From: Emticicia sp. 21SJ11W-3
GTDB taxonomy: Bacteria; Bacteroidota; Bacteroidia; Cytophagales; Spirosomataceae
Length of the DNA: 64,000 bases
NCBI RefSeq assembly: GCF_024138715.1
Contig: NZ_CP092074.1
Coordinates: 5,084,001-5,148,000, forward strand
Direction of reading: 5' to 3'
The notes beneath the pieces were generated by a model. It had not been told where the DNA came from. It saw only the letters and a list, made by a program, of their open reading frames with translations, and made no database searches. Positions 1 to 64,000 of the stretch are shown here, in pieces (positions within the stretch are counted from its first letter, which is position 1; the number at the start of each line of letters is the position of its first letter). A program made the translations under genes and the position numbers.

Positions 1-1016
1 CCTGTGTTATTGGGTGAATCGTTGATAGGTTTGGCGGGGTCAAACTTCGAATCGGCTTTGATTTTGTTGGTTGTAAAATCCCAGTCGGCATACACTTTAT
101 TGTCGCCGATGAAATACGGCCAGCCATAATAACCAGGGCCTTTGGCCTGGTTGAACTCATCATAACCACGCGGGCCACGCTCTGAATCCTTAGAGGCATC
201 GGGGCCTACTTCTCCCCAATACAAATATCCTGTTTTGGTGTCAATACTTGGTCTCCAGGGGTTACGATGACCCATGGTATAAATTTCAGGACGGGTTTTG
301 GGAGTACCCACCGGAAACAAGTTTCCTTTAGGTATAGAATACGTTCCGTTGGCTTCTGGTTTAATTCTCAGAATCTTTCCGCGCAGGTCGTTCGTGTTAG
401 AGGCCCCCCGCTGGTCGTCCCAGTTTTCCTGATTCGGACGCTCATCAATAGGAGCATATCCATCAGAGTTACTGTTACTGGTGTTATTTCCAACTGTCAG
501 ATACAGATTACCCGACTTATCGAAAACCATACCCCCGCCTGTGTGGCAACATTCTTGTCTTTGGGTTGGCACTTCCAGAAGTATTTTCTTAGACGCCTCC
601 ACGAGTTCTTCTCCTTTCAGCTCCCAGCGTGCCAGTATGTGTTTCGGCACGGCGGGGTCTGCATAATACATGTAAATCCAATGGTTTTTTTCAAAATCAG
701 GGTCTTGCACCAGCCCCATTAAACCTTCTTCCGCTTCGCGCTTTACCCCCTCACGGTTTGTGTATTTAGTATTAACCGGAATAGTGGCAAGCGTTTTTAT
801 TTCTTTAGTTGCGGGGTTATACTGTTTCAAGGCGCCTTTACGCTCCACAAGCAATACCCGACCGTCTTTCAGCAAGGCCATTTCCATGGGTTCGTCCAGC
901 TTTTCGGCCAGCACAACTTTAGTAAATCTGTTTTCTTCAGGAATCTGGGCCAGGCCTTGAAAGGCAAAAAAAAGCCCCGTTACAAAGAGACTTGTAAACT
1001 TCTTGTATTGCATCAT
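1..1016 (-). CDS. PQQ-dependent sugar dehydrogenase-like protein (3' end outside window)
   Basis: The reading frame is open from an ATG at 1016 (a second in-frame ATG lies at 1013) to the left edge, giving 338 visible residues. Residues 1-24 form a signal peptide ending in GLAQ. The rest matches the glucose/sorbosone dehydrogenase six-bladed propeller, including the ECCHTGGGMVFD stretch with the family's active-site-like His at residue 158 and the later GHRNPWRPS motif. Family members oxidise sugars or related alcohols in the periplasm using PQQ, and Bacteroidota versions often continue into cytochrome c or carbohydrate-binding domains, which would lie outside the window. It starts 21 bases after the LytTR regulator stop, so it may be the last gene of that operon. 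The substrate cannot be told. Confidence 0.85.
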   Translation of the reverse strand, partial: MMQYKKFTSLFVTGLFFAFQGLAQIPEENRFTKVVLAEKLDEPMEMALLKDGRVLLVERKGALKQYNPATKEIKTLATIPVNTKYTNREGVKREAEEGLMGLVQDPDFEKNHWIYMYYADPAVPKHILARWELKGEELVEASKKILLEVPTQRQECCHTGGGMVFDKSGNLYLTVGNNTSNSNSDGYAPIDERPNQENWDDQRGASNTNDLRGKILRIKPEANGTYSIPKGNLFPVGTPKTRPEIYTMGHRNPWRPSIDTKTGYLYWGEVGPDASKDSERGPRGYDEFNQAKGPGYYGWPYFIGDNKVYADWDFTTNKIKADSKFDPAKPINDSPNNT

Positions 1017-1037
1017 TGATAAAAAAGGTAAACGGGT

Positions 1038-1790
1038 TTATTTTGAATAGTTTAATAGTTTCAGTAATTCATCAATGCTTGATTCACTCACCGGAATCTC
1101 ATGTGCCCCGATTCTGATTCTTTGTCCCCTGATTGATTCAATTTTATCAGTATTCACAATAAAAGATTTATGAATACGCATAAATTGTCTGGGTGGCAAT
1201 TTTTCTTCTATGGCCTTCATCGTCGACTTGGTAAGAACGGGCTTGGTTTGGGTTGTGAGAAAAATTTTGATGTAATCTTTCAGCCCCTCAATATGGGTTA
1301 TATCTCTGATGGTAATTTTTACCAGCGAATACTCGACATTTATGAAAAAAAATTCGGGAAATTCTTCTGGTTTAGGCTGGGCAGGGTCGGCTGCGGTTGC
1401 AGCAACCGCCGGCGCAGGAGGCATTGTGTTTTTACGATGAAGTTCGAGCGCTTTATAGGCTGCTTTTGTAAAGCGGTCAAGGCTTACGGGTTTCATCAGG
1501 TAGTCTATTACATCTAAATCATAGCTTTCAACCGCATAGTTAGCATAGGCCGTTACAAAAATAACCATGGGTTTTTCTCTTAAGCTCTGCAGAAACTTTG
1601 TTCCGAGCATACCCGGCATCTGAATATCCAGAAACATCAGGTCTATTTTTTCTTCCTGCAAAGCCTGCATGGCTTCAAACGGATTTTTGCAGGTACGTAC
1701 CAATTCCAGAAAAGGTATCTGTTTGATGTTCTCTTCCAGGAGCTTGCGCCCCATACTTTCGTCGTCAACGGCAATACATCTGAGTGTCAT
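1038..1790 (-). CDS. LytTR-family response regulator
   Basis: This 250-residue protein has a receiver domain (about residues 1-120, acidic pocket DDE near residue 9, phospho-acceptor Asp in FLDIQMPG near residue 56, conserved Lys in LMKPVS) followed by a C-terminal LytTR DNA-binding domain (about 150-248, with the FMRIHKSFIVN and IPVSES motifs). A Pro/Ala-rich linker of about 25 residues separates them. It is the cytoplasmic response half of a two-component system with the upstream kinase, whose stop overlaps its start by four bases, so the two are translationally coupled. It may control itself, the divergent receptor at 3191 or the downstream dehydrogenase; the target is not visible. Confidence 0.93.
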   Translation of the reverse strand: MTLRCIAVDDESMGRKLLEENIKQIPFLELVRTCKNPFEAMQALQEEKIDLMFLDIQMPGMLGTKFLQSLREKPMVIFVTAYANYAVESYDLDVIDYLMKPVSLDRFTKAAYKALELHRKNTMPPAPAVAATAADPAQPKPEEFPEFFFINVEYSLVKITIRDITHIEGLKDYIKIFLTTQTKPVLTKSTMKAIEEKLPPRQFMRIHKSFIVNTDKIESIRGQRIRIGAHEIPVSESSIDELLKLLNYSK

Positions 1791-2875
1791 GAGCCAATTG
1801 TTTTTAGTTGCAAAAACAGAGAAACAATAAACCAGTTGTTCTCTTTTTTTATGTCTAGTCTATGTTTATCGGCATATAGCAGTTCTAACCTGCGTCTGAC
1901 GTTCTTCAGGCCTATGCCCGAGCTGCTGTCTTTGTCTTCAGGAAGCTCAGGGGCTATTTTGTTTTTTACTTCATAAAACAGCTCACTACCGCTACATCTT
2001 ACCAGAACATCAATCACCGGCGAGTCTATCATGCCCACTCCATGTTTAAATGCATTTTCTACAAAAGGAATCAGCAGCATAGGTTCTATAATCTGTGAGC
2101 CAATGTTTCCTTCTGCCTTCATGTTTATTTCAACGTCTTCTTCAAACCTTACTCTTTGCAATTCTATGTAGTTATTCAGGTAATTGATTTCTTTGTCCAG
2201 AGACACCTGCACGTCGTCGGCTTCGTATAACATATAGCGCATCAGTTCAGATAACTGAATAGTAACAGCCTCTGCAGCTGCCGACTTGGTGCGTATCAGA
2301 TACACAATGCTGTTCAGCACATTAAAAATAAAGTGCGGGCTTATCTGAGACCGCAGGAACGACAACTCGGCCTGCAGTTTTTCCTGTTTTTCTTCCTGTT
2401 TGGTTTTTTCCTGGTCGGCCATGTAAATAATTAAACCGTAAACAGTACTGATGGCACTTACAAAAAGAATAGGGAAAATAGTCTTTAGTTCAAAGATAAC
2501 AATTTTATGCCCACTCATGTCAACCGGGTTTTCCCAAAGCCAGAGTTTCAGAAAATACTGAACAAACATAAAAATAATACTCATTACAAGTACTGAAAAC
2601 ACATAAGAACCTACCCCTCTTTTCCTGAGAAAATAAGGCATCAGAATTAAAGTGTTAATAAAAAACTGAGGGATATGCGTAACAGACAGCGGAACGATGT
2701 GTGTCAGATACCAATGGTCTCTGTCCGTACCGTTCATTAAGGCGTTAATGATTGGCCAAATAGACCAGACTCCCCAAAAGAAGATATGAAATAAAACCCT
2801 GAACAGGTGTTGATAAGATATTTTTCTATTAAATATAGCCATTAAGTATGAAAGAGTTTTTATAAATAATTGCAC
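1787..2875 (-). CDS. LytS/YehU-type sensor histidine kinase
   Basis: This 362-residue membrane kinase has about four hydrophobic segments in residues 25-155, a short coiled coil (KTKQEEKQEKLQAEL), then the His_kinase domain. The phospho-acceptor His181 lies in the family motif SPHFIFNVLNSI, and the C-terminal HATPase region contains FVENAFKHG (N box) and SSGIGLKNVRRRL (G box). It lacks a recognisable extracellular ligand domain, so sensing is probably within the membrane segments. The partner regulator overlaps its 3' end by four bases. The ATG at 2875 is the only start upstream of the first membrane segment. A second Met at residue 12 is possible. Confidence 0.92.
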   Translation of the reverse strand: MQLFIKTLSYLMAIFNRKISYQHLFRVLFHIFFWGVWSIWPIINALMNGTDRDHWYLTHIVPLSVTHIPQFFINTLILMPYFLRKRGVGSYVFSVLVMSIIFMFVQYFLKLWLWENPVDMSGHKIVIFELKTIFPILFVSAISTVYGLIIYMADQEKTKQEEKQEKLQAELSFLRSQISPHFIFNVLNSIVYLIRTKSAAAEAVTIQLSELMRYMLYEADDVQVSLDKEINYLNNYIELQRVRFEEDVEINMKAEGNIGSQIIEPMLLIPFVENAFKHGVGMIDSPVIDVLVRCSGSELFYEVKNKIAPELPEDKDSSSGIGLKNVRRRLELLYADKHRLDIKKENNWFIVSLFLQLKTIGS

Positions 2876-3190
2876 TTTTTATTTTTCCTTACACACAAAA
2901 CCAAGGGGGTTTCTAAAGTACAAAGCCTAAACAAATCTATATTAATAAAATAACTCAATGTACACCAAACAGACCAAAGTGTTAAGTCTGACGACAAAAC
3001 TGCTCAAAATGCAATCAAAACCTGATTTATGGCCTGTTCTGTACCTTTTTTGCACTTTATAAGCTACATTTTATCTTTCATCTTCACTCTTCAAGATTTC
3101 ATCTATTTACTGAAAAAGTACCGGAAACACCTGTTTATTTTGTTGAAGTTAAAAGACAATCAAGCGAAAAAAATTATAAAAAATAAGACA
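2876..3190. other. Divergent intergenic region, kinase operon / receptor
   Basis: This 315-base spacer carries the control regions of the kinase operon (leftward) and the receptor (rightward). On the minus strand TAGATTTG (2932-2939) fits the Bacteroidota -7 element TAnnTTTG, but no well-spaced TTTG was found. The receptor frame stays open upstream to 3029, but that stretch looks non-coding because the signal peptide begins at 3191. No RNA gene or repeat was seen. Confidence 0.5.
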
Positions 3191-5740
3191 ATGAATAAGT
3201 TTATCAGTATCCTAAGTTTGGCAGCCCTTGTTGGTTTCTCTGCTGCAGCGCAATTTCCGGGCGGACCCGGCGGAATGGGCGGCCAGAGAGGAGACGGCAA
3301 TGGCAGACCCAATAATGCCCAGCAAACACCCCAACTTAACCTTGATGGAAACGCTCCGAAAGGAAACTCGAAAATATCCGGCTTTGTAGTTGATGAGGCC
3401 GTAACAACCGCGGTAGAGTTTGCTAACGTAGCCCTTTATAACAAGGCAACCAACAAAGTGGTAGACGGAACAATGGCCGACGAAAAAGGAAAATTTTCTT
3501 TAACCAGAGTAGCCGCCGGCGAGTATAAGCTGGTTATCAGTTTTATTGGTTATGCTGACAAGGTAATTGATAATATAAAAGTTGAAAAAGGAAAAGATAT
3601 TGACCTGGGCGTAATTAAATTATCTACCAGTGCCAAACAATTGGACGAGGTGACGGTAACCGCCGAAAAATCAATGATTGAAGAGAAAGTTGACCGCCTT
3701 GTGTATAATGCAGAAAAAGATATAACATCTAAAGGTGGTGACGCAGCCGATGTATTAAGAAAAGTACCTTTGCTGACGGTAGACCTTGACGGTAACGTTT
3801 CGCTACGTGGTACGTCTAATATCAGAGTATTAATCAACAATAAGCCTTCAACCATTATAGCCAGCAGTATTGCAGATGCGCTTAAAATGATTCCGTCAGA
3901 CCTCATCAAGTCGGTTGAAGTGATTACCTCACCTTCGGCCAAATATGATGCTGAGGGCTCAGGTGGTATCATTAACATTATTACAAAAAAGAGTTCTATT
4001 GAAGGGTTAACTTTAAACCTGGACTCGGGTGTAGGCGTAAGGGGCTCTAATCTGGGCCTGAACGGCAATATCCGTAAAGGTAAACTGGGTATCTCAATGG
4101 GTGGCGGTGGCCGGGCTTTTTATAATAAGGCGGCTACTTCGCTAGACCAGAGTACTTTAAGAGGCGGCAATACGGTATTGACAAAACAAACTGCTGATGC
4201 CTTTGACAACGGCTTGTTTGGAAGATATAATCTTGGTTTTGACTATGACATTGCCAAGAACCAGTCGCTTACCGCGGGCATTAATCTGGGTACACGTAAT
4301 TTTATCAGAACGCAAGACTACACCACCAGTCTTTATACCAATAATGTTTTTAATTCTACGGCATACAGAAATGTAGACAGCAAAGATCTTTCAAGCTCAA
4401 TTGATGTAAACCTTGATTACATTCGTACTTTCAAACCATCGCAAGAGTGGTCGGTTTCAACACAATACAGTAAGAGTAATCTTAAAAATAACTTTCTGGC
4501 AGACTTACTGAACGAATCAGGAGGCCTTACAAGCCGCCAGAAAAACCTGAACGGTAATACTAATCAGGAGTTTACGTTGCAGACTGACTTCCAGACCCCG
4601 ATAAAACAGAATCAGGTATTTGAAGTAGGCGTGAAAGGCATTTTCAGACAGGTAAACAGCGATTTCAGCTATCTTTTTGCCGGCCCGACAGGCGACTTTG
4701 CCACTGATGCCAGAAACCCATCCGGCTTGCTAGACTACTCGCAGAACATAGCCTCAGGCTATATGTCATATACCTACTCAACCAAAAACAAGTATGTGTT
4801 TAAAGTGGGTGCCCGTTACGAATACACAACTATTGAGGCAAAAGATCAGGTAAAAGATATTAATATACCTTCTTATGGTAATCTGGTGCCGAGTGTAAAC
4901 GTTTCAAAAACTATTGGTGCTACTACCTTAAAGGCAGCATATAACAAGCGTATTCAGCGCCCGGGCTTGCAACAGTTAAACCCTAACTTTAATGCAGCCA
5001 ACCCGCAGAACATTACCATTGGTAACCCGAGCCTTCGTCCGGAAATAACTGACAATTTCGAACTAAGCGCCAGTGCAAACATCAAAAAGGTTTATCTGAA
5101 CGCCTCAGTGTTCGGCCGCCAGACCAACAATTCTATCTTGCGCCTGAGCGCACCTTCTGACACCCTGGCCGGTGCAATTGTTACCACATTTGAGAACATA
5201 GGTAAACAACAGATGTACGGTACGAACATATTCGGAAACCTGAACATTACTCCAAAATGGTCGGTAAATGCAGGTATTGACCTATACTACAGCTATCTGG
5301 AAGGTATGGCGCAGGGCTCAGACGGGGTGTCGTCACTTATCAGTAACGACGGTGTGGTTATAGGTGGCCGTCTGCAAACGCAGATTCAGCTGAAAAACGG
5401 CTGGGGTATACAAGGCTTTAGCTTTTTCAGAGGTAACCAGATACAGTTGCAGGGTACCCAGGGTAGCTTCTATATGTACTCGCTTGGTTTCAGAAAAGAT
5501 TTCAAAAACAAAAAAGGAAGCCTGGGCTTAGCTACCGAGAACTTTCTGGGCGGTATAAAAGTAAAAACAACATTAAACTCGGCGCAGTTTAATCAGGTAA
5601 GTGTTAATAATATTTACAACCAGAACGTAAGGCTGACATTCAGTTACAAAATAGGAAATATGAGAATGGTAGAGAAGAAAACCAAATCGGTTAAGAACGA
5701 TGACGTGAAGGCAGGAGAAAGTAATAATATGAACAACTAA
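3191..5740 (+). CDS. TonB-dependent receptor-like outer-membrane beta-barrel protein
   Basis: The ATG at 3191 was chosen because it opens a clean signal peptide (MNKFISILSLAALVGFSAAAQ); an earlier in-frame ATG at 3029 would add 54 residues with no such logic. The 849-residue protein has a Gly/Pro-rich mature N terminus (about 22-60), a carboxypeptidase-like regulatory domain (about 62-145, SGFVVDEAV...), a plug-like domain with VLINNKPS and SAKYDAEGSGGIINIITKK (about 160-270), then a long beta-barrel ending in a short basic tail. It belongs to the 'outer membrane beta-barrel family' group, which lacks a SusD partner; none is encoded nearby. The substrate is unknown. It is transcribed alone, with a hairpin terminator after it. 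Confidence 0.88.
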   Translation: MNKFISILSLAALVGFSAAAQFPGGPGGMGGQRGDGNGRPNNAQQTPQLNLDGNAPKGNSKISGFVVDEAVTTAVEFANVALYNKATNKVVDGTMADEKGKFSLTRVAAGEYKLVISFIGYADKVIDNIKVEKGKDIDLGVIKLSTSAKQLDEVTVTAEKSMIEEKVDRLVYNAEKDITSKGGDAADVLRKVPLLTVDLDGNVSLRGTSNIRVLINNKPSTIIASSIADALKMIPSDLIKSVEVITSPSAKYDAEGSGGIINIITKKSSIEGLTLNLDSGVGVRGSNLGLNGNIRKGKLGISMGGGGRAFYNKAATSLDQSTLRGGNTVLTKQTADAFDNGLFGRYNLGFDYDIAKNQSLTAGINLGTRNFIRTQDYTTSLYTNNVFNSTAYRNVDSKDLSSSIDVNLDYIRTFKPSQEWSVSTQYSKSNLKNNFLADLLNESGGLTSRQKNLNGNTNQEFTLQTDFQTPIKQNQVFEVGVKGIFRQVNSDFSYLFAGPTGDFATDARNPSGLLDYSQNIASGYMSYTYSTKNKYVFKVGARYEYTTIEAKDQVKDINIPSYGNLVPSVNVSKTIGATTLKAAYNKRIQRPGLQQLNPNFNAANPQNITIGNPSLRPEITDNFELSASANIKKVYLNASVFGRQTNNSILRLSAPSDTLAGAIVTTFENIGKQQMYGTNIFGNLNITPKWSVNAGIDLYYSYLEGMAQGSDGVSSLISNDGVVIGGRLQTQIQLKNGWGIQGFSFFRGNQIQLQGTQGSFYMYSLGFRKDFKNKKGSLGLATENFLGGIKVKTTLNSAQFNQVSVNNIYNQNVRLTFSYKIGNMRMVEKKTKSVKNDDVKAGESNNMNN

Positions 5741-5784
5741 GGATTTTCAAAATTAGGTTTTTTATAGTTTTGTTTTAGTTAAAG

Positions 5785-5807
5785 GAGCTATCTTTCATTG
5801 ATAGCTC
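5785..5807 (+). terminator. Hairpin terminator after the receptor
   Basis: GAGCTATC (5785-5792) pairs with GATAGCTC (5800-5807) around a 7-base loop and is followed by a T-rich tail. It lies between convergent genes, so it may serve both strands. Confidence 0.65.
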
Positions 5808-5812
5808 TCTTT

Positions 5813-6385
5813 CTATTTTTTAGGCTTGATACTCTTGATAATGTCTGCTTTTCTCAGGATGATGCTCCAGACGGCAAAACCTGAATTATCGCTGAAACAT
5901 AGTTTCCCAGCACCTTTTTCAGCTGCGATAGGAGCCGTGTAGATATAGAGGGAGTCGCCAACGCTTTGAATATTGCTGCTCAAAGTTTGTTTCTGAGCCG
6001 CAATATCTGCATAGGCTTCAAGCACTTCTTTTTCTTTGGCATACAGGGTTTTATTGCTGCCAATGTCTGGCTGGCCCAGTAAGCGCACCTTCAGGTTATA
6101 CCTGTTTGCCACTGAATCAAGCAAGGGGATATTTTTAAGCTGGCATATTTCTTCAAGACGCGCCCCTGTTGCACCTTTCAGTTGTTTTTCCAGTTCGCCT
6201 GACAAATCAGTGCTTATCCGGCTACCCAACACTTCTACCTGCTCCATTATCTGGGCGGGCGACACCTTCTTTATTTTGTGTCCTTCCATTTCCTCTTTCA
6301 CTTCGGTAGTATCCAGACGTTCCACGTTTGAGCAGGCAAACTGGGTCAGACACAAGCTTAGTATTAAAACACTATTCTTAGCCAT
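5813..6385 (-). CDS. Predicted lipoprotein of unknown function
   Basis: The 190-residue product starts with a hydrophobic segment ending in LTQFAC, a lipobox-like site with Cys18, so it is probably a lipoprotein. The rest is soluble and helical. The order of elements (SPAQIMEQVEVLGSRISTDL, then a Cys-containing ICQLKN, then YIYTAPIAAEKGAGKLCF near the C terminus) is reminiscent of the small Tll0287/DUF3365 haem-sensor-like fold, but the usual CxxCH is absent, so this is a weak suggestion only. It begins 9 bases after the guanylyltransferase stop and is likely cotranscribed. I do not assign a function. Confidence 0.6.
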   Translation of the reverse strand: MAKNSVLILSLCLTQFACSNVERLDTTEVKEEMEGHKIKKVSPAQIMEQVEVLGSRISTDLSGELEKQLKGATGARLEEICQLKNIPLLDSVANRYNLKVRLLGQPDIGSNKTLYAKEKEVLEAYADIAAQKQTLSSNIQSVGDSLYIYTAPIAAEKGAGKLCFSDNSGFAVWSIILRKADIIKSIKPKK

Positions 6386-6394
6386 GGTTTTCTG

Positions 6395-7462
6395 TTAAAC
6401 AAACTCTTTACCTTTCGTTCCGGCCGTAGCCACAAACTCTTTAACTTTCTGCTCATCTTCCTTACGGCAAATCATAAGCACGTTATCGTATTCAGCTACT
6501 ATATAACCATCAAGGCCATTTACAACCACCAGGCGGTCGGCAGGAGTTTTGATGATTGAATTACTGGTATTATACAACAAAGTGTTACCGTCTATTACGT
6601 TCTGGTTTTCGTCTTTGTCTGAAATCTCATACAATGATTTCCAGGTACCGAGGTCAGACCAGCCGATATCAGACAGCACCACAAACACGTTTTCCGCTTT
6701 CTCCATCACACCATTGTCAATTGAAATGCTTTTGCACTGCGGATACGCTTTTTTAAGTGCCTCGGCTTCACCGGCGGTGTAGAAGTCTTTCTTGATTTCT
6801 TCAAATGCTTCAGCCATTTCAGGTAAAAACATTTCGAAAGTCTTTTTGATAGTCTTCACATTCCAGATAAAGATACCGGCGTTCCAGACAAACTCTCCGC
6901 TTTCTACAAACTTAACAGCCCACTCAAGGTCTGGTTTTTCTGTAAAGGTTCTTACCCTTTTAATATCGCCTTCCGTCTCTGTGAACTGAATATATCCATA
7001 ACCTGTATCAGGTCTGGTTGGTTTAATACCCAACGTTACCAAAACGTCGTTACTGGCCGAAAAATGCAAGGCAACGTTGATTCTCTTACGGAACTCTTCT
7101 TCTTTCAGAATGATGTGGTCTGCAGGAGCAACTACGATATTGGCATCCGGATTTTTAGAGGCTATTTTATAACAGGCATAACCGATACACGGTGCGGTAT
7201 TTCTACGGTTCGGTTCTAGTAATATCTGGTCGTCAGACAGATACGGCAATTGTTGTTTTGTTATATGGTAGTACTCTTCGCTGGTAACAATGTAGATGTT
7301 TTCTTTTGGGCAAACACCTTCAAAACGTTCAACAGTTTGCTGAATCATTGTTTTACCGATTCCCAGTACATCATGAAACTGTTTTGGGTTGGTACTACGA
7401 CTAAACGGCCAGAATCGTGTTCCGACTCCTCCGGCCATAATGATTACATAATTGTTTTCCAT
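6395..7462 (-). CDS. manC: Mannose-1-phosphate guanylyltransferase
   Basis: This enzyme makes GDP-mannose from mannose 1-phosphate and GTP in the cytoplasm, feeding mannose/fucose residues into surface polysaccharides. The 355-residue protein has the nucleotidyltransferase signature MAGGVGTRFWPFSR at residues 10-23, the EPNRRNTAP and VVAPADH motifs, FTEKPD (about 173) and WNAGIFIW. It is the short form without the phosphomannose isomerase cupin domain found in bifunctional ManC proteins, so an isomerase must be encoded elsewhere. The ATG at 7462 gives the expected N terminus. A lipoprotein gene follows 9 bases downstream; no other sugar-nucleotide genes are adjacent. Confidence 0.93.
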   Translation of the reverse strand: MENNYVIIMAGGVGTRFWPFSRSTNPKQFHDVLGIGKTMIQQTVERFEGVCPKENIYIVTSEEYYHITKQQLPYLSDDQILLEPNRRNTAPCIGYACYKIASKNPDANIVVAPADHIILKEEEFRKRINVALHFSASNDVLVTLGIKPTRPDTGYGYIQFTETEGDIKRVRTFTEKPDLEWAVKFVESGEFVWNAGIFIWNVKTIKKTFEMFLPEMAEAFEEIKKDFYTAGEAEALKKAYPQCKSISIDNGVMEKAENVFVVLSDIGWSDLGTWKSLYEISDKDENQNVIDGNTLLYNTSNSIIKTPADRLVVVNGLDGYIVAEYDNVLMICRKEDEQKVKEFVATAGTKGKEFV

Positions 7463-8132
7463 TAAAATCGCTAAGTGTTAATATAATATCAGAGTAAATA
7501 ATCAAGGAATGTACAAAAGTTGAGAATACAATCTTATTGCTTACTTAGATGCTATTGAAGATTTGATAATTCTTTGGTTTTTTGAGAGTATTCTACTTTT
7601 GAGTTATAAGCTATTTCAAAATCAACTGCATGTAAAACTACATTTTCTTTAACATTCCACCAAAATTAAGTTTGTGTTAATCAGATTTACGACTTTATAT
7701 CCAAAAATATCTATTTTTTATACAGTAAACACCCGGCTGTGCCTTCATTAAGGTGGCCGAATTTGTTTTGATGCTTACATGGCCGGCTCTCATAAACCCG
7801 ACTTGCTCAGTGCACTGGTATTGTTGGCAGCTTTGCGGCTTTACACTAACAATAGGCAGCCATGCCGGGGAGTTGCCAATCAAAAACCAAAACGATAAGT
7901 AAAACAGTTAAATAGATAATATATGAGGCGTTGAGGGGTGGCTAGTCCCGAAAACTACAGCAAAAATTAAAAAACGATACCGAAAAGTAATATACCGGGG
8001 CTTATATAATTATTTTTTGGTAAAATTGTAAAATTTTTATAAAATCAAGCGATAGTATGCTTGCATATTACTTTTTTCTTTTCTATGTTTGACACAAATT
8101 TACGTTTTGTTAACTCACTAACCAATACCCCC
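7463..8132. other. Long intergenic region with a GC-richer island
   Basis: This 670-base spacer separates divergent genes. Its flanks are AT-rich, but about 7725-7880 is clearly richer in G and C and holds several inverted repeats, including TATTGTT (7819-7825) with AACAATA (7848-7854). A 62-codon minus-strand frame (7695-7883) crosses the island but has no recognisable protein features, so I do not call a gene. The right end contains the receptor promoter at 8061-8091. The island could be an unrecognised RNA, an intergenic repeat or gene debris. Confidence 0.45.
8061..8091 (+). promoter_or_regulatory. Candidate Bacteroidota promoter of the 8133 receptor
   Basis: TATGTTTG at 8084-8091 matches the -7 consensus TAnnTTTG, and TTG at 8061-8063 sits 20 bases upstream in the -33 position. 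Transcription would start near 8097, downstream of the earlier in-frame ATG at 8061, which supports translation from 8133. Confidence 0.6.
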
Positions 8133-11100
8133 ATGTTCAAACTTTCCGTAAAAAAATTATTGTTCGGAATCTGTTACTTATTTATTACCCATATTGTATT
8201 TGCTCAAACCAAAGTTTCAGGTACTATAACAGATGCTGTTACTAAAGAGCCTTTGATTGGAGTAAGTGTGCAGGTAAAAGGTAAGGTAATTGGTACGATT
8301 ACCGACACTAAAGGATACTTTTCTTTCAGTACGTCTACACCGCCGCCGTTTACGATAGTAATATCTTCGGTAGGTTATGAAAGCCAGGAAGTAAGTGTTT
8401 CAGGCAATAATGCTGCTATTACAATTGCATTGAAAGAGCAGTCCATATTAGGGCAGGAGGTTGTAGTGGCTGCCTCTCGTGTAGAAGAAACCGTGATGAA
8501 ATCGCCGGTTGCTGTTGAAAAAATGGATATTCGTGCCATTCGTGAAGCAGCGGCTCCGTCTTTTTATGATGCCCTTGCAAGCATGAAAGGTGTAGACATG
8601 ACCACCCAGGGCTTATTGTTCAAATCAATCAATATGCGTGGTTTTGGTGCAACCGGAAACCCCCGCACCGTACAGATGATTGACGGTATGGATAACCAGG
8701 CACCGGGGCTTAATTTCCCTGTTGACAATATTGTGGGTATGCCAGAACTTGACGTTGAAAGCGTAGAATTGCTTCCTGGTGCTGCATCGGCCCTTTATGG
8801 CCCCAATGCCATTAATGGTCTGATTCTGATGAACAGCAAAAGCCCGTTCCTGTATCAGGGTTTAAGCGCAACTGCCAAAAGCGGGGTGATGACGGCCTCA
8901 AACCGTACTACTGTTACTACGCCGTTCCACGATTTATCGCTTCGTTATGCAAAGGCATTTAATGATAAGCTTGCCTTCAAGGTAAACCTTTCTTATATAA
9001 CGGCTAAAGACTGGCAGGCCAACAATTACACCAACCTTAACCTGGGCGGTGTACAGGATGGCTCACGCGGAGCAGGTGTAAAAACAGACTACGACGGTAT
9101 GAATATATACGGCGATGAAGTACAGGCAAACATGACAACCGTAGCCAACAGCATGATTAACGCCGGTTTGCTTCCTTCAGCCGCAGCGGGGCTTATTCCG
9201 GCCAATACTAATGTAAGCCGCACCGGTTTTAAAGAGGTAGACATGATTGACTACAACACCAAAAGTTTTAAGACCAATGTTGCACTACACTATCGATTGA
9301 ACGAAAAAGTGGAAGCCATTGCACAGGTTAACTATGGCTATGGTACCACTGCCTATACCGGCACTGGCCGTTATTCGTTAAGAAACTTTAACCTTACTCA
9401 AGCCAAGCTTGAGTTGAAAGGCGACAATTTCACGCTTCGTGCCTATACAACACAAGAGCGCTCGGGTCAGTCATATTTTACTGGCTTAACGGCCGTTTCA
9501 ATGCTTAACTCTATCAAGCCGCATGAAACGTGGTTCGGGCAATATGTAGGAGCCTTCGTTCAGGCCAGAAGTGGCGGTTTGGCTGCAGACCAGGCCCACC
9601 TTGCAGCCCGTGCAGTAGCCGACCAGGGTATGCCTCAACCGGGCACAGCCGCTTACGATGGCTTGCTTGAAAAATACAGAGATTTACCAATTGCCAATGG
9701 TGGTGGTGCTTTTCTTGACAAAACCAACATGTACCATGCCGAAGGGGTGTATAACTTCAAAAATCAGATTAAATTTATTGACCTGCTGGCTGGCGCCAAC
9801 TTCAGAAAATATGATTTACGGTCTGACGGAACTCTGTTTGCCGACAGAAAAGAAGGCAGAAACGGCAGCATCGGTATTAACGAATATGGCGCGTTCGTAC
9901 AGGCTGCTAAAAGCCTGTTTAAAGACCACTTTAAAATTACCGGCTCTTTGAGATATGATAAAAACGAGAATTTTGAAGGACAGTTTACACCGCGTGTTTC
10001 AGGGGTTGCTTCTTTTGGTGAGCAGAATATCCGCGTATCGTACCAGACAGGTTTCAGAATTCCAACTACTCAGAATCAATATATTGACCTTAAAACACCG
10101 GCCGGAACACTGATTGGTGGTCTGCCTGAGTTTGTGAACAGATATAATCTGAACAATGGTATTGCCTTACCTGTGTTGAATGACTTCCAGGCTAACCCAA
10201 CAAAATATATCACACAGACGGTTTTAGCACAGGCCCAAGCCTATGCTACGCAGGCGGTAAATGCACAGTTGCCAGCCATTAAAGCAGGTGTTACCGCAGC
10301 GGTGCAGGCTCAGGTAACCGCTGGCGTTACGGCTCAGGTAAATGCGGCTGTAGCAGCCGGACAAATACCTGCCGACCAGGCTCCTGCTGCCATTGCTGCC
10401 GGCGTTGCGCAAACAATGGCTTCGCCTGCCATACAAACAACCATTGCAAACAACGTTCAAAGCACTGTGGTTACTCAAATTACTGCCGTTACCACTCAGG
10501 TGGTTCCTGCTTATGCTTTGGCCTCACTGCCTAAGTACTCAGCTAAGACCCTGCAACCAGAGCGCATCCAGTCAGTTGAAATCGGTTACAAAGGCTTAAT
10601 AGCTAAAAAACTATTTGTAGATGCTTATTACTATACCAGCACTTACAGAAACTTTATAGGTGGGGTGTCGGTGGTTGTGCCTACGAAAGCTGCCGGGCCG
10701 GGTCTGCCGATTGAGTCGGGCGTATCAAGCGCAAACACAAGATTGGGTTATTCAAGACCAGCCAATACGTCAGAAAAAATAAAAGTTGACGGCTGGGCAA
10801 TTGGTCTGAATTACTCGCTCGTTAAGAGTTTCTACCTGAGCGGTAACATAGCCAATAACCGTTTGAAAAACTTTACGCCATCGGCCGAGCAACAATATGC
10901 AGGCTTTAATACACCAGAATACCGTTACAACCTGGGTTTTGGTAAAAGATTGGGCAGTGGCAACAAAATAGGCTTTAATATTAATTTCAAACATCAGAAT
11001 TCGTTTGTTTGGGAAGCCAGCTTTAACCAGCCAACAACAACCGGCATCGGGTTCTTTTCAAACACAACTGTACCGGCCATTAATACCATAGATGCACAGG

Positions 11101-11249
11101 TAAGTCTTAAATTACCAAGCATTAAGTCTATCCTGAAAGTGGGTGGTACCAACATTGGTGGCAAGCCTTACATACAGGCTTACGGAAGTGCATCGGTAGG
11201 TTCTATGTATTATGTGTCGTTGTCGTTTGACGAACTTCTGAACAAATAA
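8133..11249 (+). CDS. TonB-dependent receptor with Ala/Gln/Val-rich insert
   Basis: The start at 8133 opens a signal peptide (MFKLSVKKLLFGICYLFITHIVFAQ), while an in-frame ATG at 8061 lies at the promoter. The 1038-residue protein has a carboxypeptidase-like regulatory domain (about 26-112), a TonB plug (about 120-245, with MRGFGATGNPRTVQMIDGMDNQAPG and LYGPNAINGLILM), then a barrel with FRIPTTQNQYIDL and the LQPERIQSVEIGYKG strand typical of these receptors. Between those last two motifs, residues about 693-800 are an unusual low-complexity stretch dominated by Ala, Gln, Val and Thr, probably in a surface loop. No SusD or transporter gene is adjacent, so the ligand is unknown. Confidence 0.9.
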   Translation: MFKLSVKKLLFGICYLFITHIVFAQTKVSGTITDAVTKEPLIGVSVQVKGKVIGTITDTKGYFSFSTSTPPPFTIVISSVGYESQEVSVSGNNAAITIALKEQSILGQEVVVAASRVEETVMKSPVAVEKMDIRAIREAAAPSFYDALASMKGVDMTTQGLLFKSINMRGFGATGNPRTVQMIDGMDNQAPGLNFPVDNIVGMPELDVESVELLPGAASALYGPNAINGLILMNSKSPFLYQGLSATAKSGVMTASNRTTVTTPFHDLSLRYAKAFNDKLAFKVNLSYITAKDWQANNYTNLNLGGVQDGSRGAGVKTDYDGMNIYGDEVQANMTTVANSMINAGLLPSAAAGLIPANTNVSRTGFKEVDMIDYNTKSFKTNVALHYRLNEKVEAIAQVNYGYGTTAYTGTGRYSLRNFNLTQAKLELKGDNFTLRAYTTQERSGQSYFTGLTAVSMLNSIKPHETWFGQYVGAFVQARSGGLAADQAHLAARAVADQGMPQPGTAAYDGLLEKYRDLPIANGGGAFLDKTNMYHAEGVYNFKNQIKFIDLLAGANFRKYDLRSDGTLFADRKEGRNGSIGINEYGAFVQAAKSLFKDHFKITGSLRYDKNENFEGQFTPRVSGVASFGEQNIRVSYQTGFRIPTTQNQYIDLKTPAGTLIGGLPEFVNRYNLNNGIALPVLNDFQANPTKYITQTVLAQAQAYATQAVNAQLPAIKAGVTAAVQAQVTAGVTAQVNAAVAAGQIPADQAPAAIAAGVAQTMASPAIQTTIANNVQSTVVTQITAVTTQVVPAYALASLPKYSAKTLQPERIQSVEIGYKGLIAKKLFVDAYYYTSTYRNFIGGVSVVVPTKAAGPGLPIESGVSSANTRLGYSRPANTSEKIKVDGWAIGLNYSLVKSFYLSGNIANNRLKNFTPSAEQQYAGFNTPEYRYNLGFGKRLGSGNKIGFNINFKHQNSFVWEASFNQPTTTGIGFFSNTTVPAINTIDAQVSLKLPSIKSILKVGGTNIGGKPYIQAYGSASVGSMYYVSLSFDELLNK

Positions 11250-11287
11250 GATTTTATTAATTTTCATAATTTTCTTTGGTTTAAGTT

Positions 11288-11317
11288 AAAAAGAGCTTCC
11301 GTTTGGAGGCTCTTTTT
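11288..11317 (+). terminator. Terminator after the receptor
   Basis: AAAAAGAGC (11288-11296) pairs with GCTCTTTTT (11309-11317), extended by four inner pairs around a GTTT loop and followed by a run of T. It is a typical intrinsic terminator. Confidence 0.8.
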
Positions 11318-11410
11318 TTATTGACTGGCAACAGAAAGTTTCATATAATTACGATTTTTCATATTCTGTTTATAACTTTACAACCGTAATTATTAATTAA
11401 ACTCATTATC

Positions 11411-12640
11411 ATGAATAAAATTAAAGTAGCTAATCCCGTTGTTGAGCTAGACGGTGACGAAATGACGCGAATCATCTGGCGTTTTATTAAAGAAAAATTG
11501 ATTCTGCCTTATATTGATGTAGATATTAAATATTATGACCTTGGCGTTGAGTATCGCGATGAAACAAATGACCAGGTAACTATCGACGCAGCCAATGCTA
11601 TTAAACAATATGGTGTGGGTATCAAATGTGCTACTATTACGCCTGACGAAGCCCGTGTAACAGAGTTTAATCTGAAACAAATGTGGAAATCGCCAAACGG
11701 CACAATCCGTAACATTCTGGATGGTACTGTTTTCCGTGAGCCTATCGTTTGTAAAAACGTGCCTCGCCTGGTTTCTAACTGGACCTCCCCCATCATCGTT
11801 GGTCGCCATGCATTCGGTGACCAATACCGCGCTACTGATTTCGTAGTTGATGGCCCTGGTAAATTAACCATGAAATTTGAAGGCGCTGACGGTACCGTAA
11901 AAGAGTTTGATGTATATAACTTTAAAGGAGGCGGAGTAGCCATGGGTATGTATAATACCGACGACTCTATCCGCGGTTTTGCGCACTCTTGTTTCAATGT
12001 GGCGCTTAACAAAAAATGGCCTTTGTACTTATCAACCAAAAACACCATCCTGAAAAAATATGATGGCCGTTTTAAAGATATTTTTGAGGAAATCTATCAG
12101 GCAGACTACAAAGCTAAATTTGAAGCTGCAGGTATTGTATATGAACACCGTCTGATTGATGACATGGTGGCATCTGCCTTGAAATGGAACGGTTCATTTG
12201 TTTGGGCTTGTAAAAACTACGATGGCGACGTGCAGTCTGACTCTGTAGCGCAAGGTTTTGGTTCATTAGGTTTAATGACTTCTGTATTGGTTACTCCTGA
12301 CGGCGAAACCATGGAAGCAGAAGCAGCTCACGGAACGGTAACCCGCCACTATCGTGACCACCAGGCCGGAAAACCAACCTCAACTAACCCTATTGCTTCA
12401 ATTTTTGCATGGACCCGTGGATTGGAGTTCCGTGGTAAAAAAGACGGCAACCAGGAGTTGATAGATTTCTGCCAGGCTTTGGAGCAGGTTTGCGTTGAAA
12501 CGGTTGAGTCTGGTAAAATGACTAAAGACTTAGCGGTTTGTATCCACGGAAACAAAGTAACCCACGGTGAGCATTACTTATATACGGAAGAGTTTTTGGA
12601 CGCATTAGACCAAAATCTGAAGATAAAATTAAGCAAATAA
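11411..12640 (+). CDS. icd: NADP-dependent isocitrate dehydrogenase, eukaryotic-like type
   Basis: This cytoplasmic TCA-cycle enzyme converts isocitrate to 2-oxoglutarate with NADP+. The 409-residue length and sequence ([25 protein letters not shown] at the N terminus, then [10 protein letters not shown] for substrate binding, [10 protein letters not shown], and [13 protein letters not shown]) match the homodimeric subfamily shared with eukaryotic cytosolic and mitochondrial enzymes rather than the E. coli type. The ATG at 11411 gives a standard N terminus. It is monocistronic between terminators. Together with glutamate dehydrogenase at 14469, its product links carbon flow to ammonia assimilation. 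Confidence 0.96.
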
Positions 12641-12662
12641 TACATTTTTATTGCTTAACAGG

Positions 12663-12687
12663 CACCCTGGCTCCTACAGCCGGGGTG
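12663..12687 (+). terminator. Terminator after icd
   Basis: CACCCTGGCT (12663-12672) pairs with AGCCGGGGTG (12678-12687), with one G-T pair, a 5-base loop and a following TTTTGTTTT tail. Confidence 0.75.
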
Positions 12688-12839
12688 TTTTGTTTTCTGG
12701 CCAGGTAATACCAACGGCCGTTTTCATTTAAACAAAATGGCCGCTTAAACGTTTTTTGCTTATATTGGCAGGTATTCAAAAAAACCATATTCTTAAACCT
12801 GATGCCATACAAAGTTGGCTTCTGAAATAAATATATACA

Positions 12840-13826
12840 ATGGCGAAAACAATACGGTGGGGAATTATCGGAATAGGGAAAATTGCAGAAAAATTTGCAG
12901 CCGACTTAGTGAACGTACCGGATACTGAGCTGTACGCGGTTGCTTCTACCTCTTCAGAGCGTGCTGAAAACTTTGCGAAGCAATTCAATGTGCCCCATTT
13001 TTATAGCTCTTATGAAGAAATCTTCAATGCCCCCGGCTTAGACGTGGTATATATTGCCACACCCCATACGGCTCATGCGTCGGCAGCTATTTTGTGCCTC
13101 AATAATAAGATACCTGTGCTCTGTGAAAAACCCTTTGCCATGAACCTGAAAGAGGTGCAGCAGATGGTAGAAGCAGCAAGGGCAAATGATACATTTCTGA
13201 TGGAAGCCATGTGGACCAGGTTTATACCCGCTATAGAAAAAACCCTGGAACTGATTGCCGAAGACAGAATAGGGAAGGTGAAAACCATTCAGGCCGATTT
13301 TGGCTTTGTTGCGCCTCATATTCCGGAACGCCGCGTACTGAACCCGGCTTTGGGTGGTGGGGCCCTGCTCGACATTGGCATTTATCCGGCATATCTGGCG
13401 CTTTTGATATTAGGTTATCCTACTGATGTGCAGGCCTTTACCATTGCTGGCAAAACAGGGGTCGACGAAACAACAAGTTTTGTTTTCAGATATCCACAGG
13501 CTACTGCTATGCTAAACGCTACTTATGCCACAAGAACCCGAACAGAAGCGCTTATTTATGGAGAGAAAGGATATATTCATTTACCGGAGCGATTTCATGA
13601 AACAAAAACCCTGACGCTTTTTGAGACAGACAATGAGCCGGTTACGTTTTCGTTTGACAGAGAAACACGGGGATATAATTACGAAATTGAAGAAGTGAAC
13701 AATTGCGTGCGCCACAACAAAAAAGAAAGTGTAAAAATGCCGCTTTCCATGAGCGTGAAACTGATAAGTTTGTTAGATGATATACGCCAGAAAGCCGGTA
13801 TTTTTTATGAGGGTATTGATGGCTGA
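12840..13826 (+). CDS. Gfo/Idh/MocA family oxidoreductase
   Basis: This 328-residue NAD(P)-dependent dehydrogenase has an N-terminal Rossmann fold (GIIGIGKIAEKFAADL, residues 7-22), the VYIATPHTAHA segment and the EKP motif (CEKPFAMNLKEV, about 94-105) that carries the catalytic-region Lys. The C-terminal alpha/beta domain has GGGALLDIGIYP, with the Asp and Tyr typical of the dihydrodiol/D-xylose dehydrogenase-like branch. Members act on sugars, inositols or related hydroxy compounds in the cytoplasm; the substrate cannot be deduced. No sugar operon surrounds it. The ATG at 12840 places the GxGxxA motif at the usual distance from the N terminus. Confidence 0.9.
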   Translation: MAKTIRWGIIGIGKIAEKFAADLVNVPDTELYAVASTSSERAENFAKQFNVPHFYSSYEEIFNAPGLDVVYIATPHTAHASAAILCLNNKIPVLCEKPFAMNLKEVQQMVEAARANDTFLMEAMWTRFIPAIEKTLELIAEDRIGKVKTIQADFGFVAPHIPERRVLNPALGGGALLDIGIYPAYLALLILGYPTDVQAFTIAGKTGVDETTSFVFRYPQATAMLNATYATRTRTEALIYGEKGYIHLPERFHETKTLTLFETDNEPVTFSFDRETRGYNYEIEEVNNCVRHNKKESVKMPLSMSVKLISLLDDIRQKAGIFYEGIDG

Positions 13827-13831
13827 CAAAA

Positions 13832-13861
13832 AAGGGCCTTGCTTTTTACGGCAAGGCCCTT
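13832..13861. terminator. Bidirectional terminator between oxidoreductase and ndk
   Basis: An 11-base arm (13832-13842, AAGGGCCTTGC without its first A in some registers) pairs with GCAAGGCCCTT (13851-13861) around an 8-base loop. Flanking A and T runs allow it to terminate both convergent genes. Confidence 0.85.
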
Positions 13862-13877
13862 CTCTTTATAGATACTA

Positions 13878-14297
13878 TTAATATTGTTCGGTTACACCAA
13901 AGAAGAATGCACCTTCAATAGCAGCGTTTTCGTCTGAGTCTGAACCATGAATGGCGTTTTCACCCAGTGATTTAGCGTATTTCTTACGGATGGTTCCTTC
14001 TTCTGCATTAGCCGGATTCGTAGCTCCGATAAGGGTGCGGAAGTCGGCCACGGCGTTTTCTTTTTCCAGAATCATCGGTACAATCGGGCCCGACGACATC
14101 ATCTCACAAAGCTCTCCGTAAAAACCTCTTTCTTTATGTACCTCGTAAAACTTACCCGCCAATGCCGGAGTCAGTTGTGTTTTTTTCATTGCTACAATTC
14201 TGAAGCCGGCGGCCTCAATCATAGCTATAATTCCACCAATATGATTATCCGCCACAGCATGTGGTTTAATCATCGTGAAGGTTCTGTTACCTGCCAT
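13878..14297 (-). CDS. ndk: Nucleoside diphosphate kinase
   Basis: This enzyme transfers the gamma phosphate of ATP to nucleoside diphosphates through a phospho-histidine intermediate, balancing the NTP pools. The 139-residue length is typical. The signature [12 protein letters not shown] places the catalytic His at residue 117, and the N-terminal FTMIKPHAV supplies the conserved Lys12-equivalent. The ATG at 14297 begins [12 protein letters not shown] as in other Bacteroidota. It is a single-gene unit ending at the shared terminator near 13850. Confidence 0.97.
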
Positions 14298-14403
14298 ATC
14301 TGTTTAATTTTTTAATAATTTCTGCAAAAATACTCAATTCAAGGCATTCAGTAAACTGTTTGATTAGAATTAAGTGTAAAATCTGATGGTTAATAAACAA
14401 CAA

Positions 14404-14434
14404 GCCCATTTGTACTTACAGATAGCAAATGGGC
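14404..14434 (-). terminator. Terminator of glutamate dehydrogenase
   Basis: GCCCATTTG (14404-14412) pairs with CAAATGGGC (14426-14434) around a 13-base loop. Read leftward the hairpin is followed by a T-rich stretch, so it fits termination of the minus-strand gene. Confidence 0.7.
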
Positions 14435-14468
14435 CTGAGTAATACTTTAATTATCCTGAAATTTTGTA

Positions 14469-15746
14469 TCAACCGTACCCACCACGAAACTTATAGGTGC
14501 TGGCTACTTTGTCTATAGCCACAATGTAGGCGGCCAGACGCATAGATACCTTATGTTTCTGCGATGTTTCAAATACGTTATCAAATGCATCTTTCATCAT
14601 GCGGTCGCAACGACGGTTGATTCTGTCTAAGGCCCATTTGTACCCGATTCGGTTCTGTACCCATTCAAAATAAGAAACTGTTACCCCACCGGCATTCGCC
14701 AGGATATCAGGCACTACCATAATGCCCTTCTCATTGATAATTTCGTCGGCACTTGCAGAGGTGGGGCCATTGGCGCCTTCCACAATCAGTTTTGCCTGAA
14801 TGCTGGCGGCGTTATCATGTGTAATTACGTCTTCTTTGGCAGCAGGCACCAGCACGTCTACATGAAGTGCCAGCAACTCTTCGTTACTAATCAACTCTGC
14901 TTCTTTGAAACCTTCCAGGGTACCCTTGTTGGCATTTCTGTAAGCAATTGCTTTTTCAATGTCTATTCCGCGGTCGTTATAATAAGCGCCCGAAATATCG
15001 CTGATACCACAAATGGTTACGCCTTTCTCATGCAATAGCTGAGCTGCATGAGAGCCCACATTACCAAAACCCTGCACCGCAGCCGTAGCACGATAAGGAT
15101 TCAGGCGTAGCTTTTCCATTCCTGAAAGTGCCGATACCATTACGCCGCGCCCTGTGGCTTCCGTACGGCCAAGCGAACCACCCAAAACCAATGGCTTACC
15201 GGTTACAACGGCATTGACAGTCATACCCTTGGCTTTTGAATATTCATCCATCAACCAGGCCATTTCACGTGGGCCTGTACCCATATCAGGAGCCGGAATG
15301 TCTTTATCCGGCCCGAAGATATCAAGCATAGACAAAGTGTAGGCCCTCATCAATCGTTCCATTTCGCCGGCCGACATTTCACGCGGGTTGCAGGCTATTC
15401 CGCCTTTGGCTCCACCGTAAGGAATATCTACCACAGCACATTTCCAGGTCATCCAGGCTGCTAATGCCCGCACTTCATCAATGTTCACGGCAGGGTCAAA
15501 GCGGATACCGCCTTTACTTGGCCCCAATATGGTTGAATGAATAACTCTGTAACCTTCAAAGACTCTAATCTGCCCGTTGTCCATGGTTACGGGCAAGCCT
15601 ACTGTTACCTGGCGTGCAGGTACTTTCAGGATGTAGTACATCTCTTCACTGATACCCAGAATTTTTACTGCAGCATCAAACCTTGACATCATTGACTCCA
15701 ACGGATTTTCTTTATCCTTAATCGGAGCCGGTTCTATGTAATTCAT
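14469..15746 (-). CDS. Glu/Leu/Phe/Val dehydrogenase, probably glutamate dehydrogenase
   Basis: The 425-residue protein has the dehydrogenase signature DIPYGGAKGGIACNP (about 110-124) with the catalytic Lys, an upstream GPSKGGIRFDP motif, PAPDMGTG, and a Rossmann domain with VQGFGNVGSHAA (about 224-235). Glutamate dehydrogenases interconvert glutamate and 2-oxoglutarate with ammonia in the cytoplasm. Length and motif spelling fit the roughly 420-residue NAD-linked class rather than the 450-residue NADP class, but cofactor choice is inferred. Leucine or valine dehydrogenase is less likely because those are shorter. It is monocistronic, with a terminator at 14404 and promoter-like sequence at 15782. 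Confidence 0.9.
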   Translation of the reverse strand: MNYIEPAPIKDKENPLESMMSRFDAAVKILGISEEMYYILKVPARQVTVGLPVTMDNGQIRVFEGYRVIHSTILGPSKGGIRFDPAVNIDEVRALAAWMTWKCAVVDIPYGGAKGGIACNPREMSAGEMERLMRAYTLSMLDIFGPDKDIPAPDMGTGPREMAWLMDEYSKAKGMTVNAVVTGKPLVLGGSLGRTEATGRGVMVSALSGMEKLRLNPYRATAAVQGFGNVGSHAAQLLHEKGVTICGISDISGAYYNDRGIDIEKAIAYRNANKGTLEGFKEAELISNEELLALHVDVLVPAAKEDVITHDNAASIQAKLIVEGANGPTSASADEIINEKGIMVVPDILANAGGVTVSYFEWVQNRIGYKWALDRINRRCDRMMKDAFDNVFETSQKHKVSMRLAAYIVAIDKVASTYKFRGGYG

Positions 15747-15781
15747 AAACAGAAAGTTCTATTGTTGAAGTTTTTAGGGTG

Positions 15782-15812
15782 CAAACTTAGAAAAAAGATA
15801 GTATTTCTTAAA
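15782..15812 (-). promoter_or_regulatory. Candidate promoter of glutamate dehydrogenase
   Basis: Read on the minus strand, TAAGTTTG (15782-15789) fits the TAnnTTTG -7 element and TTTA (15809-15812) stands 19 bases upstream, one base off the TTTG -33 element. The -7 element ends 36 bases before the ATG. A second TAAGTTTG at 15829-15836 is an alternative. Confidence 0.45.
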
Positions 15813-15970
15813 ATTGTTAAATTTCACACAAACTTAACATTATATTCATTTTTAAAAATATACCCAATCCTAAACTGGCAATTCTGCGCAACACCAAATA
15901 ATTTATCGCATTTGACAAATTACCATAAGATAAATTTTTTTGCCAATTGCCCAATATTTTGCACAGGGCA

Positions 15971-16001
15971 TTGTTTAAGGGCTTAAAAAACGCTATCTTT
16001 G
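15971..16001 (+). promoter_or_regulatory. Candidate promoter of the DksA-like gene
   Basis: TATCTTTG (15994-16001) matches the Bacteroidota -7 element, with TTG (15971-15973) 20 bases upstream at the -33 position. The ATG follows about 50 bases downstream. Confidence 0.6.
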
Positions 16002-16053
16002 TGGCGTTTTTTAAGCATAGACCCATTTTTTAACAATTTACTGCATTACGATT

Positions 16054-16443
16054 ATGGCTGTAGTTGAAGAAAAAACCCGCTATTCAGAAGAGGAGCTAAG
16101 GGAGTTTGAAGTAATTATTACCAACAAATTAGAAGCGACACGAAATGAGCTGAATTTTATTAAAGAAACGCTGAGTCGTAAGAATGATAATGGTACTGAT
16201 TACACGTCGAGTAGTACAAAATTATTAGAAGATGGCGCAGATGTGAGCGAAAAAGAACAACTTAGCCAATCAGCAGGTCGTTTGCAAAAATTTGCACAAC
16301 AGTTGGAAGCAGCGTTGATTCGCATCAAAAACGGAACTTACGGTATTTGCAAGGATACCGGCAAGCTGATTCCAAAAGAGCGTTTAAGAGCGGTACCACA
16401 TACCCAGCAAACCATTGAAGCCAAACTAAGAGCTTCTAATTGA
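16054..16443 (+). CDS. TraR/DksA-family transcriptional regulator with degenerate zinc finger
   Basis: The 129-residue protein has an N-terminal coiled-coil region (about 8-95) and a C-terminal DksA/TraR finger domain ending in IEAKLRASN. DksA proteins enter the RNA polymerase secondary channel and tune initiation with ppGpp. Here the zinc finger keeps only one Cys (in YGICKDTGKLI, about 107-117); the other metal positions are Thr, Val or His, as in many Bacteroidota homologues, so it probably folds without zinc. Coiled-coil-tip residues (DGADVSEKEQ) provide the acidic tip expected for activity. It has its own promoter and is followed by a strong terminator at 16543. Confidence 0.85.
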   Translation: MAVVEEKTRYSEEELREFEVIITNKLEATRNELNFIKETLSRKNDNGTDYTSSSTKLLEDGADVSEKEQLSQSAGRLQKFAQQLEAALIRIKNGTYGICKDTGKLIPKERLRAVPHTQQTIEAKLRASN

Positions 16444-16542
16444 TTGCCTTACAGTATTGCAAAACATATAAAATCCTTAAGTATTACCCTGCCGCATTGC
16501 ATTGGCCGGAAAAACTTTAAGGTTTATAGATTCTTTGTCTAT

Positions 16543-16573
16543 ACAAAAAGCCTCTCTGTCAGAGGCTTTTTGT
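16543..16573 (+). terminator. Terminator after the DksA-like gene
   Basis: Perfect 13-base arms (16543-16555 and 16561-16573, ACAAAAAGCCTCT and complement) enclose a 5-base loop and end in a T run. It separates this gene from the M14 peptidase, which starts 52 bases later. Confidence 0.9.
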
Positions 16574-16624
16574 ATTTTTAGGCAGAAAAGTGTTTAATTG
16601 CCTCCTAAACTACTCATCTGTTTC

Positions 16625-19159
16625 ATGAAAAAAATACTACTCTTATTCTTCATCACCTTACAAATTAATTCTTTCGGGCAGGTGGCCGACAGCTATTACC
16701 TGCCACAAAATGTAAATTATAACCCCAAAATACCTACACCAAAGCAGTTTCTTGGTTATCAGGTTGGCGAGCAACACGTTACACCTTATGAGCAGTATGC
16801 TTATATGAAAGAACTGGCTCGGTTATCAGACCGGTTCAAGGTAGAGGTTTATGGCAAGACTTTCGAAAACCGTGAGCTATTGTTGCTGACGGTAACCTCG
16901 CCACAAAACCATGCGAAACTGGACCAGATAAAAGCAGAGCACCAGAAACTGGTGAACCCGGGGCAATCTGGCAGCCTGGATTTGAAAAAAATGCCTATTG
17001 TTGTCTGGATGGGCTACTCGGTGCATGGGAATGAAGCCAGCGGCACTAACTCTAACCTGATGTCGGCGTATTATCTGGCCGCGGCACAGGGTCCGGGAGT
17101 TGACTCCTTACTAAACGAGGCCATTATTCTGATTGACCCATGTATTAATGCCGACGGAGGCAACCGCTTTGCTACCTGGGTGAATATCAACCGAAGCAAT
17201 AATCTGGTAAGTGATATCAACAGCCGGGAGTTCAGCGAAACCTGGCCGAACGGCCGTACTAATCATTACTGGTTTGATTTAAACCGCGACTGGCTGTACC
17301 AGCAAATGCCTGAAAGTAAAGGCCGGCTGGTGAAATTCTACGAATGGAGACCTAATATTCTGACTGACCACCATGAGATGGGAAGTGCGTCTACCTTCTT
17401 TTTTCAACCGGGTATCCCATCACGTACGCACCCGCTTACTCCCAAAAGCAATATTGAACTGACAGCCAAAATAGGAAAATATCACGCTCAGGGGCTAGAC
17501 AGAATCAATTCTGCTTACTATACACAAGAGAACTACGACGACTTTTACTACGGAAAAGGCTCTACCCTACCCGATGTGAACGGGTCTATTGGTATACTTT
17601 TCGAACAAGCATCGTCTCGCGGGCATTTGCAGGAAACAGTTAACGGACTGCTGAGTTTTCCTTTCACTATCCGCAATCAGGTTTCTGCCACGTTTTCAAC
17701 GCTGAAAGCAGCCCGCGAAATGCGGGTAGAACTGCTGGAACACATGCGCAATTTTTATAAAGAAGGCTCAAATGATGCCGTAAAAGCCTATGTATTTGGT
17801 GGAAGCAAAGATGCTGTAAAAACCTGGGAGATGGTAAATATGCTAAAAAGAAACCAGGTAGATGTTTATAAACTGGGTAAAGACGAAACCATAGACGGCA
17901 ATGCGTTCGACAAGGCGACTTCTTTTGCGGTACCAATGAACCAGCCACAGCATCGCCTTATCAAATCAATGTTCGAGAAGAGAACCAAGTTTGAAGACAG
18001 CCTTTTCTATGACATTTCGGCGTGGTCGTTACAATATTGTATGAATGTGCCTACGGCTGAAGCTAAAGCAGCTGTTTCGCTGGGCGAGAAAGTGCATGTA
18101 AACGAGTTTCCGAAAGGGAAGGTTTATGGCAATAGTACTTATGCCTATTTCTTTGAATGGAACAGCTATTTTGCGCCAAGAACTGCCTATGAATTACTAG
18201 ATAAAGGTTATACCCTTAAAGTAGCTATTGAACCCCTCACGGCTATTGTAGGCGGAAAAGAACAGAAGTTTGACTACGGCTCCATACAAATAATATGCAA
18301 CGGTAACGACCCCGGCGCTTTGCTGCAAACACTTGCCGACCGTGACGGAGTTAATTTCTATGCTACTACCACCGGCCTTACACCTGCCGGAATTGACCTT
18401 GGAAGTGAGAAATTCCGCAAATTGAAATTGCCTAAGGTTTTGATGCTGGCGGGCCCGGGTGTAAATGCCAATGATGCCGGAGAAATTTGGCACCTGCTAG
18501 ACCAACGCATCAACATACCTCTGACTTTTGCTGATATTGAAACAGCCAATAGGGTTAATCTGGACAAATACACGCATATTGTGCTTTCGGGTGGTAACTA
18601 TAATAATTTATCGGACGAGAAAATCAGACGCTTCATACAAGGTGGTGGCGTGTTGGTTGCCATGACAGAAGCCGCCGAATGGGCAGCCAATAAAAAACTG
18701 GCTTCAATAACTGTAAAGCCAAGACCGGATAACAATGGCAGCGGAAAAAGACCTTATGTTTTGCAGGAGAAATACAGCGGAGCCATGGAAACGGCCGGAA
18801 CCATATTTGAAACAAAAATAGACCCTACTCACCCAATTTGTTTCGGATACCCGCAGGAAAAACTGGCATTGTTTAAAGACAACAACATCTTCTTTGAAGA
18901 CACCAAAAACCCTTATAATACGCCAATTATTTTCACAAGTAATCCATTAATTGCGGGCTATGTTCATCCAAAAAATGAAGCTTTAATTAAAAACTCACCC
19001 GCTGTTATTACACAGAATTTGGGTGCCGGGAAAATCATTCTGATGTCGGAGAACCCGAATTTCCGGGCATTCTGGTACGGAACCAACAAGTTGTTTCTGA
19101 ATGCTCTTTTCTTTGGACACACCATTGGTGGTGGCCGTTTTGGTGGTGAAGAAGAGTAA
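16625..19159 (+). CDS. Secreted M14-family zinc carboxypeptidase-like protein
   Basis: The ATG at 16625 begins a signal peptide (MKKILLLFFITLQINSFGQ); an in-frame ATG at 16598 lacks support. The 844-residue mature-type protein has an N-terminal M14 peptidase domain (about 45-370) with the zinc motif HGNEASG (His134, Glu137) and a later DHHEMG (His249/His250) supplying the third ligand. The C-terminal part (about 590-840) resembles a class-I amidotransferase-like fold (LMLAGPGVNANDAGE, IVLSGGNYNNLSDEKIRRFIQGGGVL). Such large M14 proteins are common in Bacteroidota and are thought to degrade peptides outside the cytoplasm. It is a single-gene unit closed by the hairpin at 19176. Confidence 0.88.
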   Translation: MKKILLLFFITLQINSFGQVADSYYLPQNVNYNPKIPTPKQFLGYQVGEQHVTPYEQYAYMKELARLSDRFKVEVYGKTFENRELLLLTVTSPQNHAKLDQIKAEHQKLVNPGQSGSLDLKKMPIVVWMGYSVHGNEASGTNSNLMSAYYLAAAQGPGVDSLLNEAIILIDPCINADGGNRFATWVNINRSNNLVSDINSREFSETWPNGRTNHYWFDLNRDWLYQQMPESKGRLVKFYEWRPNILTDHHEMGSASTFFFQPGIPSRTHPLTPKSNIELTAKIGKYHAQGLDRINSAYYTQENYDDFYYGKGSTLPDVNGSIGILFEQASSRGHLQETVNGLLSFPFTIRNQVSATFSTLKAAREMRVELLEHMRNFYKEGSNDAVKAYVFGGSKDAVKTWEMVNMLKRNQVDVYKLGKDETIDGNAFDKATSFAVPMNQPQHRLIKSMFEKRTKFEDSLFYDISAWSLQYCMNVPTAEAKAAVSLGEKVHVNEFPKGKVYGNSTYAYFFEWNSYFAPRTAYELLDKGYTLKVAIEPLTAIVGGKEQKFDYGSIQIICNGNDPGALLQTLADRDGVNFYATTTGLTPAGIDLGSEKFRKLKLPKVLMLAGPGVNANDAGEIWHLLDQRINIPLTFADIETANRVNLDKYTHIVLSGGNYNNLSDEKIRRFIQGGGVLVAMTEAAEWAANKKLASITVKPRPDNNGSGKRPYVLQEKYSGAMETAGTIFETKIDPTHPICFGYPQEKLALFKDNNIFFEDTKNPYNTPIIFTSNPLIAGYVHPKNEALIKNSPAVITQNLGAGKIILMSENPNFRAFWYGTNKLFLNALFFGHTIGGGRFGGEEE

Positions 19160-19175
19160 ATGCCCCCATTGCAGG

Positions 19176-19216
19176 CAAAAAGCCCTTTCAGGAATATGTA
19201 CTGAAAGGGCTTTTTG
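19176..19216. terminator. Bidirectional terminator
   Basis: Perfect 16-base arms (19176-19191 and 19201-19216, CAAAAAGCCCTTTCAG and complement) enclose a 9-base loop between two convergent genes. A and T runs at the ends allow termination in both directions. Confidence 0.9.
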
Positions 19217-19217
19217 T

Positions 19218-20261
19218 TTATTTATTAACGGCGCTTTCGTTTAGTGTAATGCTTCCTTTGGTTGCATCAATAGTAGCTTTAATACCAACAGGTACAGTAA
19301 ATTTATCTTTTATATGGCCTATCATAGCGCCTGAGAATGCCGGGATGCTCAAGGGCCTGATATGGTCTTCAAAAATATCTTCCATAGTTAAAGAGCCATA
19401 GCCTCCTTTTGACGGCGGGCAGTCGGTACACTTACCAAATATAAAACCCGAAAGCTGGTTTAAAATACCTGCCAGTTTCAGTTGGGTAATCATCCTGTCC
19501 ATACGGTAAATATCTTCCCCCACATCTTCCAGAAATAATATGTTGCCCTTAAAATCAGGCACATAAGGCGAACCAAGTATATGGCTCAATACAGTCAGGT
19601 TGCCACCAAGTAATGTGCCTGTAGCTACTCCGGGATTAATGATATTTATACGGTCATCTACCTGCACCAGATTATCCCCTTTTTTTACCGGATTGGTCAT
19701 TTGCACGGCATTGGCTTCTATCAATACATTCTTAAAATTTTCAACAGAAAAGCTGTTCCAGGTTGAAGAACCTACCGGCCCATGAAAAGTAACAAGCCCT
19801 GTCTGGCTGTAAATGCCCAGCAACAAAGCGGTTATGTCGCTGTAGCCAATAAAAACTTTAGGGTTTTGCTGAATGGTTTTATAATCAAGCAAAGGTAGAA
19901 TTCTGGCACAACCCCAGCCGCCATGCATGGCCATTATGCCGTTAATGCTTTTATCGGCAAACATTTTATTGATGTCGGCGGCTCTGTCGGCATCTGTTCC
20001 TGCCAGATACCCGTATCGGTCAAACATGTGGTCGCCCTTTTTCACTTTAAAACCCAATGTTTCCAGGCTTTCAATGGTTATCTGCACTTCTTCTTTTAAA
20101 AATGCCGAATAGGCCGGGCAAACCAGCCCGATGGTATCGCCCGGTTTCAGCGCCGCCGGTTTTAAAGTTTTAAGCTGGTTATCAGGAAAAGAAAAATTCA
20201 GATTGGCCAGCCCTATACCAGCCAGCAGGCTTGAACTGAGAAAATGTCGACGATCAGGCAT
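19218..20261 (-). CDS. LD-carboxypeptidase, S66 family
   Basis: The enzyme removes the terminal D-Ala from muramoyl tetrapeptides during murein recycling. The 347-residue protein has an N-terminal signal sequence with a twin Arg (MPDRRHFLSSSLLAGIGL), suggesting Tat export, so it acts outside the cytoplasm, unlike E. coli LdcA. The catalytic Ser lies in IGYSDITALL (about 148), with the Glu of LFLEDVGEDIYRMDRM and the His of GHIKDKFTVPVG completing the Ser-Glu-His triad. LKPGDTIGLVCPAY is the family N-terminal motif. The stop lies just after the shared terminator. Confidence 0.92.
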   Translation of the reverse strand: MPDRRHFLSSSLLAGIGLANLNFSFPDNQLKTLKPAALKPGDTIGLVCPAYSAFLKEEVQITIESLETLGFKVKKGDHMFDRYGYLAGTDADRAADINKMFADKSINGIMAMHGGWGCARILPLLDYKTIQQNPKVFIGYSDITALLLGIYSQTGLVTFHGPVGSSTWNSFSVENFKNVLIEANAVQMTNPVKKGDNLVQVDDRINIINPGVATGTLLGGNLTVLSHILGSPYVPDFKGNILFLEDVGEDIYRMDRMITQLKLAGILNQLSGFIFGKCTDCPPSKGGYGSLTMEDIFEDHIRPLSIPAFSGAMIGHIKDKFTVPVGIKATIDATKGSITLNESAVNK

Positions 20262-20318
20262 TTTTTCGATGAAGTAGGTGTGATTAATAAATTTCTATCT
20301 GCTAAACTACAAAAAAAA

Positions 20319-20348
20319 GGGAGTTTATGAACAGATTCACAAACTCCC
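20319..20348 (-). terminator. Terminator after leuA
   Basis: Read leftward, GGGAGTTTGTGAA (20336-20348) pairs with TTCATAAACTCCC (20319-20331), with one G-T pair and a 4-base loop, and is followed by eight T. leuA therefore appears to be transcribed alone. Confidence 0.85.
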
Positions 20349-20373
20349 TTATCAGAATCGACAGGCCTGTTTT

Positions 20374-21528
20374 TCAGGAAACAGCAACCTCTTTCATCAA
20401 CAATACCAGGTCTTTATCATTTACTTCCTTAATTCTGTCGGCAAGCTCAAGGAAGCGACTATACGTATAATCAATTTCGGGTTTATCAAGATTATAACCC
20501 AGTTTTTCCAAACGGTGTTTTAAAGCATGGCGGCCGCTTCTGGCAGTAAGCACAATAGACGACTTATCTACGCCAACCTCTTGCGGGCTGATAATCTCGT
20601 AGTTTTCGGTATGTTTCAGGAAGCCATCCTGATGAATACCCGACGAGTGCGCAAAGGCATTACGGCCCACAATGGCTTTATTGGCCTGCACAGGCATACG
20701 CATGGTATCAGAAACCAAATTACTGATAGGCGCAAGCATGGTGCTTTCAATATTGGTATGATAACCAAGCGATTTGTGCACTTTCAGAATCATGGCTACT
20801 TCTTCCAGCGAAGTATTACCAGCGCGCTCACCAATACCGTTGATGGTTACTTCTACCTGTCTTGCTCCGGCTTGAATACCCGCAATGGTATTGGCAGTAG
20901 CCAGACCTAAATCGTTATGGTTGTGCATGGAAATAATGGCTTTGTCTACATTTGGCACATTATTCATGATATATGAAATACGCTGATACATTTCATGTGG
21001 CAGCACATATCCTGTTGTATCGGGCAGGTTTACTACTGTAGCGCCTGCTTTGATAACCTCGTCGGTCAGTTTTGACAAAAACTCAAGATCGGCACGACCA
21101 GAGTCTTCAGCATAAAACTCTACGTCTTCAACAAACTTTTTAGCATGCTTCACTGCTGAAATGGCCTGTTCAATAATCTGTTCGCGAGTACTGTTAAATT
21201 TATGTTTGATGTGAATATCAGAAGCCCCAATACCGGTATGTATACGCGGCCGTTTGGCATATTTCAGGGCTTCAGCAGCAGACTCAATGTCACCCTTGAT
21301 TGCTCTTGAAAGGGCACAAACCGTTGGTTCTGTAACGGCTTTAGAAACCGCTACAACAGAGTTGAAATCGCCGGGACTTGAAATCGGGAAACCTGCTTCA
21401 ATAATATCGACACCCAGCTTTTCCAGCTGCTTGGCAATCATAACCTTTTCGTCGGTTGTTAACTGGCAACCGGGCACTTGTTCTCCATCTCGTAAGGTGG
21501 TGTCGAAAACATAAATTTTCTGGCTCAT
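20374..21528 (-). CDS. leuA: 2-isopropylmalate synthase, short form without regulatory domain
   Basis: This enzyme condenses 2-ketoisovalerate with acetyl-CoA in the first committed step of leucine synthesis. The catalytic TIM barrel shows [12 protein letters not shown] (about 9-20), with metal- and substrate-binding residues, and [37 protein letters not shown] (in two pieces, about 199-235), the second family signature. At 384 residues it stops after the linker helices and lacks the C-terminal LeuA dimer domain, present in the usual roughly 510-residue enzyme, that binds leucine. No leuBCD genes are adjacent. Homocitrate or citramalate synthase is an alternative, but the leucine-codon leader upstream (21637-21693) favours leuA. 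Confidence 0.85.
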
Positions 21529-21576
21529 TGCTTAATGAGGTGTTTAGTTATTTTTACTACTTCTTTTTTCTCGCAA

Positions 21577-21613
21577 AAAAGCCCTTTCTCACCATGTGCA
21601 AGAAAGGGCTTTT
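21577..21613 (-). terminator. Attenuator terminator hairpin in leuA leader
   Basis: Read leftward, a 13-base arm (21601-21613, AAAAGCCCTTTCT) pairs perfectly with AGAAAGGGCTTTT (21577-21589) around an 11-base loop and runs into six T. It lies between the leuA promoter and the leuA start, about 50 bases before the ATG, so it would stop transcription before the gene unless disrupted. Confidence 0.85.
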
Positions 21614-21642
21614 GATTTATACAAAGTCTCCGTTTCTCACAC
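21596..21642 (-). promoter_or_regulatory. Candidate antiterminator pairing in leuA leader
   Basis: Read leftward, GTGTGAGAAACGG (21630-21642), which spans the leader stop codon, can pair with CCCTTTCTTGCAC (21596-21608): ten continuous pairs including two G-U, one C-C mismatch, then two G-C pairs. The second strand covers most of the terminator's 5' arm, so the two helices are mutually exclusive, as in ribosome-mediated attenuation. Confidence 0.7.
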
Positions 21643-21693
21643 TGAAAAGCTGAGCAGAAGGAGAAGTGAAATTGCGATTACGTTTTGTTTCAA
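21637..21693 (-). CDS. Leucine leader peptide of leuA (18 codons)
   Basis: A short frame read leftward from a TTG at 21691-21693 encodes MKQNVIAISLLLLLSFSV and ends with TGA at 21637-21639. Five consecutive codons (21652-21666) specify leucine, using CTT, CTC and CTG. It starts about 25 bases downstream of a well-formed promoter and ends just before the terminator. Stalling at these codons under leucine shortage would leave 21630-21642 free to form the antiterminator, while a ribosome reaching the stop would cover it. No ATG is available in frame, so TTG initiation is inferred. Confidence 0.65.
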   Translation of the reverse strand: MKQNVIAISLLLLLSFSV

Positions 21694-21718
21694 TTGCTTT
21701 TTGAAATTACTAAGGACA

Positions 21719-21749
21719 CAAATTTAACACATTATTTTTTTCCGGCAAA
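21719..21749 (-). promoter_or_regulatory. leuA promoter
   Basis: Read leftward, TTTG (21746-21749), then 19 bases, then TAAATTTG (21719-21726) is an exact match to the Bacteroidota vegetative promoter TTTG-N19-TAnnTTTG. Transcription would start near 21713, placing the whole leader and attenuator in the transcript. Confidence 0.8.
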
Positions 21750-22070
21750 AACTTCTTTTTATTTTTTTCAAACCGGGCTTACTGCTTTTTTAACTACTGT
21801 AAGGGTTTCCGGTTTCAGGGTTATATACTGTGTTTTGGCAGGTTCAGGCTATCAATAGAGGATATTTCAACCACCTTCAGGATAGGGCACCTGCTTTTTT
21901 ATTATCATTTAATAAATATTTAAACGACTGAATATTAGGCACTTATATATTAGGTCATTTTTGACACAAATAGGCTTGCCGTATAAATCAACAGGGTTTA
22001 TTCGGTAATTCTCATAAATAGTTATTATTTTTGCGACGTTCTCAGGGTTAAGAAATATTTTATTTTAAAT
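21750..22070. other. Spacer between leuA promoter and pyruvate kinase
   Basis: This 321-base AT-rich spacer has one structured element: GCAGGT (21838-21843) and GCTATC (21848-21853) pair in order with ACCTGC (21889-21894) and GATAG (21881-21885), followed by six T on the plus strand. It could be a small RNA terminator or gene remnant. Minus-strand frames around 21785-21900 look faintly protein-like but are broken by stops. A pyk promoter candidate TATTTTTG lies at 22026-22033. Confidence 0.4.
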
Positions 22071-23522
22071 ATGCACAGAAAAACCAAAATTGTAGCCACA
22101 GTCGGACCAGCTTCTGAAAGTGAAGAAATGCTATTGGCACTGGCTAAAGCCGGTGTAAATGTTTTCCGTTTAAATTTCTCTCACGGAACCCACGAAGACC
22201 ACCAGATGCGTATTAGCCGTATCAGGAAAATAAACGCTGAACATGGTTTTAAATGCGCTATTCTGCAGGATTTACAAGGCCCGAAAATCAGAATAGGCCA
22301 GATGGAAACAGGTAATGAGGGTGTTGAAATTTTTGCTGGCGACAAACTGGTATTTACTAACGAAGATGTAATCGGAAACGGTCAGCGTGTGAGCACCCCT
22401 TATAAGGGTATGTATCAGGACGTGAAGCTGGGTGAAAGAATATTGATGGACGACGGCAAGCTGGAAGTAAAAGTAACCGGCGTTGACGGAATGGACGTTA
22501 TTACAGAAGTAGTATATGGCGGCCTTTTAAAACAAAAGAAAGGTGTAAACCTGCCTAATACCAATATTTCTCAGCCATCGGTTACAGAAAAAGACTGGGA
22601 AGACCTGAAATTTGGTTTATTGAATGATGTAGACTGGATAGCCCTTTCTTTTGTAAGAACAGCAGACGAAATAAAGGATATACAGAATTACATAAAAGCG
22701 CAGGGAAAAGAGGCAAAGGTTATTGCCAAGATAGAAAAGCCGGAAGCGGTTGACAACATGGACTCTATCATTGCCGCAACAGATGGTATTATGGTAGCCC
22801 GTGGAGACCTCGGTGTGGAGATTCCGTCAGAAGACGTGCCATTGATTCAGAAAGCTTTGGTTGAAAAATCTAATCTGGCTGCCAAACCTGTAATTGTGGC
22901 AACACAAATGCTTGAAAGCATGATTGACAGCCCCCGCCCAACCCGTGCAGAGGTTGGTGATGTGGCCAATGCTGTATTAGATGGTGCAGATGCCGTAATG
23001 CTAAGTGCAGAAAGCGCCTCTGGTAAATATCCTATTCTTGCGGTTGAAACAATGGTAAAAACCATTGAAAAAGTAGAGAACGAAGCCGACTGGAAGAAAT
23101 TATATTACCGCCACCATGCCCGTGTTACGGAAGACTCTTATAAGTCTGAAGAAAAAGAAAACGATAACGTGGTAATGAACGCCTGCCGCCTGGCACGTGA
23201 CCTGAAAGTAAAAGCCATCATTGGCATTACTACCTCTGGTTATACGGCTGTTCGTTTATCGCATCACCGCCCTAAGGCCAATACATTTATCTTCACCGGA
23301 AACGAAAAGCTTTTAACCCAGTTGAGTTTGTATTCGGGCATTACTGCTTTTAAATACAATCACCTGAAAGATAAAAGTGTAGAAGAAGTAGTGGCTAACA
23401 TCAGAGATACCCTGGTTGAAAAAGGAGAGCTTGCTGCCGGAGATTTGTTTGTAAATACCCTAAGTATGCCTCTTCATGAAAACCACCGGACCAACACTAT
23501 CAAATTAAGCCGGGTTGAATAA
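22071..23522 (+). CDS. pyk: Pyruvate kinase
   Basis: This glycolytic enzyme transfers phosphate from phosphoenolpyruvate to ADP, yielding pyruvate and ATP. The 483-residue protein has the start RKTKIVATVGPAS, NFSHG (substrate and K+ site), the active-site motif IAKIEKPEAVDN (about 223-234) with the catalytic Lys, and VARGDLGVEIP for metal binding. The C-terminal allosteric domain (about 355-475) is complete. It is monocistronic, divergent from leuA, with a TAnnTTTG element at 22026-22033 and a terminator at 23543. Confidence 0.97.
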   Translation: MHRKTKIVATVGPASESEEMLLALAKAGVNVFRLNFSHGTHEDHQMRISRIRKINAEHGFKCAILQDLQGPKIRIGQMETGNEGVEIFAGDKLVFTNEDVIGNGQRVSTPYKGMYQDVKLGERILMDDGKLEVKVTGVDGMDVITEVVYGGLLKQKKGVNLPNTNISQPSVTEKDWEDLKFGLLNDVDWIALSFVRTADEIKDIQNYIKAQGKEAKVIAKIEKPEAVDNMDSIIAATDGIMVARGDLGVEIPSEDVPLIQKALVEKSNLAAKPVIVATQMLESMIDSPRPTRAEVGDVANAVLDGADAVMLSAESASGKYPILAVETMVKTIEKVENEADWKKLYYRHHARVTEDSYKSEEKENDNVVMNACRLARDLKVKAIIGITTSGYTAVRLSHHRPKANTFIFTGNEKLLTQLSLYSGITAFKYNHLKDKSVEEVVANIRDTLVEKGELAAGDLFVNTLSMPLHENHRTNTIKLSRVE

Positions 23523-23542
23523 TACTAATCTGAACCATATAG

Positions 23543-23573
23543 AAAAGAGCTCGTCGTTATGATGAGCTCTTTT
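23543..23573. terminator. Bidirectional terminator between pyk and dinB
   Basis: AAAAGAGCTC (23543-23552) pairs with GAGCTCTTTT (23564-23573) around an 11-base loop, between convergent genes. Confidence 0.85.
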
Positions 23574-23575
23574 CG

Positions 23576-24646
23576 TTAGAAGTCAATCGTTAGCTGCCTT
23601 CCGGCCATTTCTTCTTCAAAAGCCAGATTTGATAAATAAATACCCAGTAACCGAACACCCTTGGGCATTGGTAAAAGGGCATGCAGCAACTCATAAGATA
23701 TTTTTGCCAGCAATGTTTCTTCAAGTACCGGTAATTGTGAAGTGCGGCTACGGGTGATGCTCTCAAAGTCGGCGAATTTTATCTTCAATGTAATGGTTTT
23801 ACCATAGGCTTTTATGCGGGTCATGCGGCGCCAGAGTTGTTCCAGTATATCGTCCATTTCTCTGTAAAGGTCTTCCGGCTCTGTAAAGTCTTTGTCAAAG
23901 GTATTCTCTACTCCTACCGATTTCCGTATGCTATCGGGGTTAACCGGGCGGTTATCTACCCCATGGGCAATATCAAAATAATAGCCCCCCATTTTACCAA
24001 AATGATTTGTGAGAAACTCAACACTTTTGGCTTTCAGGTCTTTACCGGTAAAAATGCCCATTTTGTTCATTTTTTCGGCTGTTACTCTGCCAATTCCATG
24101 AAATTTGCCAATCTCTAATACTTCTACAAATTTTTCGGCCTGTGAGGGTTTAATAACAAACAATCCGTCGGGCTTTCTGTAGTCTGAGGCAATTTTGGCA
24201 AGGAATTTATTGATTGAAACCCCGGCAGAGGCAGTGAGTCCGGTTTTCTGTTTAATTCGCTCTTTTATTTCCTGCGCTATTTGTGTGGCGGTTTCTATTC
24301 CTTTCAGGTTTTCGGTTACATCAAGATATGCTTCATCGAGCGATAGCGGCTCAACCAAAGGCGTATATTCAAGAAAAATCTCTCTGATTTCTACTGATAC
24401 CTGTTTGTAGACTTCAAAGCGCGGCTTTACGAAGATTAATTGCGGACATTTCTGCCTGGCTATTCTGGACGACATGGCCGAGCGCACACCAAATTTGCGG
24501 GCCTCGTAGCTGGCAGCAGCTACCACACCCCGCTCACGGCTTCCACCTACGGCAATGGGTTTGCCCCGCAAATCGGCAAAGTCTCGCTGCTCTACCGATG
24601 CGTAGAAAGCATCCATGTCAATATGAATAATTTTACGGCTTGCCAC
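23576..24646 (-). CDS. dinB: DNA polymerase IV (Y-family translesion polymerase)
   Basis: This low-fidelity polymerase extends past damaged or mismatched DNA. The 356-residue protein begins HIDMDAFYASVEQRD, with the first catalytic Asp pair, and has the second acidic motif SLDEAYLDVT (about 102-111). GVSINKFLAKIASDYRKPDG and the HhH region GIGRVTAEKMNKMGI follow, then the little-finger domain. It ends in GRQLTIDF, which contains a QLTIDF beta-clamp-binding-like tail. The start at 24646 leaves the usual few residues before the first Asp. It is a single-gene unit; no SOS-box-like palindrome was recognised upstream. Confidence 0.95.
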   Translation of the reverse strand: MASRKIIHIDMDAFYASVEQRDFADLRGKPIAVGGSRERGVVAAASYEARKFGVRSAMSSRIARQKCPQLIFVKPRFEVYKQVSVEIREIFLEYTPLVEPLSLDEAYLDVTENLKGIETATQIAQEIKERIKQKTGLTASAGVSINKFLAKIASDYRKPDGLFVIKPSQAEKFVEVLEIGKFHGIGRVTAEKMNKMGIFTGKDLKAKSVEFLTNHFGKMGGYYFDIAHGVDNRPVNPDSIRKSVGVENTFDKDFTEPEDLYREMDDILEQLWRRMTRIKAYGKTITLKIKFADFESITRSRTSQLPVLEETLLAKISYELLHALLPMPKGVRLLGIYLSNLAFEEEMAGRQLTIDF

Positions 24647-24894
24647 CCCTAAAACCCCTAATATGATATAAGTACTTGTTTAAACAAAGTTATTAATATT
24701 TATACTTATAACATAAAGATAAAATTTCTGACAAAGAATCAACAGTCCAGGCTTGTGCTTATCTCATTTATGCATCAGGGCTTGTGTTCCTTTGAATTTA
24801 GGTTTAGTTTTCAGACATTTGCCTCCGATTCAATAAAAATGTTTGAACACTTGCACTTTTATCTTCCTGCGAGAAGCTAAATTTAATAAAACTG

Positions 24895-25629
24895 ATGAAA
24901 CTAAGCGTTGTTATTCCTGCCTATAACGAACAAGAGAGTATTCCGGAAACCCTGCGCACTTTATATACAACCTTAAAAAAGCACGATATTCCTCACGAAA
25001 TATGGGTTACTAACGATAACTCTAAAGACCAGACACTGGCTGTTCTTGAATCGCTTTCCGGAGAAATTCCGACACTTGTTTTTGAAACCAATAAAGGCCC
25101 GAATGGATTTGGCTACGCTGTACGGTATGGCCTGGAACGTTTCACAGGCGATTGCGTGGCTGTATTTATGGCTGACATGTCTGACGACCCCGAAGACCTT
25201 GTGAAGTATTATAAAACCATGCTTGAGAAAAACGTAGATGCGGTTTATGGCAGCCGTTGGATAAAAGGTGGAAAAGTGATTGATTATCCGCCCCTCAAGA
25301 AGTTTATTAACCGCATTGCCAATTTCATTATTAAAAACATGATGGGTATCAAATATAATGATACCACCAATGCATTCAAGCTATATAAAAGAGAAACCAT
25401 TGAGGGCATTAAGCCGTTCTTATCTCCGCATTTCAATCTCACAGTCGAACTCCCCTTAAAAGCAATTGTGCGCGGATACACGTATGCCGTTGTACCCAAC
25501 AGCTGGACCAACCGCAAGTATGGCGAATCTAAGCTGAAAATTAAAGAAATGGGCAGCCGTTATCTTTTCATTTTGATGTATTGCTGGATTGAAAAGCATT
25601 TCTCAAGAGGAGATTATTTTAAAAAATAA
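24895..25629 (+). CDS. Family 2 glycosyltransferase, polyprenyl-phosphate-sugar synthase-like
   Basis: The 244-residue protein has a GT-A fold: KLSVVIPAYNEQESIPETL at the N terminus, a VTNDNSKDQT nucleotide-binding loop, and MADMSDDPEDL (about 94-104) carrying the acidic metal-binding residues. NAFKLYKRETIEG and the NSWTNRKYGESKLK segment resemble dolichol-phosphate mannose synthases. It lacks C-terminal membrane helices, so it is a peripheral cytoplasmic enzyme that would load a sugar onto a lipid carrier for cell-surface glycans. Donor and acceptor are unknown. It has no operon partners and ends at a terminator at 25631. Confidence 0.85.
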   Translation: MKLSVVIPAYNEQESIPETLRTLYTTLKKHDIPHEIWVTNDNSKDQTLAVLESLSGEIPTLVFETNKGPNGFGYAVRYGLERFTGDCVAVFMADMSDDPEDLVKYYKTMLEKNVDAVYGSRWIKGGKVIDYPPLKKFINRIANFIIKNMMGIKYNDTTNAFKLYKRETIEGIKPFLSPHFNLTVELPLKAIVRGYTYAVVPNSWTNRKYGESKLKIKEMGSRYLFILMYCWIEKHFSRGDYFKK

Positions 25630-25630
25630 C

Positions 25631-25666
25631 AAAAAGGCGGTATAGAAGAAACTATATCGCCTTTTT
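25631..25666. terminator. Bidirectional terminator
   Basis: AAAAAGGCGGTATAG (25631-25645) pairs with CTATATCGCCTTTTT (25652-25666), with one G-U pair and a 6-base loop, between convergent genes. Confidence 0.85.
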
Positions 25667-25678
25667 AGTACCTGTCAG

Positions 25679-27289
25679 TTATTTGGTAGAACCCTGAACC
25701 TTTGCAGCCTTTTTTTGCGGAATGCCAGGTTGAGTTATCTCAAAGTCTTCTTTCGCTTTGGCGTCAGCTACAATCTTGCGCACATCGGCCAGTAGTTTTT
25801 TGGCGTCGTATACCACACCATCTTTTACGGTGTATTTTACCCCTCCTACTCTTACTACCTCGTTTTTATCATTAACCCTTATAGCGCCCGTACCATACAG
25901 GGTTTTGAGGTTAGCCAGCGGATTTTCTTCTGTTATTACGAAATCGGCGAATTTTCCTACTTCTACCGAGCCTATCTGGTCGGCCATTCCCAGCGCCTCA
26001 GCCCCTTTTAATGTAGCAGCTCTTATTACCTCTAATGGGTGGAAACCCGCCTCACGTAGCAACTCAAGCTCTCTGATGTAAGCAAAGCCATATAACTGAT
26101 AGATGTATCCGGAATCTGAACCTGTGGTTACGCGGCCGCCGCGGTTTTTATACTCATTCACAAAGCGCATCCAGATACGGTAGTTCTCTTTCCAGGCTAC
26201 CTCCTGCTCGGTTCCCCAGTTGAGCCAGTAAGACCCGTGAGAGATACGACTGGGCCCATAGAAACGCCATACCGATGGCAGGGTGTATTCATCATGCCAC
26301 TCGGCTCTGCGTGCCAGCATCAGTTCGCGGTTGGCTTCGTAGATGTTAAAGGTGGGGTCAAGTGTAAAATCCAGTTTCAGGAGTTCGTCCATTACCTGAT
26401 ACCATTTGGCTGAGCCCGGCTCAGCGGCCTGTTTCCAGAGTTTGCCTGCTTCTTCAAAACGGTCTTGCTCATTATTGTAATTATAATCCGGCGGGTAGTT
26501 TTGCAAGGTTCTTTCGTCAAACAGCGCTTCGGGCAGGCCGTACCAGTGTTCCATGGTTGTTAGCCCCGCTTTAGCTGTTGCCAGCACGTTCATACGGCCT
26601 ACTTCCAGTTGTGCATGATGGCATGCCGAACGCAGACCAATCTTTTTGTTTTCTTCTAAAGCAGCACGGAAAATATCCGGAGCAGCCCCAAAGAATTTGA
26701 TTCCATCTGCCCCTTTAGCGGCATTGGCTCTTACCCACTGGCGGGCTTCTTCAGGTGTGGTGATGGGCTTATCAGCCCCCATCCCAAACGCAGTGTAGGC
26801 TTTAATGCGCGGAGCAGTTATTTCATTGTTTTCACTTTTCTTTTTGTGTTCCAGGGTCCAGTCGAGCCCGTTTCCTGCTGATGGGTCTCTGATAGTGGTA
26901 ATACCATGCGCCAGCCAGAGTTTAAATACGTATTCGGCCGGGGTTCCCTGGGCTTTCCCTCCAATGTGGCCGTGCATATCTACAAAACCGGGCATGAGGT
27001 ACATACCGGTGCAGTTCAGTTCTTTATCGCCGGTGTTCAATTTGGGCCGGCTTTTTTCTTCAATAGGCACACCCGGGTAACCCACCTGGCGTATCTGCAC
27101 AATTTTGTTTTTTTCAACTACAATATCAACGGGGCCTACGGGTGGTGCTCCGGTGCTGTTGATAAGGGTAACGCCTCTGATTATTAATCGATTGGCGTAT
27201 TCGCCCTCTGCCCTGGGCGGAGCCTTTTCAATCTGGGCAAACAAGGTAGAAGTAACGCAACTCAGAAGAAGTGTAATTTTCTTATACAT
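25679..27289 (-). CDS. Exported amidohydrolase family protein
   Basis: The start at 27289 begins a signal peptide (MYKKITLLLSCVTSTLFAQ); an ATG at 27313 would add eight residues before it. The 536-residue protein is a cyclic amidohydrolase of the imidazolonepropionase/dipeptidase-like branch: the metal-binding motif MPGFVDMHGHIGG (HxH, about residue 106), HHAQLEVG, GSDSGYIYQLYG with the metal-binding Asp, and the closing beta-sandwich VGKFADFVITEENPL. Members hydrolyse amide or related bonds with one or two metal ions; the substrate is not evident. It is monocistronic. Confidence 0.85.
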   Translation of the reverse strand: MYKKITLLLSCVTSTLFAQIEKAPPRAEGEYANRLIIRGVTLINSTGAPPVGPVDIVVEKNKIVQIRQVGYPGVPIEEKSRPKLNTGDKELNCTGMYLMPGFVDMHGHIGGKAQGTPAEYVFKLWLAHGITTIRDPSAGNGLDWTLEHKKKSENNEITAPRIKAYTAFGMGADKPITTPEEARQWVRANAAKGADGIKFFGAAPDIFRAALEENKKIGLRSACHHAQLEVGRMNVLATAKAGLTTMEHWYGLPEALFDERTLQNYPPDYNYNNEQDRFEEAGKLWKQAAEPGSAKWYQVMDELLKLDFTLDPTFNIYEANRELMLARRAEWHDEYTLPSVWRFYGPSRISHGSYWLNWGTEQEVAWKENYRIWMRFVNEYKNRGGRVTTGSDSGYIYQLYGFAYIRELELLREAGFHPLEVIRAATLKGAEALGMADQIGSVEVGKFADFVITEENPLANLKTLYGTGAIRVNDKNEVVRVGGVKYTVKDGVVYDAKKLLADVRKIVADAKAKEDFEITQPGIPQKKAAKVQGSTK

Positions 27290-27509
27290 ACGATGTTGGT
27301 AGGTTTTTAACAAAAATAATCAGGATTCAGGATAATTTAAGTGCCTCGGGGTTTTTTTATGCCCCTTACCGTAAAATAGTATATCTACCGAATTGGTATA
27401 TTTGAAAAATACAATGTTTAAAACCATTAACCGACATAATTTCTTTAAATTGCACCATTTCTGAAAAGTACGGTTAATTAAACCCTCTTCTACTTTTCAT
27501 TTATATTCT

Positions 27510-28304
27510 ATGGAAATAGTAGGTTTTGGTCTGGCGTTTTTGATTGGTATTACTCTGGGGCTTATCGGTGCCGGAGGCTCTATACTAACCGTTACCGTAT
27601 TAGTATATGTAATGGGGGTTAGCCCTTCCACAGCCACTACCTATTCGCTTTTTATAGTAGGCATTACCTCGCTGGTTGGTTCGGTTGATTATTTCAGAAA
27701 AGGGCTGGTTGACATCAGAAAAGGGCTTTTCTTTTCATTTCCGGCTTTTATTATGGTTTTTATTATGCGTAAGTATGTGATGCATCGCATTCCGGAAATC
27801 ATCTATCAGTCAGACCATTTTACGCTCAGTAAAAACCTGATGGTAATGCTTCTTTTTGGTTTGCTGATGATTGGCGCTTCGTACTCAACCATAAAAAGCC
27901 GGAAAAAAGACAATGAAATTGTAAAAACCAAAGTGAGTTATTGGGTGATATTTCTGGAGGGTATTCTGGTTGGTATATTAACCGGGCTTGTAGGCGCAGG
28001 CGGCGGGTTTATGATTATTCCGGCACTGGTTATTTTTGCACAGCTACCCATGAAAGAGGCAGTGGGCACATCGCTGCTCATTATAACCATTAACTCAATA
28101 TTTGGCGCTATAGGCGATTTTTCGGCCGGTGTTGTATTGGATTACAGGTTTATTTCAGAATTTGTACTTTGCACTGTAGCAGGTGTATTGGTTGGCAGTT
28201 ATTTGTCGAAAAGAATAGACGGCGAGAAACTTAAACCGGCATTTGGCTGGTTTATTCTTATTATAGGCTGTTGGATAATCGTTAAAGAAACACTACTAAA
28301 ATAA
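27510..28304 (+). CDS. TauE/SafE family permease
   Basis: This 264-residue integral membrane protein has about eight transmembrane segments in two homologous halves. Each begins with the family's Gly-rich motif: GITLGLIGAGGSILTVTVLVY (about 14-34, in part) and GILTGLVGAGGGFMIIPAL (about 155-173). Relatives export sulfite, sulfoacetate or other organosulfur anions; no sulfur genes are nearby, so the substrate is open. The DUF983 gene starts 8 bases downstream, so they are cotranscribed. Confidence 0.88.
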   Translation: MEIVGFGLAFLIGITLGLIGAGGSILTVTVLVYVMGVSPSTATTYSLFIVGITSLVGSVDYFRKGLVDIRKGLFFSFPAFIMVFIMRKYVMHRIPEIIYQSDHFTLSKNLMVMLLFGLLMIGASYSTIKSRKKDNEIVKTKVSYWVIFLEGILVGILTGLVGAGGGFMIIPALVIFAQLPMKEAVGTSLLIITINSIFGAIGDFSAGVVLDYRFISEFVLCTVAGVLVGSYLSKRIDGEKLKPAFGWFILIIGCWIIVKETLLK

Positions 28305-28311
28305 TTATATC

Positions 28312-28695
28312 ATGAACAAAATACAAGCTGCCATAAAAATGAAATGCCCGCGTTGCCAGGAAGGCGAGGTTTTTTTGAACCGCAATCCGTACGCGCTAAA
28401 GCAGCTAACTGCCATGCACAAACATTGCCCCAAATGTGGCCTGAAATACGAAAGAGAAATTGGCTTTTTTTACGGCGCCATGTATGTAAGCTATATGTTT
28501 AACATAGCTTTGTTTGTGATTGCCACGGTTGCTTATTACCTGTTTTTTGAAGAGCGTGTTGACTGGCTTTGGTATATTCTGGGCTATCTGGGCTTAACGT
28601 TTTTGTTGTTTCCGCTCATCTATCGTTTATCACGTTCTATATGGTTGCAGGCTTTTAACAAATACGATCCCGGCAGCGCTACTCATAAACACTGA
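28312..28695 (+). CDS. DUF983 family membrane protein
   Basis: The 127-residue protein has an N-terminal zinc-ribbon-like part with CPRC (13-16) and CPKC (about 40-43), then two transmembrane segments (about 60-80 and 87-105). This is the DUF983 arrangement, found widely in Bacteroidota and Alphaproteobacteria without a defined function. It follows the TauE/SafE gene by 8 bases. The perfect inverted repeat at 28777 ends the unit. Confidence 0.85.
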   Translation: MNKIQAAIKMKCPRCQEGEVFLNRNPYALKQLTAMHKHCPKCGLKYEREIGFFYGAMYVSYMFNIALFVIATVAYYLFFEERVDWLWYILGYLGLTFLLFPLIYRLSRSIWLQAFNKYDPGSATHKH

Positions 28696-28776
28696 CGTTT
28701 TCTGTTAAATCTATTTGATTTTTTTTAAATCACACCTGGGGTCTGCTGATAACCCCTTTACTATCTTCGGCAATTT

Positions 28777-28825
28777 AAAAGCGCAATGTTTATTTAGAAT
28801 TATTTTAAATAAACATTGCGCTTTT
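28777..28825 (+). terminator. Perfect 20-bp inverted repeat, terminator-like
   Basis: Two perfect 20-base arms (28777-28796 and 28806-28825) enclose a 9-base loop, with A and T runs at the ends. It can terminate the DUF983 transcript. Its right arm also contains the TTG of the next promoter, and its apex holds the upstream operator-like palindrome (28793-28809). Confidence 0.85.
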
Positions 28826-28870
28826 GTATTCTGTTATTAATTTTGCACCACTATTTAGAATTAGTCTAAA
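28793..28870 (+). promoter_or_regulatory. Two related 17-bp palindromes flanking the receptor promoter
   Basis: TTTAGA-ATTAG-TCTAAA (28854-28870) is a perfect 6-base inverted repeat. TTTAGA-ATTAT-TTTAAA (28793-28809) matches it at 15 of 17 positions. They lie about 45 bases apart on either side of the promoter, ideal for metal-responsive repression. The TTTAG/CTAAA arms resemble DtxR/MntR-family operators, but the regulator is not encoded here. Confidence 0.6.
28816..28845 (+). promoter_or_regulatory. Promoter of the iron-uptake-like receptor
   Basis: TTG (28816-28818), 19 bases, then TAATTTTG (28838-28845) fits the Bacteroidota promoter. The transcript would start near 28851, immediately before or inside the palindrome at 28854-28870. 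Confidence 0.65.
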
Positions 28871-28880
28871 GCAAAATAGC

Positions 28881-31247
28881 ATGCAGAATCTATACACTAC
28901 TTTTTTACTCTTTTTAATCTCCACCTCAACCTTATATGCACAAAACGGACAGTTAACGGGGCAAGTCGTTAACGCCGATGGCCAGCCCGTCAGTTTTGCC
29001 AGCGTTGCGGTAAAAAAAACCAAAGCAGGAACAATAGCGAACGAAAAGGGAGAATTTAGCCTTAAAAACATCACAACAGGCAAACATACTATACTGGTAA
29101 CGATGGTTGGCTACGAGGCTGCCAGCCAGGAAATAGAAATTATTGACGGACACCCAACCGAAGCTAAGATTCAGCTACATGAAACGGCCAACACATTGCA
29201 GGAAATAAACGTGGTAGGCAATATTGGTATTACCAAAGTAAAACCACAAACCATTCAGTATGCCAGCAAAGACCTGATATCACAAAATGGCGGTACTGCC
29301 GGCGACATCCTGAAAGCCATGCCTAGCGTTGCTATGGGCGGAAGCCCTAATCATAACCGAGACATCCGTTTCAGAGGTTTGGGGAATGGATACACGCAGG
29401 TTCTGATTAACGGCCAACCCATAGGTGTAAGCGGAAACAACCGCGAAACCGTTCTGGATCTGATACCTGCTAACCAGATTGAAAGAATTGAAATACTAGC
29501 TAACCCAACCGCTGATGTGGTTTCTGCCGGTGTAAACGGCGTTGTAAACATTATTCTTAAAAAGGGTGTACCGGCAACAAAACTATATGAAACCATTGGC
29601 AGAGCCAGTTTTACTGCAGACCACCAGGGAGGCTACAATGGTGGGCTTTCATTAAACGGCCGAGCCAGAAACCTTACTGCCGGGGCAAATTTTGACCGTT
29701 TATACAGAATTGTTGAAAACAAAAGTACGGGTGAAATACTGAAACTGAATAATGCAGGCGAAAAAACTGAGGTTCAGAACCAGAAAAAAAACGAAAACAA
29801 GAAGTTTACCAATAACTCGGCCAAAGGATTTTTAGGCTACAATACCAAGGGTTGGGATTTTTACACAGAATACTTGTACGGAGACCAGACCGAGGATAAA
29901 TCGAAAGAAGAACGAACCTCCATATTTGATGCCACCAATAAGTTTAAGAGTGGTAAATTTGTGTTGTCTCCTGAGTTACGAAAGGTTTATTTCCACAGCC
30001 CATCTGCCCGAATTACTAAAAACCTGGGCAAGCATGAATTTCAATTGTCTTATAACTATAACAAGTCTGGCGAAAACAAAACCCAGAACCAGAACGAATA
30101 TGCATTACTGGAAACCAATGAACCGGTATTGAACAAAACGCCTAAAATGCAAAAAGTAGAAGACCGGATTTCGTTGAACACCCATTTGCCTGGCTTGTAC
30201 TGGTTGTCATCAATTGTAAAAAATACAACCCTTAAAGTTGGATATCAGGGCTTTTATACAACAAGAACCATAGCCAGAACTACCGATGCCTATGATGAGA
30301 AAAGTAATACTTGGAAACCTAAAGATGAGGGAAAGAACAACTTTGAAGCAAATGAATCTGTAAACGCCATCTATGCTACTTTTCAATGGAATACCGAAAA
30401 GCTGAAAACCAATTTTGGGTATCGCCATGAAATAGCCGATATAAGAACCAAAGCCAGCTCTCAGACCAACTACAGCAACGGCCATTATTCCACCGCTTTG
30501 CCTTCTGTACATGTGCAGTATTTTCTTTCTTCAAAAACGTATCTGGCATCATCTGTGGGTAGAAGAATACGCCGCCCCGGTTTTAATGACCTGAACCCCT
30601 ACGTTGAAATAAAAAGCACCACTGAACAAAAAGTAGGAAACCCCGATTTACGCCCTGAACGCGCCTGGGCTTACGAAATGGGTGTATTTACACAGATAAA
30701 AGACTTTAACATAGGCGCAAACCTTTTTCTGCGTGATATCCGCGATTTAATTCAAAAAAACATTACCGAAGAAAATGGCATATTTACTGAAAAACAAATT
30801 AACCTGCGAGGCGCTAAAACCAGTGGTATTGAATTGGTATCGGCAGCAAAAATAGGCGGGTGGCTCAATGTTAACGGTAATTACTCAAGGTTCTGGTCGA
30901 AAATCAGCTCAGATGACATCAATAATGGTGACCAACTGAAAGACCAGTTTGCCTGGACAGCCAAAGTTCTTGCTGATTTCAGCCTGCCTTCAAAAATAAA
31001 CGCTCAGATTATAAGCAACTGGGTAGGGCCAAAAAATACAGTACAGGAAGGGGAAGGGAAAGTACATTTTGTGGATATCGGTATTCAGAAAACCTTCGGC
31101 AAAAACAATGCTTTGTTTTTACGTGCTACTGATATCTTCGATAACCTTAAAAAGCATAAGTACACTAATACCGCTACGCAGGTATCTAATACTTATGAAC
31201 ACACCCAGGGCAGAATATTTAGTGTAGGTGCATCGGTGAACTTCTGA
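28881..31247 (+). CDS. TonB-dependent receptor, probably for an iron complex
   Basis: The ATG at 28881 opens a signal peptide (MQNLYTTFLLFLISTSTLYAQ); an upstream ATG at 28824 lies within the promoter. The 788-residue protein has a carboxypeptidase-like regulatory domain (about 25-105), a plug (about 120-225, VLINGQPIGVSGNN and ANPTADVVSAGVNGVVNIILKK), then a barrel with the RRIRRPGFNDLNPY and NPDLRPERAWAYEMG motifs. It is followed by a PepSY membrane protein, a pairing usual for siderophore systems, and preceded by metal-regulator-like palindromes. The iron role is therefore inferred from context, not from the sequence itself. Confidence 0.85.
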   Translation: MQNLYTTFLLFLISTSTLYAQNGQLTGQVVNADGQPVSFASVAVKKTKAGTIANEKGEFSLKNITTGKHTILVTMVGYEAASQEIEIIDGHPTEAKIQLHETANTLQEINVVGNIGITKVKPQTIQYASKDLISQNGGTAGDILKAMPSVAMGGSPNHNRDIRFRGLGNGYTQVLINGQPIGVSGNNRETVLDLIPANQIERIEILANPTADVVSAGVNGVVNIILKKGVPATKLYETIGRASFTADHQGGYNGGLSLNGRARNLTAGANFDRLYRIVENKSTGEILKLNNAGEKTEVQNQKKNENKKFTNNSAKGFLGYNTKGWDFYTEYLYGDQTEDKSKEERTSIFDATNKFKSGKFVLSPELRKVYFHSPSARITKNLGKHEFQLSYNYNKSGENKTQNQNEYALLETNEPVLNKTPKMQKVEDRISLNTHLPGLYWLSSIVKNTTLKVGYQGFYTTRTIARTTDAYDEKSNTWKPKDEGKNNFEANESVNAIYATFQWNTEKLKTNFGYRHEIADIRTKASSQTNYSNGHYSTALPSVHVQYFLSSKTYLASSVGRRIRRPGFNDLNPYVEIKSTTEQKVGNPDLRPERAWAYEMGVFTQIKDFNIGANLFLRDIRDLIQKNITEENGIFTEKQINLRGAKTSGIELVSAAKIGGWLNVNGNYSRFWSKISSDDINNGDQLKDQFAWTAKVLADFSLPSKINAQIISNWVGPKNTVQEGEGKVHFVDIGIQKTFGKNNALFLRATDIFDNLKKHKYTNTATQVSNTYEHTQGRIFSVGASVNF

Positions 31248-31277
31248 TTTGAGACCATTCAGATATGAATAGTACTT

Positions 31278-31298
31278 AAAATTACAGATGGTAATTTT
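31278..31298 (+). terminator. Short hairpin between receptor and PepSY gene
   Basis: AAAATTAC (31278-31285) pairs perfectly with GTAATTTT (31291-31298) around a 5-base loop. The stem is AT-rich and the tail mixed, so it may only weaken read-through or protect the receptor mRNA end. Confidence 0.35.
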
Positions 31299-31348
31299 TA
31301 ATAATTATAAATCTAAAATTGTTTTGCATAAATAACTTCTTTTTACTC

Positions 31349-32530
31349 ATGGCAAAGAAAAACAACGGTATAAAATATTGGCTGGGGAGGGTCCATCTCT
31401 GGGGTGGGCTTATTAGCGGTATTGTAGTATTTATTGTTTCTATTACCGGATGCTTATTTGTTTTTGAAGAAGAGATTCGTGACCTAACCCTGAGAAAATA
31501 TCGGTTTGTTGAACCGTCAAAATCGGCCAGGGTATCGCTGGCTACTATTGAGGCAGAGGCAAAGAGAGTTTTCCCCGATAAAAAAATTGAGCAGGTCAGG
31601 GTTTTCTCAGATGCAACACGTTCTGTTATTGTAAAATTAGCAGATGCTAAAGCAAAGCCCGCCAAAGGCAATAAAGAAGAAAAAGAATACCGAAAAGAAG
31701 CCTATGGATTCAACCCGTATACGGGCGCCTTACTTGGCCGCTATAATCTGGAGCACGATTTTATGCATCTGGTAGAAGACACTCACAAAAGCCTTCTTCT
31801 GGGAGAAACCGGCAAATGGATTATTAAAATAAATGTGGTGGTTTTTCTTGTAATGCTGCTTTCGGGTCTGTATTTGTGGTGGCCACGTAAGAGAAACCAA
31901 CGCAGGTTTGCATTTACTGTTAATTTTAAGAGCAAGTTTCAGGTACTCAATTACAGCCTTCATAATGTGCTGGGTTTTTATTTTCTGCTACCTCTGTTTG
32001 TAATAACCATGACGGGCATCTGGTGGGCCATTAAACCGGTACAGAAAATTACCTATGCTGCTTTAGGACAAAAAATGCCAGAACAAAAAAAGGCCACGTC
32101 TATCTACCAACCTGGCAAGGTTTTTAGCCCTGATGATGCGCTTTCAAGCGTGGCTCTGGCCTACGGAGGCTGGAAAGAGGCACATATTAATTTTGCCAAA
32201 AATGATAAAGAAACTATAAAGGTAAATCTTAAATATCCATACCAGATTTACAAAAAAAGCAATGTTTTTGAGTTTGATCAGTACTCTGGTGCGGTACTTA
32301 AAACCGAACTCTTTAAAGACTACTCTACGGCAGATAAGCTGAAACACGCCAACAGAGATTTACACACCGGCCAGAACTTTGGTTTTGCAGGTAAGCTGCT
32401 TGCTTTTATTGCAAGCCTGTTTGCCGCCTCTTTGCCTGTTACAGGCTTTCTGATATGGTATCAGCGTAAATATAAAAAGGTTAGAAAAAAGGTGTCATCA
32501 GCTAAAAAAACCCAATTGGCTATGGCCTAA
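31349..32530 (+). CDS. PepSY-associated transmembrane protein
   Basis: The ATG at 31349 gives MAKKNNGIKYWLGRVHLWGGL, the usual start; an ATG ten codons earlier is less likely. The 393-residue protein has about four transmembrane segments (about 17-40, 155-175, 200-225, 350-375) and periplasmic PepSY-like regions. Conserved His residues in VHLWGG, HDFMHLVEDTHKSLL, LHNVLGFY and NRDLHTG are probable haem ligands, as proposed for PepSY ferric-reductase-like proteins that release iron from siderophores. It lies 101 bases behind the receptor and probably shares its transcript. Its stop codon directly abuts the stop of the convergent next gene. Confidence 0.85.
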   Translation: MAKKNNGIKYWLGRVHLWGGLISGIVVFIVSITGCLFVFEEEIRDLTLRKYRFVEPSKSARVSLATIEAEAKRVFPDKKIEQVRVFSDATRSVIVKLADAKAKPAKGNKEEKEYRKEAYGFNPYTGALLGRYNLEHDFMHLVEDTHKSLLLGETGKWIIKINVVVFLVMLLSGLYLWWPRKRNQRRFAFTVNFKSKFQVLNYSLHNVLGFYFLLPLFVITMTGIWWAIKPVQKITYAALGQKMPEQKKATSIYQPGKVFSPDDALSSVALAYGGWKEAHINFAKNDKETIKVNLKYPYQIYKKSNVFEFDQYSGAVLKTELFKDYSTADKLKHANRDLHTGQNFGFAGKLLAFIASLFAASLPVTGFLIWYQRKYKKVRKKVSSAKKTQLAMA

Positions 32531-33676
32531 TTACAGCCAAAGGTTTATTAAAGCCGACTTACCAACAAAGGGTGTGGCATGTGCCGAGTCGCTTAACACA
32601 ATGGTTGAACCATCAGCGCCTAAATTCCAGAGTTTTCCCTGAAGAAAAACATTGATTCCTTTTTTTATTCCGGCCTCTTCTTTGGCGCGGGTAGCCATGG
32701 CATATTTAACCCAGGCCTCTCCTAACGATATTTTCCCTACATCAGCCTTCGCCTTTTCAGGTGTTTTTGCGCCGGAGTACCCGCTCCAGGGCTGTTGCCA
32801 ATAGCCATAACCATTAGAGTACGACGGCGTTATCACAAAATCGGCGCTTTTGCTCTTTAATGTCTGGTAAGCCTCAGAAAACCACGCGTCTGCACAAATC
32901 AAAACACCCATTTTACCAGCACCTGTATTGAATACAGGAATGGCCTCTGGTTTTACCGGACAAATAAACCCTAATTCATCGGCTGTTGGAAAGGCCTTTT
33001 TAATTAATTGCGGATTAATAGTGCCATCGGTCTCAAAAACTACTGATGTGTTATACAATAGCCCCCCTCTTGTTTTCAGCAAGCCATTCTCAACCACGGG
33101 GTCAGGTAATAAAACAGACCCACCCACAATGGTAACCTTGTATTCTTTAGCCAAAGAAGCAAATGTATCCTGATAAACCCTGGCTATAACTTCCGCCTTC
33201 ATGGCAAAGACGCTGTATTTCAACTTATCCTGTACGTTTGGGGGGCATTTCAAGAAGGTTGCAAGAAACCTGCCTGCATTCCGCAGCACCATTGTCTGCA
33301 TACCCTCTTCTATTTCAGGCGTGCTGTAAATACGCTCTTTTTCCTGTAAGGCTACCAGCCAAGTACCAAAGTACTCAGGAAAAACCACAATCGATTTATT
33401 GGGTATCAGCCAGTTTTTCTTTTTGGCTTCTTCCATATAAAACCTTATTTTTCTTCTAAAATTCGCTTCAGAGGCATAATCAACCGGCTCTACAAACGCC
33501 TGTATGCCAACCACATTCCCTTTGTTGCTTGAGTCTCCGTAAGAGGCAGTGGCATCAATCTTCAAGCTTTGTTTTGTTTCAGAACCCAGGCCTGTATTGG
33601 CCCATACCAGATAAAAAGTTAATAATGATACCAAGACACTGCCTGCAGAAAGAAGTATTTTTCTAGTGGTTTTCAT
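32531..33676 (-). CDS. Carbon-nitrogen hydrolase (nitrilase superfamily), membrane-anchored or exported
   Basis: The 381-residue protein starts with a hydrophobic segment (about 7-27), either a signal or an anchor, then a nitrilase fold. The catalytic Glu is probably Glu101 in VVFPEYFG and the nucleophile Cys261 in VLICADAW; the catalytic Lys is probably Lys226 or Lys227 in PQLIKKAF. Members hydrolyse nitriles or amides or transfer acyl groups; the extracytoplasmic location recalls apolipoprotein N-acyltransferase-like relatives, but the multi-helix domain of Lnt is missing. The substrate is unknown. It converges on the PepSY gene with no base between the stop codons. Confidence 0.78.
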   Translation of the reverse strand: MKTTRKILLSAGSVLVSLLTFYLVWANTGLGSETKQSLKIDATASYGDSSNKGNVVGIQAFVEPVDYASEANFRRKIRFYMEEAKKKNWLIPNKSIVVFPEYFGTWLVALQEKERIYSTPEIEEGMQTMVLRNAGRFLATFLKCPPNVQDKLKYSVFAMKAEVIARVYQDTFASLAKEYKVTIVGGSVLLPDPVVENGLLKTRGGLLYNTSVVFETDGTINPQLIKKAFPTADELGFICPVKPEAIPVFNTGAGKMGVLICADAWFSEAYQTLKSKSADFVITPSYSNGYGYWQQPWSGYSGAKTPEKAKADVGKISLGEAWVKYAMATRAKEEAGIKKGINVFLQGKLWNLGADGSTIVLSDSAHATPFVGKSALINLWL

Positions 33677-33761
33677 TCGGGTAGGAATACTAAATGTGAT
33701 GCGGTTGAATATCTACCAGCAATTTCTGAAAAATATTAGGCTGAATGCTATAGATTTTTCA

Positions 33762-33825
33762 TAATTTTGCGTAAAATTTCTTATTTACTAAAAATAAAAC
33801 AATCCCCTGGCTCGCTTTCGGGATT
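33762..33825 (+). promoter_or_regulatory. purQ promoter-like element and leader hairpin
   Basis: TAATTTTG (33762-33769) fits the -7 element; no good -33 TTTG is present. In the leader, AATCCC (33801-33806) can pair with GGGATT (33820-33825), ending 7 bases before the ATG, where it might influence ribosome access. Confidence 0.4.
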
Positions 33826-33832
33826 TTAAATT

Positions 33833-34519
33833 ATGAAATTCGGCGTAGTAGTATTTCCCGGCTCCAATTGTGAAGACGATACCGTTTTTACCTTAAGACA
33901 CAATCTTGGACAAGAGATTGTTAAAATCTGGCACAAAGACCATGACCTGCAAGGTTGTGATTTTATTATATTACCGGGTGGATTCTCTTATGGAGACTAT
34001 CTCCGTTCGGGAGCCATTGCCCGGTTTTCGCCTGTTATGAACGAGGTTATCGCTCATGCCAACAGGGGTGGGTATGTAATGGGTATTTGCAATGGTTTTC
34101 AGGTAATAGCAGAGGCCGGGCTGGTACCGGGTGTTTTATTAAAAAACATTGCTCAAAAGTATATCTGCCGCAATGTTTATCTGAAACCACAAAGTAGCAC
34201 TGCGCTTTTGACGGCCGGCCTGGAAGACAGAGCGTTTAAAATACCGATAGCCCATGGCGATGGCCGCTATTTTGCTGATGAAGACACCTTGAAAAGACTT
34301 AACGACAACGACCAGGTGTTGTTCCGCTATTGTGATGAAGCAGGCAATATTGTTGCTGAGGCAAACCCTAATGGCAGCATTGAAAATATTGCAGGCGTAA
34401 CAAATGCCGGAAAAAATGTATTTGGCATGATGCCGCACCCTGAGCGCGCCTCTGACGAAGCACTGGGCAATATTGACGGTCGATTTATACTGGAACAAGT
34501 TATACAAGTACTGGCTTAA
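33833..34519 (+). CDS. purQ: Phosphoribosylformylglycinamidine synthase, glutaminase subunit
   Basis: PurQ releases ammonia from glutamine and channels it to PurL in the fourth step of purine synthesis. The 228-residue class-I amidotransferase has the nucleophile Cys86 in MGICNGFQV and the partners His202 and Glu204 in PHPER. LPGGFSYGDYLRSGAIA forms the oxyanion strand. Its presence as a free subunit implies a separate PurL (and PurS) elsewhere rather than the fused proteobacterial enzyme. Uridine kinase starts 2 bases after its stop, so purine and pyrimidine salvage genes share a transcript. Confidence 0.95.
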   Translation: MKFGVVVFPGSNCEDDTVFTLRHNLGQEIVKIWHKDHDLQGCDFIILPGGFSYGDYLRSGAIARFSPVMNEVIAHANRGGYVMGICNGFQVIAEAGLVPGVLLKNIAQKYICRNVYLKPQSSTALLTAGLEDRAFKIPIAHGDGRYFADEDTLKRLNDNDQVLFRYCDEAGNIVAEANPNGSIENIAGVTNAGKNVFGMMPHPERASDEALGNIDGRFILEQVIQVLA

Positions 34520-34521
34520 GC

Positions 34522-35133
34522 ATGAATCCATATATTGTTGGTATTACAGGTGGGAGCGCTTCCGGAAAGACGTATTTTCTGCATCAGTTGTTAAGTGCAT
34601 TTTCGGCTCAGGATATCTGTCTTATTTCTCAGGACAACTATTACCGTCCGCAGGCTTTAGTGCCTAAAGACCTGAACAACATTGAGAACTACGACTTACC
34701 CGAGGCCATAGATTTTGGATTATATGCCCAGCATGTAGAAGACCTGAAAAACGGAAAGGTGGTTCAGCAGAAAGAATATACCTTTAATAACCCGAGTATT
34801 GTTCCTAAAATTCTGACCTTCAATCCGGCGCCTATCATTGTAGTTGAAGGAATCTTTGTTTTTCATTCAGTAGAAGTATCGCGCCTGCTAGACCTGAAAG
34901 TGTTTATTGACGCACGCGAACACGTAAAGATTAAACGAAGGATTATACGCGACGGAAACGAGCGTGGCTACGACTTAACAGATGTGCTGTACCGCTGGGA
35001 AAACCACGTGGCACCCACTTATGAGAAGTTTATAGAACCCACCAAGTATGACGCAGATATTATCATCAATAATAATACACATTTTGAGAAAGGCCTGGAA
35101 ATTCTGACCGCATTTTTAAAGACAAAACTATAA
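34522..35133 (+). CDS. udk: Uridine kinase
   Basis: The enzyme phosphorylates uridine or cytidine for pyrimidine salvage. The 203-residue P-loop kinase has Walker A GGSASGKT (residues 10-17), the SQDNYYRP substrate motif, the VVEGIFVFHS strand and the lid RRIIRDGNERGYD (about 134-146). The start lies 2 bases after the purQ stop, consistent with an operon. A hairpin at 35141 ends the unit. Phosphoribulokinase is a relative, but length and the DNYYRP motif fit uridine kinase. Confidence 0.92.
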   Translation: MNPYIVGITGGSASGKTYFLHQLLSAFSAQDICLISQDNYYRPQALVPKDLNNIENYDLPEAIDFGLYAQHVEDLKNGKVVQQKEYTFNNPSIVPKILTFNPAPIIVVEGIFVFHSVEVSRLLDLKVFIDAREHVKIKRRIIRDGNERGYDLTDVLYRWENHVAPTYEKFIEPTKYDADIIINNNTHFEKGLEILTAFLKTKL

Positions 35134-35140
35134 ATCCAGG

Positions 35141-35158
35141 AGCCCTCTGCCGAGGGCT
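35141..35158 (+). terminator. Terminator after udk
   Basis: AGCCCTC (35141-35147) pairs with GAGGGCT (35152-35158) around a 4-base loop, followed by a T run. Confidence 0.8.
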
Positions 35159-35241
35159 TTTTCTGTCTAACGGGGCTTGTGTAAGCCATTTGATTTAAAA
35201 CCAAACCCCAGACATTAGCATCAAACTTTTTAATAATCCTC

Positions 35242-36534
35242 ATGCAAAATATAATCTTCTGGTTCAGAAACGATTTAAGGCTTCATGACAACGAGGCATT
35301 TTTAGAGGCCTCTAAAGCAGGCAATGTGATTCCGGTTTATGTTTTTGATGACCGATACTTCGACAAAAACTTTCTGGGCTTTAAAAGAACAGGGGCGTTC
35401 AGAACTAAATTTCTGCTGGAAGCCGTTGAGAATCTTCGGAAAAACCTTCAGGAAAAAGGCTCTGATTTAATAATACGAAGGGGTATATCGGAAGATATAA
35501 TAGCAAAAATAGCTAAAGACACTGACGCTGCCGCAGTTTATGCAAGCAAAGAAGTAACGCAGGACGAAACCACCATAGAAGCTTCTTTATCTAAAGTACT
35601 GAAGCCGATGAATATCGAGATAGAGCTGATCTGGTCGGCCACGCTTTTTCATGCCCGCGACCTGCCCTTTCAGATAAACTTTATACCGGCAACTTTTGCC
35701 GAATTCAAGAAAAAAATTGAAAGGGCAACACCGGTACGCCAAACATTTCAATCACCCGGGCAATTGCCCGTTGTTGACTGTATTGAACCCGGTAACCTGC
35801 CTACCTATCAGGAGCTGGGTTTTGAAACAGCCCCGGTAGCCGATACCCGGGCAGCATTTCAGTTTGCAGGTGGTGAAACCGAAGGACTGGCCAGGCTTAA
35901 TGAGTATATATGGGAAAAAGACCTGCTGAGAACCTTTAAAGAAACAAGAGACGGTCTGTTAGGTGCCGATTTTTCTACAAAACTGTCGGGCTGGTTAAGC
36001 CTCGGTTGCATTTCGGCGCGCACGGTTTATGAAGAAGTTAAACGTTTTGAAGCCGAGACAGCAAACAAAGAGTCTGCTTATTGGTTAATAATACTGTTAC
36101 TCAAAAGAGATTTCTATCACTTTTCGGCATTAAAACATGGCACACGCATGTTTAAGGCCAGTGGTATAAAAAACGACCTGATGAAACCCTGGAAACGCCA
36201 CCGCCCAACGTTTGATACCTGGGTAAAAGGAGAAACCGGCATACCATTTGTTGATGCTAACATGAAAGAAGTGAGTCTGACAGGATACATGTCTGAAATG
36301 GGCAGAAAAGCGGTTGCCAAGCATTTGATACAAGAGCTGGGCATAGACTGGACCTGGGGAGCCACCTACTTTGAGAGTGTGCTGACCGATTATGATGTTT
36401 GCAGCAACTGGGGTAACTGGAATCTCATAGCAGACACAGGCAGAGATTTATTGGATGAAGAAAATTCAGAATTGGGCAATCTGGCCGATACTACAGAATT
36501 GCAACAGGCATACATACAATTGTGGATGGGTTAA
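35242..36534 (+). CDS. Cryptochrome/photolyase family protein, DASH type
   Basis: The 430-residue flavoprotein has an N-terminal photolyase alpha/beta domain (IIFWFRNDLRLHDNEAF, then FKRTGAFRTKFLLE) and a C-terminal FAD-binding helical domain (about 200-430). The FAD region contains TKLSGWLSLGCISARTVYEE, RDFYHFSALKHG and the YDVCSNWGNWNLIAD stretch characteristic of DASH cryptochromes. DASH proteins bind FAD and a folate antenna and repair UV dimers in single-stranded DNA or act in light signalling. It is a lone gene with no carotenoid or other photolyase gene beside it. The start at 35242 is the only sensible one. Confidence 0.9.
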   Translation: MQNIIFWFRNDLRLHDNEAFLEASKAGNVIPVYVFDDRYFDKNFLGFKRTGAFRTKFLLEAVENLRKNLQEKGSDLIIRRGISEDIIAKIAKDTDAAAVYASKEVTQDETTIEASLSKVLKPMNIEIELIWSATLFHARDLPFQINFIPATFAEFKKKIERATPVRQTFQSPGQLPVVDCIEPGNLPTYQELGFETAPVADTRAAFQFAGGETEGLARLNEYIWEKDLLRTFKETRDGLLGADFSTKLSGWLSLGCISARTVYEEVKRFEAETANKESAYWLIILLLKRDFYHFSALKHGTRMFKASGIKNDLMKPWKRHRPTFDTWVKGETGIPFVDANMKEVSLTGYMSEMGRKAVAKHLIQELGIDWTWGATYFESVLTDYDVCSNWGNWNLIADTGRDLLDEENSELGNLADTTELQQAYIQLWMG

Positions 36535-36645
36535 AACGTCCGTTTATAACGGTTTTAATCCACTTGTTATATGTAATTCTTGCATATCATGTTCTAATTA
36601 TTACATTTGAATCAAATTTCAGTAAACAAACAAAATTTCGAAAAA

Positions 36646-37227
36646 ATGAAAAAAAGCACCTTAATTATAATTGGTATTATTTTACTTTTAAGCGTTTATG
36701 GTTGCTCGTCATATAATGGCCTTTTAGAAAAAGATCAGGAAGTGAAACGTAAATGGTCTAATGTACAAACGCAATACCAACGCCGTTCAGATCTGATACC
36801 TAATCTGGTAAGCACAGTAAAGGGAGCAGCAGACTTTGAAAAAACCACGCTTACACAAGTAATAGAAGCCCGTGCTAAAGCCACTTCTATGCAAATAAAC
36901 CCTGAGAACCTTACACCTGAAAACATTCAGAAGTTTCAGGCAGCGCAAGACCAGTTAAGCGGGGCTTTGAGCCGTTTGCTTGTAAGTGTTGAGCAGTATC
37001 CGCAACTGAAGGCCAACGAGAATTTCCTGGAGCTACAGTCCCAACTGGAGGGTACAGAAAACAGAATTGGCGTGGCGCGTAATGAGTTTAACGGAGCCGT
37101 ACAAACCTACAATACTGCTGCATTACGTTTCCCGGCTGTAATTTTTGCAAAAATATTCGGATTTAGCGAGAAAGGCTTCTTCCAGGCATCAGACGCTGCC
37201 CAGGCTGCACCAACCGTTAAGTTCTGA
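36646..37227 (+). CDS. LemA family lipoprotein
   Basis: The ATG at 36646 gives MKKSTLIIIGIILLLSVYGCSS, a hydrophobic segment ending in a lipobox with Cys20; an in-frame ATG at 36607 would push this inward. The 193-residue protein shows the LemA features: YNGLLEKDQEVKRKWSNVQTQYQRRSDLIPNLVSTVKG, here in two helices, and NEFNGAVQTYNT near the C terminus, forming a long helical bundle. LemA proteins have no settled function but commonly neighbour TPM-domain genes, as here, suggesting an envelope role. Confidence 0.92.
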   Translation: MKKSTLIIIGIILLLSVYGCSSYNGLLEKDQEVKRKWSNVQTQYQRRSDLIPNLVSTVKGAADFEKTTLTQVIEARAKATSMQINPENLTPENIQKFQAAQDQLSGALSRLLVSVEQYPQLKANENFLELQSQLEGTENRIGVARNEFNGAVQTYNTAALRFPAVIFAKIFGFSEKGFFQASDAAQAAPTVKF

Positions 37228-37316
37228 TTTTAAAGAAGTATTTTCAGACACATACAGGCTTTAGTAAAGCCTGTATGTGCTGTTTTGTTTCTCAGCACAT
37301 CTTATCTCATACAATC

Positions 37317-37751
37317 ATGTTTCTGACGGAAATCGCTAAAGAAAGAATTGTGAAGGCAATTAAAGATGCCGAACTGAACACTTCTGGCGAAATAAAAGTG
37401 CATGTTGAGGAAATATGCCCTACAGAAGACCCCACTGAAAGGGCCAGACAGGTGTTTCAGTTTCTTTGCCTTGAAAGAACCGCCCAACGCAACGGGGTTT
37501 TGTTTTATCTGGCTTACGGAAGCCATAAGTTTGCCGTTTGGGGAGACGAAGGCATTGATAAGGTGGTACCCACTAACTTCTGGGATGGTATAAGAGACAG
37601 CATGAGACAATACTTTTTACTGGAAGATTTTGCCGGAGGCCTGCAGATGGGAATCCGGGAAACGGGAAATCAATTAAAGAAGTTTTTTCCGTATCGTTCT
37701 GACGATATCAACGAATTATCTGATGATATCTCAACCGACCCTATACCTTAG
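37317..37751 (+). CDS. TPM domain protein without signal peptide
   Basis: The ATG at 37317 begins MFLTEIAKERIVKAIKDAE, the usual start of short TPM proteins; an ATG at 37275 adds 14 unrelated residues. The 144-residue protein carries one TPM domain (about 15-125) with GEIKVHVEE, NGVLFYLAYGSHKFAVWGDEGID and a terminal helix. No signal peptide or membrane segment is seen. Such proteins follow lemA in many Bacteroidota, and the larger exported TPM protein lies 39 bases downstream. Confidence 0.88.
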   Translation: MFLTEIAKERIVKAIKDAELNTSGEIKVHVEEICPTEDPTERARQVFQFLCLERTAQRNGVLFYLAYGSHKFAVWGDEGIDKVVPTNFWDGIRDSMRQYFLLEDFAGGLQMGIRETGNQLKKFFPYRSDDINELSDDISTDPIP

Positions 37752-37790
37752 CCTGTAAATGTTTACCTGTGTGTAAACAACCACTAGAAA

Positions 37791-38537
37791 ATGTTCAAAA
37801 AACTGCTCATATTATTTTTTTTGTTGCAAAGCCTGGCCTTTGCGCAGGATATACCGGAAAAGCCGAACCCTGCCCGATTTGTCAATGACTTTGTGGGTGG
37901 CCTTCTGAGCCCAGACCAGACCGCACAACTGGAAGCGAAGCTAAAGGGTTATTATGATACCACCTCTACGCAAATTACGATTGTAATAGTAAAGACCGTT
38001 CAGCCATACGATATCAGCGAATATGCCTTTAAACTTGGTAAAGCATGGGGTATAGGCGAAAAAGGCAAAAATAACGGTATTGTTGTTTTATGGGCTCCCG
38101 GCGACAGAAAAGTATTTATTGCCACCGGTTATGGCATGGAGGGCACTATAACTGACGCTTACAGTAAACGTATCATTGAGAAAGACATAAAGCCGAGATT
38201 TAAAGAAGCCCGATATTATGAAGGGCTTGATGTGGCTACTGATAAAATTATTAATTATGCCAAAGGCGAATTTAAGGATGATAAGGAAGATGATGGCGAC
38301 GGTAGTTGGTTAGGATTCGTGGTGGTTATCATCATCATTTTTGTTATTATTGCCATCCTTAGCCGGGGTAAAGGCGGAAACCACGGTAATCGCGGTGGTG
38401 GTGGCTGGATACCCTATACCACTTTCACAGGCTGGGGAAGCTCTTCAGGTGGCTGGTCAGGCGGCGGAGATAGCGGTGGTTTCGGAGGCTTTGGCGGAGG
38501 AGATTTTGGTGGCGGCGGCGCCGGAGGAGACTATTAA
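37791..38537 (+). CDS. TPM domain membrane protein with Gly-rich tail
   Basis: The 248-residue protein has a signal peptide (MFKKLLILFFLLQSLAFAQ), a periplasmic TPM domain (about 28-160, with FVNDFVGGLLSPDQTAQLEAKL and the GKNNGIVVLWAPGDRKVFIATGYG stretch in two parts), one transmembrane segment (about 173-190) and a Gly/Ser/Trp-rich cytoplasmic tail of about 50 residues. TPM domains are linked to phosphatase or photosystem-repair activity in plants, but bacterial roles are undefined. It is the last gene of the lemA unit. Its stop overlaps that of the convergent gene by four bases. Confidence 0.9.
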   Translation: MFKKLLILFFLLQSLAFAQDIPEKPNPARFVNDFVGGLLSPDQTAQLEAKLKGYYDTTSTQITIVIVKTVQPYDISEYAFKLGKAWGIGEKGKNNGIVVLWAPGDRKVFIATGYGMEGTITDAYSKRIIEKDIKPRFKEARYYEGLDVATDKIINYAKGEFKDDKEDDGDGSWLGFVVVIIIIFVIIAILSRGKGGNHGNRGGGGWIPYTTFTGWGSSSGGWSGGGDSGGFGGFGGGDFGGGGAGGDY

Positions 38538-39076
38538 TAGTCTCCTTTTATTTTGGCATCAACAGAGAAATACTTCCTGCTACCAATAAACAATTGCTGA
38601 TACCCTGCAATACGATAACTTTTCAAATGGTTATTTTCAAAATCTGCACTCAGCTTTTTTTCAGACTCATACAGATAGTTTCTTGCGTAAATTTCGGCTT
38701 CAATCTGCTGTGGCAAGCCTTTGGTATCAAACCTGATCAACAAATGCTTTACGGGCATTTTTTCTCCTGTTTTTAGCTTATATGCTATTTCATTCTGTGT
38801 TTGATGTATGGTATAGGCAGATTGATACGACTGCTTGTTCAGGTCTGCCTGCAGAAATAAATCCAGTTCTTTGCGCCAGTCAATTTTGCCGGTTACAATT
38901 TTCTCTTGCTTATCTTTTATTAACACTGTTTTTTCTACCTGAGGCCTGCCAGATGCCAGACGATTGATGTGCGTGTTGAACAAACCTGCCAGATCATAAT
39001 AAGCCTTTGATTGTATTTTGTTTTCGGTTTCGGTACAAGCCGTTAAAAAGAGCAATAGAAGTAATAAAACGCGCAT
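38534..39076 (-). CDS. Predicted lipoprotein, unknown function
   Basis: The ATG at 39076 gives MRVLLLLLLFLTACTE, a short signal ending in the lipobox LTAC with Cys14; an ATG at 39103 adds nine residues in front. The 180-residue mature protein is soluble, with alternating strands (KMPVKHLLIRFDTKGLPQQIEAEIYARN) and no motif I recognise. Its 3' end overlaps the TPM gene by four bases in convergent orientation, so the two share transcription end sequences. No function assigned. Confidence 0.65.
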   Translation of the reverse strand: MRVLLLLLLFLTACTETENKIQSKAYYDLAGLFNTHINRLASGRPQVEKTVLIKDKQEKIVTGKIDWRKELDLFLQADLNKQSYQSAYTIHQTQNEIAYKLKTGEKMPVKHLLIRFDTKGLPQQIEAEIYARNYLYESEKKLSADFENNHLKSYRIAGYQQLFIGSRKYFSVDAKIKGDY

Positions 39077-39157
39077 CAGGTTGAAGTTTAGTTTATAACG
39101 CAAATAACGGGGTCAGATGTTCCGGAGTAAAACACAAACCCCTATAAAAAACTTAAC

Positions 39158-39180
39158 CCCACCGCCAGAAGCAGTGGGGT
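39158..39180 (-). terminator. Terminator after the exported protein gene
   Basis: CCCCAC (39158-39163) pairs with GTGGGG (39175-39180). Read leftward the hairpin is followed by a run of six T, fitting the minus-strand gene at 39248. Confidence 0.6.
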
Positions 39181-39247
39181 AAGTGTCCATCTATTCAACC
39201 CTAACCTATTAAACTATGAAAAACTTAATTCTTTGCTAAGTTGAGCC

Positions 39248-39709
39248 TTAGCGACCTAACATTTCAACCACAACCGGGCTTACTGCGTTTTCTGGTTCAA
39301 TTGGCTCAACGTTTGACTGGTAGTTCCACAGCACGTTAATAATCTTTGTAGTAGCTATTACCTTGTTTCTCCAGGCCTTTGCCTCTTCGCCACGTAGATT
39401 AGAAACTTTCGTTTCAATGTTAGCTGCTGCTTCGTTAAACGCTGCTTTCTGAGCTGAACTCAACGCCATAAATTTGGCAGGAGAGGCATTATACAGCTTT
39501 ACAACATTTACAAATATACCCCAATCTTCGGTCTTTACAAATTTTTTCGCTTTTTTCGACATGAAGTTCGCGAAATCTACTTCAGCACCTTTTACCAACA
39601 TCACTTCCTTCTTGGCTGAGTCACGGTCATTTGCTTTTACAATATTTGCAGAAATCAAGAATGACCCAAGTACAACTGCAAATATAACGGATTTAAATGA
39701 ATTTTTCAT
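39248..39709 (-). CDS. Small exported protein, unknown function
   Basis: The 153-residue protein begins with a signal peptide (MKNSFKSVIFAVVLGSFLISANIVKAND), and the rest is helical and rich in Lys and Ala (FANFMSKKAKKFVKTEDWG; FNEAAANIETKVSNLRGEEAKAW). No domain is recognised. The tail (VEPIEPENAVSPVVVEMLGR) ends in acidic and hydrophobic residues. The ATG at 39709 gives a sound signal peptide. It stands alone with its own terminator, so it is probably an independently regulated periplasmic or surface protein. Confidence 0.65.
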   Translation of the reverse strand: MKNSFKSVIFAVVLGSFLISANIVKANDRDSAKKEVMLVKGAEVDFANFMSKKAKKFVKTEDWGIFVNVVKLYNASPAKFMALSSAQKAAFNEAAANIETKVSNLRGEEAKAWRNKVIATTKIINVLWNYQSNVEPIEPENAVSPVVVEMLGR

Positions 39710-39950
39710 TGTTTTGTTCTATTTTTATCTTGTGGATAACGATGCAAAACTACAGCGAAAATTAATATAATCCAAATATGCAATCGGTACAGGTGCCGAA
39801 TATTGTTCTAAATATATTCTTACCTATGGGCTATTTTCAGAATTTTACATATTCAATAAACGAGAAAACAAAATTTTGTTCGTCTTAGAAAAATACAACT
39901 TATATAAAATTCCAAAATTGTCAAATATGAAAATTCTTTAAATAATACAA

Positions 39951-40511
39951 TCATTCGTTGAAAAAATTCATTGTTCGTTCGGAGCCAATCGTACAAAAAC
40001 TGGTAATTATGTCGTCGGCTCGGTCTAATCTTGCGACCAACTGGCTCATTTCATCTTCGCTAAAAGGCTCCAGAACGTAATTTACCTGCCTTCCGGAAGG
40101 GAAATCATTGCCGATTCCGAAGCGTAACCGATGATAATTCTGCGTTCCCAGCTTTTCTTCAATATTCCTTAAACCGTTCTGCCCACCGTGCGAGCCCTTG
40201 GTCTTCAGGCGCAGTTTACCAAAAGGCAGAGCCAGGTCATCGCATATCACCAACAGGTTTTCAACCGGTATTTTTAATGCCTGCAACCAGTAGTTTACGG
40301 CATTACCGCTCAGGTTCATATAAGTAGTGGGCTTGATACAGTATATCTGGCGGCCTTTGTGCTTAAATTCGGCTGTATAGGCCAGCCTTTCCATCTTAAA
40401 ACTGAAGTTATTTTGTGCGGCCAGGCGGTCTAGCACCATAAAACCTACATTATGACGAGTGAAAGCATATTCAGGACCAATGTTTCCGAGCCCGGCAATC
40501 AGATATTTCAT
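39951..40511 (-). CDS. pth: Peptidyl-tRNA hydrolase
   Basis: Pth releases peptides from peptidyl-tRNAs dropped by ribosomes, an essential recycling step. The ATG at 40511 begins [24 protein letters not shown], where Asn9 and His20 are catalytic-region residues; the frame's earlier ATG at 40589 adds 26 unrelated residues. The 186-residue enzyme also shows [10 protein letters not shown] and [13 protein letters not shown]. It is divergent from the PyrR-like gene, with 135 bases between them. Confidence 0.95.
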
Positions 40512-40646
40512 TTTTTTTAATGAGCGAATTAGTGAATGAGAAAATGAGTCGATAAATTTGTCGGCAAAGTTCCTAAAATTTGACGACAATCTTTAACAAT
40601 AGACACCAATCACACAATTACAATTCCATTATTTATTAATTTTTGT

Positions 40647-41180
40647 ATGAAACGACTTATTCTTACCAATCCGCTTCTTGACATCACTATTAACCGTTTA
40701 TGTCAGCAACTGATTGAAAACCATAAAGATTTTTCTAATTCAGTAATACTGGGTCTGCAACCACGTGGTATATACCTGGCAGAGCGAATAACGCAAAAAC
40801 TAAAGGAAGAAACTGGCGTTTCGATTAAATTGGGTTATCTGGATGCAACTTTTTACCGTGACGACTTCCGCCGGAGAGATTCGCCCCTTAAACCCAACGA
40901 AACCAAAGTGCCGTTTGTGATTGAAAACAAAAAAGTGATTCTGATAGATGACGTACTGGCAACCGGAAGAATGGTTCGGGCTGCTATTGATGCCATGCAG
41001 GCTTTTGGAAGACCCGAAAAAATAGAATTGCTATGCCTCATTAACCGCAGGTATGTGCGAGATTTGCCAATTCAGCCAGACTACACCGGCATGAAAGTAA
41101 ACACACTAGACAGCCAGCGGGTGTTAGTAGAGTGGAAAGAACAAGGCCACGAAGAAGACAAAATATGGTTAATGGGCTGA
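40647..41180 (+). CDS. pyrR: PyrR-like phosphoribosyltransferase
   Basis: The 177-residue protein has the type-I phosphoribosyltransferase fold with the PRPP-binding loop VILIDDVLATGRMVRAAIDA (about 94-113) and the RGIYLAERI and RRDSPLKPNETKVPF segments typical of PyrR. In Gram-positives PyrR binds pyr mRNA to attenuate pyrimidine genes and has uracil phosphoribosyltransferase activity. In Bacteroidota the RNA role is unproven, and no pyr attenuator was recognised here. It converges with the aminotransferase-like gene, with only 4 bases between their stops. Confidence 0.87.
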   Translation: MKRLILTNPLLDITINRLCQQLIENHKDFSNSVILGLQPRGIYLAERITQKLKEETGVSIKLGYLDATFYRDDFRRRDSPLKPNETKVPFVIENKKVILIDDVLATGRMVRAAIDAMQAFGRPEKIELLCLINRRYVRDLPIQPDYTGMKVNTLDSQRVLVEWKEQGHEEDKIWLMG

Positions 41181-41184
41181 TGGC

Positions 41185-42255
41185 CTACTTCTCTGCAAAT
41201 GCCCTGCACTTACCAGCCAGTAAATCTATTTGCTCTTCTGTATGCCAGGCGCTTATAACAATACGGGTATTAGGCTTGCCTGTTTTAATTGGGTAAGCAA
41301 AGCTGTAAATAAGTATGCCGTTTTTAAACAGGTAAGTATAGAGGTTATCATGGCTGGTGTAAAAAACCGGATAAGCTGGCTGAAACCCAAACAAAGACTG
41401 GGCTGATTGCAGTTGAGAAACAAACCGCCCTATATTCTTCTGCAAGCGCTTATAATTACGTTTGTAGATTTCATCTGCTCTCAGGTAGGCGTACAAATAA
41501 GCCGGAGCAATAGGAGAACAAGAGGCAAAATAGGCAGTATGCCTAAGGGCATTAATGGTTTGCTTGTCGCTAAAAACAACTCCACCCGGAATCCCCATTG
41601 CTTTATGTAATGACGAAACAACTATAAGGCCTACATTAGGCTTTACTTCTATCTGCTGAAAAATGCCCGCGCCATTGTTACCGGTAATACCCAACCCGTG
41701 AGAATCGTCTATAACCAGCGTAATGGCCTTGTTTGTGGGTAAAGTTTTAACCCAGCCAAATGGGTAGGCTGTTGCTCTTAAACCATCTGTTGAATTACAT
41801 ACAATAACCGAATGTGCTGCATTTGTATCATTTATTTGCTGTGCTATCTGCTCTGACCACTCCTGAAAACTCATGGCGGGCAACTGCACTTCAGGTTCGT
41901 GGAAGTTGGCCGCATGGCTCTGTGGTGCATAGAAAAAGGCCACCTGTTGCGTTTTCAGGTATTGCGCCACTACTTGCCCTGCCAGCATGCCGGACGACAG
42001 CGTCAGGGCCACCTCTGCCCCTACCCAGTCTGCAAGCTTGTTTTCGGCGGCTTCGTAAACTGCCAGCTGTACATTACCGTTACGGGAACTGCCGAATGAC
42101 AAACCATATTGATGCAGGCCTTCTATCAGTAAATCTCTGAACGCTGCATCCTGATTCATACCCAGATACGACGTGCCACTAAAAAAGTGATATTCCTGCT
42201 CATTTAGTACTATCTTGTTTGCAGGCTGCTGATGTATAGTAAAGTGGTTGTGCAT
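41185..42255 (-). CDS. Alpha-oxoamine synthase-like aminotransferase (BioF/SPT-like)
   Basis: The 356-residue protein has the fold-type I PLP domain with SYLGMN near the N terminus, SSGMLAGQ, IDDSHGLGITGNNGAG (Asp and His holding PLP) and SSLHKAMGIPGGVV containing the Schiff-base Lys (about 228). This matches 8-amino-7-oxononanoate synthase and serine palmitoyltransferase relatives, which condense an amino acid with an acyl-CoA. At 356 residues it is shorter than BioF or SPT (about 390). The SGNH hydrolase gene 12 bases upstream is its operon partner, so a lipid role is possible; biotin genes are not adjacent. Confidence 0.82.
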   Translation of the reverse strand: MHNHFTIHQQPANKIVLNEQEYHFFSGTSYLGMNQDAAFRDLLIEGLHQYGLSFGSSRNGNVQLAVYEAAENKLADWVGAEVALTLSSGMLAGQVVAQYLKTQQVAFFYAPQSHAANFHEPEVQLPAMSFQEWSEQIAQQINDTNAAHSVIVCNSTDGLRATAYPFGWVKTLPTNKAITLVIDDSHGLGITGNNGAGIFQQIEVKPNVGLIVVSSLHKAMGIPGGVVFSDKQTINALRHTAYFASCSPIAPAYLYAYLRADEIYKRNYKRLQKNIGRFVSQLQSAQSLFGFQPAYPVFYTSHDNLYTYLFKNGILIYSFAYPIKTGKPNTRIVISAWHTEEQIDLLAGKCRAFAEK

Positions 42256-42267
42256 GGGTTATGTGCA

Positions 42268-43113
42268 TTATCTGGCTGAAATAATAAATGCCTTGGCTAA
42301 ATCAAGCAACATGCTGCCGGAAACAGAATTGAGATGCAGGTTATCGGGCGTAAGCAGATTACCATGTTTTGCACTGATGGAGTCCCAATCTTTACCCAGA
42401 ATATAATGATTGATTAACGAAAGCATGAATAGTCTGGTGGTATCTTCAAACGTATAAATACCCTCATGCGGATTTGCCCCTAGATATTCTTTCTGTTTTT
42501 CTCTGAAAGGCACATACCCTATACCCTGTTCTATTGCCAGTTCTTTAACAAAAAGGCTGTAATCGTCTGCCTTGCGGTTGGCTTCATGTACCAGGTCTTC
42601 GCTCATTACCGGCAATGATACCAGCGCTATTTGAGCCCGGGTCTTTTGCTTTAACAACTTTACTATTTCGCGATAATTATTTTTGAACGAACCAAAGTCA
42701 GGAATAGTGTCTTTCGAAATCCTCCCAGACTGTTTATAACTATTCAGATTTGCCAAACCCATAGTTGCGTTTACGTCATTAGTGCCAACCAGAATAATCA
42801 GGTAATCCGGCTGGCTGCCAATTACGTCTTCTATCCTGTTCAGTATAGAAAAGGTAAGGTCAGAATTAATACCCGCGTTTAAAACCTGCATATCCGGCAG
42901 CGCTTCTGCCAGACCGTCAACCCAGTTATAACTTAAATTGCCCTGGGTAATGCTATCACCCAGGCACACCAGCGTTTTTCTGGTTGCATCTAGTTTTTTC
43001 CGATTCTCCGGCGACGGATAATTGTCTGGTTTACTGCGGGCGATTTTCTTCCAAAAAAACGCATAAACACAAGCAAGCCCCAATAGTATTGCAATTAATA
43101 AAAGCCAAAGCAT
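42268..43113 (-). CDS. SGNH/GDSL hydrolase with N-terminal membrane anchor
   Basis: The 281-residue protein begins with one transmembrane segment (about 1-18), then an SGNH hydrolase domain: CLGDSITQGNLS (catalytic Ser, block I, about 51-62), NAGINSDLT (block II Gly), VGTNDVNATMG (block III Asn) and DNLHLNSVSGSML (block V Asp and His, about 257-269). Such enzymes are esterases, lipases or acetylesterases. The anchor suggests the active site faces the periplasm or the cytoplasmic face of the membrane. It is cotranscribed with the BioF-like enzyme. It is divergent from the kinase at 43257. Confidence 0.88.
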   Translation of the reverse strand: MLWLLLIAILLGLACVYAFFWKKIARSKPDNYPSPENRKKLDATRKTLVCLGDSITQGNLSYNWVDGLAEALPDMQVLNAGINSDLTFSILNRIEDVIGSQPDYLIILVGTNDVNATMGLANLNSYKQSGRISKDTIPDFGSFKNNYREIVKLLKQKTRAQIALVSLPVMSEDLVHEANRKADDYSLFVKELAIEQGIGYVPFREKQKEYLGANPHEGIYTFEDTTRLFMLSLINHYILGKDWDSISAKHGNLLTPDNLHLNSVSGSMLLDLAKAFIISAR

Positions 43114-43256
43114 TAGCGGTTCTGATAAATGTTAAAACTGTAAACCTAATGATAATATCTGATGTTAAAAAGTGTTAAATAAGACAAATTTTCATTTGTT
43201 TGGCGTTAATTTCGTGGATAAACTTTGTTTTATATAATGTATCAGGTTTGCGTTTA

Positions 43257-45191
43257 ATGAGCCAGCAGATGAACTTCAGAAATATTATCATATTTATGCT
43301 TATTGCCATGATTGGGCTTATCACCTTTCAATGGTACTGGATAGAGAATGCCATTTCAGTACGGCAGGAGCAATTTGACCGCAACGTAAACGATGCTTTG
43401 CAGGAAACCGTCAAAAAAATAGAAAAGCAGGAGATTATTTTTCTGGCTAATCAGCAAATGAAAATTGAAGAGCAGAAAAGGCTACTGGCTATTACTCAGA
43501 AACAACAAGAGAAAAAACATGTGTCTAAACTTTCAAAACCTGAACAACCGGAAGATTTCGGCCTGATGTTTAACGCAGAGGCTCCTACTGTATCAAATTT
43601 TTCAAATGGCGCTGACAGGTTTAATCCGCATATAGCTACTGCCCCTGCAACCAGAATACGTAAGCAAGGTAATAATACGGTGGCTGCTACCGATGTTTTC
43701 GGCGGTGTGCAGTTGTTTGAAATACCCGTAAAGCAAATGGATTTGATAAAGGAAATGCTGGAAGAACAAAACCTGGTGGTAGAAGACATGAGCCAGCCAA
43801 TGAAAAACAACCTTTTACGCCAGAAAACCGCCGAAGATTTAATACGGGAGTTTAACCGCCAGATGTTGTCGGTAAACAAGCATAGCCAGGAAGGCCACCA
43901 GATTAGCATTGGTGGCGACGACAGAACCAACAGCGTAATCAGTTTTGGATACTCTTATACTTTTCCATCTATTGACACCCTGAATCTGGCACTTGTGAAG
44001 CCCCCAAAACGGAAACCCGCCGAAAAACCCGAAGAGGTTTCAAAGGCAATTATTAATGACCAGGAAAATATTGAGCGCACCAAAAACAAAGCCGAACTGG
44101 TTAAAGATGTATTAACAGACGTGATTCATGGTTCGCGTGATATTCATGAGCGCCTTGACCGTATTTCGCTCGATACCTTATTGAAAAAGGCATTGAAAAG
44201 TAAGGGCATCATTATTCCTTATCAATATGTGGTTAAAGATAACTCTAATATGATTTTTGCATCTTTTGCCACCAACCCGAATTCTGATTTTGTAAAAGAT
44301 GCTTATAAGGCGCAGTTGTTTCCAAGCGACCTGCAACCTCAAAACCACTATTTATATGTGCATTTTCCAGATACCCAGGGTTTTATTTTAAGTAATATGT
44401 GGACCGTTTTTGCTAGTTCTATTCTGTTAATTCTGATGATTGGCGGTATATTTTATACCTCCGTCAATACAATGCTGAAACAGAAAAAGCTGGCTACTAT
44501 CAAGAACGACTTCATCAATAACATGACCCACGAGTTTAAAACGCCCATTTCAACGATATCGTTAGCTGTTGAGGTGATGAAAGACAATGAAGTGAAGAAA
44601 GATAATAGCAAGATGACCCGATATCTGAATATTATTCAGGATGAAAACCGCCGACTGGGTACACAGGTTGAAAAAGTTCTGCAAATGGCATTGCTTGACA
44701 AAGGGGATGTAAAACTAAAAATGGAGCGAGTAAATATTCATGAAACCATTGAGCAGGTGCTGCACAACCTGAGCGTGCAGATTGAACAGAAAAACGGAAT
44801 GGTGCATCTGGAGCTGGATGCTGAGCATCCGGAAATTGAAGCAGATGATGTGCATCTGACCAATATTATCTTTAACTTGCTCGACAATGCCAACAAGTAT
44901 TCTCCTGAAAACCCGGAAATTACCATTAAGACAGAAAACATTGACGATTACCTGAAAATAACTATTGCCGATAAAGGTATCGGGATGACTAAAGACCAGC
45001 TGAACAAGATTTTTGAACGTTTCTACAGGGTTCCCACAGGCAACCTGCACGATGTAAAAGGCTTTGGCCTGGGTTTAAGTTATGTGAAGAAAATGGTGGA
45101 GTCGCATCAGGGTATCATACAGGTTGACAGTAAACCTGGTGACGGCAGCCGCTTTGAGGTATATCTGCCTTTGAATACCAAAATTGCTTAG
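43257..45191 (+). CDS. Sensor histidine kinase (PhoR-like HisKA family)
   Basis: The start at 43257 (MSQQMNFRNIIIFML) precedes the first transmembrane segment; the in-frame ATG at 43200 seems too far upstream, and 43269 is another choice. The 644-residue protein has membrane segments at about 8-27 and 380-402 around a large extracytoplasmic region with Lys/Glu/Gln-rich coiled coils. A cytoplasmic HisKA domain follows with the phospho-acceptor His425 in NNMTHEFKTPIST, then the HATPase N box (NLLDNANKYS) and G boxes (DKGIGMT; GFGLGLSYVKKMV). No HAMP domain is obvious. The response regulator follows 63 bases downstream. Confidence 0.92.
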   Translation: MSQQMNFRNIIIFMLIAMIGLITFQWYWIENAISVRQEQFDRNVNDALQETVKKIEKQEIIFLANQQMKIEEQKRLLAITQKQQEKKHVSKLSKPEQPEDFGLMFNAEAPTVSNFSNGADRFNPHIATAPATRIRKQGNNTVAATDVFGGVQLFEIPVKQMDLIKEMLEEQNLVVEDMSQPMKNNLLRQKTAEDLIREFNRQMLSVNKHSQEGHQISIGGDDRTNSVISFGYSYTFPSIDTLNLALVKPPKRKPAEKPEEVSKAIINDQENIERTKNKAELVKDVLTDVIHGSRDIHERLDRISLDTLLKKALKSKGIIIPYQYVVKDNSNMIFASFATNPNSDFVKDAYKAQLFPSDLQPQNHYLYVHFPDTQGFILSNMWTVFASSILLILMIGGIFYTSVNTMLKQKKLATIKNDFINNMTHEFKTPISTISLAVEVMKDNEVKKDNSKMTRYLNIIQDENRRLGTQVEKVLQMALLDKGDVKLKMERVNIHETIEQVLHNLSVQIEQKNGMVHLELDAEHPEIEADDVHLTNIIFNLLDNANKYSPENPEITIKTENIDDYLKITIADKGIGMTKDQLNKIFERFYRVPTGNLHDVKGFGLGLSYVKKMVESHQGIIQVDSKPGDGSRFEVYLPLNTKIA

Positions 45192-45254
45192 TATCTGACA
45201 AACAGTCTGAATTTATATTCAGAAGGTTTTTTAACCGCCACGCTCATATATACT

Positions 45255-45938
45255 ATGAAAGTTTTATTGACAGAAGACGACCCAAACCTGGGCATGTTAT
45301 TGCAAGAGTACCTGACCGCCAAAGGATTTACTACCGACCTGGCCAGAAATGGAGAAGAAGGTATTAAAATGTTTATTGAGCAGGGTAACTATGCCATGTG
45401 TATCTGCGATGTGATGATGCCTAAAAAAGACGGGTTTTCGTTGGCCAAAGAAATACGCATGAAAGATAAGGAGGTACCTATTATTTTTCTGACAGCGAAG
45501 TCAATGAAAGAAGATACCATTCAGGGCTTTAAAGTGGGGGCTGATGATTACATAACCAAGCCTTTCAGTATGGAAGAGCTGCTGATGCGGATGAAGGCCA
45601 TCTTCAGGCGTATTAATAAGCAGGAGTCTGAAACACCTGCCACGGTTTTCAGAATAGGCGCTTATAGTTTTGATACCCAGACAAACACCCTGACATTAAA
45701 CGAAACACAAAATAAATTAACAACGAAGGAGTCAGAACTGCTGAAACTACTTTGCCAGAACAAAAACCAGTCGGTAAGCCGTAGTTTTGCCTTAAAGCTC
45801 ATCTGGGGAGACGACAGTTATTTCAATGCCCGCAGTATGGATGTTTATATCACGAAACTCCGCAAGCACCTGAAAGAAGACCCTGCCGTACAGATTATGA
45901 ATATGCATGGCGAAGGGTTTAAATTGATAGTAGGATAA
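45255..45938 (+). CDS. OmpR/PhoB-family response regulator
   Basis: The 227-residue regulator has a receiver domain with the acidic pair EDD (7-9), phospho-acceptor Asp52 in CDVMMP, Thr in FLTAKS and Lys in ITKPFS, followed by a winged-helix DNA-binding domain (about 130-225, with LTTKESELLKLLC and RSMDVYITKLRKHL). It is the partner of the kinase immediately upstream and acts on promoters not identified here. A hairpin at 45948 ends the pair. Confidence 0.95.
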   Translation: MKVLLTEDDPNLGMLLQEYLTAKGFTTDLARNGEEGIKMFIEQGNYAMCICDVMMPKKDGFSLAKEIRMKDKEVPIIFLTAKSMKEDTIQGFKVGADDYITKPFSMEELLMRMKAIFRRINKQESETPATVFRIGAYSFDTQTNTLTLNETQNKLTTKESELLKLLCQNKNQSVSRSFALKLIWGDDSYFNARSMDVYITKLRKHLKEDPAVQIMNMHGEGFKLIVG

Positions 45939-45947
45939 GATATATTG

Positions 45948-45984
45948 AAAAGGGGTCTGCGAATTATGTTTGCAGCCCCCTTTT
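45948..45984. terminator. Terminator between regulator and rpoN
   Basis: A 13-base arm (45948-45960, AAAAGGGGTCTGC) pairs with GCAGCCCCCTTTT (45972-45984) with one mismatch around an 11-base loop, between convergent genes. Confidence 0.75.
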
Positions 45985-46003
45985 AAGTTTGGCTGGTAAT
46001 ACC

Positions 46004-47476
46004 TTACAACTGCTTTCTTAGACGGGCTACCGGAATATTCAGTTGCTCACGGTATTTGGCTACTGTACGGCGCGCTATGTTATAACCCCGCTTGTTTAGT
46101 ATTTTTTCAAGTTTATCGTCTGACAAAGGCGCATTTTTGGGCTCATTGTCAATCAGGTCTTTCAGAATATTCTTCACCTCTCTGCTGGAAGCATCCTCGC
46201 CCGAGTCTGTCGAAATACCCTCAGAAAAGAAGTATTTAAGCGGATAAATGCCAAAATCGGTTTGTACGGCTTTACTGTTAGCAACCCTCGAGACCGTTGA
46301 AATATCCATGTCAATTCTAATAGCAATATCTTTCAGAATCATAGGTCTTAGCTTAGACTCGTCTCCTTCCAGAAAAAAATCGTACTGATAATCTACTATG
46401 GCCTTCATGGTTTTAAGCAATGTTTGCTGCCGCTGCTTAATGGCGTCAATAAACCACTTGGCGGCATCCAGTTTTTGCTTCACGAAGGTTACGGTCTCTT
46501 TTATACTTTTATGCTGCGCCGAACCATTCTTGTCTGTTTTGTCATAAGTATCAAGCATGTCGGCAAAAGAACGGCTTACCCGTAATTCAGGCGCATTTTT
46601 TGAATTAAGAATAACATCCAGTTTACCATTATTATTGGTAACAATAAAATCGGCTAACAGATATGCCGCCGTGCTATCGCCATTGCCGGTGTTACCTGGT
46701 TTAGGGTTTAGCCTTGTTATAACCCTGATGGCATCTTTCAAAACCTCATCATCAATGTCGAGTCGGCGTTGAATTTTTTCATAATGCTTTTTTGTAAACT
46801 CATCAAAAAAATCAGTAATGATTCTGATTGCTACCTGAACTTCAAAATCTTCATGATTCTTACGTTCAAGCTGTAGCAAAAGGCATTCTCTTAAATCTCT
46901 GGCACCAATACCTGAAGGCTCAAAAGTTTGAATTTTTTTTAGAATCTCAGCCAGTTCTTCCTCATTAGTATAGATATTCTGAGTAAAGGCCATATCATTA
47001 CTAATAGAACGCAACGGCCGGCGGATGTACCCATCTTCTTCTATACTGCCAATGAGTTGCTGACCTATGGCCTCCTGGCGTTCGTCCAGTTTCAGATACC
47101 CCAATTGCTGTATCAGCGACTCGGCCAGGGTGCTGGTTGCCACTATGGGCATTACGTCTTTGTCTTCTTCTCCCCATCCATCGCCATACATTTTATAACC
47201 GGCGTAATCGTCCTGATCCAGATATTGTTTTACATCCAGGCCTTCATAAGTTTCATACTCGTTATATTCATCGTAATCGTCGCTATAATCATCTTCATAT
47301 TCATCTTTCACCCGGTCGTCCATATCCAGCCCCTCTTCAAGAGCCGGGTTAACCTCCAGCTCCTCTTCTATTCGTTGGTCCAGCTCGGCCGTAGGTATCT
47401 GCAACAGTTTAATAAACTGTATCTGCTGAGGAGACAGCCTTTGCTGAAGTGATTGATTAAGACTTAACTTTTGCAT
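46004..47476 (-). CDS. rpoN: RNA polymerase sigma-54 factor
   Basis: Sigma-54 directs RNA polymerase to -24/-12 promoters that need an AAA+ activator. The 490-residue protein has region I (LNQSLQQRLSPQQIQFIKLLQIP, in part, about 6-28), a strongly acidic Asp/Glu/Tyr-rich region II (about 50-85), the core-binding domain (about 115-320) and the DNA-binding C terminus ending in the RpoN box ARRTVAKYREQLNIP (about 468-482). No bacterial enhancer-binding protein is in the window. It is monocistronic and converges on the regulator gene. Confidence 0.95.
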   Translation of the reverse strand: MQKLSLNQSLQQRLSPQQIQFIKLLQIPTAELDQRIEEELEVNPALEEGLDMDDRVKDEYEDDYSDDYDEYNEYETYEGLDVKQYLDQDDYAGYKMYGDGWGEEDKDVMPIVATSTLAESLIQQLGYLKLDERQEAIGQQLIGSIEEDGYIRRPLRSISNDMAFTQNIYTNEEELAEILKKIQTFEPSGIGARDLRECLLLQLERKNHEDFEVQVAIRIITDFFDEFTKKHYEKIQRRLDIDDEVLKDAIRVITRLNPKPGNTGNGDSTAAYLLADFIVTNNNGKLDVILNSKNAPELRVSRSFADMLDTYDKTDKNGSAQHKSIKETVTFVKQKLDAAKWFIDAIKQRQQTLLKTMKAIVDYQYDFFLEGDESKLRPMILKDIAIRIDMDISTVSRVANSKAVQTDFGIYPLKYFFSEGISTDSGEDASSREVKNILKDLIDNEPKNAPLSDDKLEKILNKRGYNIARRTVAKYREQLNIPVARLRKQL

Positions 47477-47691
47477 GTGAATTGTAGAATTTTTTCAATT
47501 GGAGTGGATTATGGCAACCCCCCTCCACATTTTTCGTGCCAAAAAGCCCGAGCAGTAATTAAAGGAATGGGTTTTTTATTGAATGAACAAATTTTTGAGA
47601 CAAAAAATTGTAATTAAAAAACCTAAAAAAAGACAATTAATTGAAAATAAGCCAATTATGAAGCATTAAGAAAACTTTAATTCTATAAAAA

Positions 47692-47722
47692 TACCCTACA
47701 AGAGTTTATGTCCTGTAGGGTA
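47692..47722 (-). terminator. Terminator of the RND efflux operon
   Basis: TACCCTACA (47692-47700) pairs perfectly with TGTAGGGTA (47714-47722). Read leftward it is followed by a T-rich tail, marking the end of the tetR-tolC-adaptor-RND operon. Confidence 0.8.
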
Positions 47723-47755
47723 TGTAATAAACCTGCCACATGTTGAAATTGGCTT

Positions 47756-50700
47756 TTAGACCATTGATTCGGCGGCTCCGGGTTGCTGTTTTTTATTCTT
47801 ACGGAAATACTTATCGCGCACTCTCTCATTAATGTAGTACATACAAGGCACAATCACCAAAGTAAGCACAGTTGAGAACGACAGACCGAAAATAATGGTC
47901 CAGGCCAGAATACCCCAGAACACGGCACTGTCTCCGCCGATAAAGATATGGGGGTTCAGATCTGTAAATAAAGTTACGAAGTCCATACTTAAACCTAATG
48001 CCAAAGGCACAAGACCTAATACAGCTGCCGAGGCCGTTAAAAGTACCGGAGTAAGACGCACCCCACCGGCTTCAATAATAGCCTGCTTTAACGGATACCC
48101 CCTACTTCTTAACTCATCAGTAAATTCTATCAGTAATATACCGTTTTTCACCACAATACCTGCCAGTGCAATGATACCCACACCCGACATGATAACAGAG
48201 AATGTCATACCAAATGCCATAAAGCCAAGGAATACCCCTATGAACGAAAGCAAGATGGTAACGAAGATGATAACCGGTTTCACTACAGAGTTAAACTGTG
48301 TTGCCAGAATGAGGTAAATGAGCAATACTGCGGCTCCGAGTGCGCCCATCAGGAATATCATAGACTCCATCTGTTCTTCCTGCTCTCCGCCCATTTTAAC
48401 GGCGTACCCGCTTGGTACCGTCATACGGTTTATTACTTTGCTTTGTATCTCTTGTACAATTTCGTTGGCATTATAACCATTGAGTACCTCTGAGCCCAAA
48501 GTAATAATTCTCGACTGGTCTTTGCGGTTAATCTGGCTGAACGTTGTTGAGTAAGTGATATTGGCAATTGAGTTTAAAGGTACCTGACGCAACACCCCGC
48601 CGAGGTTCATATCACGATAGGTGATATTCATACTCAGAAGTTTTTCAATGCTGTTACGGTCATTTTCTTTCAAACGCAATTGTATCGGATACTCGTCTTT
48701 ATCGTCTCTGAACTTCGAAATCTCAGCTCCGAACAAAGCGGTACGAACAGCCATTGCTACCTGCGACGTGCTGATGCCCTCACGCTGTGCTTTTACTTTA
48801 TCAACATCAATAATGATTTCCGGCTTATTGGTAATCAGGTCAGACTTTAACTCTTCTATACCTTTAATACCCTCTTTTTCGATATTCTTACGGACTTCCT
48901 TTTCCAGCTGAATCAACTGGTTAAAGTCATCACCCATAATTTCAATCGAAATTGGTTTACCTGTCGGTGGGCCGTTGTTTTCTCGTTGAACCGAAATTTC
49001 TGTACCGGGTATTCCTTTAATTTCGTTTCTCATCTGGTCAAGAATGGCTGCAGACGAAATATCGCCTCGCTCTTCTTTTTTCACGAAAGCAATGGTAACC
49101 TTAGATTTCTGCGGCGTGGCCGAACGGTCAGGGTTAAACGGATCTCCGGCATTTTTACCTACGTTTGATATAACCGAGTTAATGGCCGCTTCTGCTTTGT
49201 TTTTCTTGATGATACCAAATACCTTTTTCTCAATAACTTTGGTTACGGAGTCGGTTACGCGGGCGTCGGTACCCACAGGCATTACGTTATATACATATAT
49301 GTAGTCGGGCTCTCCGCTTGGGAAGAAAATTACCTTTGGCTGCACAATGCCCAGCATTACAAAAGTGAAAATCAACAAACCAAACATACTTATTACGGCA
49401 AAAACCGGGCGATACCCTGTGATTATCCAGGCAATAAGGCGGCGATACGCGTTTTTGAAACGTGGCAGTGCGCCGTCCTGAAACGGGATAATTACTTTTG
49501 GTGTCAACACAAAATGATTGAACGCATAAAGAATGGCCATCAGCACTATGAAATTACCAATACCTACATTTATAAAGTAGGCAGGCAGTGCCACAATAGC
49601 CATAATAATAAGTGGCCGCTGAATAGACTTAAAGCTGGTATCTTCATGTTGCTCTTCGTCATGCCTGCGCATAAATGAAATGGCAAACACAGGGTTAATT
49701 ACGTAGGCAACAATTAAAGATGCAAACAAAGTATATATCAGCGTTATAGGCAGAAACTTCATGAACTCACCCACAATACCCGGCCAGAATAACAGTGGGA
49801 AGAACGGAGCGATAGTAGTAAGCGTACCTGACAATACCGGAAGGAACACCTCAGATGCCGCCAGACTCACCGCGTCTTTTATGCTCAGATTCCTGAAGCG
49901 GTTAAACAAGCGGTGGGCGTTTTCTATTACCACAATGGCGTCATCAACCACTATACCTAAGCCTAACAAAAATGCAAAAAGTACGATTGTATTAAGCGTA
50001 AAGCCAGAAAACCAAAGCGGTATAAAGGCAATAAGCGCTGAAAGAGGTACTGAAAGCCCCACGAAAACGGCATCGCGCACACCCATGAAAAACATCAGTA
50101 CAATTACAACAAATATAAAGCCCAACACAACTGTGTTAATCAAATCGGCGATTTCGCTTTTTACACGCTCTGATGTGTCGGCAGTAATTCTGGCTTCAAG
50201 GCCACGGGGGAAACGTTCCTCGCGGTATTTCTCCAATAATTCTTCAATCCGCTCCGACACGTCAATCACACTGGCACCTGCTCTTTTTATTACGTTAAGG
50301 GTTACAACGCGTTTACCATCCAGGCGTGCAAAATCCTGTTGCTCTTCGTTGCTGTCTACAACTTCGGCCACATCACCCAGCCTTACCGTTGCACCGGTTG
50401 AGCTGCGAATCTGTACGTCTTGTATCTGATACACATCTTTAAATTCTCCTTTTACACGAATGGTGCGGCGTACATTGTCTACATTCAGGTCTCCACCTGA
50501 AATATTGATGTTTTCTCCCTGAATAGCGGTTTGAATGTCATAGAATGTAAGACCGGTAGACTGCATTTTGTATAAATCCAGATTTATCTGGATTTCTCTC
50601 TTAAGTGTACCAACAATATCAACCTTTGTGATTTCGGGGTACGACTCTATGTCATCCTGTAATTCTTCAGCATAGTCTTTCAGTTTTTCTAAAGGAAAAT

Positions 50701-51193
50701 TGCCGGCCAGGTTGATGTTCATAATCGGAAACTCCGAAAAGTTTACGTCCTGGGCTGTCGGGCCGCTGTCCAGCTTTTGAGGCAGGTCTCTTTTGGCTTT
50801 ATCAACGGCGTCTCGCACACGCTGAAGCGCCGCCTCAACCTTTACATCCGGATTAAACTCAATAAGAATAACCGATACGTCTTGCAAGGCATTAGACTTG
50901 ATGCGTTTTACACCCGTAATGGTTTTTAGCTGCTTTTCAATCGGTTTATTGATTACGTTCTCTATGTCAGAAGGCGTTGTTCCGAAATAGATGGTCTGAA
51001 CGTAAATCTGTGGGACTTTAATATCCGGAAACTGCTCTTTCGGAAGGTTGAAGTAGATACCCAGACCTGCCAGAAATATCATAACCGTAAATATATAGAC
51101 AGTGGTCTGGTTATTCCCCAGCCATCTGACCATCCCATAAATCATCCCACTACCGTGAGGAAGATCCTGTTTTTGTAAATCGTCGTGTTCCAT
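47756..51193 (-). CDS. RND efflux transporter permease (AcrB-like)
   Basis: This inner-membrane proton-driven pump exports drugs or other toxic compounds through a tripartite complex. The 1145-residue protein has the twelve-segment RND plan with two large periplasmic loops; the conserved Asp pair of the proton relay lies in LLGLGIVVDDAIVVIENAHR (segment 4, Asp-Asp). KIPIEKQL-like porter motifs (INKPIEKQLKTITGVKRIKSN, in part) are at about 80-100. It is longer than E. coli AcrB (1049) owing to an N-terminal extension and extra loop sequence. It is the last gene of an operon with a fusion protein and TolC homologue. Confidence 0.95.
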   Translation of the reverse strand: MEHDDLQKQDLPHGSGMIYGMVRWLGNNQTTVYIFTVMIFLAGLGIYFNLPKEQFPDIKVPQIYVQTIYFGTTPSDIENVINKPIEKQLKTITGVKRIKSNALQDVSVILIEFNPDVKVEAALQRVRDAVDKAKRDLPQKLDSGPTAQDVNFSEFPIMNINLAGNFPLEKLKDYAEELQDDIESYPEITKVDIVGTLKREIQINLDLYKMQSTGLTFYDIQTAIQGENINISGGDLNVDNVRRTIRVKGEFKDVYQIQDVQIRSSTGATVRLGDVAEVVDSNEEQQDFARLDGKRVVTLNVIKRAGASVIDVSERIEELLEKYREERFPRGLEARITADTSERVKSEIADLINTVVLGFIFVVIVLMFFMGVRDAVFVGLSVPLSALIAFIPLWFSGFTLNTIVLFAFLLGLGIVVDDAIVVIENAHRLFNRFRNLSIKDAVSLAASEVFLPVLSGTLTTIAPFFPLLFWPGIVGEFMKFLPITLIYTLFASLIVAYVINPVFAISFMRRHDEEQHEDTSFKSIQRPLIIMAIVALPAYFINVGIGNFIVLMAILYAFNHFVLTPKVIIPFQDGALPRFKNAYRRLIAWIITGYRPVFAVISMFGLLIFTFVMLGIVQPKVIFFPSGEPDYIYVYNVMPVGTDARVTDSVTKVIEKKVFGIIKKNKAEAAINSVISNVGKNAGDPFNPDRSATPQKSKVTIAFVKKEERGDISSAAILDQMRNEIKGIPGTEISVQRENNGPPTGKPISIEIMGDDFNQLIQLEKEVRKNIEKEGIKGIEELKSDLITNKPEIIIDVDKVKAQREGISTSQVAMAVRTALFGAEISKFRDDKDEYPIQLRLKENDRNSIEKLLSMNITYRDMNLGGVLRQVPLNSIANITYSTTFSQINRKDQSRIITLGSEVLNGYNANEIVQEIQSKVINRMTVPSGYAVKMGGEQEEQMESMIFLMGALGAAVLLIYLILATQFNSVVKPVIIFVTILLSFIGVFLGFMAFGMTFSVIMSGVGIIALAGIVVKNGILLIEFTDELRSRGYPLKQAIIEAGGVRLTPVLLTASAAVLGLVPLALGLSMDFVTLFTDLNPHIFIGGDSAVFWGILAWTIIFGLSFSTVLTLVIVPCMYYINERVRDKYFRKNKKQQPGAAESMV

Positions 51194-51295
51194 AATCTAA
51201 AACCTCTGAAAGGCTTATATGATTTTTAATTTTTTAATTTGAAGACATAAAGAAAGCTAGCATTGGCAATTGCCGTGCTGCCTTTCCGGTAATGA

Positions 51296-52468
51296 TTAGA
51301 AGCTTATCAGCTGGCCGTCTACCAGGTCCTGATATCCCTGTGTAACTAAAAGATCACCCGCCTGTAAACCCGAAACGATTTCAATGTCGCCACCATAGGT
51401 GAGCCCGGTAGTGATTTTACGGCTGCGAGCCACTTTTTTACCGCCTTCTGTTACAGCAACGTAAACAATATTGCCGCTCTCATCCTGCTGAATCAGATTA
51501 CGGTTGATAATGATGGCATTGCTTTTGTTCTGGTCGTTTACGTTCATAACAGCTGTCATGTTGGGTTTCAGCTGTTTGTCTATCTTAGGAACCGACGCCT
51601 CAATGGTAAAAGTACGAGAGGCCGGATTAACTGTCTGGCTTACAAAAGACAATCTGGCTGTGGTTTCTTTACCCAAATCCGGGAACTTTATGGTTACAAC
51701 ATCGCCCTGTTTAATAGTACCCGCATAAGAGTCGGCAGCTTGTGCTACCACTTTCAGGTTATCTGAGTTCACGATTCTTACAATACCAAGGCCAGGGGCT
51801 GCCAGTTCGCCTGCTCTCTGGCGTACTTCATCCACAAATCCGTTCATGGGCGCTGTTACTTTGGTCATAGCCAATTGGCTTTGCAACGTAGCCAGGCGTT
51901 TTTCCAGAGCCTCAACATTGCTTTTGGCCTGAATATACTGTACTTCTGTACCGATTTTCTGATCCCAGAGATTCTTTTGCTTGTTATAAAACACACGGGC
52001 GGTTTCCAGTTGCACATCAACCTCCTGAAGAGACTGTTTCATTACCGAATTATCAATAGTGGCAATGGCCTGGCCCTGTTTTACGTAGTCTCCTTCTTTT
52101 ACATACAGATTGGTGATAGCGCCACCAATTTGCGGAGAAACAAAAATGTTGTTTTTGGCATCAAGCCTGCCCTGAAACTCAACATAATGCTGGAAATTCT
52201 GAGCCGAAACAGGTGTAACCGAAACGCTTAGTACTTTTTCGGCCTCCTGCTTGGGGTCAAGCACCTTTAGTTCGCCTTGTAGTTTCTGAATTTTTTCTGA
52301 AATCGTTTTTTCTTCGGCCTGTAGTTTGGCAAGCTCTTCTTTTTTCTGCTCAACACTATTGCCTCCGCCTTTCGAACAGGCCGCAACCAGCACAACAAGT
52401 ACAAGGGCAAGTGTTATATTAGAAAATCCTGAGAGGGTCCTGTAATGGGTAAGAGATATATTTTTCAT
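51296..52468 (-). CDS. RND periplasmic adaptor lipoprotein
   Basis: The 390-residue membrane fusion protein links pump and outer-membrane channel. It starts with a signal ending in LVAACSKGG (lipobox, Cys32), then a coiled coil (about 40-70), the lipoyl-like half motif VKEGDYVKQGQAIATID (about 124-140), a second helical hairpin (about 145-195) and MTKVTAPMNGFVDEVRQRAGE, followed by beta-barrel domains. It has an additional N-terminal Lys/Glu coiled coil not typical of AcrA. It is 102 bases upstream of the pump gene. Confidence 0.93.
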   Translation of the reverse strand: MKNISLTHYRTLSGFSNITLALVLVVLVAACSKGGGNSVEQKKEELAKLQAEEKTISEKIQKLQGELKVLDPKQEAEKVLSVSVTPVSAQNFQHYVEFQGRLDAKNNIFVSPQIGGAITNLYVKEGDYVKQGQAIATIDNSVMKQSLQEVDVQLETARVFYNKQKNLWDQKIGTEVQYIQAKSNVEALEKRLATLQSQLAMTKVTAPMNGFVDEVRQRAGELAAPGLGIVRIVNSDNLKVVAQAADSYAGTIKQGDVVTIKFPDLGKETTARLSFVSQTVNPASRTFTIEASVPKIDKQLKPNMTAVMNVNDQNKSNAIIINRNLIQQDESGNIVYVAVTEGGKKVARSRKITTGLTYGGDIEIVSGLQAGDLLVTQGYQDLVDGQLISF

Positions 52469-52524
52469 ACAAAATGTGTTTTATTAATACTTTATGTCTT
52501 GAATTGTAATTGATGGTTTTCAGG

Positions 52525-53853
52525 CTACTCTATCCAAAGTTTACCCAATGCTTTGTCTAAATCAACTTTGGCAATGAGTACGTCATACAGAGCAGCAAAA
52601 TAATTGGTTTGTGCTTCTTTCAGAGCCGACTCGGCATTGACTACCTCAATATTTGAGCCTGTTCCGGCCTGATACTTAATTTTTGTAACTCTGATAACCT
52701 CTTGTGCCAGTTCAAGATTTCTTTGTTGCACATTCAGGCTCTCAAGGCCGTTTTTAAGACTGATTGAGGCATTTTGAGCCTGTAAATCGAATGATTCGCG
52801 AAGCAACAATGCGCTTTGGTCAAGTTTGGTTAGTGAAATCTGTTGTTGTTGCACCTGTATTCTTCTTAAGCCGCTGTCATAAATAGGTATTGTTACGCCC
52901 AGGGTTAAGGCAGAAGAACCAAACCAGCGTTCAAACGGGTTAAAACGGGTATTACTGTGGCCGGCACCAAATGTGCCGTTGAAAGAGAGTTTCGGAATAG
53001 CACCCTTTTGAGTACGCTCAATGTCGAGCAAAGCCAGTTGTCGCTGAACCATCAGGGTAGAGTATTCAATCCGGTTTGCATAGTCAACGCCCTGATATTC
53101 AGTAAGGGCCAGCGCATTAACATTGGTATCAGCCAGTTTGTCTGTCAACACAATTGGCGTATCCAGTTTAAGCCCCATCTGAAATTTCAGAAGTGTCTGG
53201 CTCAGAGCAATCAGGTTCTTTACTTTCTGGCTTTCGGTAATCAGGTTATTGCGTTGCACCTCCAGGCGGTCAAGGTCTATTTTCTCAATAAAACCCTGCT
53301 GAAACATGGCTTTCATTTCTTTGATTAATGAATCAAGACGGGCAATGTTCAAATCAAGTATTTTGCCTCTTTCGTCGGCAACCAACACTGAGTAATAAGC
53401 CTTGGCAATGTTTTCGGCCACTGCAATTTTTGAATTTGTAACGCCTCTTTTTGCCAGTTCGCGGTAAACCGGAGCGGCTTTAAGACCTACCAGCCAGGTG
53501 GCATCAAAAATAAGCTGGTTTAACCCTACACCGGCCTGCCCTGCCCAGGGTACACCAAACTTAAATTTGGTAACGGCGCCGTCTGGTGCGTTAGGGTCAA
53601 AGTTTTTGGCATCTATCAGCTGCGTTGGTATAATGGCGTTGTAGGTATACTGAAACTGGCCGTTTATCTGGGGCATACCAGATGCCTTAATTTGCCTGAT
53701 TGTCAGCTCAGCACCTAATATATCCAGTTCGGCATTTTTTACAGACAGGTGGTTTTTTACACCATACTGTACAGCCTCTTTCAGGGTAAAGGTCTGTTGG
53801 GCATGTGTGGCTACTCCACAGATTAGGAAAAAAATCAGGTATTTTATTCTCAT
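52525..53853 (-). CDS. TolC-family outer-membrane efflux protein
   Basis: The ATG at 53853 opens a signal peptide (MRIKYLIFFLICGVATHAQ); an earlier in-frame ATG at 53916 would overlap the tetR gene. The 442-residue protein shows the TolC duplicated helical-hairpin pattern (FTLKEAVQYGVKNHLSVKNAELDIL, in part; ITKIKYQAGTGSNIEVVNAESALKEAQ near the C terminus). It forms a trimeric outer-membrane duct for the adaptor and pump encoded just downstream. Confidence 0.92.
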   Translation of the reverse strand: MRIKYLIFFLICGVATHAQQTFTLKEAVQYGVKNHLSVKNAELDILGAELTIRQIKASGMPQINGQFQYTYNAIIPTQLIDAKNFDPNAPDGAVTKFKFGVPWAGQAGVGLNQLIFDATWLVGLKAAPVYRELAKRGVTNSKIAVAENIAKAYYSVLVADERGKILDLNIARLDSLIKEMKAMFQQGFIEKIDLDRLEVQRNNLITESQKVKNLIALSQTLLKFQMGLKLDTPIVLTDKLADTNVNALALTEYQGVDYANRIEYSTLMVQRQLALLDIERTQKGAIPKLSFNGTFGAGHSNTRFNPFERWFGSSALTLGVTIPIYDSGLRRIQVQQQQISLTKLDQSALLLRESFDLQAQNASISLKNGLESLNVQQRNLELAQEVIRVTKIKYQAGTGSNIEVVNAESALKEAQTNYFAALYDVLIAKVDLDKALGKLWIE

Positions 53854-53875
53854 ATAGTTGATTGTTTTATTAAAA

Positions 53876-54496
53876 TTAAAAATGCTCAAGATGGGCATCC
53901 TGCTGGCATTTCTCATAAAAAGCCAGCCCCTTGGGCGTCATAATGCCTCTCAGGAAATGGTCAATGAGCGTGGTATGTACATCCATCTGATTAAAACTAT
54001 CCGGAGGGAAAACCTCCCGGCTAAAAGCAAACTCAACTTCTTCCATTCGTAACCGGGAGAGTATCTCTATATTGATATCTTCACGGTAGTATCCCTGTGC
54101 TATACCTTCTCTCAGGTTTTGTTTTACTATTTCTAAAAAATTAACCTTGTTGTATTCCTGAAAAAGCTGCCATGTTTTAGGATGATACTTCTTCAAATCA
54201 TAAAACACAGCCGGGTTAATGGTTGAGGCCTGTTTGCGCAGCAGCGTGGTTTCTTTAAAGACCTGTTCAATAGGATTAGCCGACTCTTTATATATTCGCT
54301 CAGACTCTTCGATGTCGCACACCATGTTGGTACGGGCAATCTCATAAACTATAGAATCTTTGTCTTCGAAATTCTGATAAATCGTCTTTTTTGAAATGCC
54401 GAGTTCTGACGCAATGTCGTCCATTGATACGCTTCTTATCCCGAATTTCCGGAAGAGCGATTCGGCAGTCTTTAAAATTCTTTCTTTAATTTCCAT
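53876..54496 (-). CDS. TetR/AcrR-family transcriptional regulator
   Basis: The 206-residue regulator has an N-terminal TetR helix-turn-helix domain (ILKTAESLFRKFGIRSVSMDDIASELGISKKTIYQNFEDKD, in parts, about 7-48) and a ligand-binding helical C terminus. It is the first gene of the efflux operon, with the TolC gene starting 23 bases after its stop, so it probably represses the operon and itself until an exported compound binds. No clear palindromic operator was located in the upstream spacer. Confidence 0.93.
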   Translation of the reverse strand: MEIKERILKTAESLFRKFGIRSVSMDDIASELGISKKTIYQNFEDKDSIVYEIARTNMVCDIEESERIYKESANPIEQVFKETTLLRKQASTINPAVFYDLKKYHPKTWQLFQEYNKVNFLEIVKQNLREGIAQGYYREDINIEILSRLRMEEVEFAFSREVFPPDSFNQMDVHTTLIDHFLRGIMTPKGLAFYEKCQQDAHLEHF

Positions 54497-54922
54497 TTAC
54501 ATTTTCTGTGCTTCTTATATCATTATAGTAAGGTTATCTAAGCGTAGAAACTGTGGAAACTTTTGAAAGGTTCAAAGTTTTTATAATTTTTTTTAGAACC
54601 CTTTAAGTAGCACAAAATTGAGCCTTACAGAAGTATTTGCCAATTGATATATGATGAACCACAATTATTTGCTGATAAACTTATCATTAACCGCTGTAGA
54701 TTTGGTTTATACCCGATTTTAAAACAGACACATTGTTTATATATCAACAAATTTTTGTACTTTTTTTAGGTGTGTTTTTCGGGAGCAAATCAATTAATCA
54801 ATTTTTTGCGGAAATCCCCCCGTATCATGTAATTTTGCTGTCTGTATGACAATTCTACCGGGCTTACCTGATATTTCGTTTTATTTACAACAATTTTGCC
54901 GTAGCACGGCTTATCATTTTTA
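54497..54922. other. Divergent intergenic region, efflux operon / pyrD
   Basis: This 426-base AT-rich region must hold the efflux-operon promoter (leftward) and the pyrD promoter (rightward). A rightward candidate is TTTG (54805-54808), 21 bases, TAATTTTG (54830-54837). A small hairpin GCCGT-AGC-ACGGC (54898-54910) lies just before pyrD. No gene or repeat was recognised. Confidence 0.5.
54805..54837 (+). promoter_or_regulatory. Candidate pyrD promoter
   Basis: TTTG (54805-54808), a 21-base spacer and TAATTTTG (54830-54837) approximate the Bacteroidota promoter. The leader would be about 80 bases long and include the hairpin at 54898-54910. Confidence 0.5.
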
Positions 54923-55966
54923 ATGACTTTCTATAAGAAATACGTTTTTCCTTATCTTACTCGCTACGACGCCGAGAAGATCCACTACAAAGTGATGGAT
55001 GTACTGAAGTTTGTTTGCAAGATTCCTCTGGCGCCATCAGTTCTAAGATTTATTTTTGAAAAAAAAGACCCTCGCCTTGAGCGTAAAGTATTTGGCCTCC
55101 GGTTCAAGAATCCGGTAGGGCTGGCAGCCGGATTTGATAAAAACGGCGTATGGACTGACGAATTGGCGAATCTGGGTTTTGGTTTTATAGAGATAGGAAC
55201 CGTTACGCCCAGGGCGCAGTTGGGCAATGATAAACCCCGGCTTTTCAGACTAAAGCCAGACGAAGCTCTGATTAACCGCATGGGGTTCAACAACGAAGGT
55301 TCGACGTTTGCAGGCAGGGAACTCCGTAAAAGAAAAACGAAGGTTATTGTAGGTGGCAACATAGGTAAAAATAAAACCACCGAAAACGACGACGCTGTTT
55401 ATGATTATCTGAAAGCTTTTAATGACTTATATCCTTATGTAGATTATTTTGTGGTTAATGTAAGTTCGCCCAATACGCCCGGCCTCAGAGCACTACAGGA
55501 AAAAGAACCCTTAAAGTATTTATTAAAAGTATTGGAACGAGACAACGGGCGGAAGTCTAAACCTAAGCCTATATTACTGAAAATTGCTCCGGACCTGACA
55601 AACGAACAATTGGATGATATCATTGAAATAGTGAAAGAAACACGTATTTCGGGTGTAATTGCTACCAATACGACCATCAGCCGTGACGGACTGGTAACTG
55701 ACCGGGCAGAGGTTGAAGCCATTGGCGCCGGTGGCCTGAGCGGCAGGCCTTTAGCAGCCCGTTCGACGGAAGTGATACGGTATCTTTCTGAAAAATCTAA
55801 GAAGGCATTCCCTATTATTGGGGTGGGTGGTATTCATTCGCCAGACGATGCCATCGAAAAACTGAAAGCGGGTGCCTCGCTGGTTCAGATTTACTCAGGC
55901 TTTATATATGAAGGCCCCGGCCTTGTAAAAGACATCTGTAACAGAATTCTTCAAGATAAAATATAA
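54923..55966 (+). CDS. pyrD: Dihydroorotate dehydrogenase (quinone), class 2
   Basis: PyrD oxidises dihydroorotate to orotate in pyrimidine synthesis, passing electrons to the quinone pool. The 347-residue enzyme has the membrane-associating N-terminal helices of class 2 (about 1-45), [10 protein letters not shown] (about 67-76), [24 protein letters not shown], and [12 protein letters not shown] (about 180-191) where Ser is the catalytic base. [26 protein letters not shown] gives the FMN phosphate site. The start at 54923 gives the expected N-terminal extension. It is followed by a hairpin at 55995. Confidence 0.96.
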
Positions 55967-55994
55967 CATAAGCTGCTTCTTATCTGTTATTAAC

Positions 55995-56025
55995 AAAAAA
56001 TCATTTAGACATTAAATGATTTTTT
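55995..56025 (+). terminator. Terminator after pyrD
   Basis: Perfect 13-base arms (55995-56007 and 56013-56025) enclose a 5-base loop. The stem is AT-rich and ends in six T. Confidence 0.75.
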
Positions 56026-56060
56026 GTTTTTATGAACTTTTTTTAATGACATTTGTTTTC

Positions 56061-56074
56061 TATGTATATACATA
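56061..56074 (+). promoter_or_regulatory. Perfect 14-bp palindrome upstream of yceI
   Basis: TATGTATATACATA is a perfect palindrome 51 bases before the yceI ATG. A TTTG (56052-56055) lies just upstream and TACAATGT (56073-56080) just downstream, so it would sit in the promoter core, where a dimeric repressor could bind. Confidence 0.5.
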
Positions 56075-56124
56075 CAATGTAAAAACACGAAAAAAATTAT
56101 TAACAATAAAAACTATTTAAAACA

Positions 56125-56652
56125 ATGGCAACATGGACTATTGATGCTTCTCACTCAGAAGTACAGTTTAAAGTAAGACACTTGATGATTTCAACCGTAA
56201 CTGGTACTTTCGGTTCTTATGAAGGAACGGTAGAAACCGCTAACGACACAGATTTTGAAGGCGCTTCTATCAAATTTTCGGCCGATGTAGACAGCATTTC
56301 AACAGGACAAGAGCAAAGAGACGGCCACTTGAAATCGGCTGATTTCTTTGACGCAGCAAATTTCCCGAAAATTTCATTTGCCTCTACTTCATTTGAGAAA
56401 GTAGACGACGAGAACTATACACTAAAAGGTGATTTGACAATGCGCGGTGTAACCAAGCCTGTTACATTGAAAGCTGAGTTTGGTGGTGTGATGACAGATT
56501 TTTATGGACAAACAAAAGCCGGATTTGAAATTGCAGGTAAAGTAAACCGTCAGGATTTTGGTTTAACCTGGAGCGCAGTAACAGAAGCAGGCGGAGTGGT
56601 AGTAAGTGATGACGTGAAACTGGTACTGAATATACAGGTGGTGAAAGGTTAA
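56125..56652 (+). CDS. YceI family protein, cytoplasmic-type
   Basis: The 175-residue protein is a complete YceI lipocalin-like barrel: WTIDASHSEVQFKVRHLM at the N terminus, SADVDSISTGQEQRDGHLKSADFFDA in the middle (two parts) and GLTWSAVTEAGGVVVSDDVKL near the C terminus. YceI proteins bind isoprenoid-like lipids and are often induced by stress. No signal peptide is present, unlike E. coli YceI, so it is probably cytoplasmic. It is monocistronic. Confidence 0.93.
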   Translation: MATWTIDASHSEVQFKVRHLMISTVTGTFGSYEGTVETANDTDFEGASIKFSADVDSISTGQEQRDGHLKSADFFDAANFPKISFASTSFEKVDDENYTLKGDLTMRGVTKPVTLKAEFGGVMTDFYGQTKAGFEIAGKVNRQDFGLTWSAVTEAGGVVVSDDVKLVLNIQVVKG

Positions 56653-57032
56653 GAAACGCTTTTCTGAAACCAGAATCAAAAAAAGAAACCCCTACTTTAC
56701 AGCAGGGGTTTTCTTTTTTAAAAAGTATGATTTAGTTTAGGTTTATTGCTTGTTTTATGAAATGACAAGTCAAATATATGGATATTTTATTAAACGCAAT
56801 ATATTTATTAAAATTTTTTATTTTTTCTTTCGTCGCTACTTAAACGGCTTTTGTACGGTTTTATCTTTTTTTCATCGTTTTAAGTCCGCTTTTTACCCTC
56901 TCCTTAATTTTATATTTTTTATTAGATTACTGCAATCAACGCATTAAAGCCTACCATTTAGCATTTTTTAATCATTTCAGCAGCCTTTTTTGGTTAGTTT
57001 TGCCGAAAAAATACCGCATTACTGCTATTCAA
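56653..57032. other. Intergenic region, yceI / receptor
   Basis: This 380-base AT-rich spacer contains the yceI terminator (56686-56711) and, at its right end, TAGTTTTG (56995-57002), a -7-like element for the receptor. The receptor frame can be read from a TTG at 57000, but this lies inside that element. No gene was seen. Confidence 0.5.
56686..56711 (+). terminator. Terminator after yceI
   Basis: AAACCCCT (56686-56693) pairs with AGGGGTTT (56704-56711) around a 10-base loop, with a strong T run after it. Confidence 0.85.
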
Positions 57033-59438
57033 ATGAAAAAAGCTATTCTTTCTATTTCCATTTTTATTTTTCTGCCTGCTTTTGTTTTTTCTCAGACTTT
57101 ACCCATCCGTATTCAGTTGACAGAAAGCAACCAGAGCCCAGTTATTGGCGCCACCATCAAAATTGTAAACCGGGCCGATACAACCAAAGTGCTTAACGCC
57201 ACCACCGACACCCTGGGCATTGCCAGGTTTAGTTTACAGGTGGGTCGGCAATATACGCTTTTGGCCACATCTATTGGTTACAAGGCAGTACAAAAGGGTA
57301 TAAGTGTTTCTGACAAACAAAGCAGTTTTAAGTTTGTGATGGAAGCCGACAACCAACTGCTGGGCGATGTAGTGGTAACCGCCCGCAAACCATTAATGCA
57401 ACAGGAAGACGACAAAACCGTAGTAGACCCTGAACCCATTGCCAATACCAGCACTAGCGCTTATGAAGTGATGGAAAAAATACCTGGCCTCTTTGTTGAC
57501 CAGGACGGAAACATTTATCTGAGCACCACCAGCCCTGCCGCAATTTATATAAATGGCCGCGAGCAGAAGATGAGCACGGCTGACATTGCCTCTATCTTAA
57601 AAAGCCTGCCACCTAACAGCATTGAAAAAATAGAGATTCTTCGTACGCCGTCGGCAAAATATGACGCCAGCGGAAGCGGTGGGGTTGTGAATGTAATTCT
57701 GAAAAAAGGAGTAAAAATTGGCCTTACCGGAAGCGTAAATGCTGGTATGAATCAGGGTAGATACGGAAACCAGTTTATAGGTGCCAGCCTTAATAACAGC
57801 AGCGGCAAGCTTACCTCGTTCTTGAATCTGAATTATTCACACCGGAATAGTTTTGAGGAAATAGAAACCACCCGGAGGTTTTCGGCCGACAGAGAGTTAT
57901 CTCAGAAGGCCTTTACTACTTACCCGGGCAATATGGTCTACGCCGGATTTGGATTAGGGTATGAGCTTACAAAAAAATGGGAGCTAAATTATGACGGCCG
58001 GTTAAGCTATAATCAGAACAACTCGTCATCCAGCAACGAGAGCGTTATCCGTAGCCTGAGTTCCGCCGGTATCCTTACCAATAACATCAACACAACTGAT
58101 AACAAGGGAAATAACTATTCTGTTAATCAGGGGGTTTCGTCTAAATACAAGATTGATTCGCTGGGTTCGGAATGGACCAACGACGTGTCGTTTAATTATT
58201 TCAACAACAAAACCGACCAAATTTTTAATACCGCCTACTTAGTACCTGCAGGCACAGCTACCGGCGGAACAGGTAACATAGGAAACACCCGTAATTTTCT
58301 GGCCTTACAGTCGGATATAAAATGGAAACTTCCACATAAAATTACTTTTGAATCAGGCCTGAAAGCTACATTTCAGAACTTTACCAGCGCCACTGCTTAT
58401 TACTCTAAAGCAGGCGAAACACAAAGCATTGATTTTTCAAGAACCAACGAATTTAATTATAATGAGCAAATCTATGCGGCTTACGTTCAGCTATCGAAGA
58501 CTTTCGGAGAGTTTATTCTGAAAGCCGGAACAAGGCTTGAAAACACCAACATGAACGGGCATCAGGTTGTACCCAACGACACTTCATTCAGAATTAAAAG
58601 AACAGACCTCTTTCCGTATGTTTACCTGAGCCGAAAACTGGCCAGAATTGCAGGTTACGATATGCGTGCGTATCTGGTGCATCGGCGTTCAATTACGCGC
58701 CCGGTTTATGAATACCTTAATCCGTCGCCGCGTTTTATTGACCAGTACCTCTATGAAATTGGAAACCCCTCATTAAGGCCTCAGTTTACACAAAACTTTG
58801 AGGTAAATATCAGTGTTGAAGACCGGCCGATTTTTGCCGTAGGGCGTAATTACACACAAGATATATTCACGAATGTAATATATCAGGACCCTAAAAACCA
58901 GAGTGTTGCTTACCGTACTTATGACAACCTGGGCAAAAACCAGGAGACCTATTTCCGGATTCTGGGGGCGGTTCCTCCCATAAGCCGATATTTCTTTGTG
59001 GCAGGGGCACAGTATAATTATAACGACTATAACGGCCTTTATGAAAACGCGCCGCTTTCGTTTCAGAGGGGTAGTTGGTCGTTTTTTACATTCCACCAGT
59101 TTAAGGTTGATAAACTCACCAACATCAGCATGAATGGTTTTTTCAGAATGAAAGGCCAGCAACAGTTTTATGAGCTAAGCAACTTCGGCAATCTGAACTT
59201 AAGTGTAAACCGCCAGTTTTTTGAAAAAAAGCTGATGGTTAACCTTAGTATCAATGATGTGTTCTACACCAATAAAAATAACTTTACCATTAACCAGGGC
59301 AGTATATCGGCGTTTGGTTTCCGCCGGGCAGATACCCGCCGGGTTGGCTTTAACCTTCGTTATAATTTTGGTTTAAGAAAAAAAGACGAGCGCAACAACC
59401 CTTTCAATTTTGATAATCTCGAAAAAAGCAGCAATTAA
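57033..59438 (+). CDS. Outer-membrane beta-barrel receptor (TonB-dependent receptor-like)
   Basis: The ATG at 57033 opens a signal peptide (MKKAILSISIFIFLPAFVFSQ). The 801-residue protein has an N-terminal regulatory beta-sandwich (about 22-110, RIQLTESNQSPVIGATIKI), a plug-like domain with AIYINGREQKMS and SAKYDASGSGGVVNVILKKG (about 130-230), then a barrel with RSITRPVYEYLNPSPRFIDQYLYEIGNPSLRPQ (in two parts). It belongs to the same 'outer membrane beta-barrel' group as the 3191 receptor. No SusD partner is adjacent. The ligand is unknown. Confidence 0.87.
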   Translation: MKKAILSISIFIFLPAFVFSQTLPIRIQLTESNQSPVIGATIKIVNRADTTKVLNATTDTLGIARFSLQVGRQYTLLATSIGYKAVQKGISVSDKQSSFKFVMEADNQLLGDVVVTARKPLMQQEDDKTVVDPEPIANTSTSAYEVMEKIPGLFVDQDGNIYLSTTSPAAIYINGREQKMSTADIASILKSLPPNSIEKIEILRTPSAKYDASGSGGVVNVILKKGVKIGLTGSVNAGMNQGRYGNQFIGASLNNSSGKLTSFLNLNYSHRNSFEEIETTRRFSADRELSQKAFTTYPGNMVYAGFGLGYELTKKWELNYDGRLSYNQNNSSSSNESVIRSLSSAGILTNNINTTDNKGNNYSVNQGVSSKYKIDSLGSEWTNDVSFNYFNNKTDQIFNTAYLVPAGTATGGTGNIGNTRNFLALQSDIKWKLPHKITFESGLKATFQNFTSATAYYSKAGETQSIDFSRTNEFNYNEQIYAAYVQLSKTFGEFILKAGTRLENTNMNGHQVVPNDTSFRIKRTDLFPYVYLSRKLARIAGYDMRAYLVHRRSITRPVYEYLNPSPRFIDQYLYEIGNPSLRPQFTQNFEVNISVEDRPIFAVGRNYTQDIFTNVIYQDPKNQSVAYRTYDNLGKNQETYFRILGAVPPISRYFFVAGAQYNYNDYNGLYENAPLSFQRGSWSFFTFHQFKVDKLTNISMNGFFRMKGQQQFYELSNFGNLNLSVNRQFFEKKLMVNLSINDVFYTNKNNFTINQGSISAFGFRRADTRRVGFNLRYNFGLRKKDERNNPFNFDNLEKSSN

Positions 59439-59548
59439 TGCCCCCAAGCCAATGATTTTTTGCTAAAAACGCTTTAGCAATGGCTTTAATTTGAGGTTTA
59501 TTCATTATTTTTCGGCTCTTTTTTAAATTCTAATCATTATTAAATCTC

Positions 59549-62500
59549 ATGACATTTAAAACCCCAATTAAAAGTAAGGCGTTTCTTTTGCTTTTATCTA
59601 TTGTTTTGGTTGTATCGTGCATGCGCTCGTCTACAACTAAAGACAAACCCATTGTTGTTACTGAAGACCCCGCACAGGCAGTTGCCAAAGCGAAAGAAAT
59701 TCGTGAAAAAACGGCTGCAAAGTTGGCTGATGGCCTGCAGATGACCCTTTGGGCGTCTGACTCGCTGGCTCCGGACCCGGTTGCCATGACCATCGACGAC
59801 TGGGGACGTGTGTATCTGACCCGTACCAACAGACAGAAAAACTCAGAGTTTGATATTCGTGGGCACCGCGACTGGATGACGGCCTCTATTGGCTTGCAGA
59901 CCGTAGAAGACCGCCGGGCTTTTTTGAAAAGCACATTTGCACCCGAAAAAAGCAAGGAAAACGAATGGCTGAAAGACCTGAACGAAGACGGCTCTCATGA
60001 CTGGCGAGATCTTGCCGTGGAAAAAGATGAAATCTGGCGGATTGAAGACAAAAACAAAGATGGCATTGCTGATATTTCTACACGCATTCTGAGCGACTTT
60101 TCTACCGAAGTTACCGACGTTGCCGGAGGGATTCTGGTTAGAGAAAAAGATATGTTTGTAAGTATTGCACCTGATGTGTGGCGTTTAACCGACAAAAACG
60201 GCGACGGGATTCCTGACACCAAAACTTCAATCAGCCATGGTTATGCTGTGCATATTGGTTTCAGTGGTCATGGTATGTCTGGCCTAACAGAAGGCCCGGA
60301 CGGACGAATTTACTGGAACATAGGCGATATTGGCGCAAATGTTACCACTAAAGACGGCAAGAAATTTGAACACCCAAACTCGGGTATTATTGCGCGCTCA
60401 AACCCTGACGGCAGCGATTTCGAGATTTTTGCAGCGGGGCTTCGTAATACCCACGAATTTGCGTTCGATGAATACGGCAACCTGATATCATCAGACAACG
60501 ACGGCGATCATCCCGGCGAAAGCGAAAGGCTCGTACACGTAGTTGAGGGTTCAGATGCAGGCTGGCGCTCTAACTGGCAATATGGTAAATATACAGACCC
60601 CAAAAACAACAAATACAAAGTCTGGATGGATGAGGGCTTGTATAAACCACGTTGGGACGGGCAGGCAGCTTATATCATTCCGCCCATCAGAAACTATCAT
60701 AATGGCCCAACAGGCATGATTTACAACCCAGGTACCGCGTTGGGTTCAGAATGGAAAAACAAGTTCTTTCTGGTAGAGTTTGTGGGTACGCCAACGCGCT
60801 CGCACATCTGGTCTTTTGGTTTAAAACCTAAAGGTGCTTCATTTGATTTTGACAGCGAAAAAGATGTAGTAAGTGGCATTTTGCCGACGGGCATCCGTTT
60901 CGGTCCGGATGGTGCACTATATGTAGCTGACTGGATTAACGGCTGGGGAACCAAAAACTATGGCCGTATCTGGAAAATAGATGTAAATGCCGACAAAAAT
61001 GACCTGAAAGCGCAAAGAGAAGAAACCAAGCGCCTGATGCAGCTAAAATATGCCGAGCAGACTGACGACCAGTTGTATAGCCTATTGATGTATGCCGATA
61101 TGCGTATCCGCCAGAAAGCACAGTTTGAACTGGCCCAAAGAGACAAAAGAGGCTTTGCCATTTTTAACAAAGCTATTGCACAGAAACAGAACCAACTGGC
61201 GCGTATACATGGTATTTGGGGTATTGGTCAGTTAACGCGCATGAATAAGTCATTTGGCGCCGCTTTGGGAGAGCTGTTGAACGATAAAGATGAAGAAATA
61301 GTAGCCCAGGCGGCCAAAGTTATTGGCGATGCCCGCGTAACTACTTTTGGCAGCCAGTTGATTCCTTTATTGAAAAGCTCAAATGCCCGTGTAAGATTCT
61401 TTGCCGCAGAAGCGTTGGGCCGCACGGCTAATCACGATGCCGTTCAGCCTTTAATAGACTTATTGAAAGCCAATAACGACACTGATTTGTATATCAGACA
61501 CGCCGCAGTTCTGGCCTTATCCAGAATCGGCAAGGCAGAGCCTATCATTGCACTTTCAAGCAATTCAAGCAAGGCGCTCAGAACAGCCGCAGTTCTGGTT
61601 TTAAGAAGATTAAAAGACCCTAATATCAGTGTTTTCTTAAACGATGCTGACGAGTATATTGTGGCAGAGGCCGCCAGAGCCATCAATGATGATTTGTCTA
61701 TTGAAGCTGCCTTACCTGCACTGGCCGCTACGCTGAAAGACAAACGTATTAAATCGGAGGTTATTATCAGAAGAGCCATCAACGCGGCTTTACGTGTTGG
61801 AGGAGACAAAGAACTGGATTTATTAATTGATTTTGCCAAAAGAACTGATATAAAAGACGAGTTGAAAGCCGAGGCCCTGGCTACTTTGGGTTCATGGGCT
61901 AACCCGTCGGTGCTTGACCGTGTAGATGGCCGTTATCGTGGTAAAATTGAAAGAGACCCGGCCATAGCCAGAAACAAAGTTCAACCACATATTGCAGTAT
62001 TTCTGAAAGAAAAGAATCCGGAAACTATTATTGCTACGGCAGGCCTGCTGGCTGATTTGAATATCACAGATGCCAATAACCAGTTGGTTGCTATTTATGA
62101 AGCCAGTAACGATGCCAAAGTAAAAATTGCTTTGTTATCTGCCCTGAACACGCTGAAGTATTCTGAAATGGATGCATTGATGAAGAAAGGCATGGACGAT
62201 AAGGATGAAACTGTAAGAACATCTGCTCTGGGCTTATTGAATAACTCAAACGTAACGAAAGAGTCTTTACCTGCTATTGTAAACTCAATCTTTACTAAGG
62301 GCAGCGTTAGAGAACAACAACAGATGCTTGCGGTATTAACCAAAATGGATGCCGATAAAACACAGGTTATATTGGAAGACCTGGTTACGCAATTGATAGA
62401 TAAAAAGTTATCTCCTAATATTGCCCTTGAATTAAAAGAGGCTGTTGATGCCAAAGGCCCGGAAGCACTGAAAGCCAGGCTGGCCGCCAATAGTGTGCAT

Positions 62501-62956
62501 AATTCGCCTATGGATGAGTTTAGAGAAGCCTTGTTTGGTGGCAATAGATTTGCCGGCAGACAGTATTTCAACACTAACTCAACCGGGCAGTGTGTAAGAT
62601 GCCACTCTTTAGGGGGTGTTGGTGGCGCCGTTGGGCCTCCATTGACACATATTGGTGATGTGCTGACCCGTGAACAGATTCTGCAGGCTTTGATTGAACC
62701 AAGTGCCAGAATTTCTCCCGGTTTTGGTTCAGTTATGATTAAGCTGAAAGACGGTCAGGAAATAACCGGAACATTGGCTAAGGAAACAGAAACTGAATTA
62801 ACTATCAACACATCTGATGCCGAGCCGCTGATTATTCCGGTAGCACGTATTGCCAAAAGAGAAAACATGCCATCAGGCATGCCTCCGATGGGAACACTGA
62901 TGTCGAAAAGAGAAATCAGAGATATGGTAGAGTTTTTATCAAGTCTGAAAAAGTAA
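59549..62956 (+). CDS. PVC-type haem-binding dehydrogenase-like lipoprotein with HEAT repeats
   Basis: The 1135-residue protein starts with a lipoprotein signal (LSIVLVVSCMRSS, Cys27). An N-terminal beta-propeller (about 45-470) resembles the GSDH/NHL dehydrogenase-like domain of large Planctomycete-type proteins (DLNEDGSHDWRD, PDGRIYWNIGD, GLRNTHEFAFDEYGNLISSDNDGDHPGE, in parts). The middle (about 500-960) is HEAT-like helical repeats, and the C terminus is a cytochrome c domain with CVRCH (Cys1015, Cys1018, His1019) and the distal Met of MPSGMPPMG (about 1110). It is probably anchored to the outer membrane and transfers electrons from an unknown substrate. A terminator follows at 62974. Confidence 0.85.
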   Translation: MTFKTPIKSKAFLLLLSIVLVVSCMRSSTTKDKPIVVTEDPAQAVAKAKEIREKTAAKLADGLQMTLWASDSLAPDPVAMTIDDWGRVYLTRTNRQKNSEFDIRGHRDWMTASIGLQTVEDRRAFLKSTFAPEKSKENEWLKDLNEDGSHDWRDLAVEKDEIWRIEDKNKDGIADISTRILSDFSTEVTDVAGGILVREKDMFVSIAPDVWRLTDKNGDGIPDTKTSISHGYAVHIGFSGHGMSGLTEGPDGRIYWNIGDIGANVTTKDGKKFEHPNSGIIARSNPDGSDFEIFAAGLRNTHEFAFDEYGNLISSDNDGDHPGESERLVHVVEGSDAGWRSNWQYGKYTDPKNNKYKVWMDEGLYKPRWDGQAAYIIPPIRNYHNGPTGMIYNPGTALGSEWKNKFFLVEFVGTPTRSHIWSFGLKPKGASFDFDSEKDVVSGILPTGIRFGPDGALYVADWINGWGTKNYGRIWKIDVNADKNDLKAQREETKRLMQLKYAEQTDDQLYSLLMYADMRIRQKAQFELAQRDKRGFAIFNKAIAQKQNQLARIHGIWGIGQLTRMNKSFGAALGELLNDKDEEIVAQAAKVIGDARVTTFGSQLIPLLKSSNARVRFFAAEALGRTANHDAVQPLIDLLKANNDTDLYIRHAAVLALSRIGKAEPIIALSSNSSKALRTAAVLVLRRLKDPNISVFLNDADEYIVAEAARAINDDLSIEAALPALAATLKDKRIKSEVIIRRAINAALRVGGDKELDLLIDFAKRTDIKDELKAEALATLGSWANPSVLDRVDGRYRGKIERDPAIARNKVQPHIAVFLKEKNPETIIATAGLLADLNITDANNQLVAIYEASNDAKVKIALLSALNTLKYSEMDALMKKGMDDKDETVRTSALGLLNNSNVTKESLPAIVNSIFTKGSVREQQQMLAVLTKMDADKTQVILEDLVTQLIDKKLSPNIALELKEAVDAKGPEALKARLAANSVHNSPMDEFREALFGGNRFAGRQYFNTNSTGQCVRCHSLGGVGGAVGPPLTHIGDVLTREQILQALIEPSARISPGFGSVMIKLKDGQEITGTLAKETETELTINTSDAEPLIIPVARIAKRENMPSGMPPMGTLMSKREIRDMVEFLSSLKK

Positions 62957-62973
62957 ACCTACAGATATTAATC

Positions 62974-63008
62974 AAAAAAGCGCTTCAGATTTGCTGAGGC
63001 GCTTTTTT
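62974..63008. terminator. Bidirectional terminator
   Basis: A 15-base arm (62974-62988) pairs with 62994-63008, with one G-U pair and a 5-base loop; T and A runs at the ends suit both convergent genes. Confidence 0.85.
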
Positions 63009-63023
63009 GGTTTAACGGCATCT

Positions 63024-64000
63024 TTATCTAACCCTTACAACAACCTGTCTGGTGCTGTAAACCGGGGTATCATCTTTAATAGCCGGAAACCACCACGGCC
63101 CGTTTTTAATCAGCCTGATGGCCTCTTCATCATAGCCAGAACCCATACCTTTAACGATAGAAAAATCTGATAGCTCGCCTTTATCACTTATTTTAAAACT
63201 CACCACTACCCTGCCCTTTACTCTTTTCTCGATGGGTATTGACGGTAACTTCATATTTTCTTTCAGATATAGCTCAAAAGCTTCCCAGCCATACTCGGGC
63301 TTGGCCTGAATGGCATTTACTTCATTGGGGCTTCTTACCGAAATACCCGGTTTGTTATACAGGTTGATATTGTACTCACTGTAAACCACTTTTCCAGACT
63401 CGACTGACTTTACCGGCACCTCCATTTGTGGAAGCAATAAGCTGTTAAAGACCAATACATCGCCTTTTCTGGTATCTTTTAATCTGAACCGGCCTTCTTC
63501 ATCTGTTTTTACACCGGTAAATTTACCCCTTATCACAACGGTTACATCTTTCATAGGCTCATAGTCTTCATCTACTACGATACCTGTTATGACGGCCGTA
63601 GGCATACGAGCCACCGCGCCAGACGTTACGATGTCATTAGTTGAAAATCCATCCACTGTAGCTGATGTTTTCTTTTCTGCCGTGGCTGCAACAGCAGCAG
63701 GCTGAACCTGCACATCCTCTGCCAGAGGTTCGGTTTCTTTTGGTACAACGGCAGTGCGGGCGTCTTCCTGTAAGTGCGGGTAATCTGCCACACCAGCGCC
63801 GGCCGGTTGTGATTGTTTAATACTATACAGCGCTTGCTTCTTTTCCGCCAAATCAGGTCGTTTCTGGTCAATTTTTTGGGTTTCTATCTGCTGGTATTCA
63901 ATATTTGCTGTTTGGGCTGGCTGCATTTGTTTTTCTTTTTGCCCGAGGGCTACCGGAGCCTTTACGGCCTCTTTGTTGAGCCAGAAAAGCAGAGTAGTAA
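63024..64000 (-). CDS. TonB-like energy transducer with carboxypeptidase-like domain (5' end outside window)
   Basis: The frame is open from 63024 through 63926 (an internal Met) to the right edge, so the true start lies outside. The visible 325 residues begin with TTLLFWLNKE, which may be the end of a membrane segment, then a Gln/Lys/Ala/Pro-rich region (about 25-115) of periplasm-spanning type. A carboxypeptidase-like regulatory domain follows (about 130-215, TGIVVDEDYEPMKDVTVVI) and a C-terminal TonB domain (about 240-325, KGRVVVSFKISDKGELSDFSIVKGMG, in part, ending YSTRQVVVRVR). It probably energises outer-membrane receptors; the missing N terminus could be an anti-sigma or peptidase-like domain. 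Confidence 0.8.
   Translation of the reverse strand, partial: TTLLFWLNKEAVKAPVALGQKEKQMQPAQTANIEYQQIETQKIDQKRPDLAEKKQALYSIKQSQPAGAGVADYPHLQEDARTAVVPKETEPLAEDVQVQPAAVAATAEKKTSATVDGFSTNDIVTSGAVARMPTAVITGIVVDEDYEPMKDVTVVIRGKFTGVKTDEEGRFRLKDTRKGDVLVFNSLLLPQMEVPVKSVESGKVVYSEYNINLYNKPGISVRSPNEVNAIQAKPEYGWEAFELYLKENMKLPSIPIEKRVKGRVVVSFKISDKGELSDFSIVKGMGSGYDEEAIRLIKNGPWWFPAIKDDTPVYSTRQVVVRVR

Follow-up and report, generated by a model that had tools for sequence, protein, structure and literature searches.

A very probable leucine-specific transcription attenuator upstream of leuA in Emticicia, with related leaders before ilvD

The leader of leuA in Emticicia sp. 21SJ11W-3 is, judging from its sequence, very probably a leucine-specific, ribosome-mediated transcription attenuator. 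In the stretch of 64,000 nucleotides analysed here, which we refer to as the window, the minus strand carries, in this order before leuA, a promoter, a leader frame, a segment around the stop codon (segment 2), a terminator and six T. These parts, their order and spacing, their conservation, the codon specificity and the compensatory pairing emerge from the sequence and its comparison with relatives. NCBI places Emticicia in Cytophagales, Leadbetterellaceae; in the following, ‘family’ means the grouping of the genome tool that we used, which includes genera such as Siphonobacter and Flectobacillus.

The gene itself (20374–21528, minus strand; start codon ATG at 21528) encodes a 2-isopropylmalate synthase of 384 residues, which scores above the cut-off of NCBIfam NF002086.0 and is 92–94% identical to the LeuA proteins of Emticicia sp. 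C21, Emticicia sp. BO119 and E. agri, the closest named ones. Pfam detects the HMGL-like and HCS_D2 domains in it, and no LeuA_dimer, the C-terminal allosteric domain. Given the absence of this domain, the committed step may be controlled by leucine mainly through attenuation. leuA lies apart from leuC, which is found elsewhere in the genome; a paralogue in the leuC cluster (4675–6192 of locus L234) carries a LeuA allosteric domain and is probably a citramalate synthase.

All elements of the leader are read on the minus strand. The putative promoter (21719–21749) is of the Bacteroidota type, TTTG-N19-TAAATTTG, with the TTTG box at 21749–21746, a spacer of 19 bases and TAAATTTG at 21726–21719. 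The leader frame (21637–21693) starts with TTG at 21693, comprises 18 codons, ends with TGA at 21639–21637 and would encode (M)KQNVIAISLLLLLSFSV; its control codons are five consecutive Leu codons, CTT CTC CTT CTG CTC (21652–21666). The leader stop and the leuA start are separated by 108 bases, within which a predicted strong intrinsic terminator is located (21577–21613). Its arms, AAAAGCCCTTTCT (21613–21601) and AGAAAGGGCTTTT (21589–21577), form 13 perfect Watson-Crick pairs, and two G.U pairs and one C-G pair extend the stem to 16 pairs around the loop ACATG (21597–21593). A run of six T follows (21575–21580), the first four of which are also part of the stem. From the positions of promoter and terminator, we infer a terminated leader RNA of about 138 nt (21575–21712) that would start near 21712 and end with the T run. 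The predicted antiterminator consists of segment 2 (21630–21642), which holds the leader stop codon, and segment 3 (21596–21608), which it has in common with the 5' arm and loop of the terminator; here, GTGTGAGAAACGG (21642–21630) and CCCTTTCTTGCAC (21608–21596) can form 12 pairs, two of them G.U. The preliminary description of this DNA had listed the promoter, the five Leu codons, the 13-bp terminator and the T run, which are all found on reading the sequence, as are the 12 pairs and the overlap between leader stop and antiterminator that it had reported; the coordinates that it gave proved right.

We infer from this arrangement that leader translation, ribosome stalling, termination and leucine control would be linked as follows. 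RNA polymerase would start near 21712, and a ribosome would translate the short leader. When charged leucyl-tRNA is ample, this ribosome would proceed to the stop codon and cover segment 2, which would block the predicted antiterminator and leave segment 3 free for segment 4, so that transcription would end near 21575. When charged leucyl-tRNA is scarce, the ribosome would stall in the Leu run, and segment 2, left uncovered, could pair with segment 3 ahead of the synthesis of segment 4; the terminator would then not form in time, and leuA would be transcribed.

Within the genus, the element is strongly conserved. We aligned ten upstream regions, nine from the genus and one (L019) from a sister lineage, and the promoter, the TTG, the Leu run, the stop, segment 2 and the terminator are kept in all ten. 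L019 has the most altered segment 2 and one extra codon, and in L017, Ile replaces the first Leu, which leaves four consecutive Leu codons. Across the nine leaders of 18 codons, substitutions in the Leu run are synonymous with one exception (CTT to ATT), while codons outside the run vary freely and a third-position excess is absent. A covariance model built on the stretch from stop to terminator recovers the element in 11 of 11 genus genomes, each time at E 5e-13 or better; nine of these genomes were inside the model and two (G004 and G010) outside. Codon usage in the genus-set leaders is also distinctive: CTC accounts for 36% of the Leu codons (19/53) versus 5.3% in window ORFs of more than 200 residues, TTA for none of the 53 versus 18.0% in these long ORFs, and 51 of the 53 are CTN. 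Rare Leu codons would suit a sensitive sensor, but part of this bias could also help base pairing. The TTG start was named as the weakest point in the preliminary description, a worry that is now eased: it is invariant in the ten aligned leaders and is supported by the other 28 leuA leaders in our comparison (see below), which carry ATG at the same place, under a rule that chose ATG over TTG where both occurred. From this comparison, the start is probably real.

To describe the spread of the element beyond the genus, we turned to 118 relatives, 106 of which yielded a LeuA match, and took 90 upstream regions. Left out were nine genomes whose orthologues are more distant, none of them a member of the family and one (G104, as L278) without the element, as well as G004 with the gene at a contig end, G023 with only a paralogue, and five genomes with matches of E 1e-7 or weaker. 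Our rule required a terminator no more than 260 bases from leuA, preceded by a frame of 9–30 codons that ends 20–45 bases ahead of this terminator, irrespective of Leu content. A terminator is present in 39 of the 90 regions and is accompanied by a short frame in 38, at a distance from frame to terminator of 26–43 nt; the thirty-ninth terminator belongs to L014, whose upstream region is cut by a contig end. Dinucleotide shuffles produced a terminator in 2 of 900 cases and a terminator with a frame in none. Within the family, leader and terminator occur together in 36 of 70 cases, and elsewhere in the order in 2 of 20; by this rule, 34 of the 70 family leuA genes are without them, including the contig-cut L014. 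Some of these element-less genes are preceded by a frame that looks like leuB by eye, so that leuA may sit inside an operon there. Leu makes up 29.3% of the codons in the 38 leaders (183/624), compared with 10.4% when the same DNA is read in the +1 frame, no more than 5.8% in the +2 frame, and 8.6% in the long ORFs of the window. TTTG-N19-TAnnTTTG is found in 29 of the 38 attenuator-bearing upstream regions, including all ten of the genus set; in three of the 29 (L061, L073 and L078), only 4 bases separate the box from the ATG of the leader, and probably either the promoter or the leader start is misplaced.

In a phylum-wide sample, LeuA was matched in 63 of 80 genomes. We examined 29 loci besides that of the window, and none of them combines leader and terminator, while one has a terminator and no frame; for the 27 loci sampled outside the order, this gives 0/27. 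In these genomes, leuA may lie inside operons. In a further collection of named organisms, many of whose genomes overlap the first set, 19 of 80 loci have a terminator within 400 bases and 17 of them a frame; 14 of the 17 frames are Leu leaders by eye, the exceptions being L146, L171 and L173.

The two mutually exclusive helices are supported by energetics and by compensatory changes. For the window, the antiterminator duplex has an energy of −16.7 kcal/mol, whereas 200 shuffles average −8.4 (z −3.2), and an alignment-free comparison of each stop-codon segment with its own terminator arm gives a mean z of −3.1 over 38 species, with a shuffle p of at least 0.05 in eight, four of them Emticicia. 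In the alignment of 37 distinct rows, 95.6% of the terminator cells are paired and 7 of 11 counted pairs show changes on both sides, a level reached by none of 500 shuffles. The antiterminator is paired in 78.2% of its cells, and 8 of its 12 pairs show both-sided changes, a number that 14 of 500 shuffles also attain; the two outermost pairs are intact in just 48% of cells. Its covariation score of 0.203 is 1.8 to 4 times that of slid versions (0.05–0.11), in a comparison that favours it over them, as the structure was taken from the window's sequence. The Leu codons, the terminator and the alternative helix, whose joint conservation and co-variation the preliminary description had proposed to look for, are thus indeed kept and co-varying in relatives, and its reading as classical attenuation is backed by this comparative evidence.

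We also simulated folding with a ribosome that was assumed to cover 13 bases beyond its A site. By a mild criterion, an antiterminator of at least 6 pairs is predicted in 38 of 38 leaders when this ribosome sits on a middle Leu codon and segment 4 is not yet made, and a terminator in 38 of 38 when it has reached the stop. By a stricter antiterminator criterion, 34 of 38 leaders succeed with their real spacers versus a mean of 6.2 with shuffled ones. For the leader in the window, adding segment 4 makes the terminator the fold of lowest energy, and this holds even when the third Leu codon is occupied by the ribosome; antitermination must therefore be a matter of timing. As long as segment 4 has not been made, the same RNA folds as the antiterminator if no ribosome is on it; in this model, an untranslated transcript might read through. 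A protector helix between the Leu region and segment 2, which would favour termination when the leader is not translated, does not exceed chance in Emticicia: measured against synonymous recodings, it is strong in only a few species, has a z of 0.0 in the window and a mean z of −0.8 over the 38.

The same genome contains a second element of the same layout upstream of ilvD. Its leader, MSQHRVIIVLIIHLLA (G000:C1 4435879–4435929, in L235), is rich in Val, Ile and Leu and precedes a terminator at 4435966–4435990; ilvD is followed by genes that resemble ilvB, ilvN, ilvC and ilvA by eye. Among the best 30 ilvD loci of the family, taken from 73 genomes, with the rule widened to terminators within 400 bases and frames ending 15–50 bases before the terminator, 21 have both terminator and frame and nine have neither. 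The codons of these 21 leaders are 19.9% Val, 19.9% Ile and 18.2% Leu, whereas those of the 38 leuA leaders are 3.5%, 9.8% and 29.3%, respectively (Fisher p 4e-16 for Leu versus Ile plus Val, with same-genus leaders not being independent), and the contrast is present also within the window's own genome. The z values of the ilvD antiterminator duplexes extend from −1.5 to −6.3; the former belongs to an outlier, L272, whose leader is not rich in Val, Ile and Leu.

The covariance model matches 116 of the 118 relatives at E 1 or better, mostly weakly. From these matches, we chose 20 further ones, 13 of which lie before ilvD (12 confirmed by position, L224 by eye), two before class IV aminotransferase genes and one before an EamA transporter gene. 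L214 and L224 have no ATG leader by the rule, and the genome of L214 has a TTG frame. The other four, L222, L225, L226 and L227, do not resemble attenuators. L217 and L228, from other families of the order, have leaders rich in Leu, Ile and Val and terminators before class IV aminotransferase genes, and L223, from the same family, has a Leu-containing leader and a terminator before the EamA transporter gene. In the window's own genome, we saw no similar leader before hisG, trpE and two aspartokinase genes, by eye and in the list of ATG frames, nor, by eye, in a stretch of 2.7 kb that runs from upstream of the leuC-leuD-cimA-leuB cluster into leuC (in this cluster, leuD and leuB were assigned by eye and the cimA-like gene by match); a codon-pattern search of this genome gave 50 matches and was uninformative. 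As a separate observation, L240 shows, by eye, a terminator-like hairpin with a T run about 60–110 bases before an aspartokinase gene and after a TATATTTG box, without an evident leader peptide.

Another recurrent feature is the palindrome GCGAAWWTTCGC, which 19 of 38 leuA and 13 of 21 ilvD attenuator upstream regions carry between the promoter and the start of the leader. It is found before ilvD in the window's own genome (L235 1250–1261; G000:C1 4435849–4435860) and, for instance, in L057 and L211 among the relatives, and is missing from the leader of leuA in the window. Where a TAnnTTTG box occurs, the palindrome begins 19 bases downstream of it in 13 of 16 leuA cases, and the distance is 22 bases for 10 of 11 ilvD cases. 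Ten genomes contain 2–6 sites each versus 0–2 for a control pattern, and other sites are found near genes for malate synthase, a class II glutamine amidotransferase (probably glutamate synthase), a POT transporter and an HTH/IrrE-type regulator. It is possibly an operator.

Of the other explanations that we considered, it seems highly unlikely that the hairpin is an ordinary terminator or processing signal and that the Leu run, untranslated, only reflects a pyrimidine-rich stretch pairing with segment 2, which is rich in purines. Leu codons are indeed pyrimidine-rich, 51 of 53 in the genus set being CTN, and the ribosome-free full fold pairs part of them with segment 2. Yet the Leu enrichment is confined to one frame, all but one of the substitutions in the run are synonymous, the ilvD leaders, built to the same layout, also encode Val and Ile, and in the window the pairing between Leu region and segment 2 does not exceed that of synonymous controls. 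Neither did we see a minus-strand gene that reads into the leader from upstream, the neighbour at 22071–23522 being divergent.

A terminator with a mutually exclusive helix would also fit control of this terminator by another leucine sensor, for instance a T-box, a riboswitch or an RNA-binding protein, an explanation that we nevertheless regard as exceedingly improbable. An Rfam scan of 20000–23000 gave four matches up to E 5, all far under the gathering scores and none of them a T-box or amino-acid leader; moreover, the conserved parts of a leader of only about 138 nt are already accounted for, and codon content tracks the pathway. We give just as little credence to a leader that acts on leuA translation or mRNA stability instead of termination. 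Gene-proximal leader frames may act by re-initiation, as proposed in PMC4833913, which gives a re-initiation peak in Bacteroidetes at 11–14 bp; by contrast, 108 bases and a strong terminator separate the leader stop from the leuA start, and compensatory changes maintain the terminator stem.

We lean towards the view that branched-chain amino acid synthesis in the family is under matched attenuators of this kind, with Leu codons for leuA, Val, Ile and Leu codons for the ilvD operon and, in some genomes, leaders before a class IV aminotransferase or an EamA transporter gene, often with the operator-like GCGAAWWTTCGC at a fixed distance from the promoter. If this is true, transcription and translation would have to be tightly coupled in these bacteria. 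Ribosome-mediated attenuation depends on a ribosome that follows RNA polymerase closely, so the element lends itself to a direct test of such coupling in a phylum that has unusual promoters and makes little use of Shine-Dalgarno sites, and the leuA and ilvD leaders, with one layout and different control codons, are a clean natural experiment. The mechanism of ribosome-mediated attenuation is already known, and the added value here is the comparative set.

The design is a textbook one and little described in this bacterial family. A search of titles and abstract starts in the open literature found no leucine or ilv attenuator in Bacteroidota, although such a search says little about true absence. 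In 2004, a comparative study by Vitreschak et al. reportedly named Bacteroidetes/Chlorobi in its abstract among the taxa with candidate attenuators, and a 2010 study by Lopatovskaya is likewise comparative. A close known counterpart is the attenuator of the enteric leu operon, with its leuL leader, a run of Leu codons, a terminator and a competing antiterminator. The element described here shares with it the short Leu-run leader, the terminator, the competing antiterminator and a leucine biosynthesis gene downstream, but differs in its sequence, its Bacteroidota promoter, its TTG start, the separation of leuA from leuC and the lack of an Rfam leader match. The preliminary description held the design to be best known from Gammaproteobacteria; it is known outside that group as well. 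In Bacteroides thetaiotaomicron, long 5' UTRs with short frames were found by manual inspection to be reminiscent of attenuation leaders (PMC7366714). A comparative genomics study of leader-peptide attenuators in Actinobacteria, whose text includes leuA, a leader peptide and leucine codons (PMC1262725), concerns a different phylum. Finally, the ilv attenuators of E. coli and Corynebacterium (PMC10272879) resemble the ilvD element of our genome in having a leader rich in branched-chain residues before ilv genes, but belong to other lineages, with other sequences and operons; here, by contrast, leuA and ilvD share one layout and differ in their codons.
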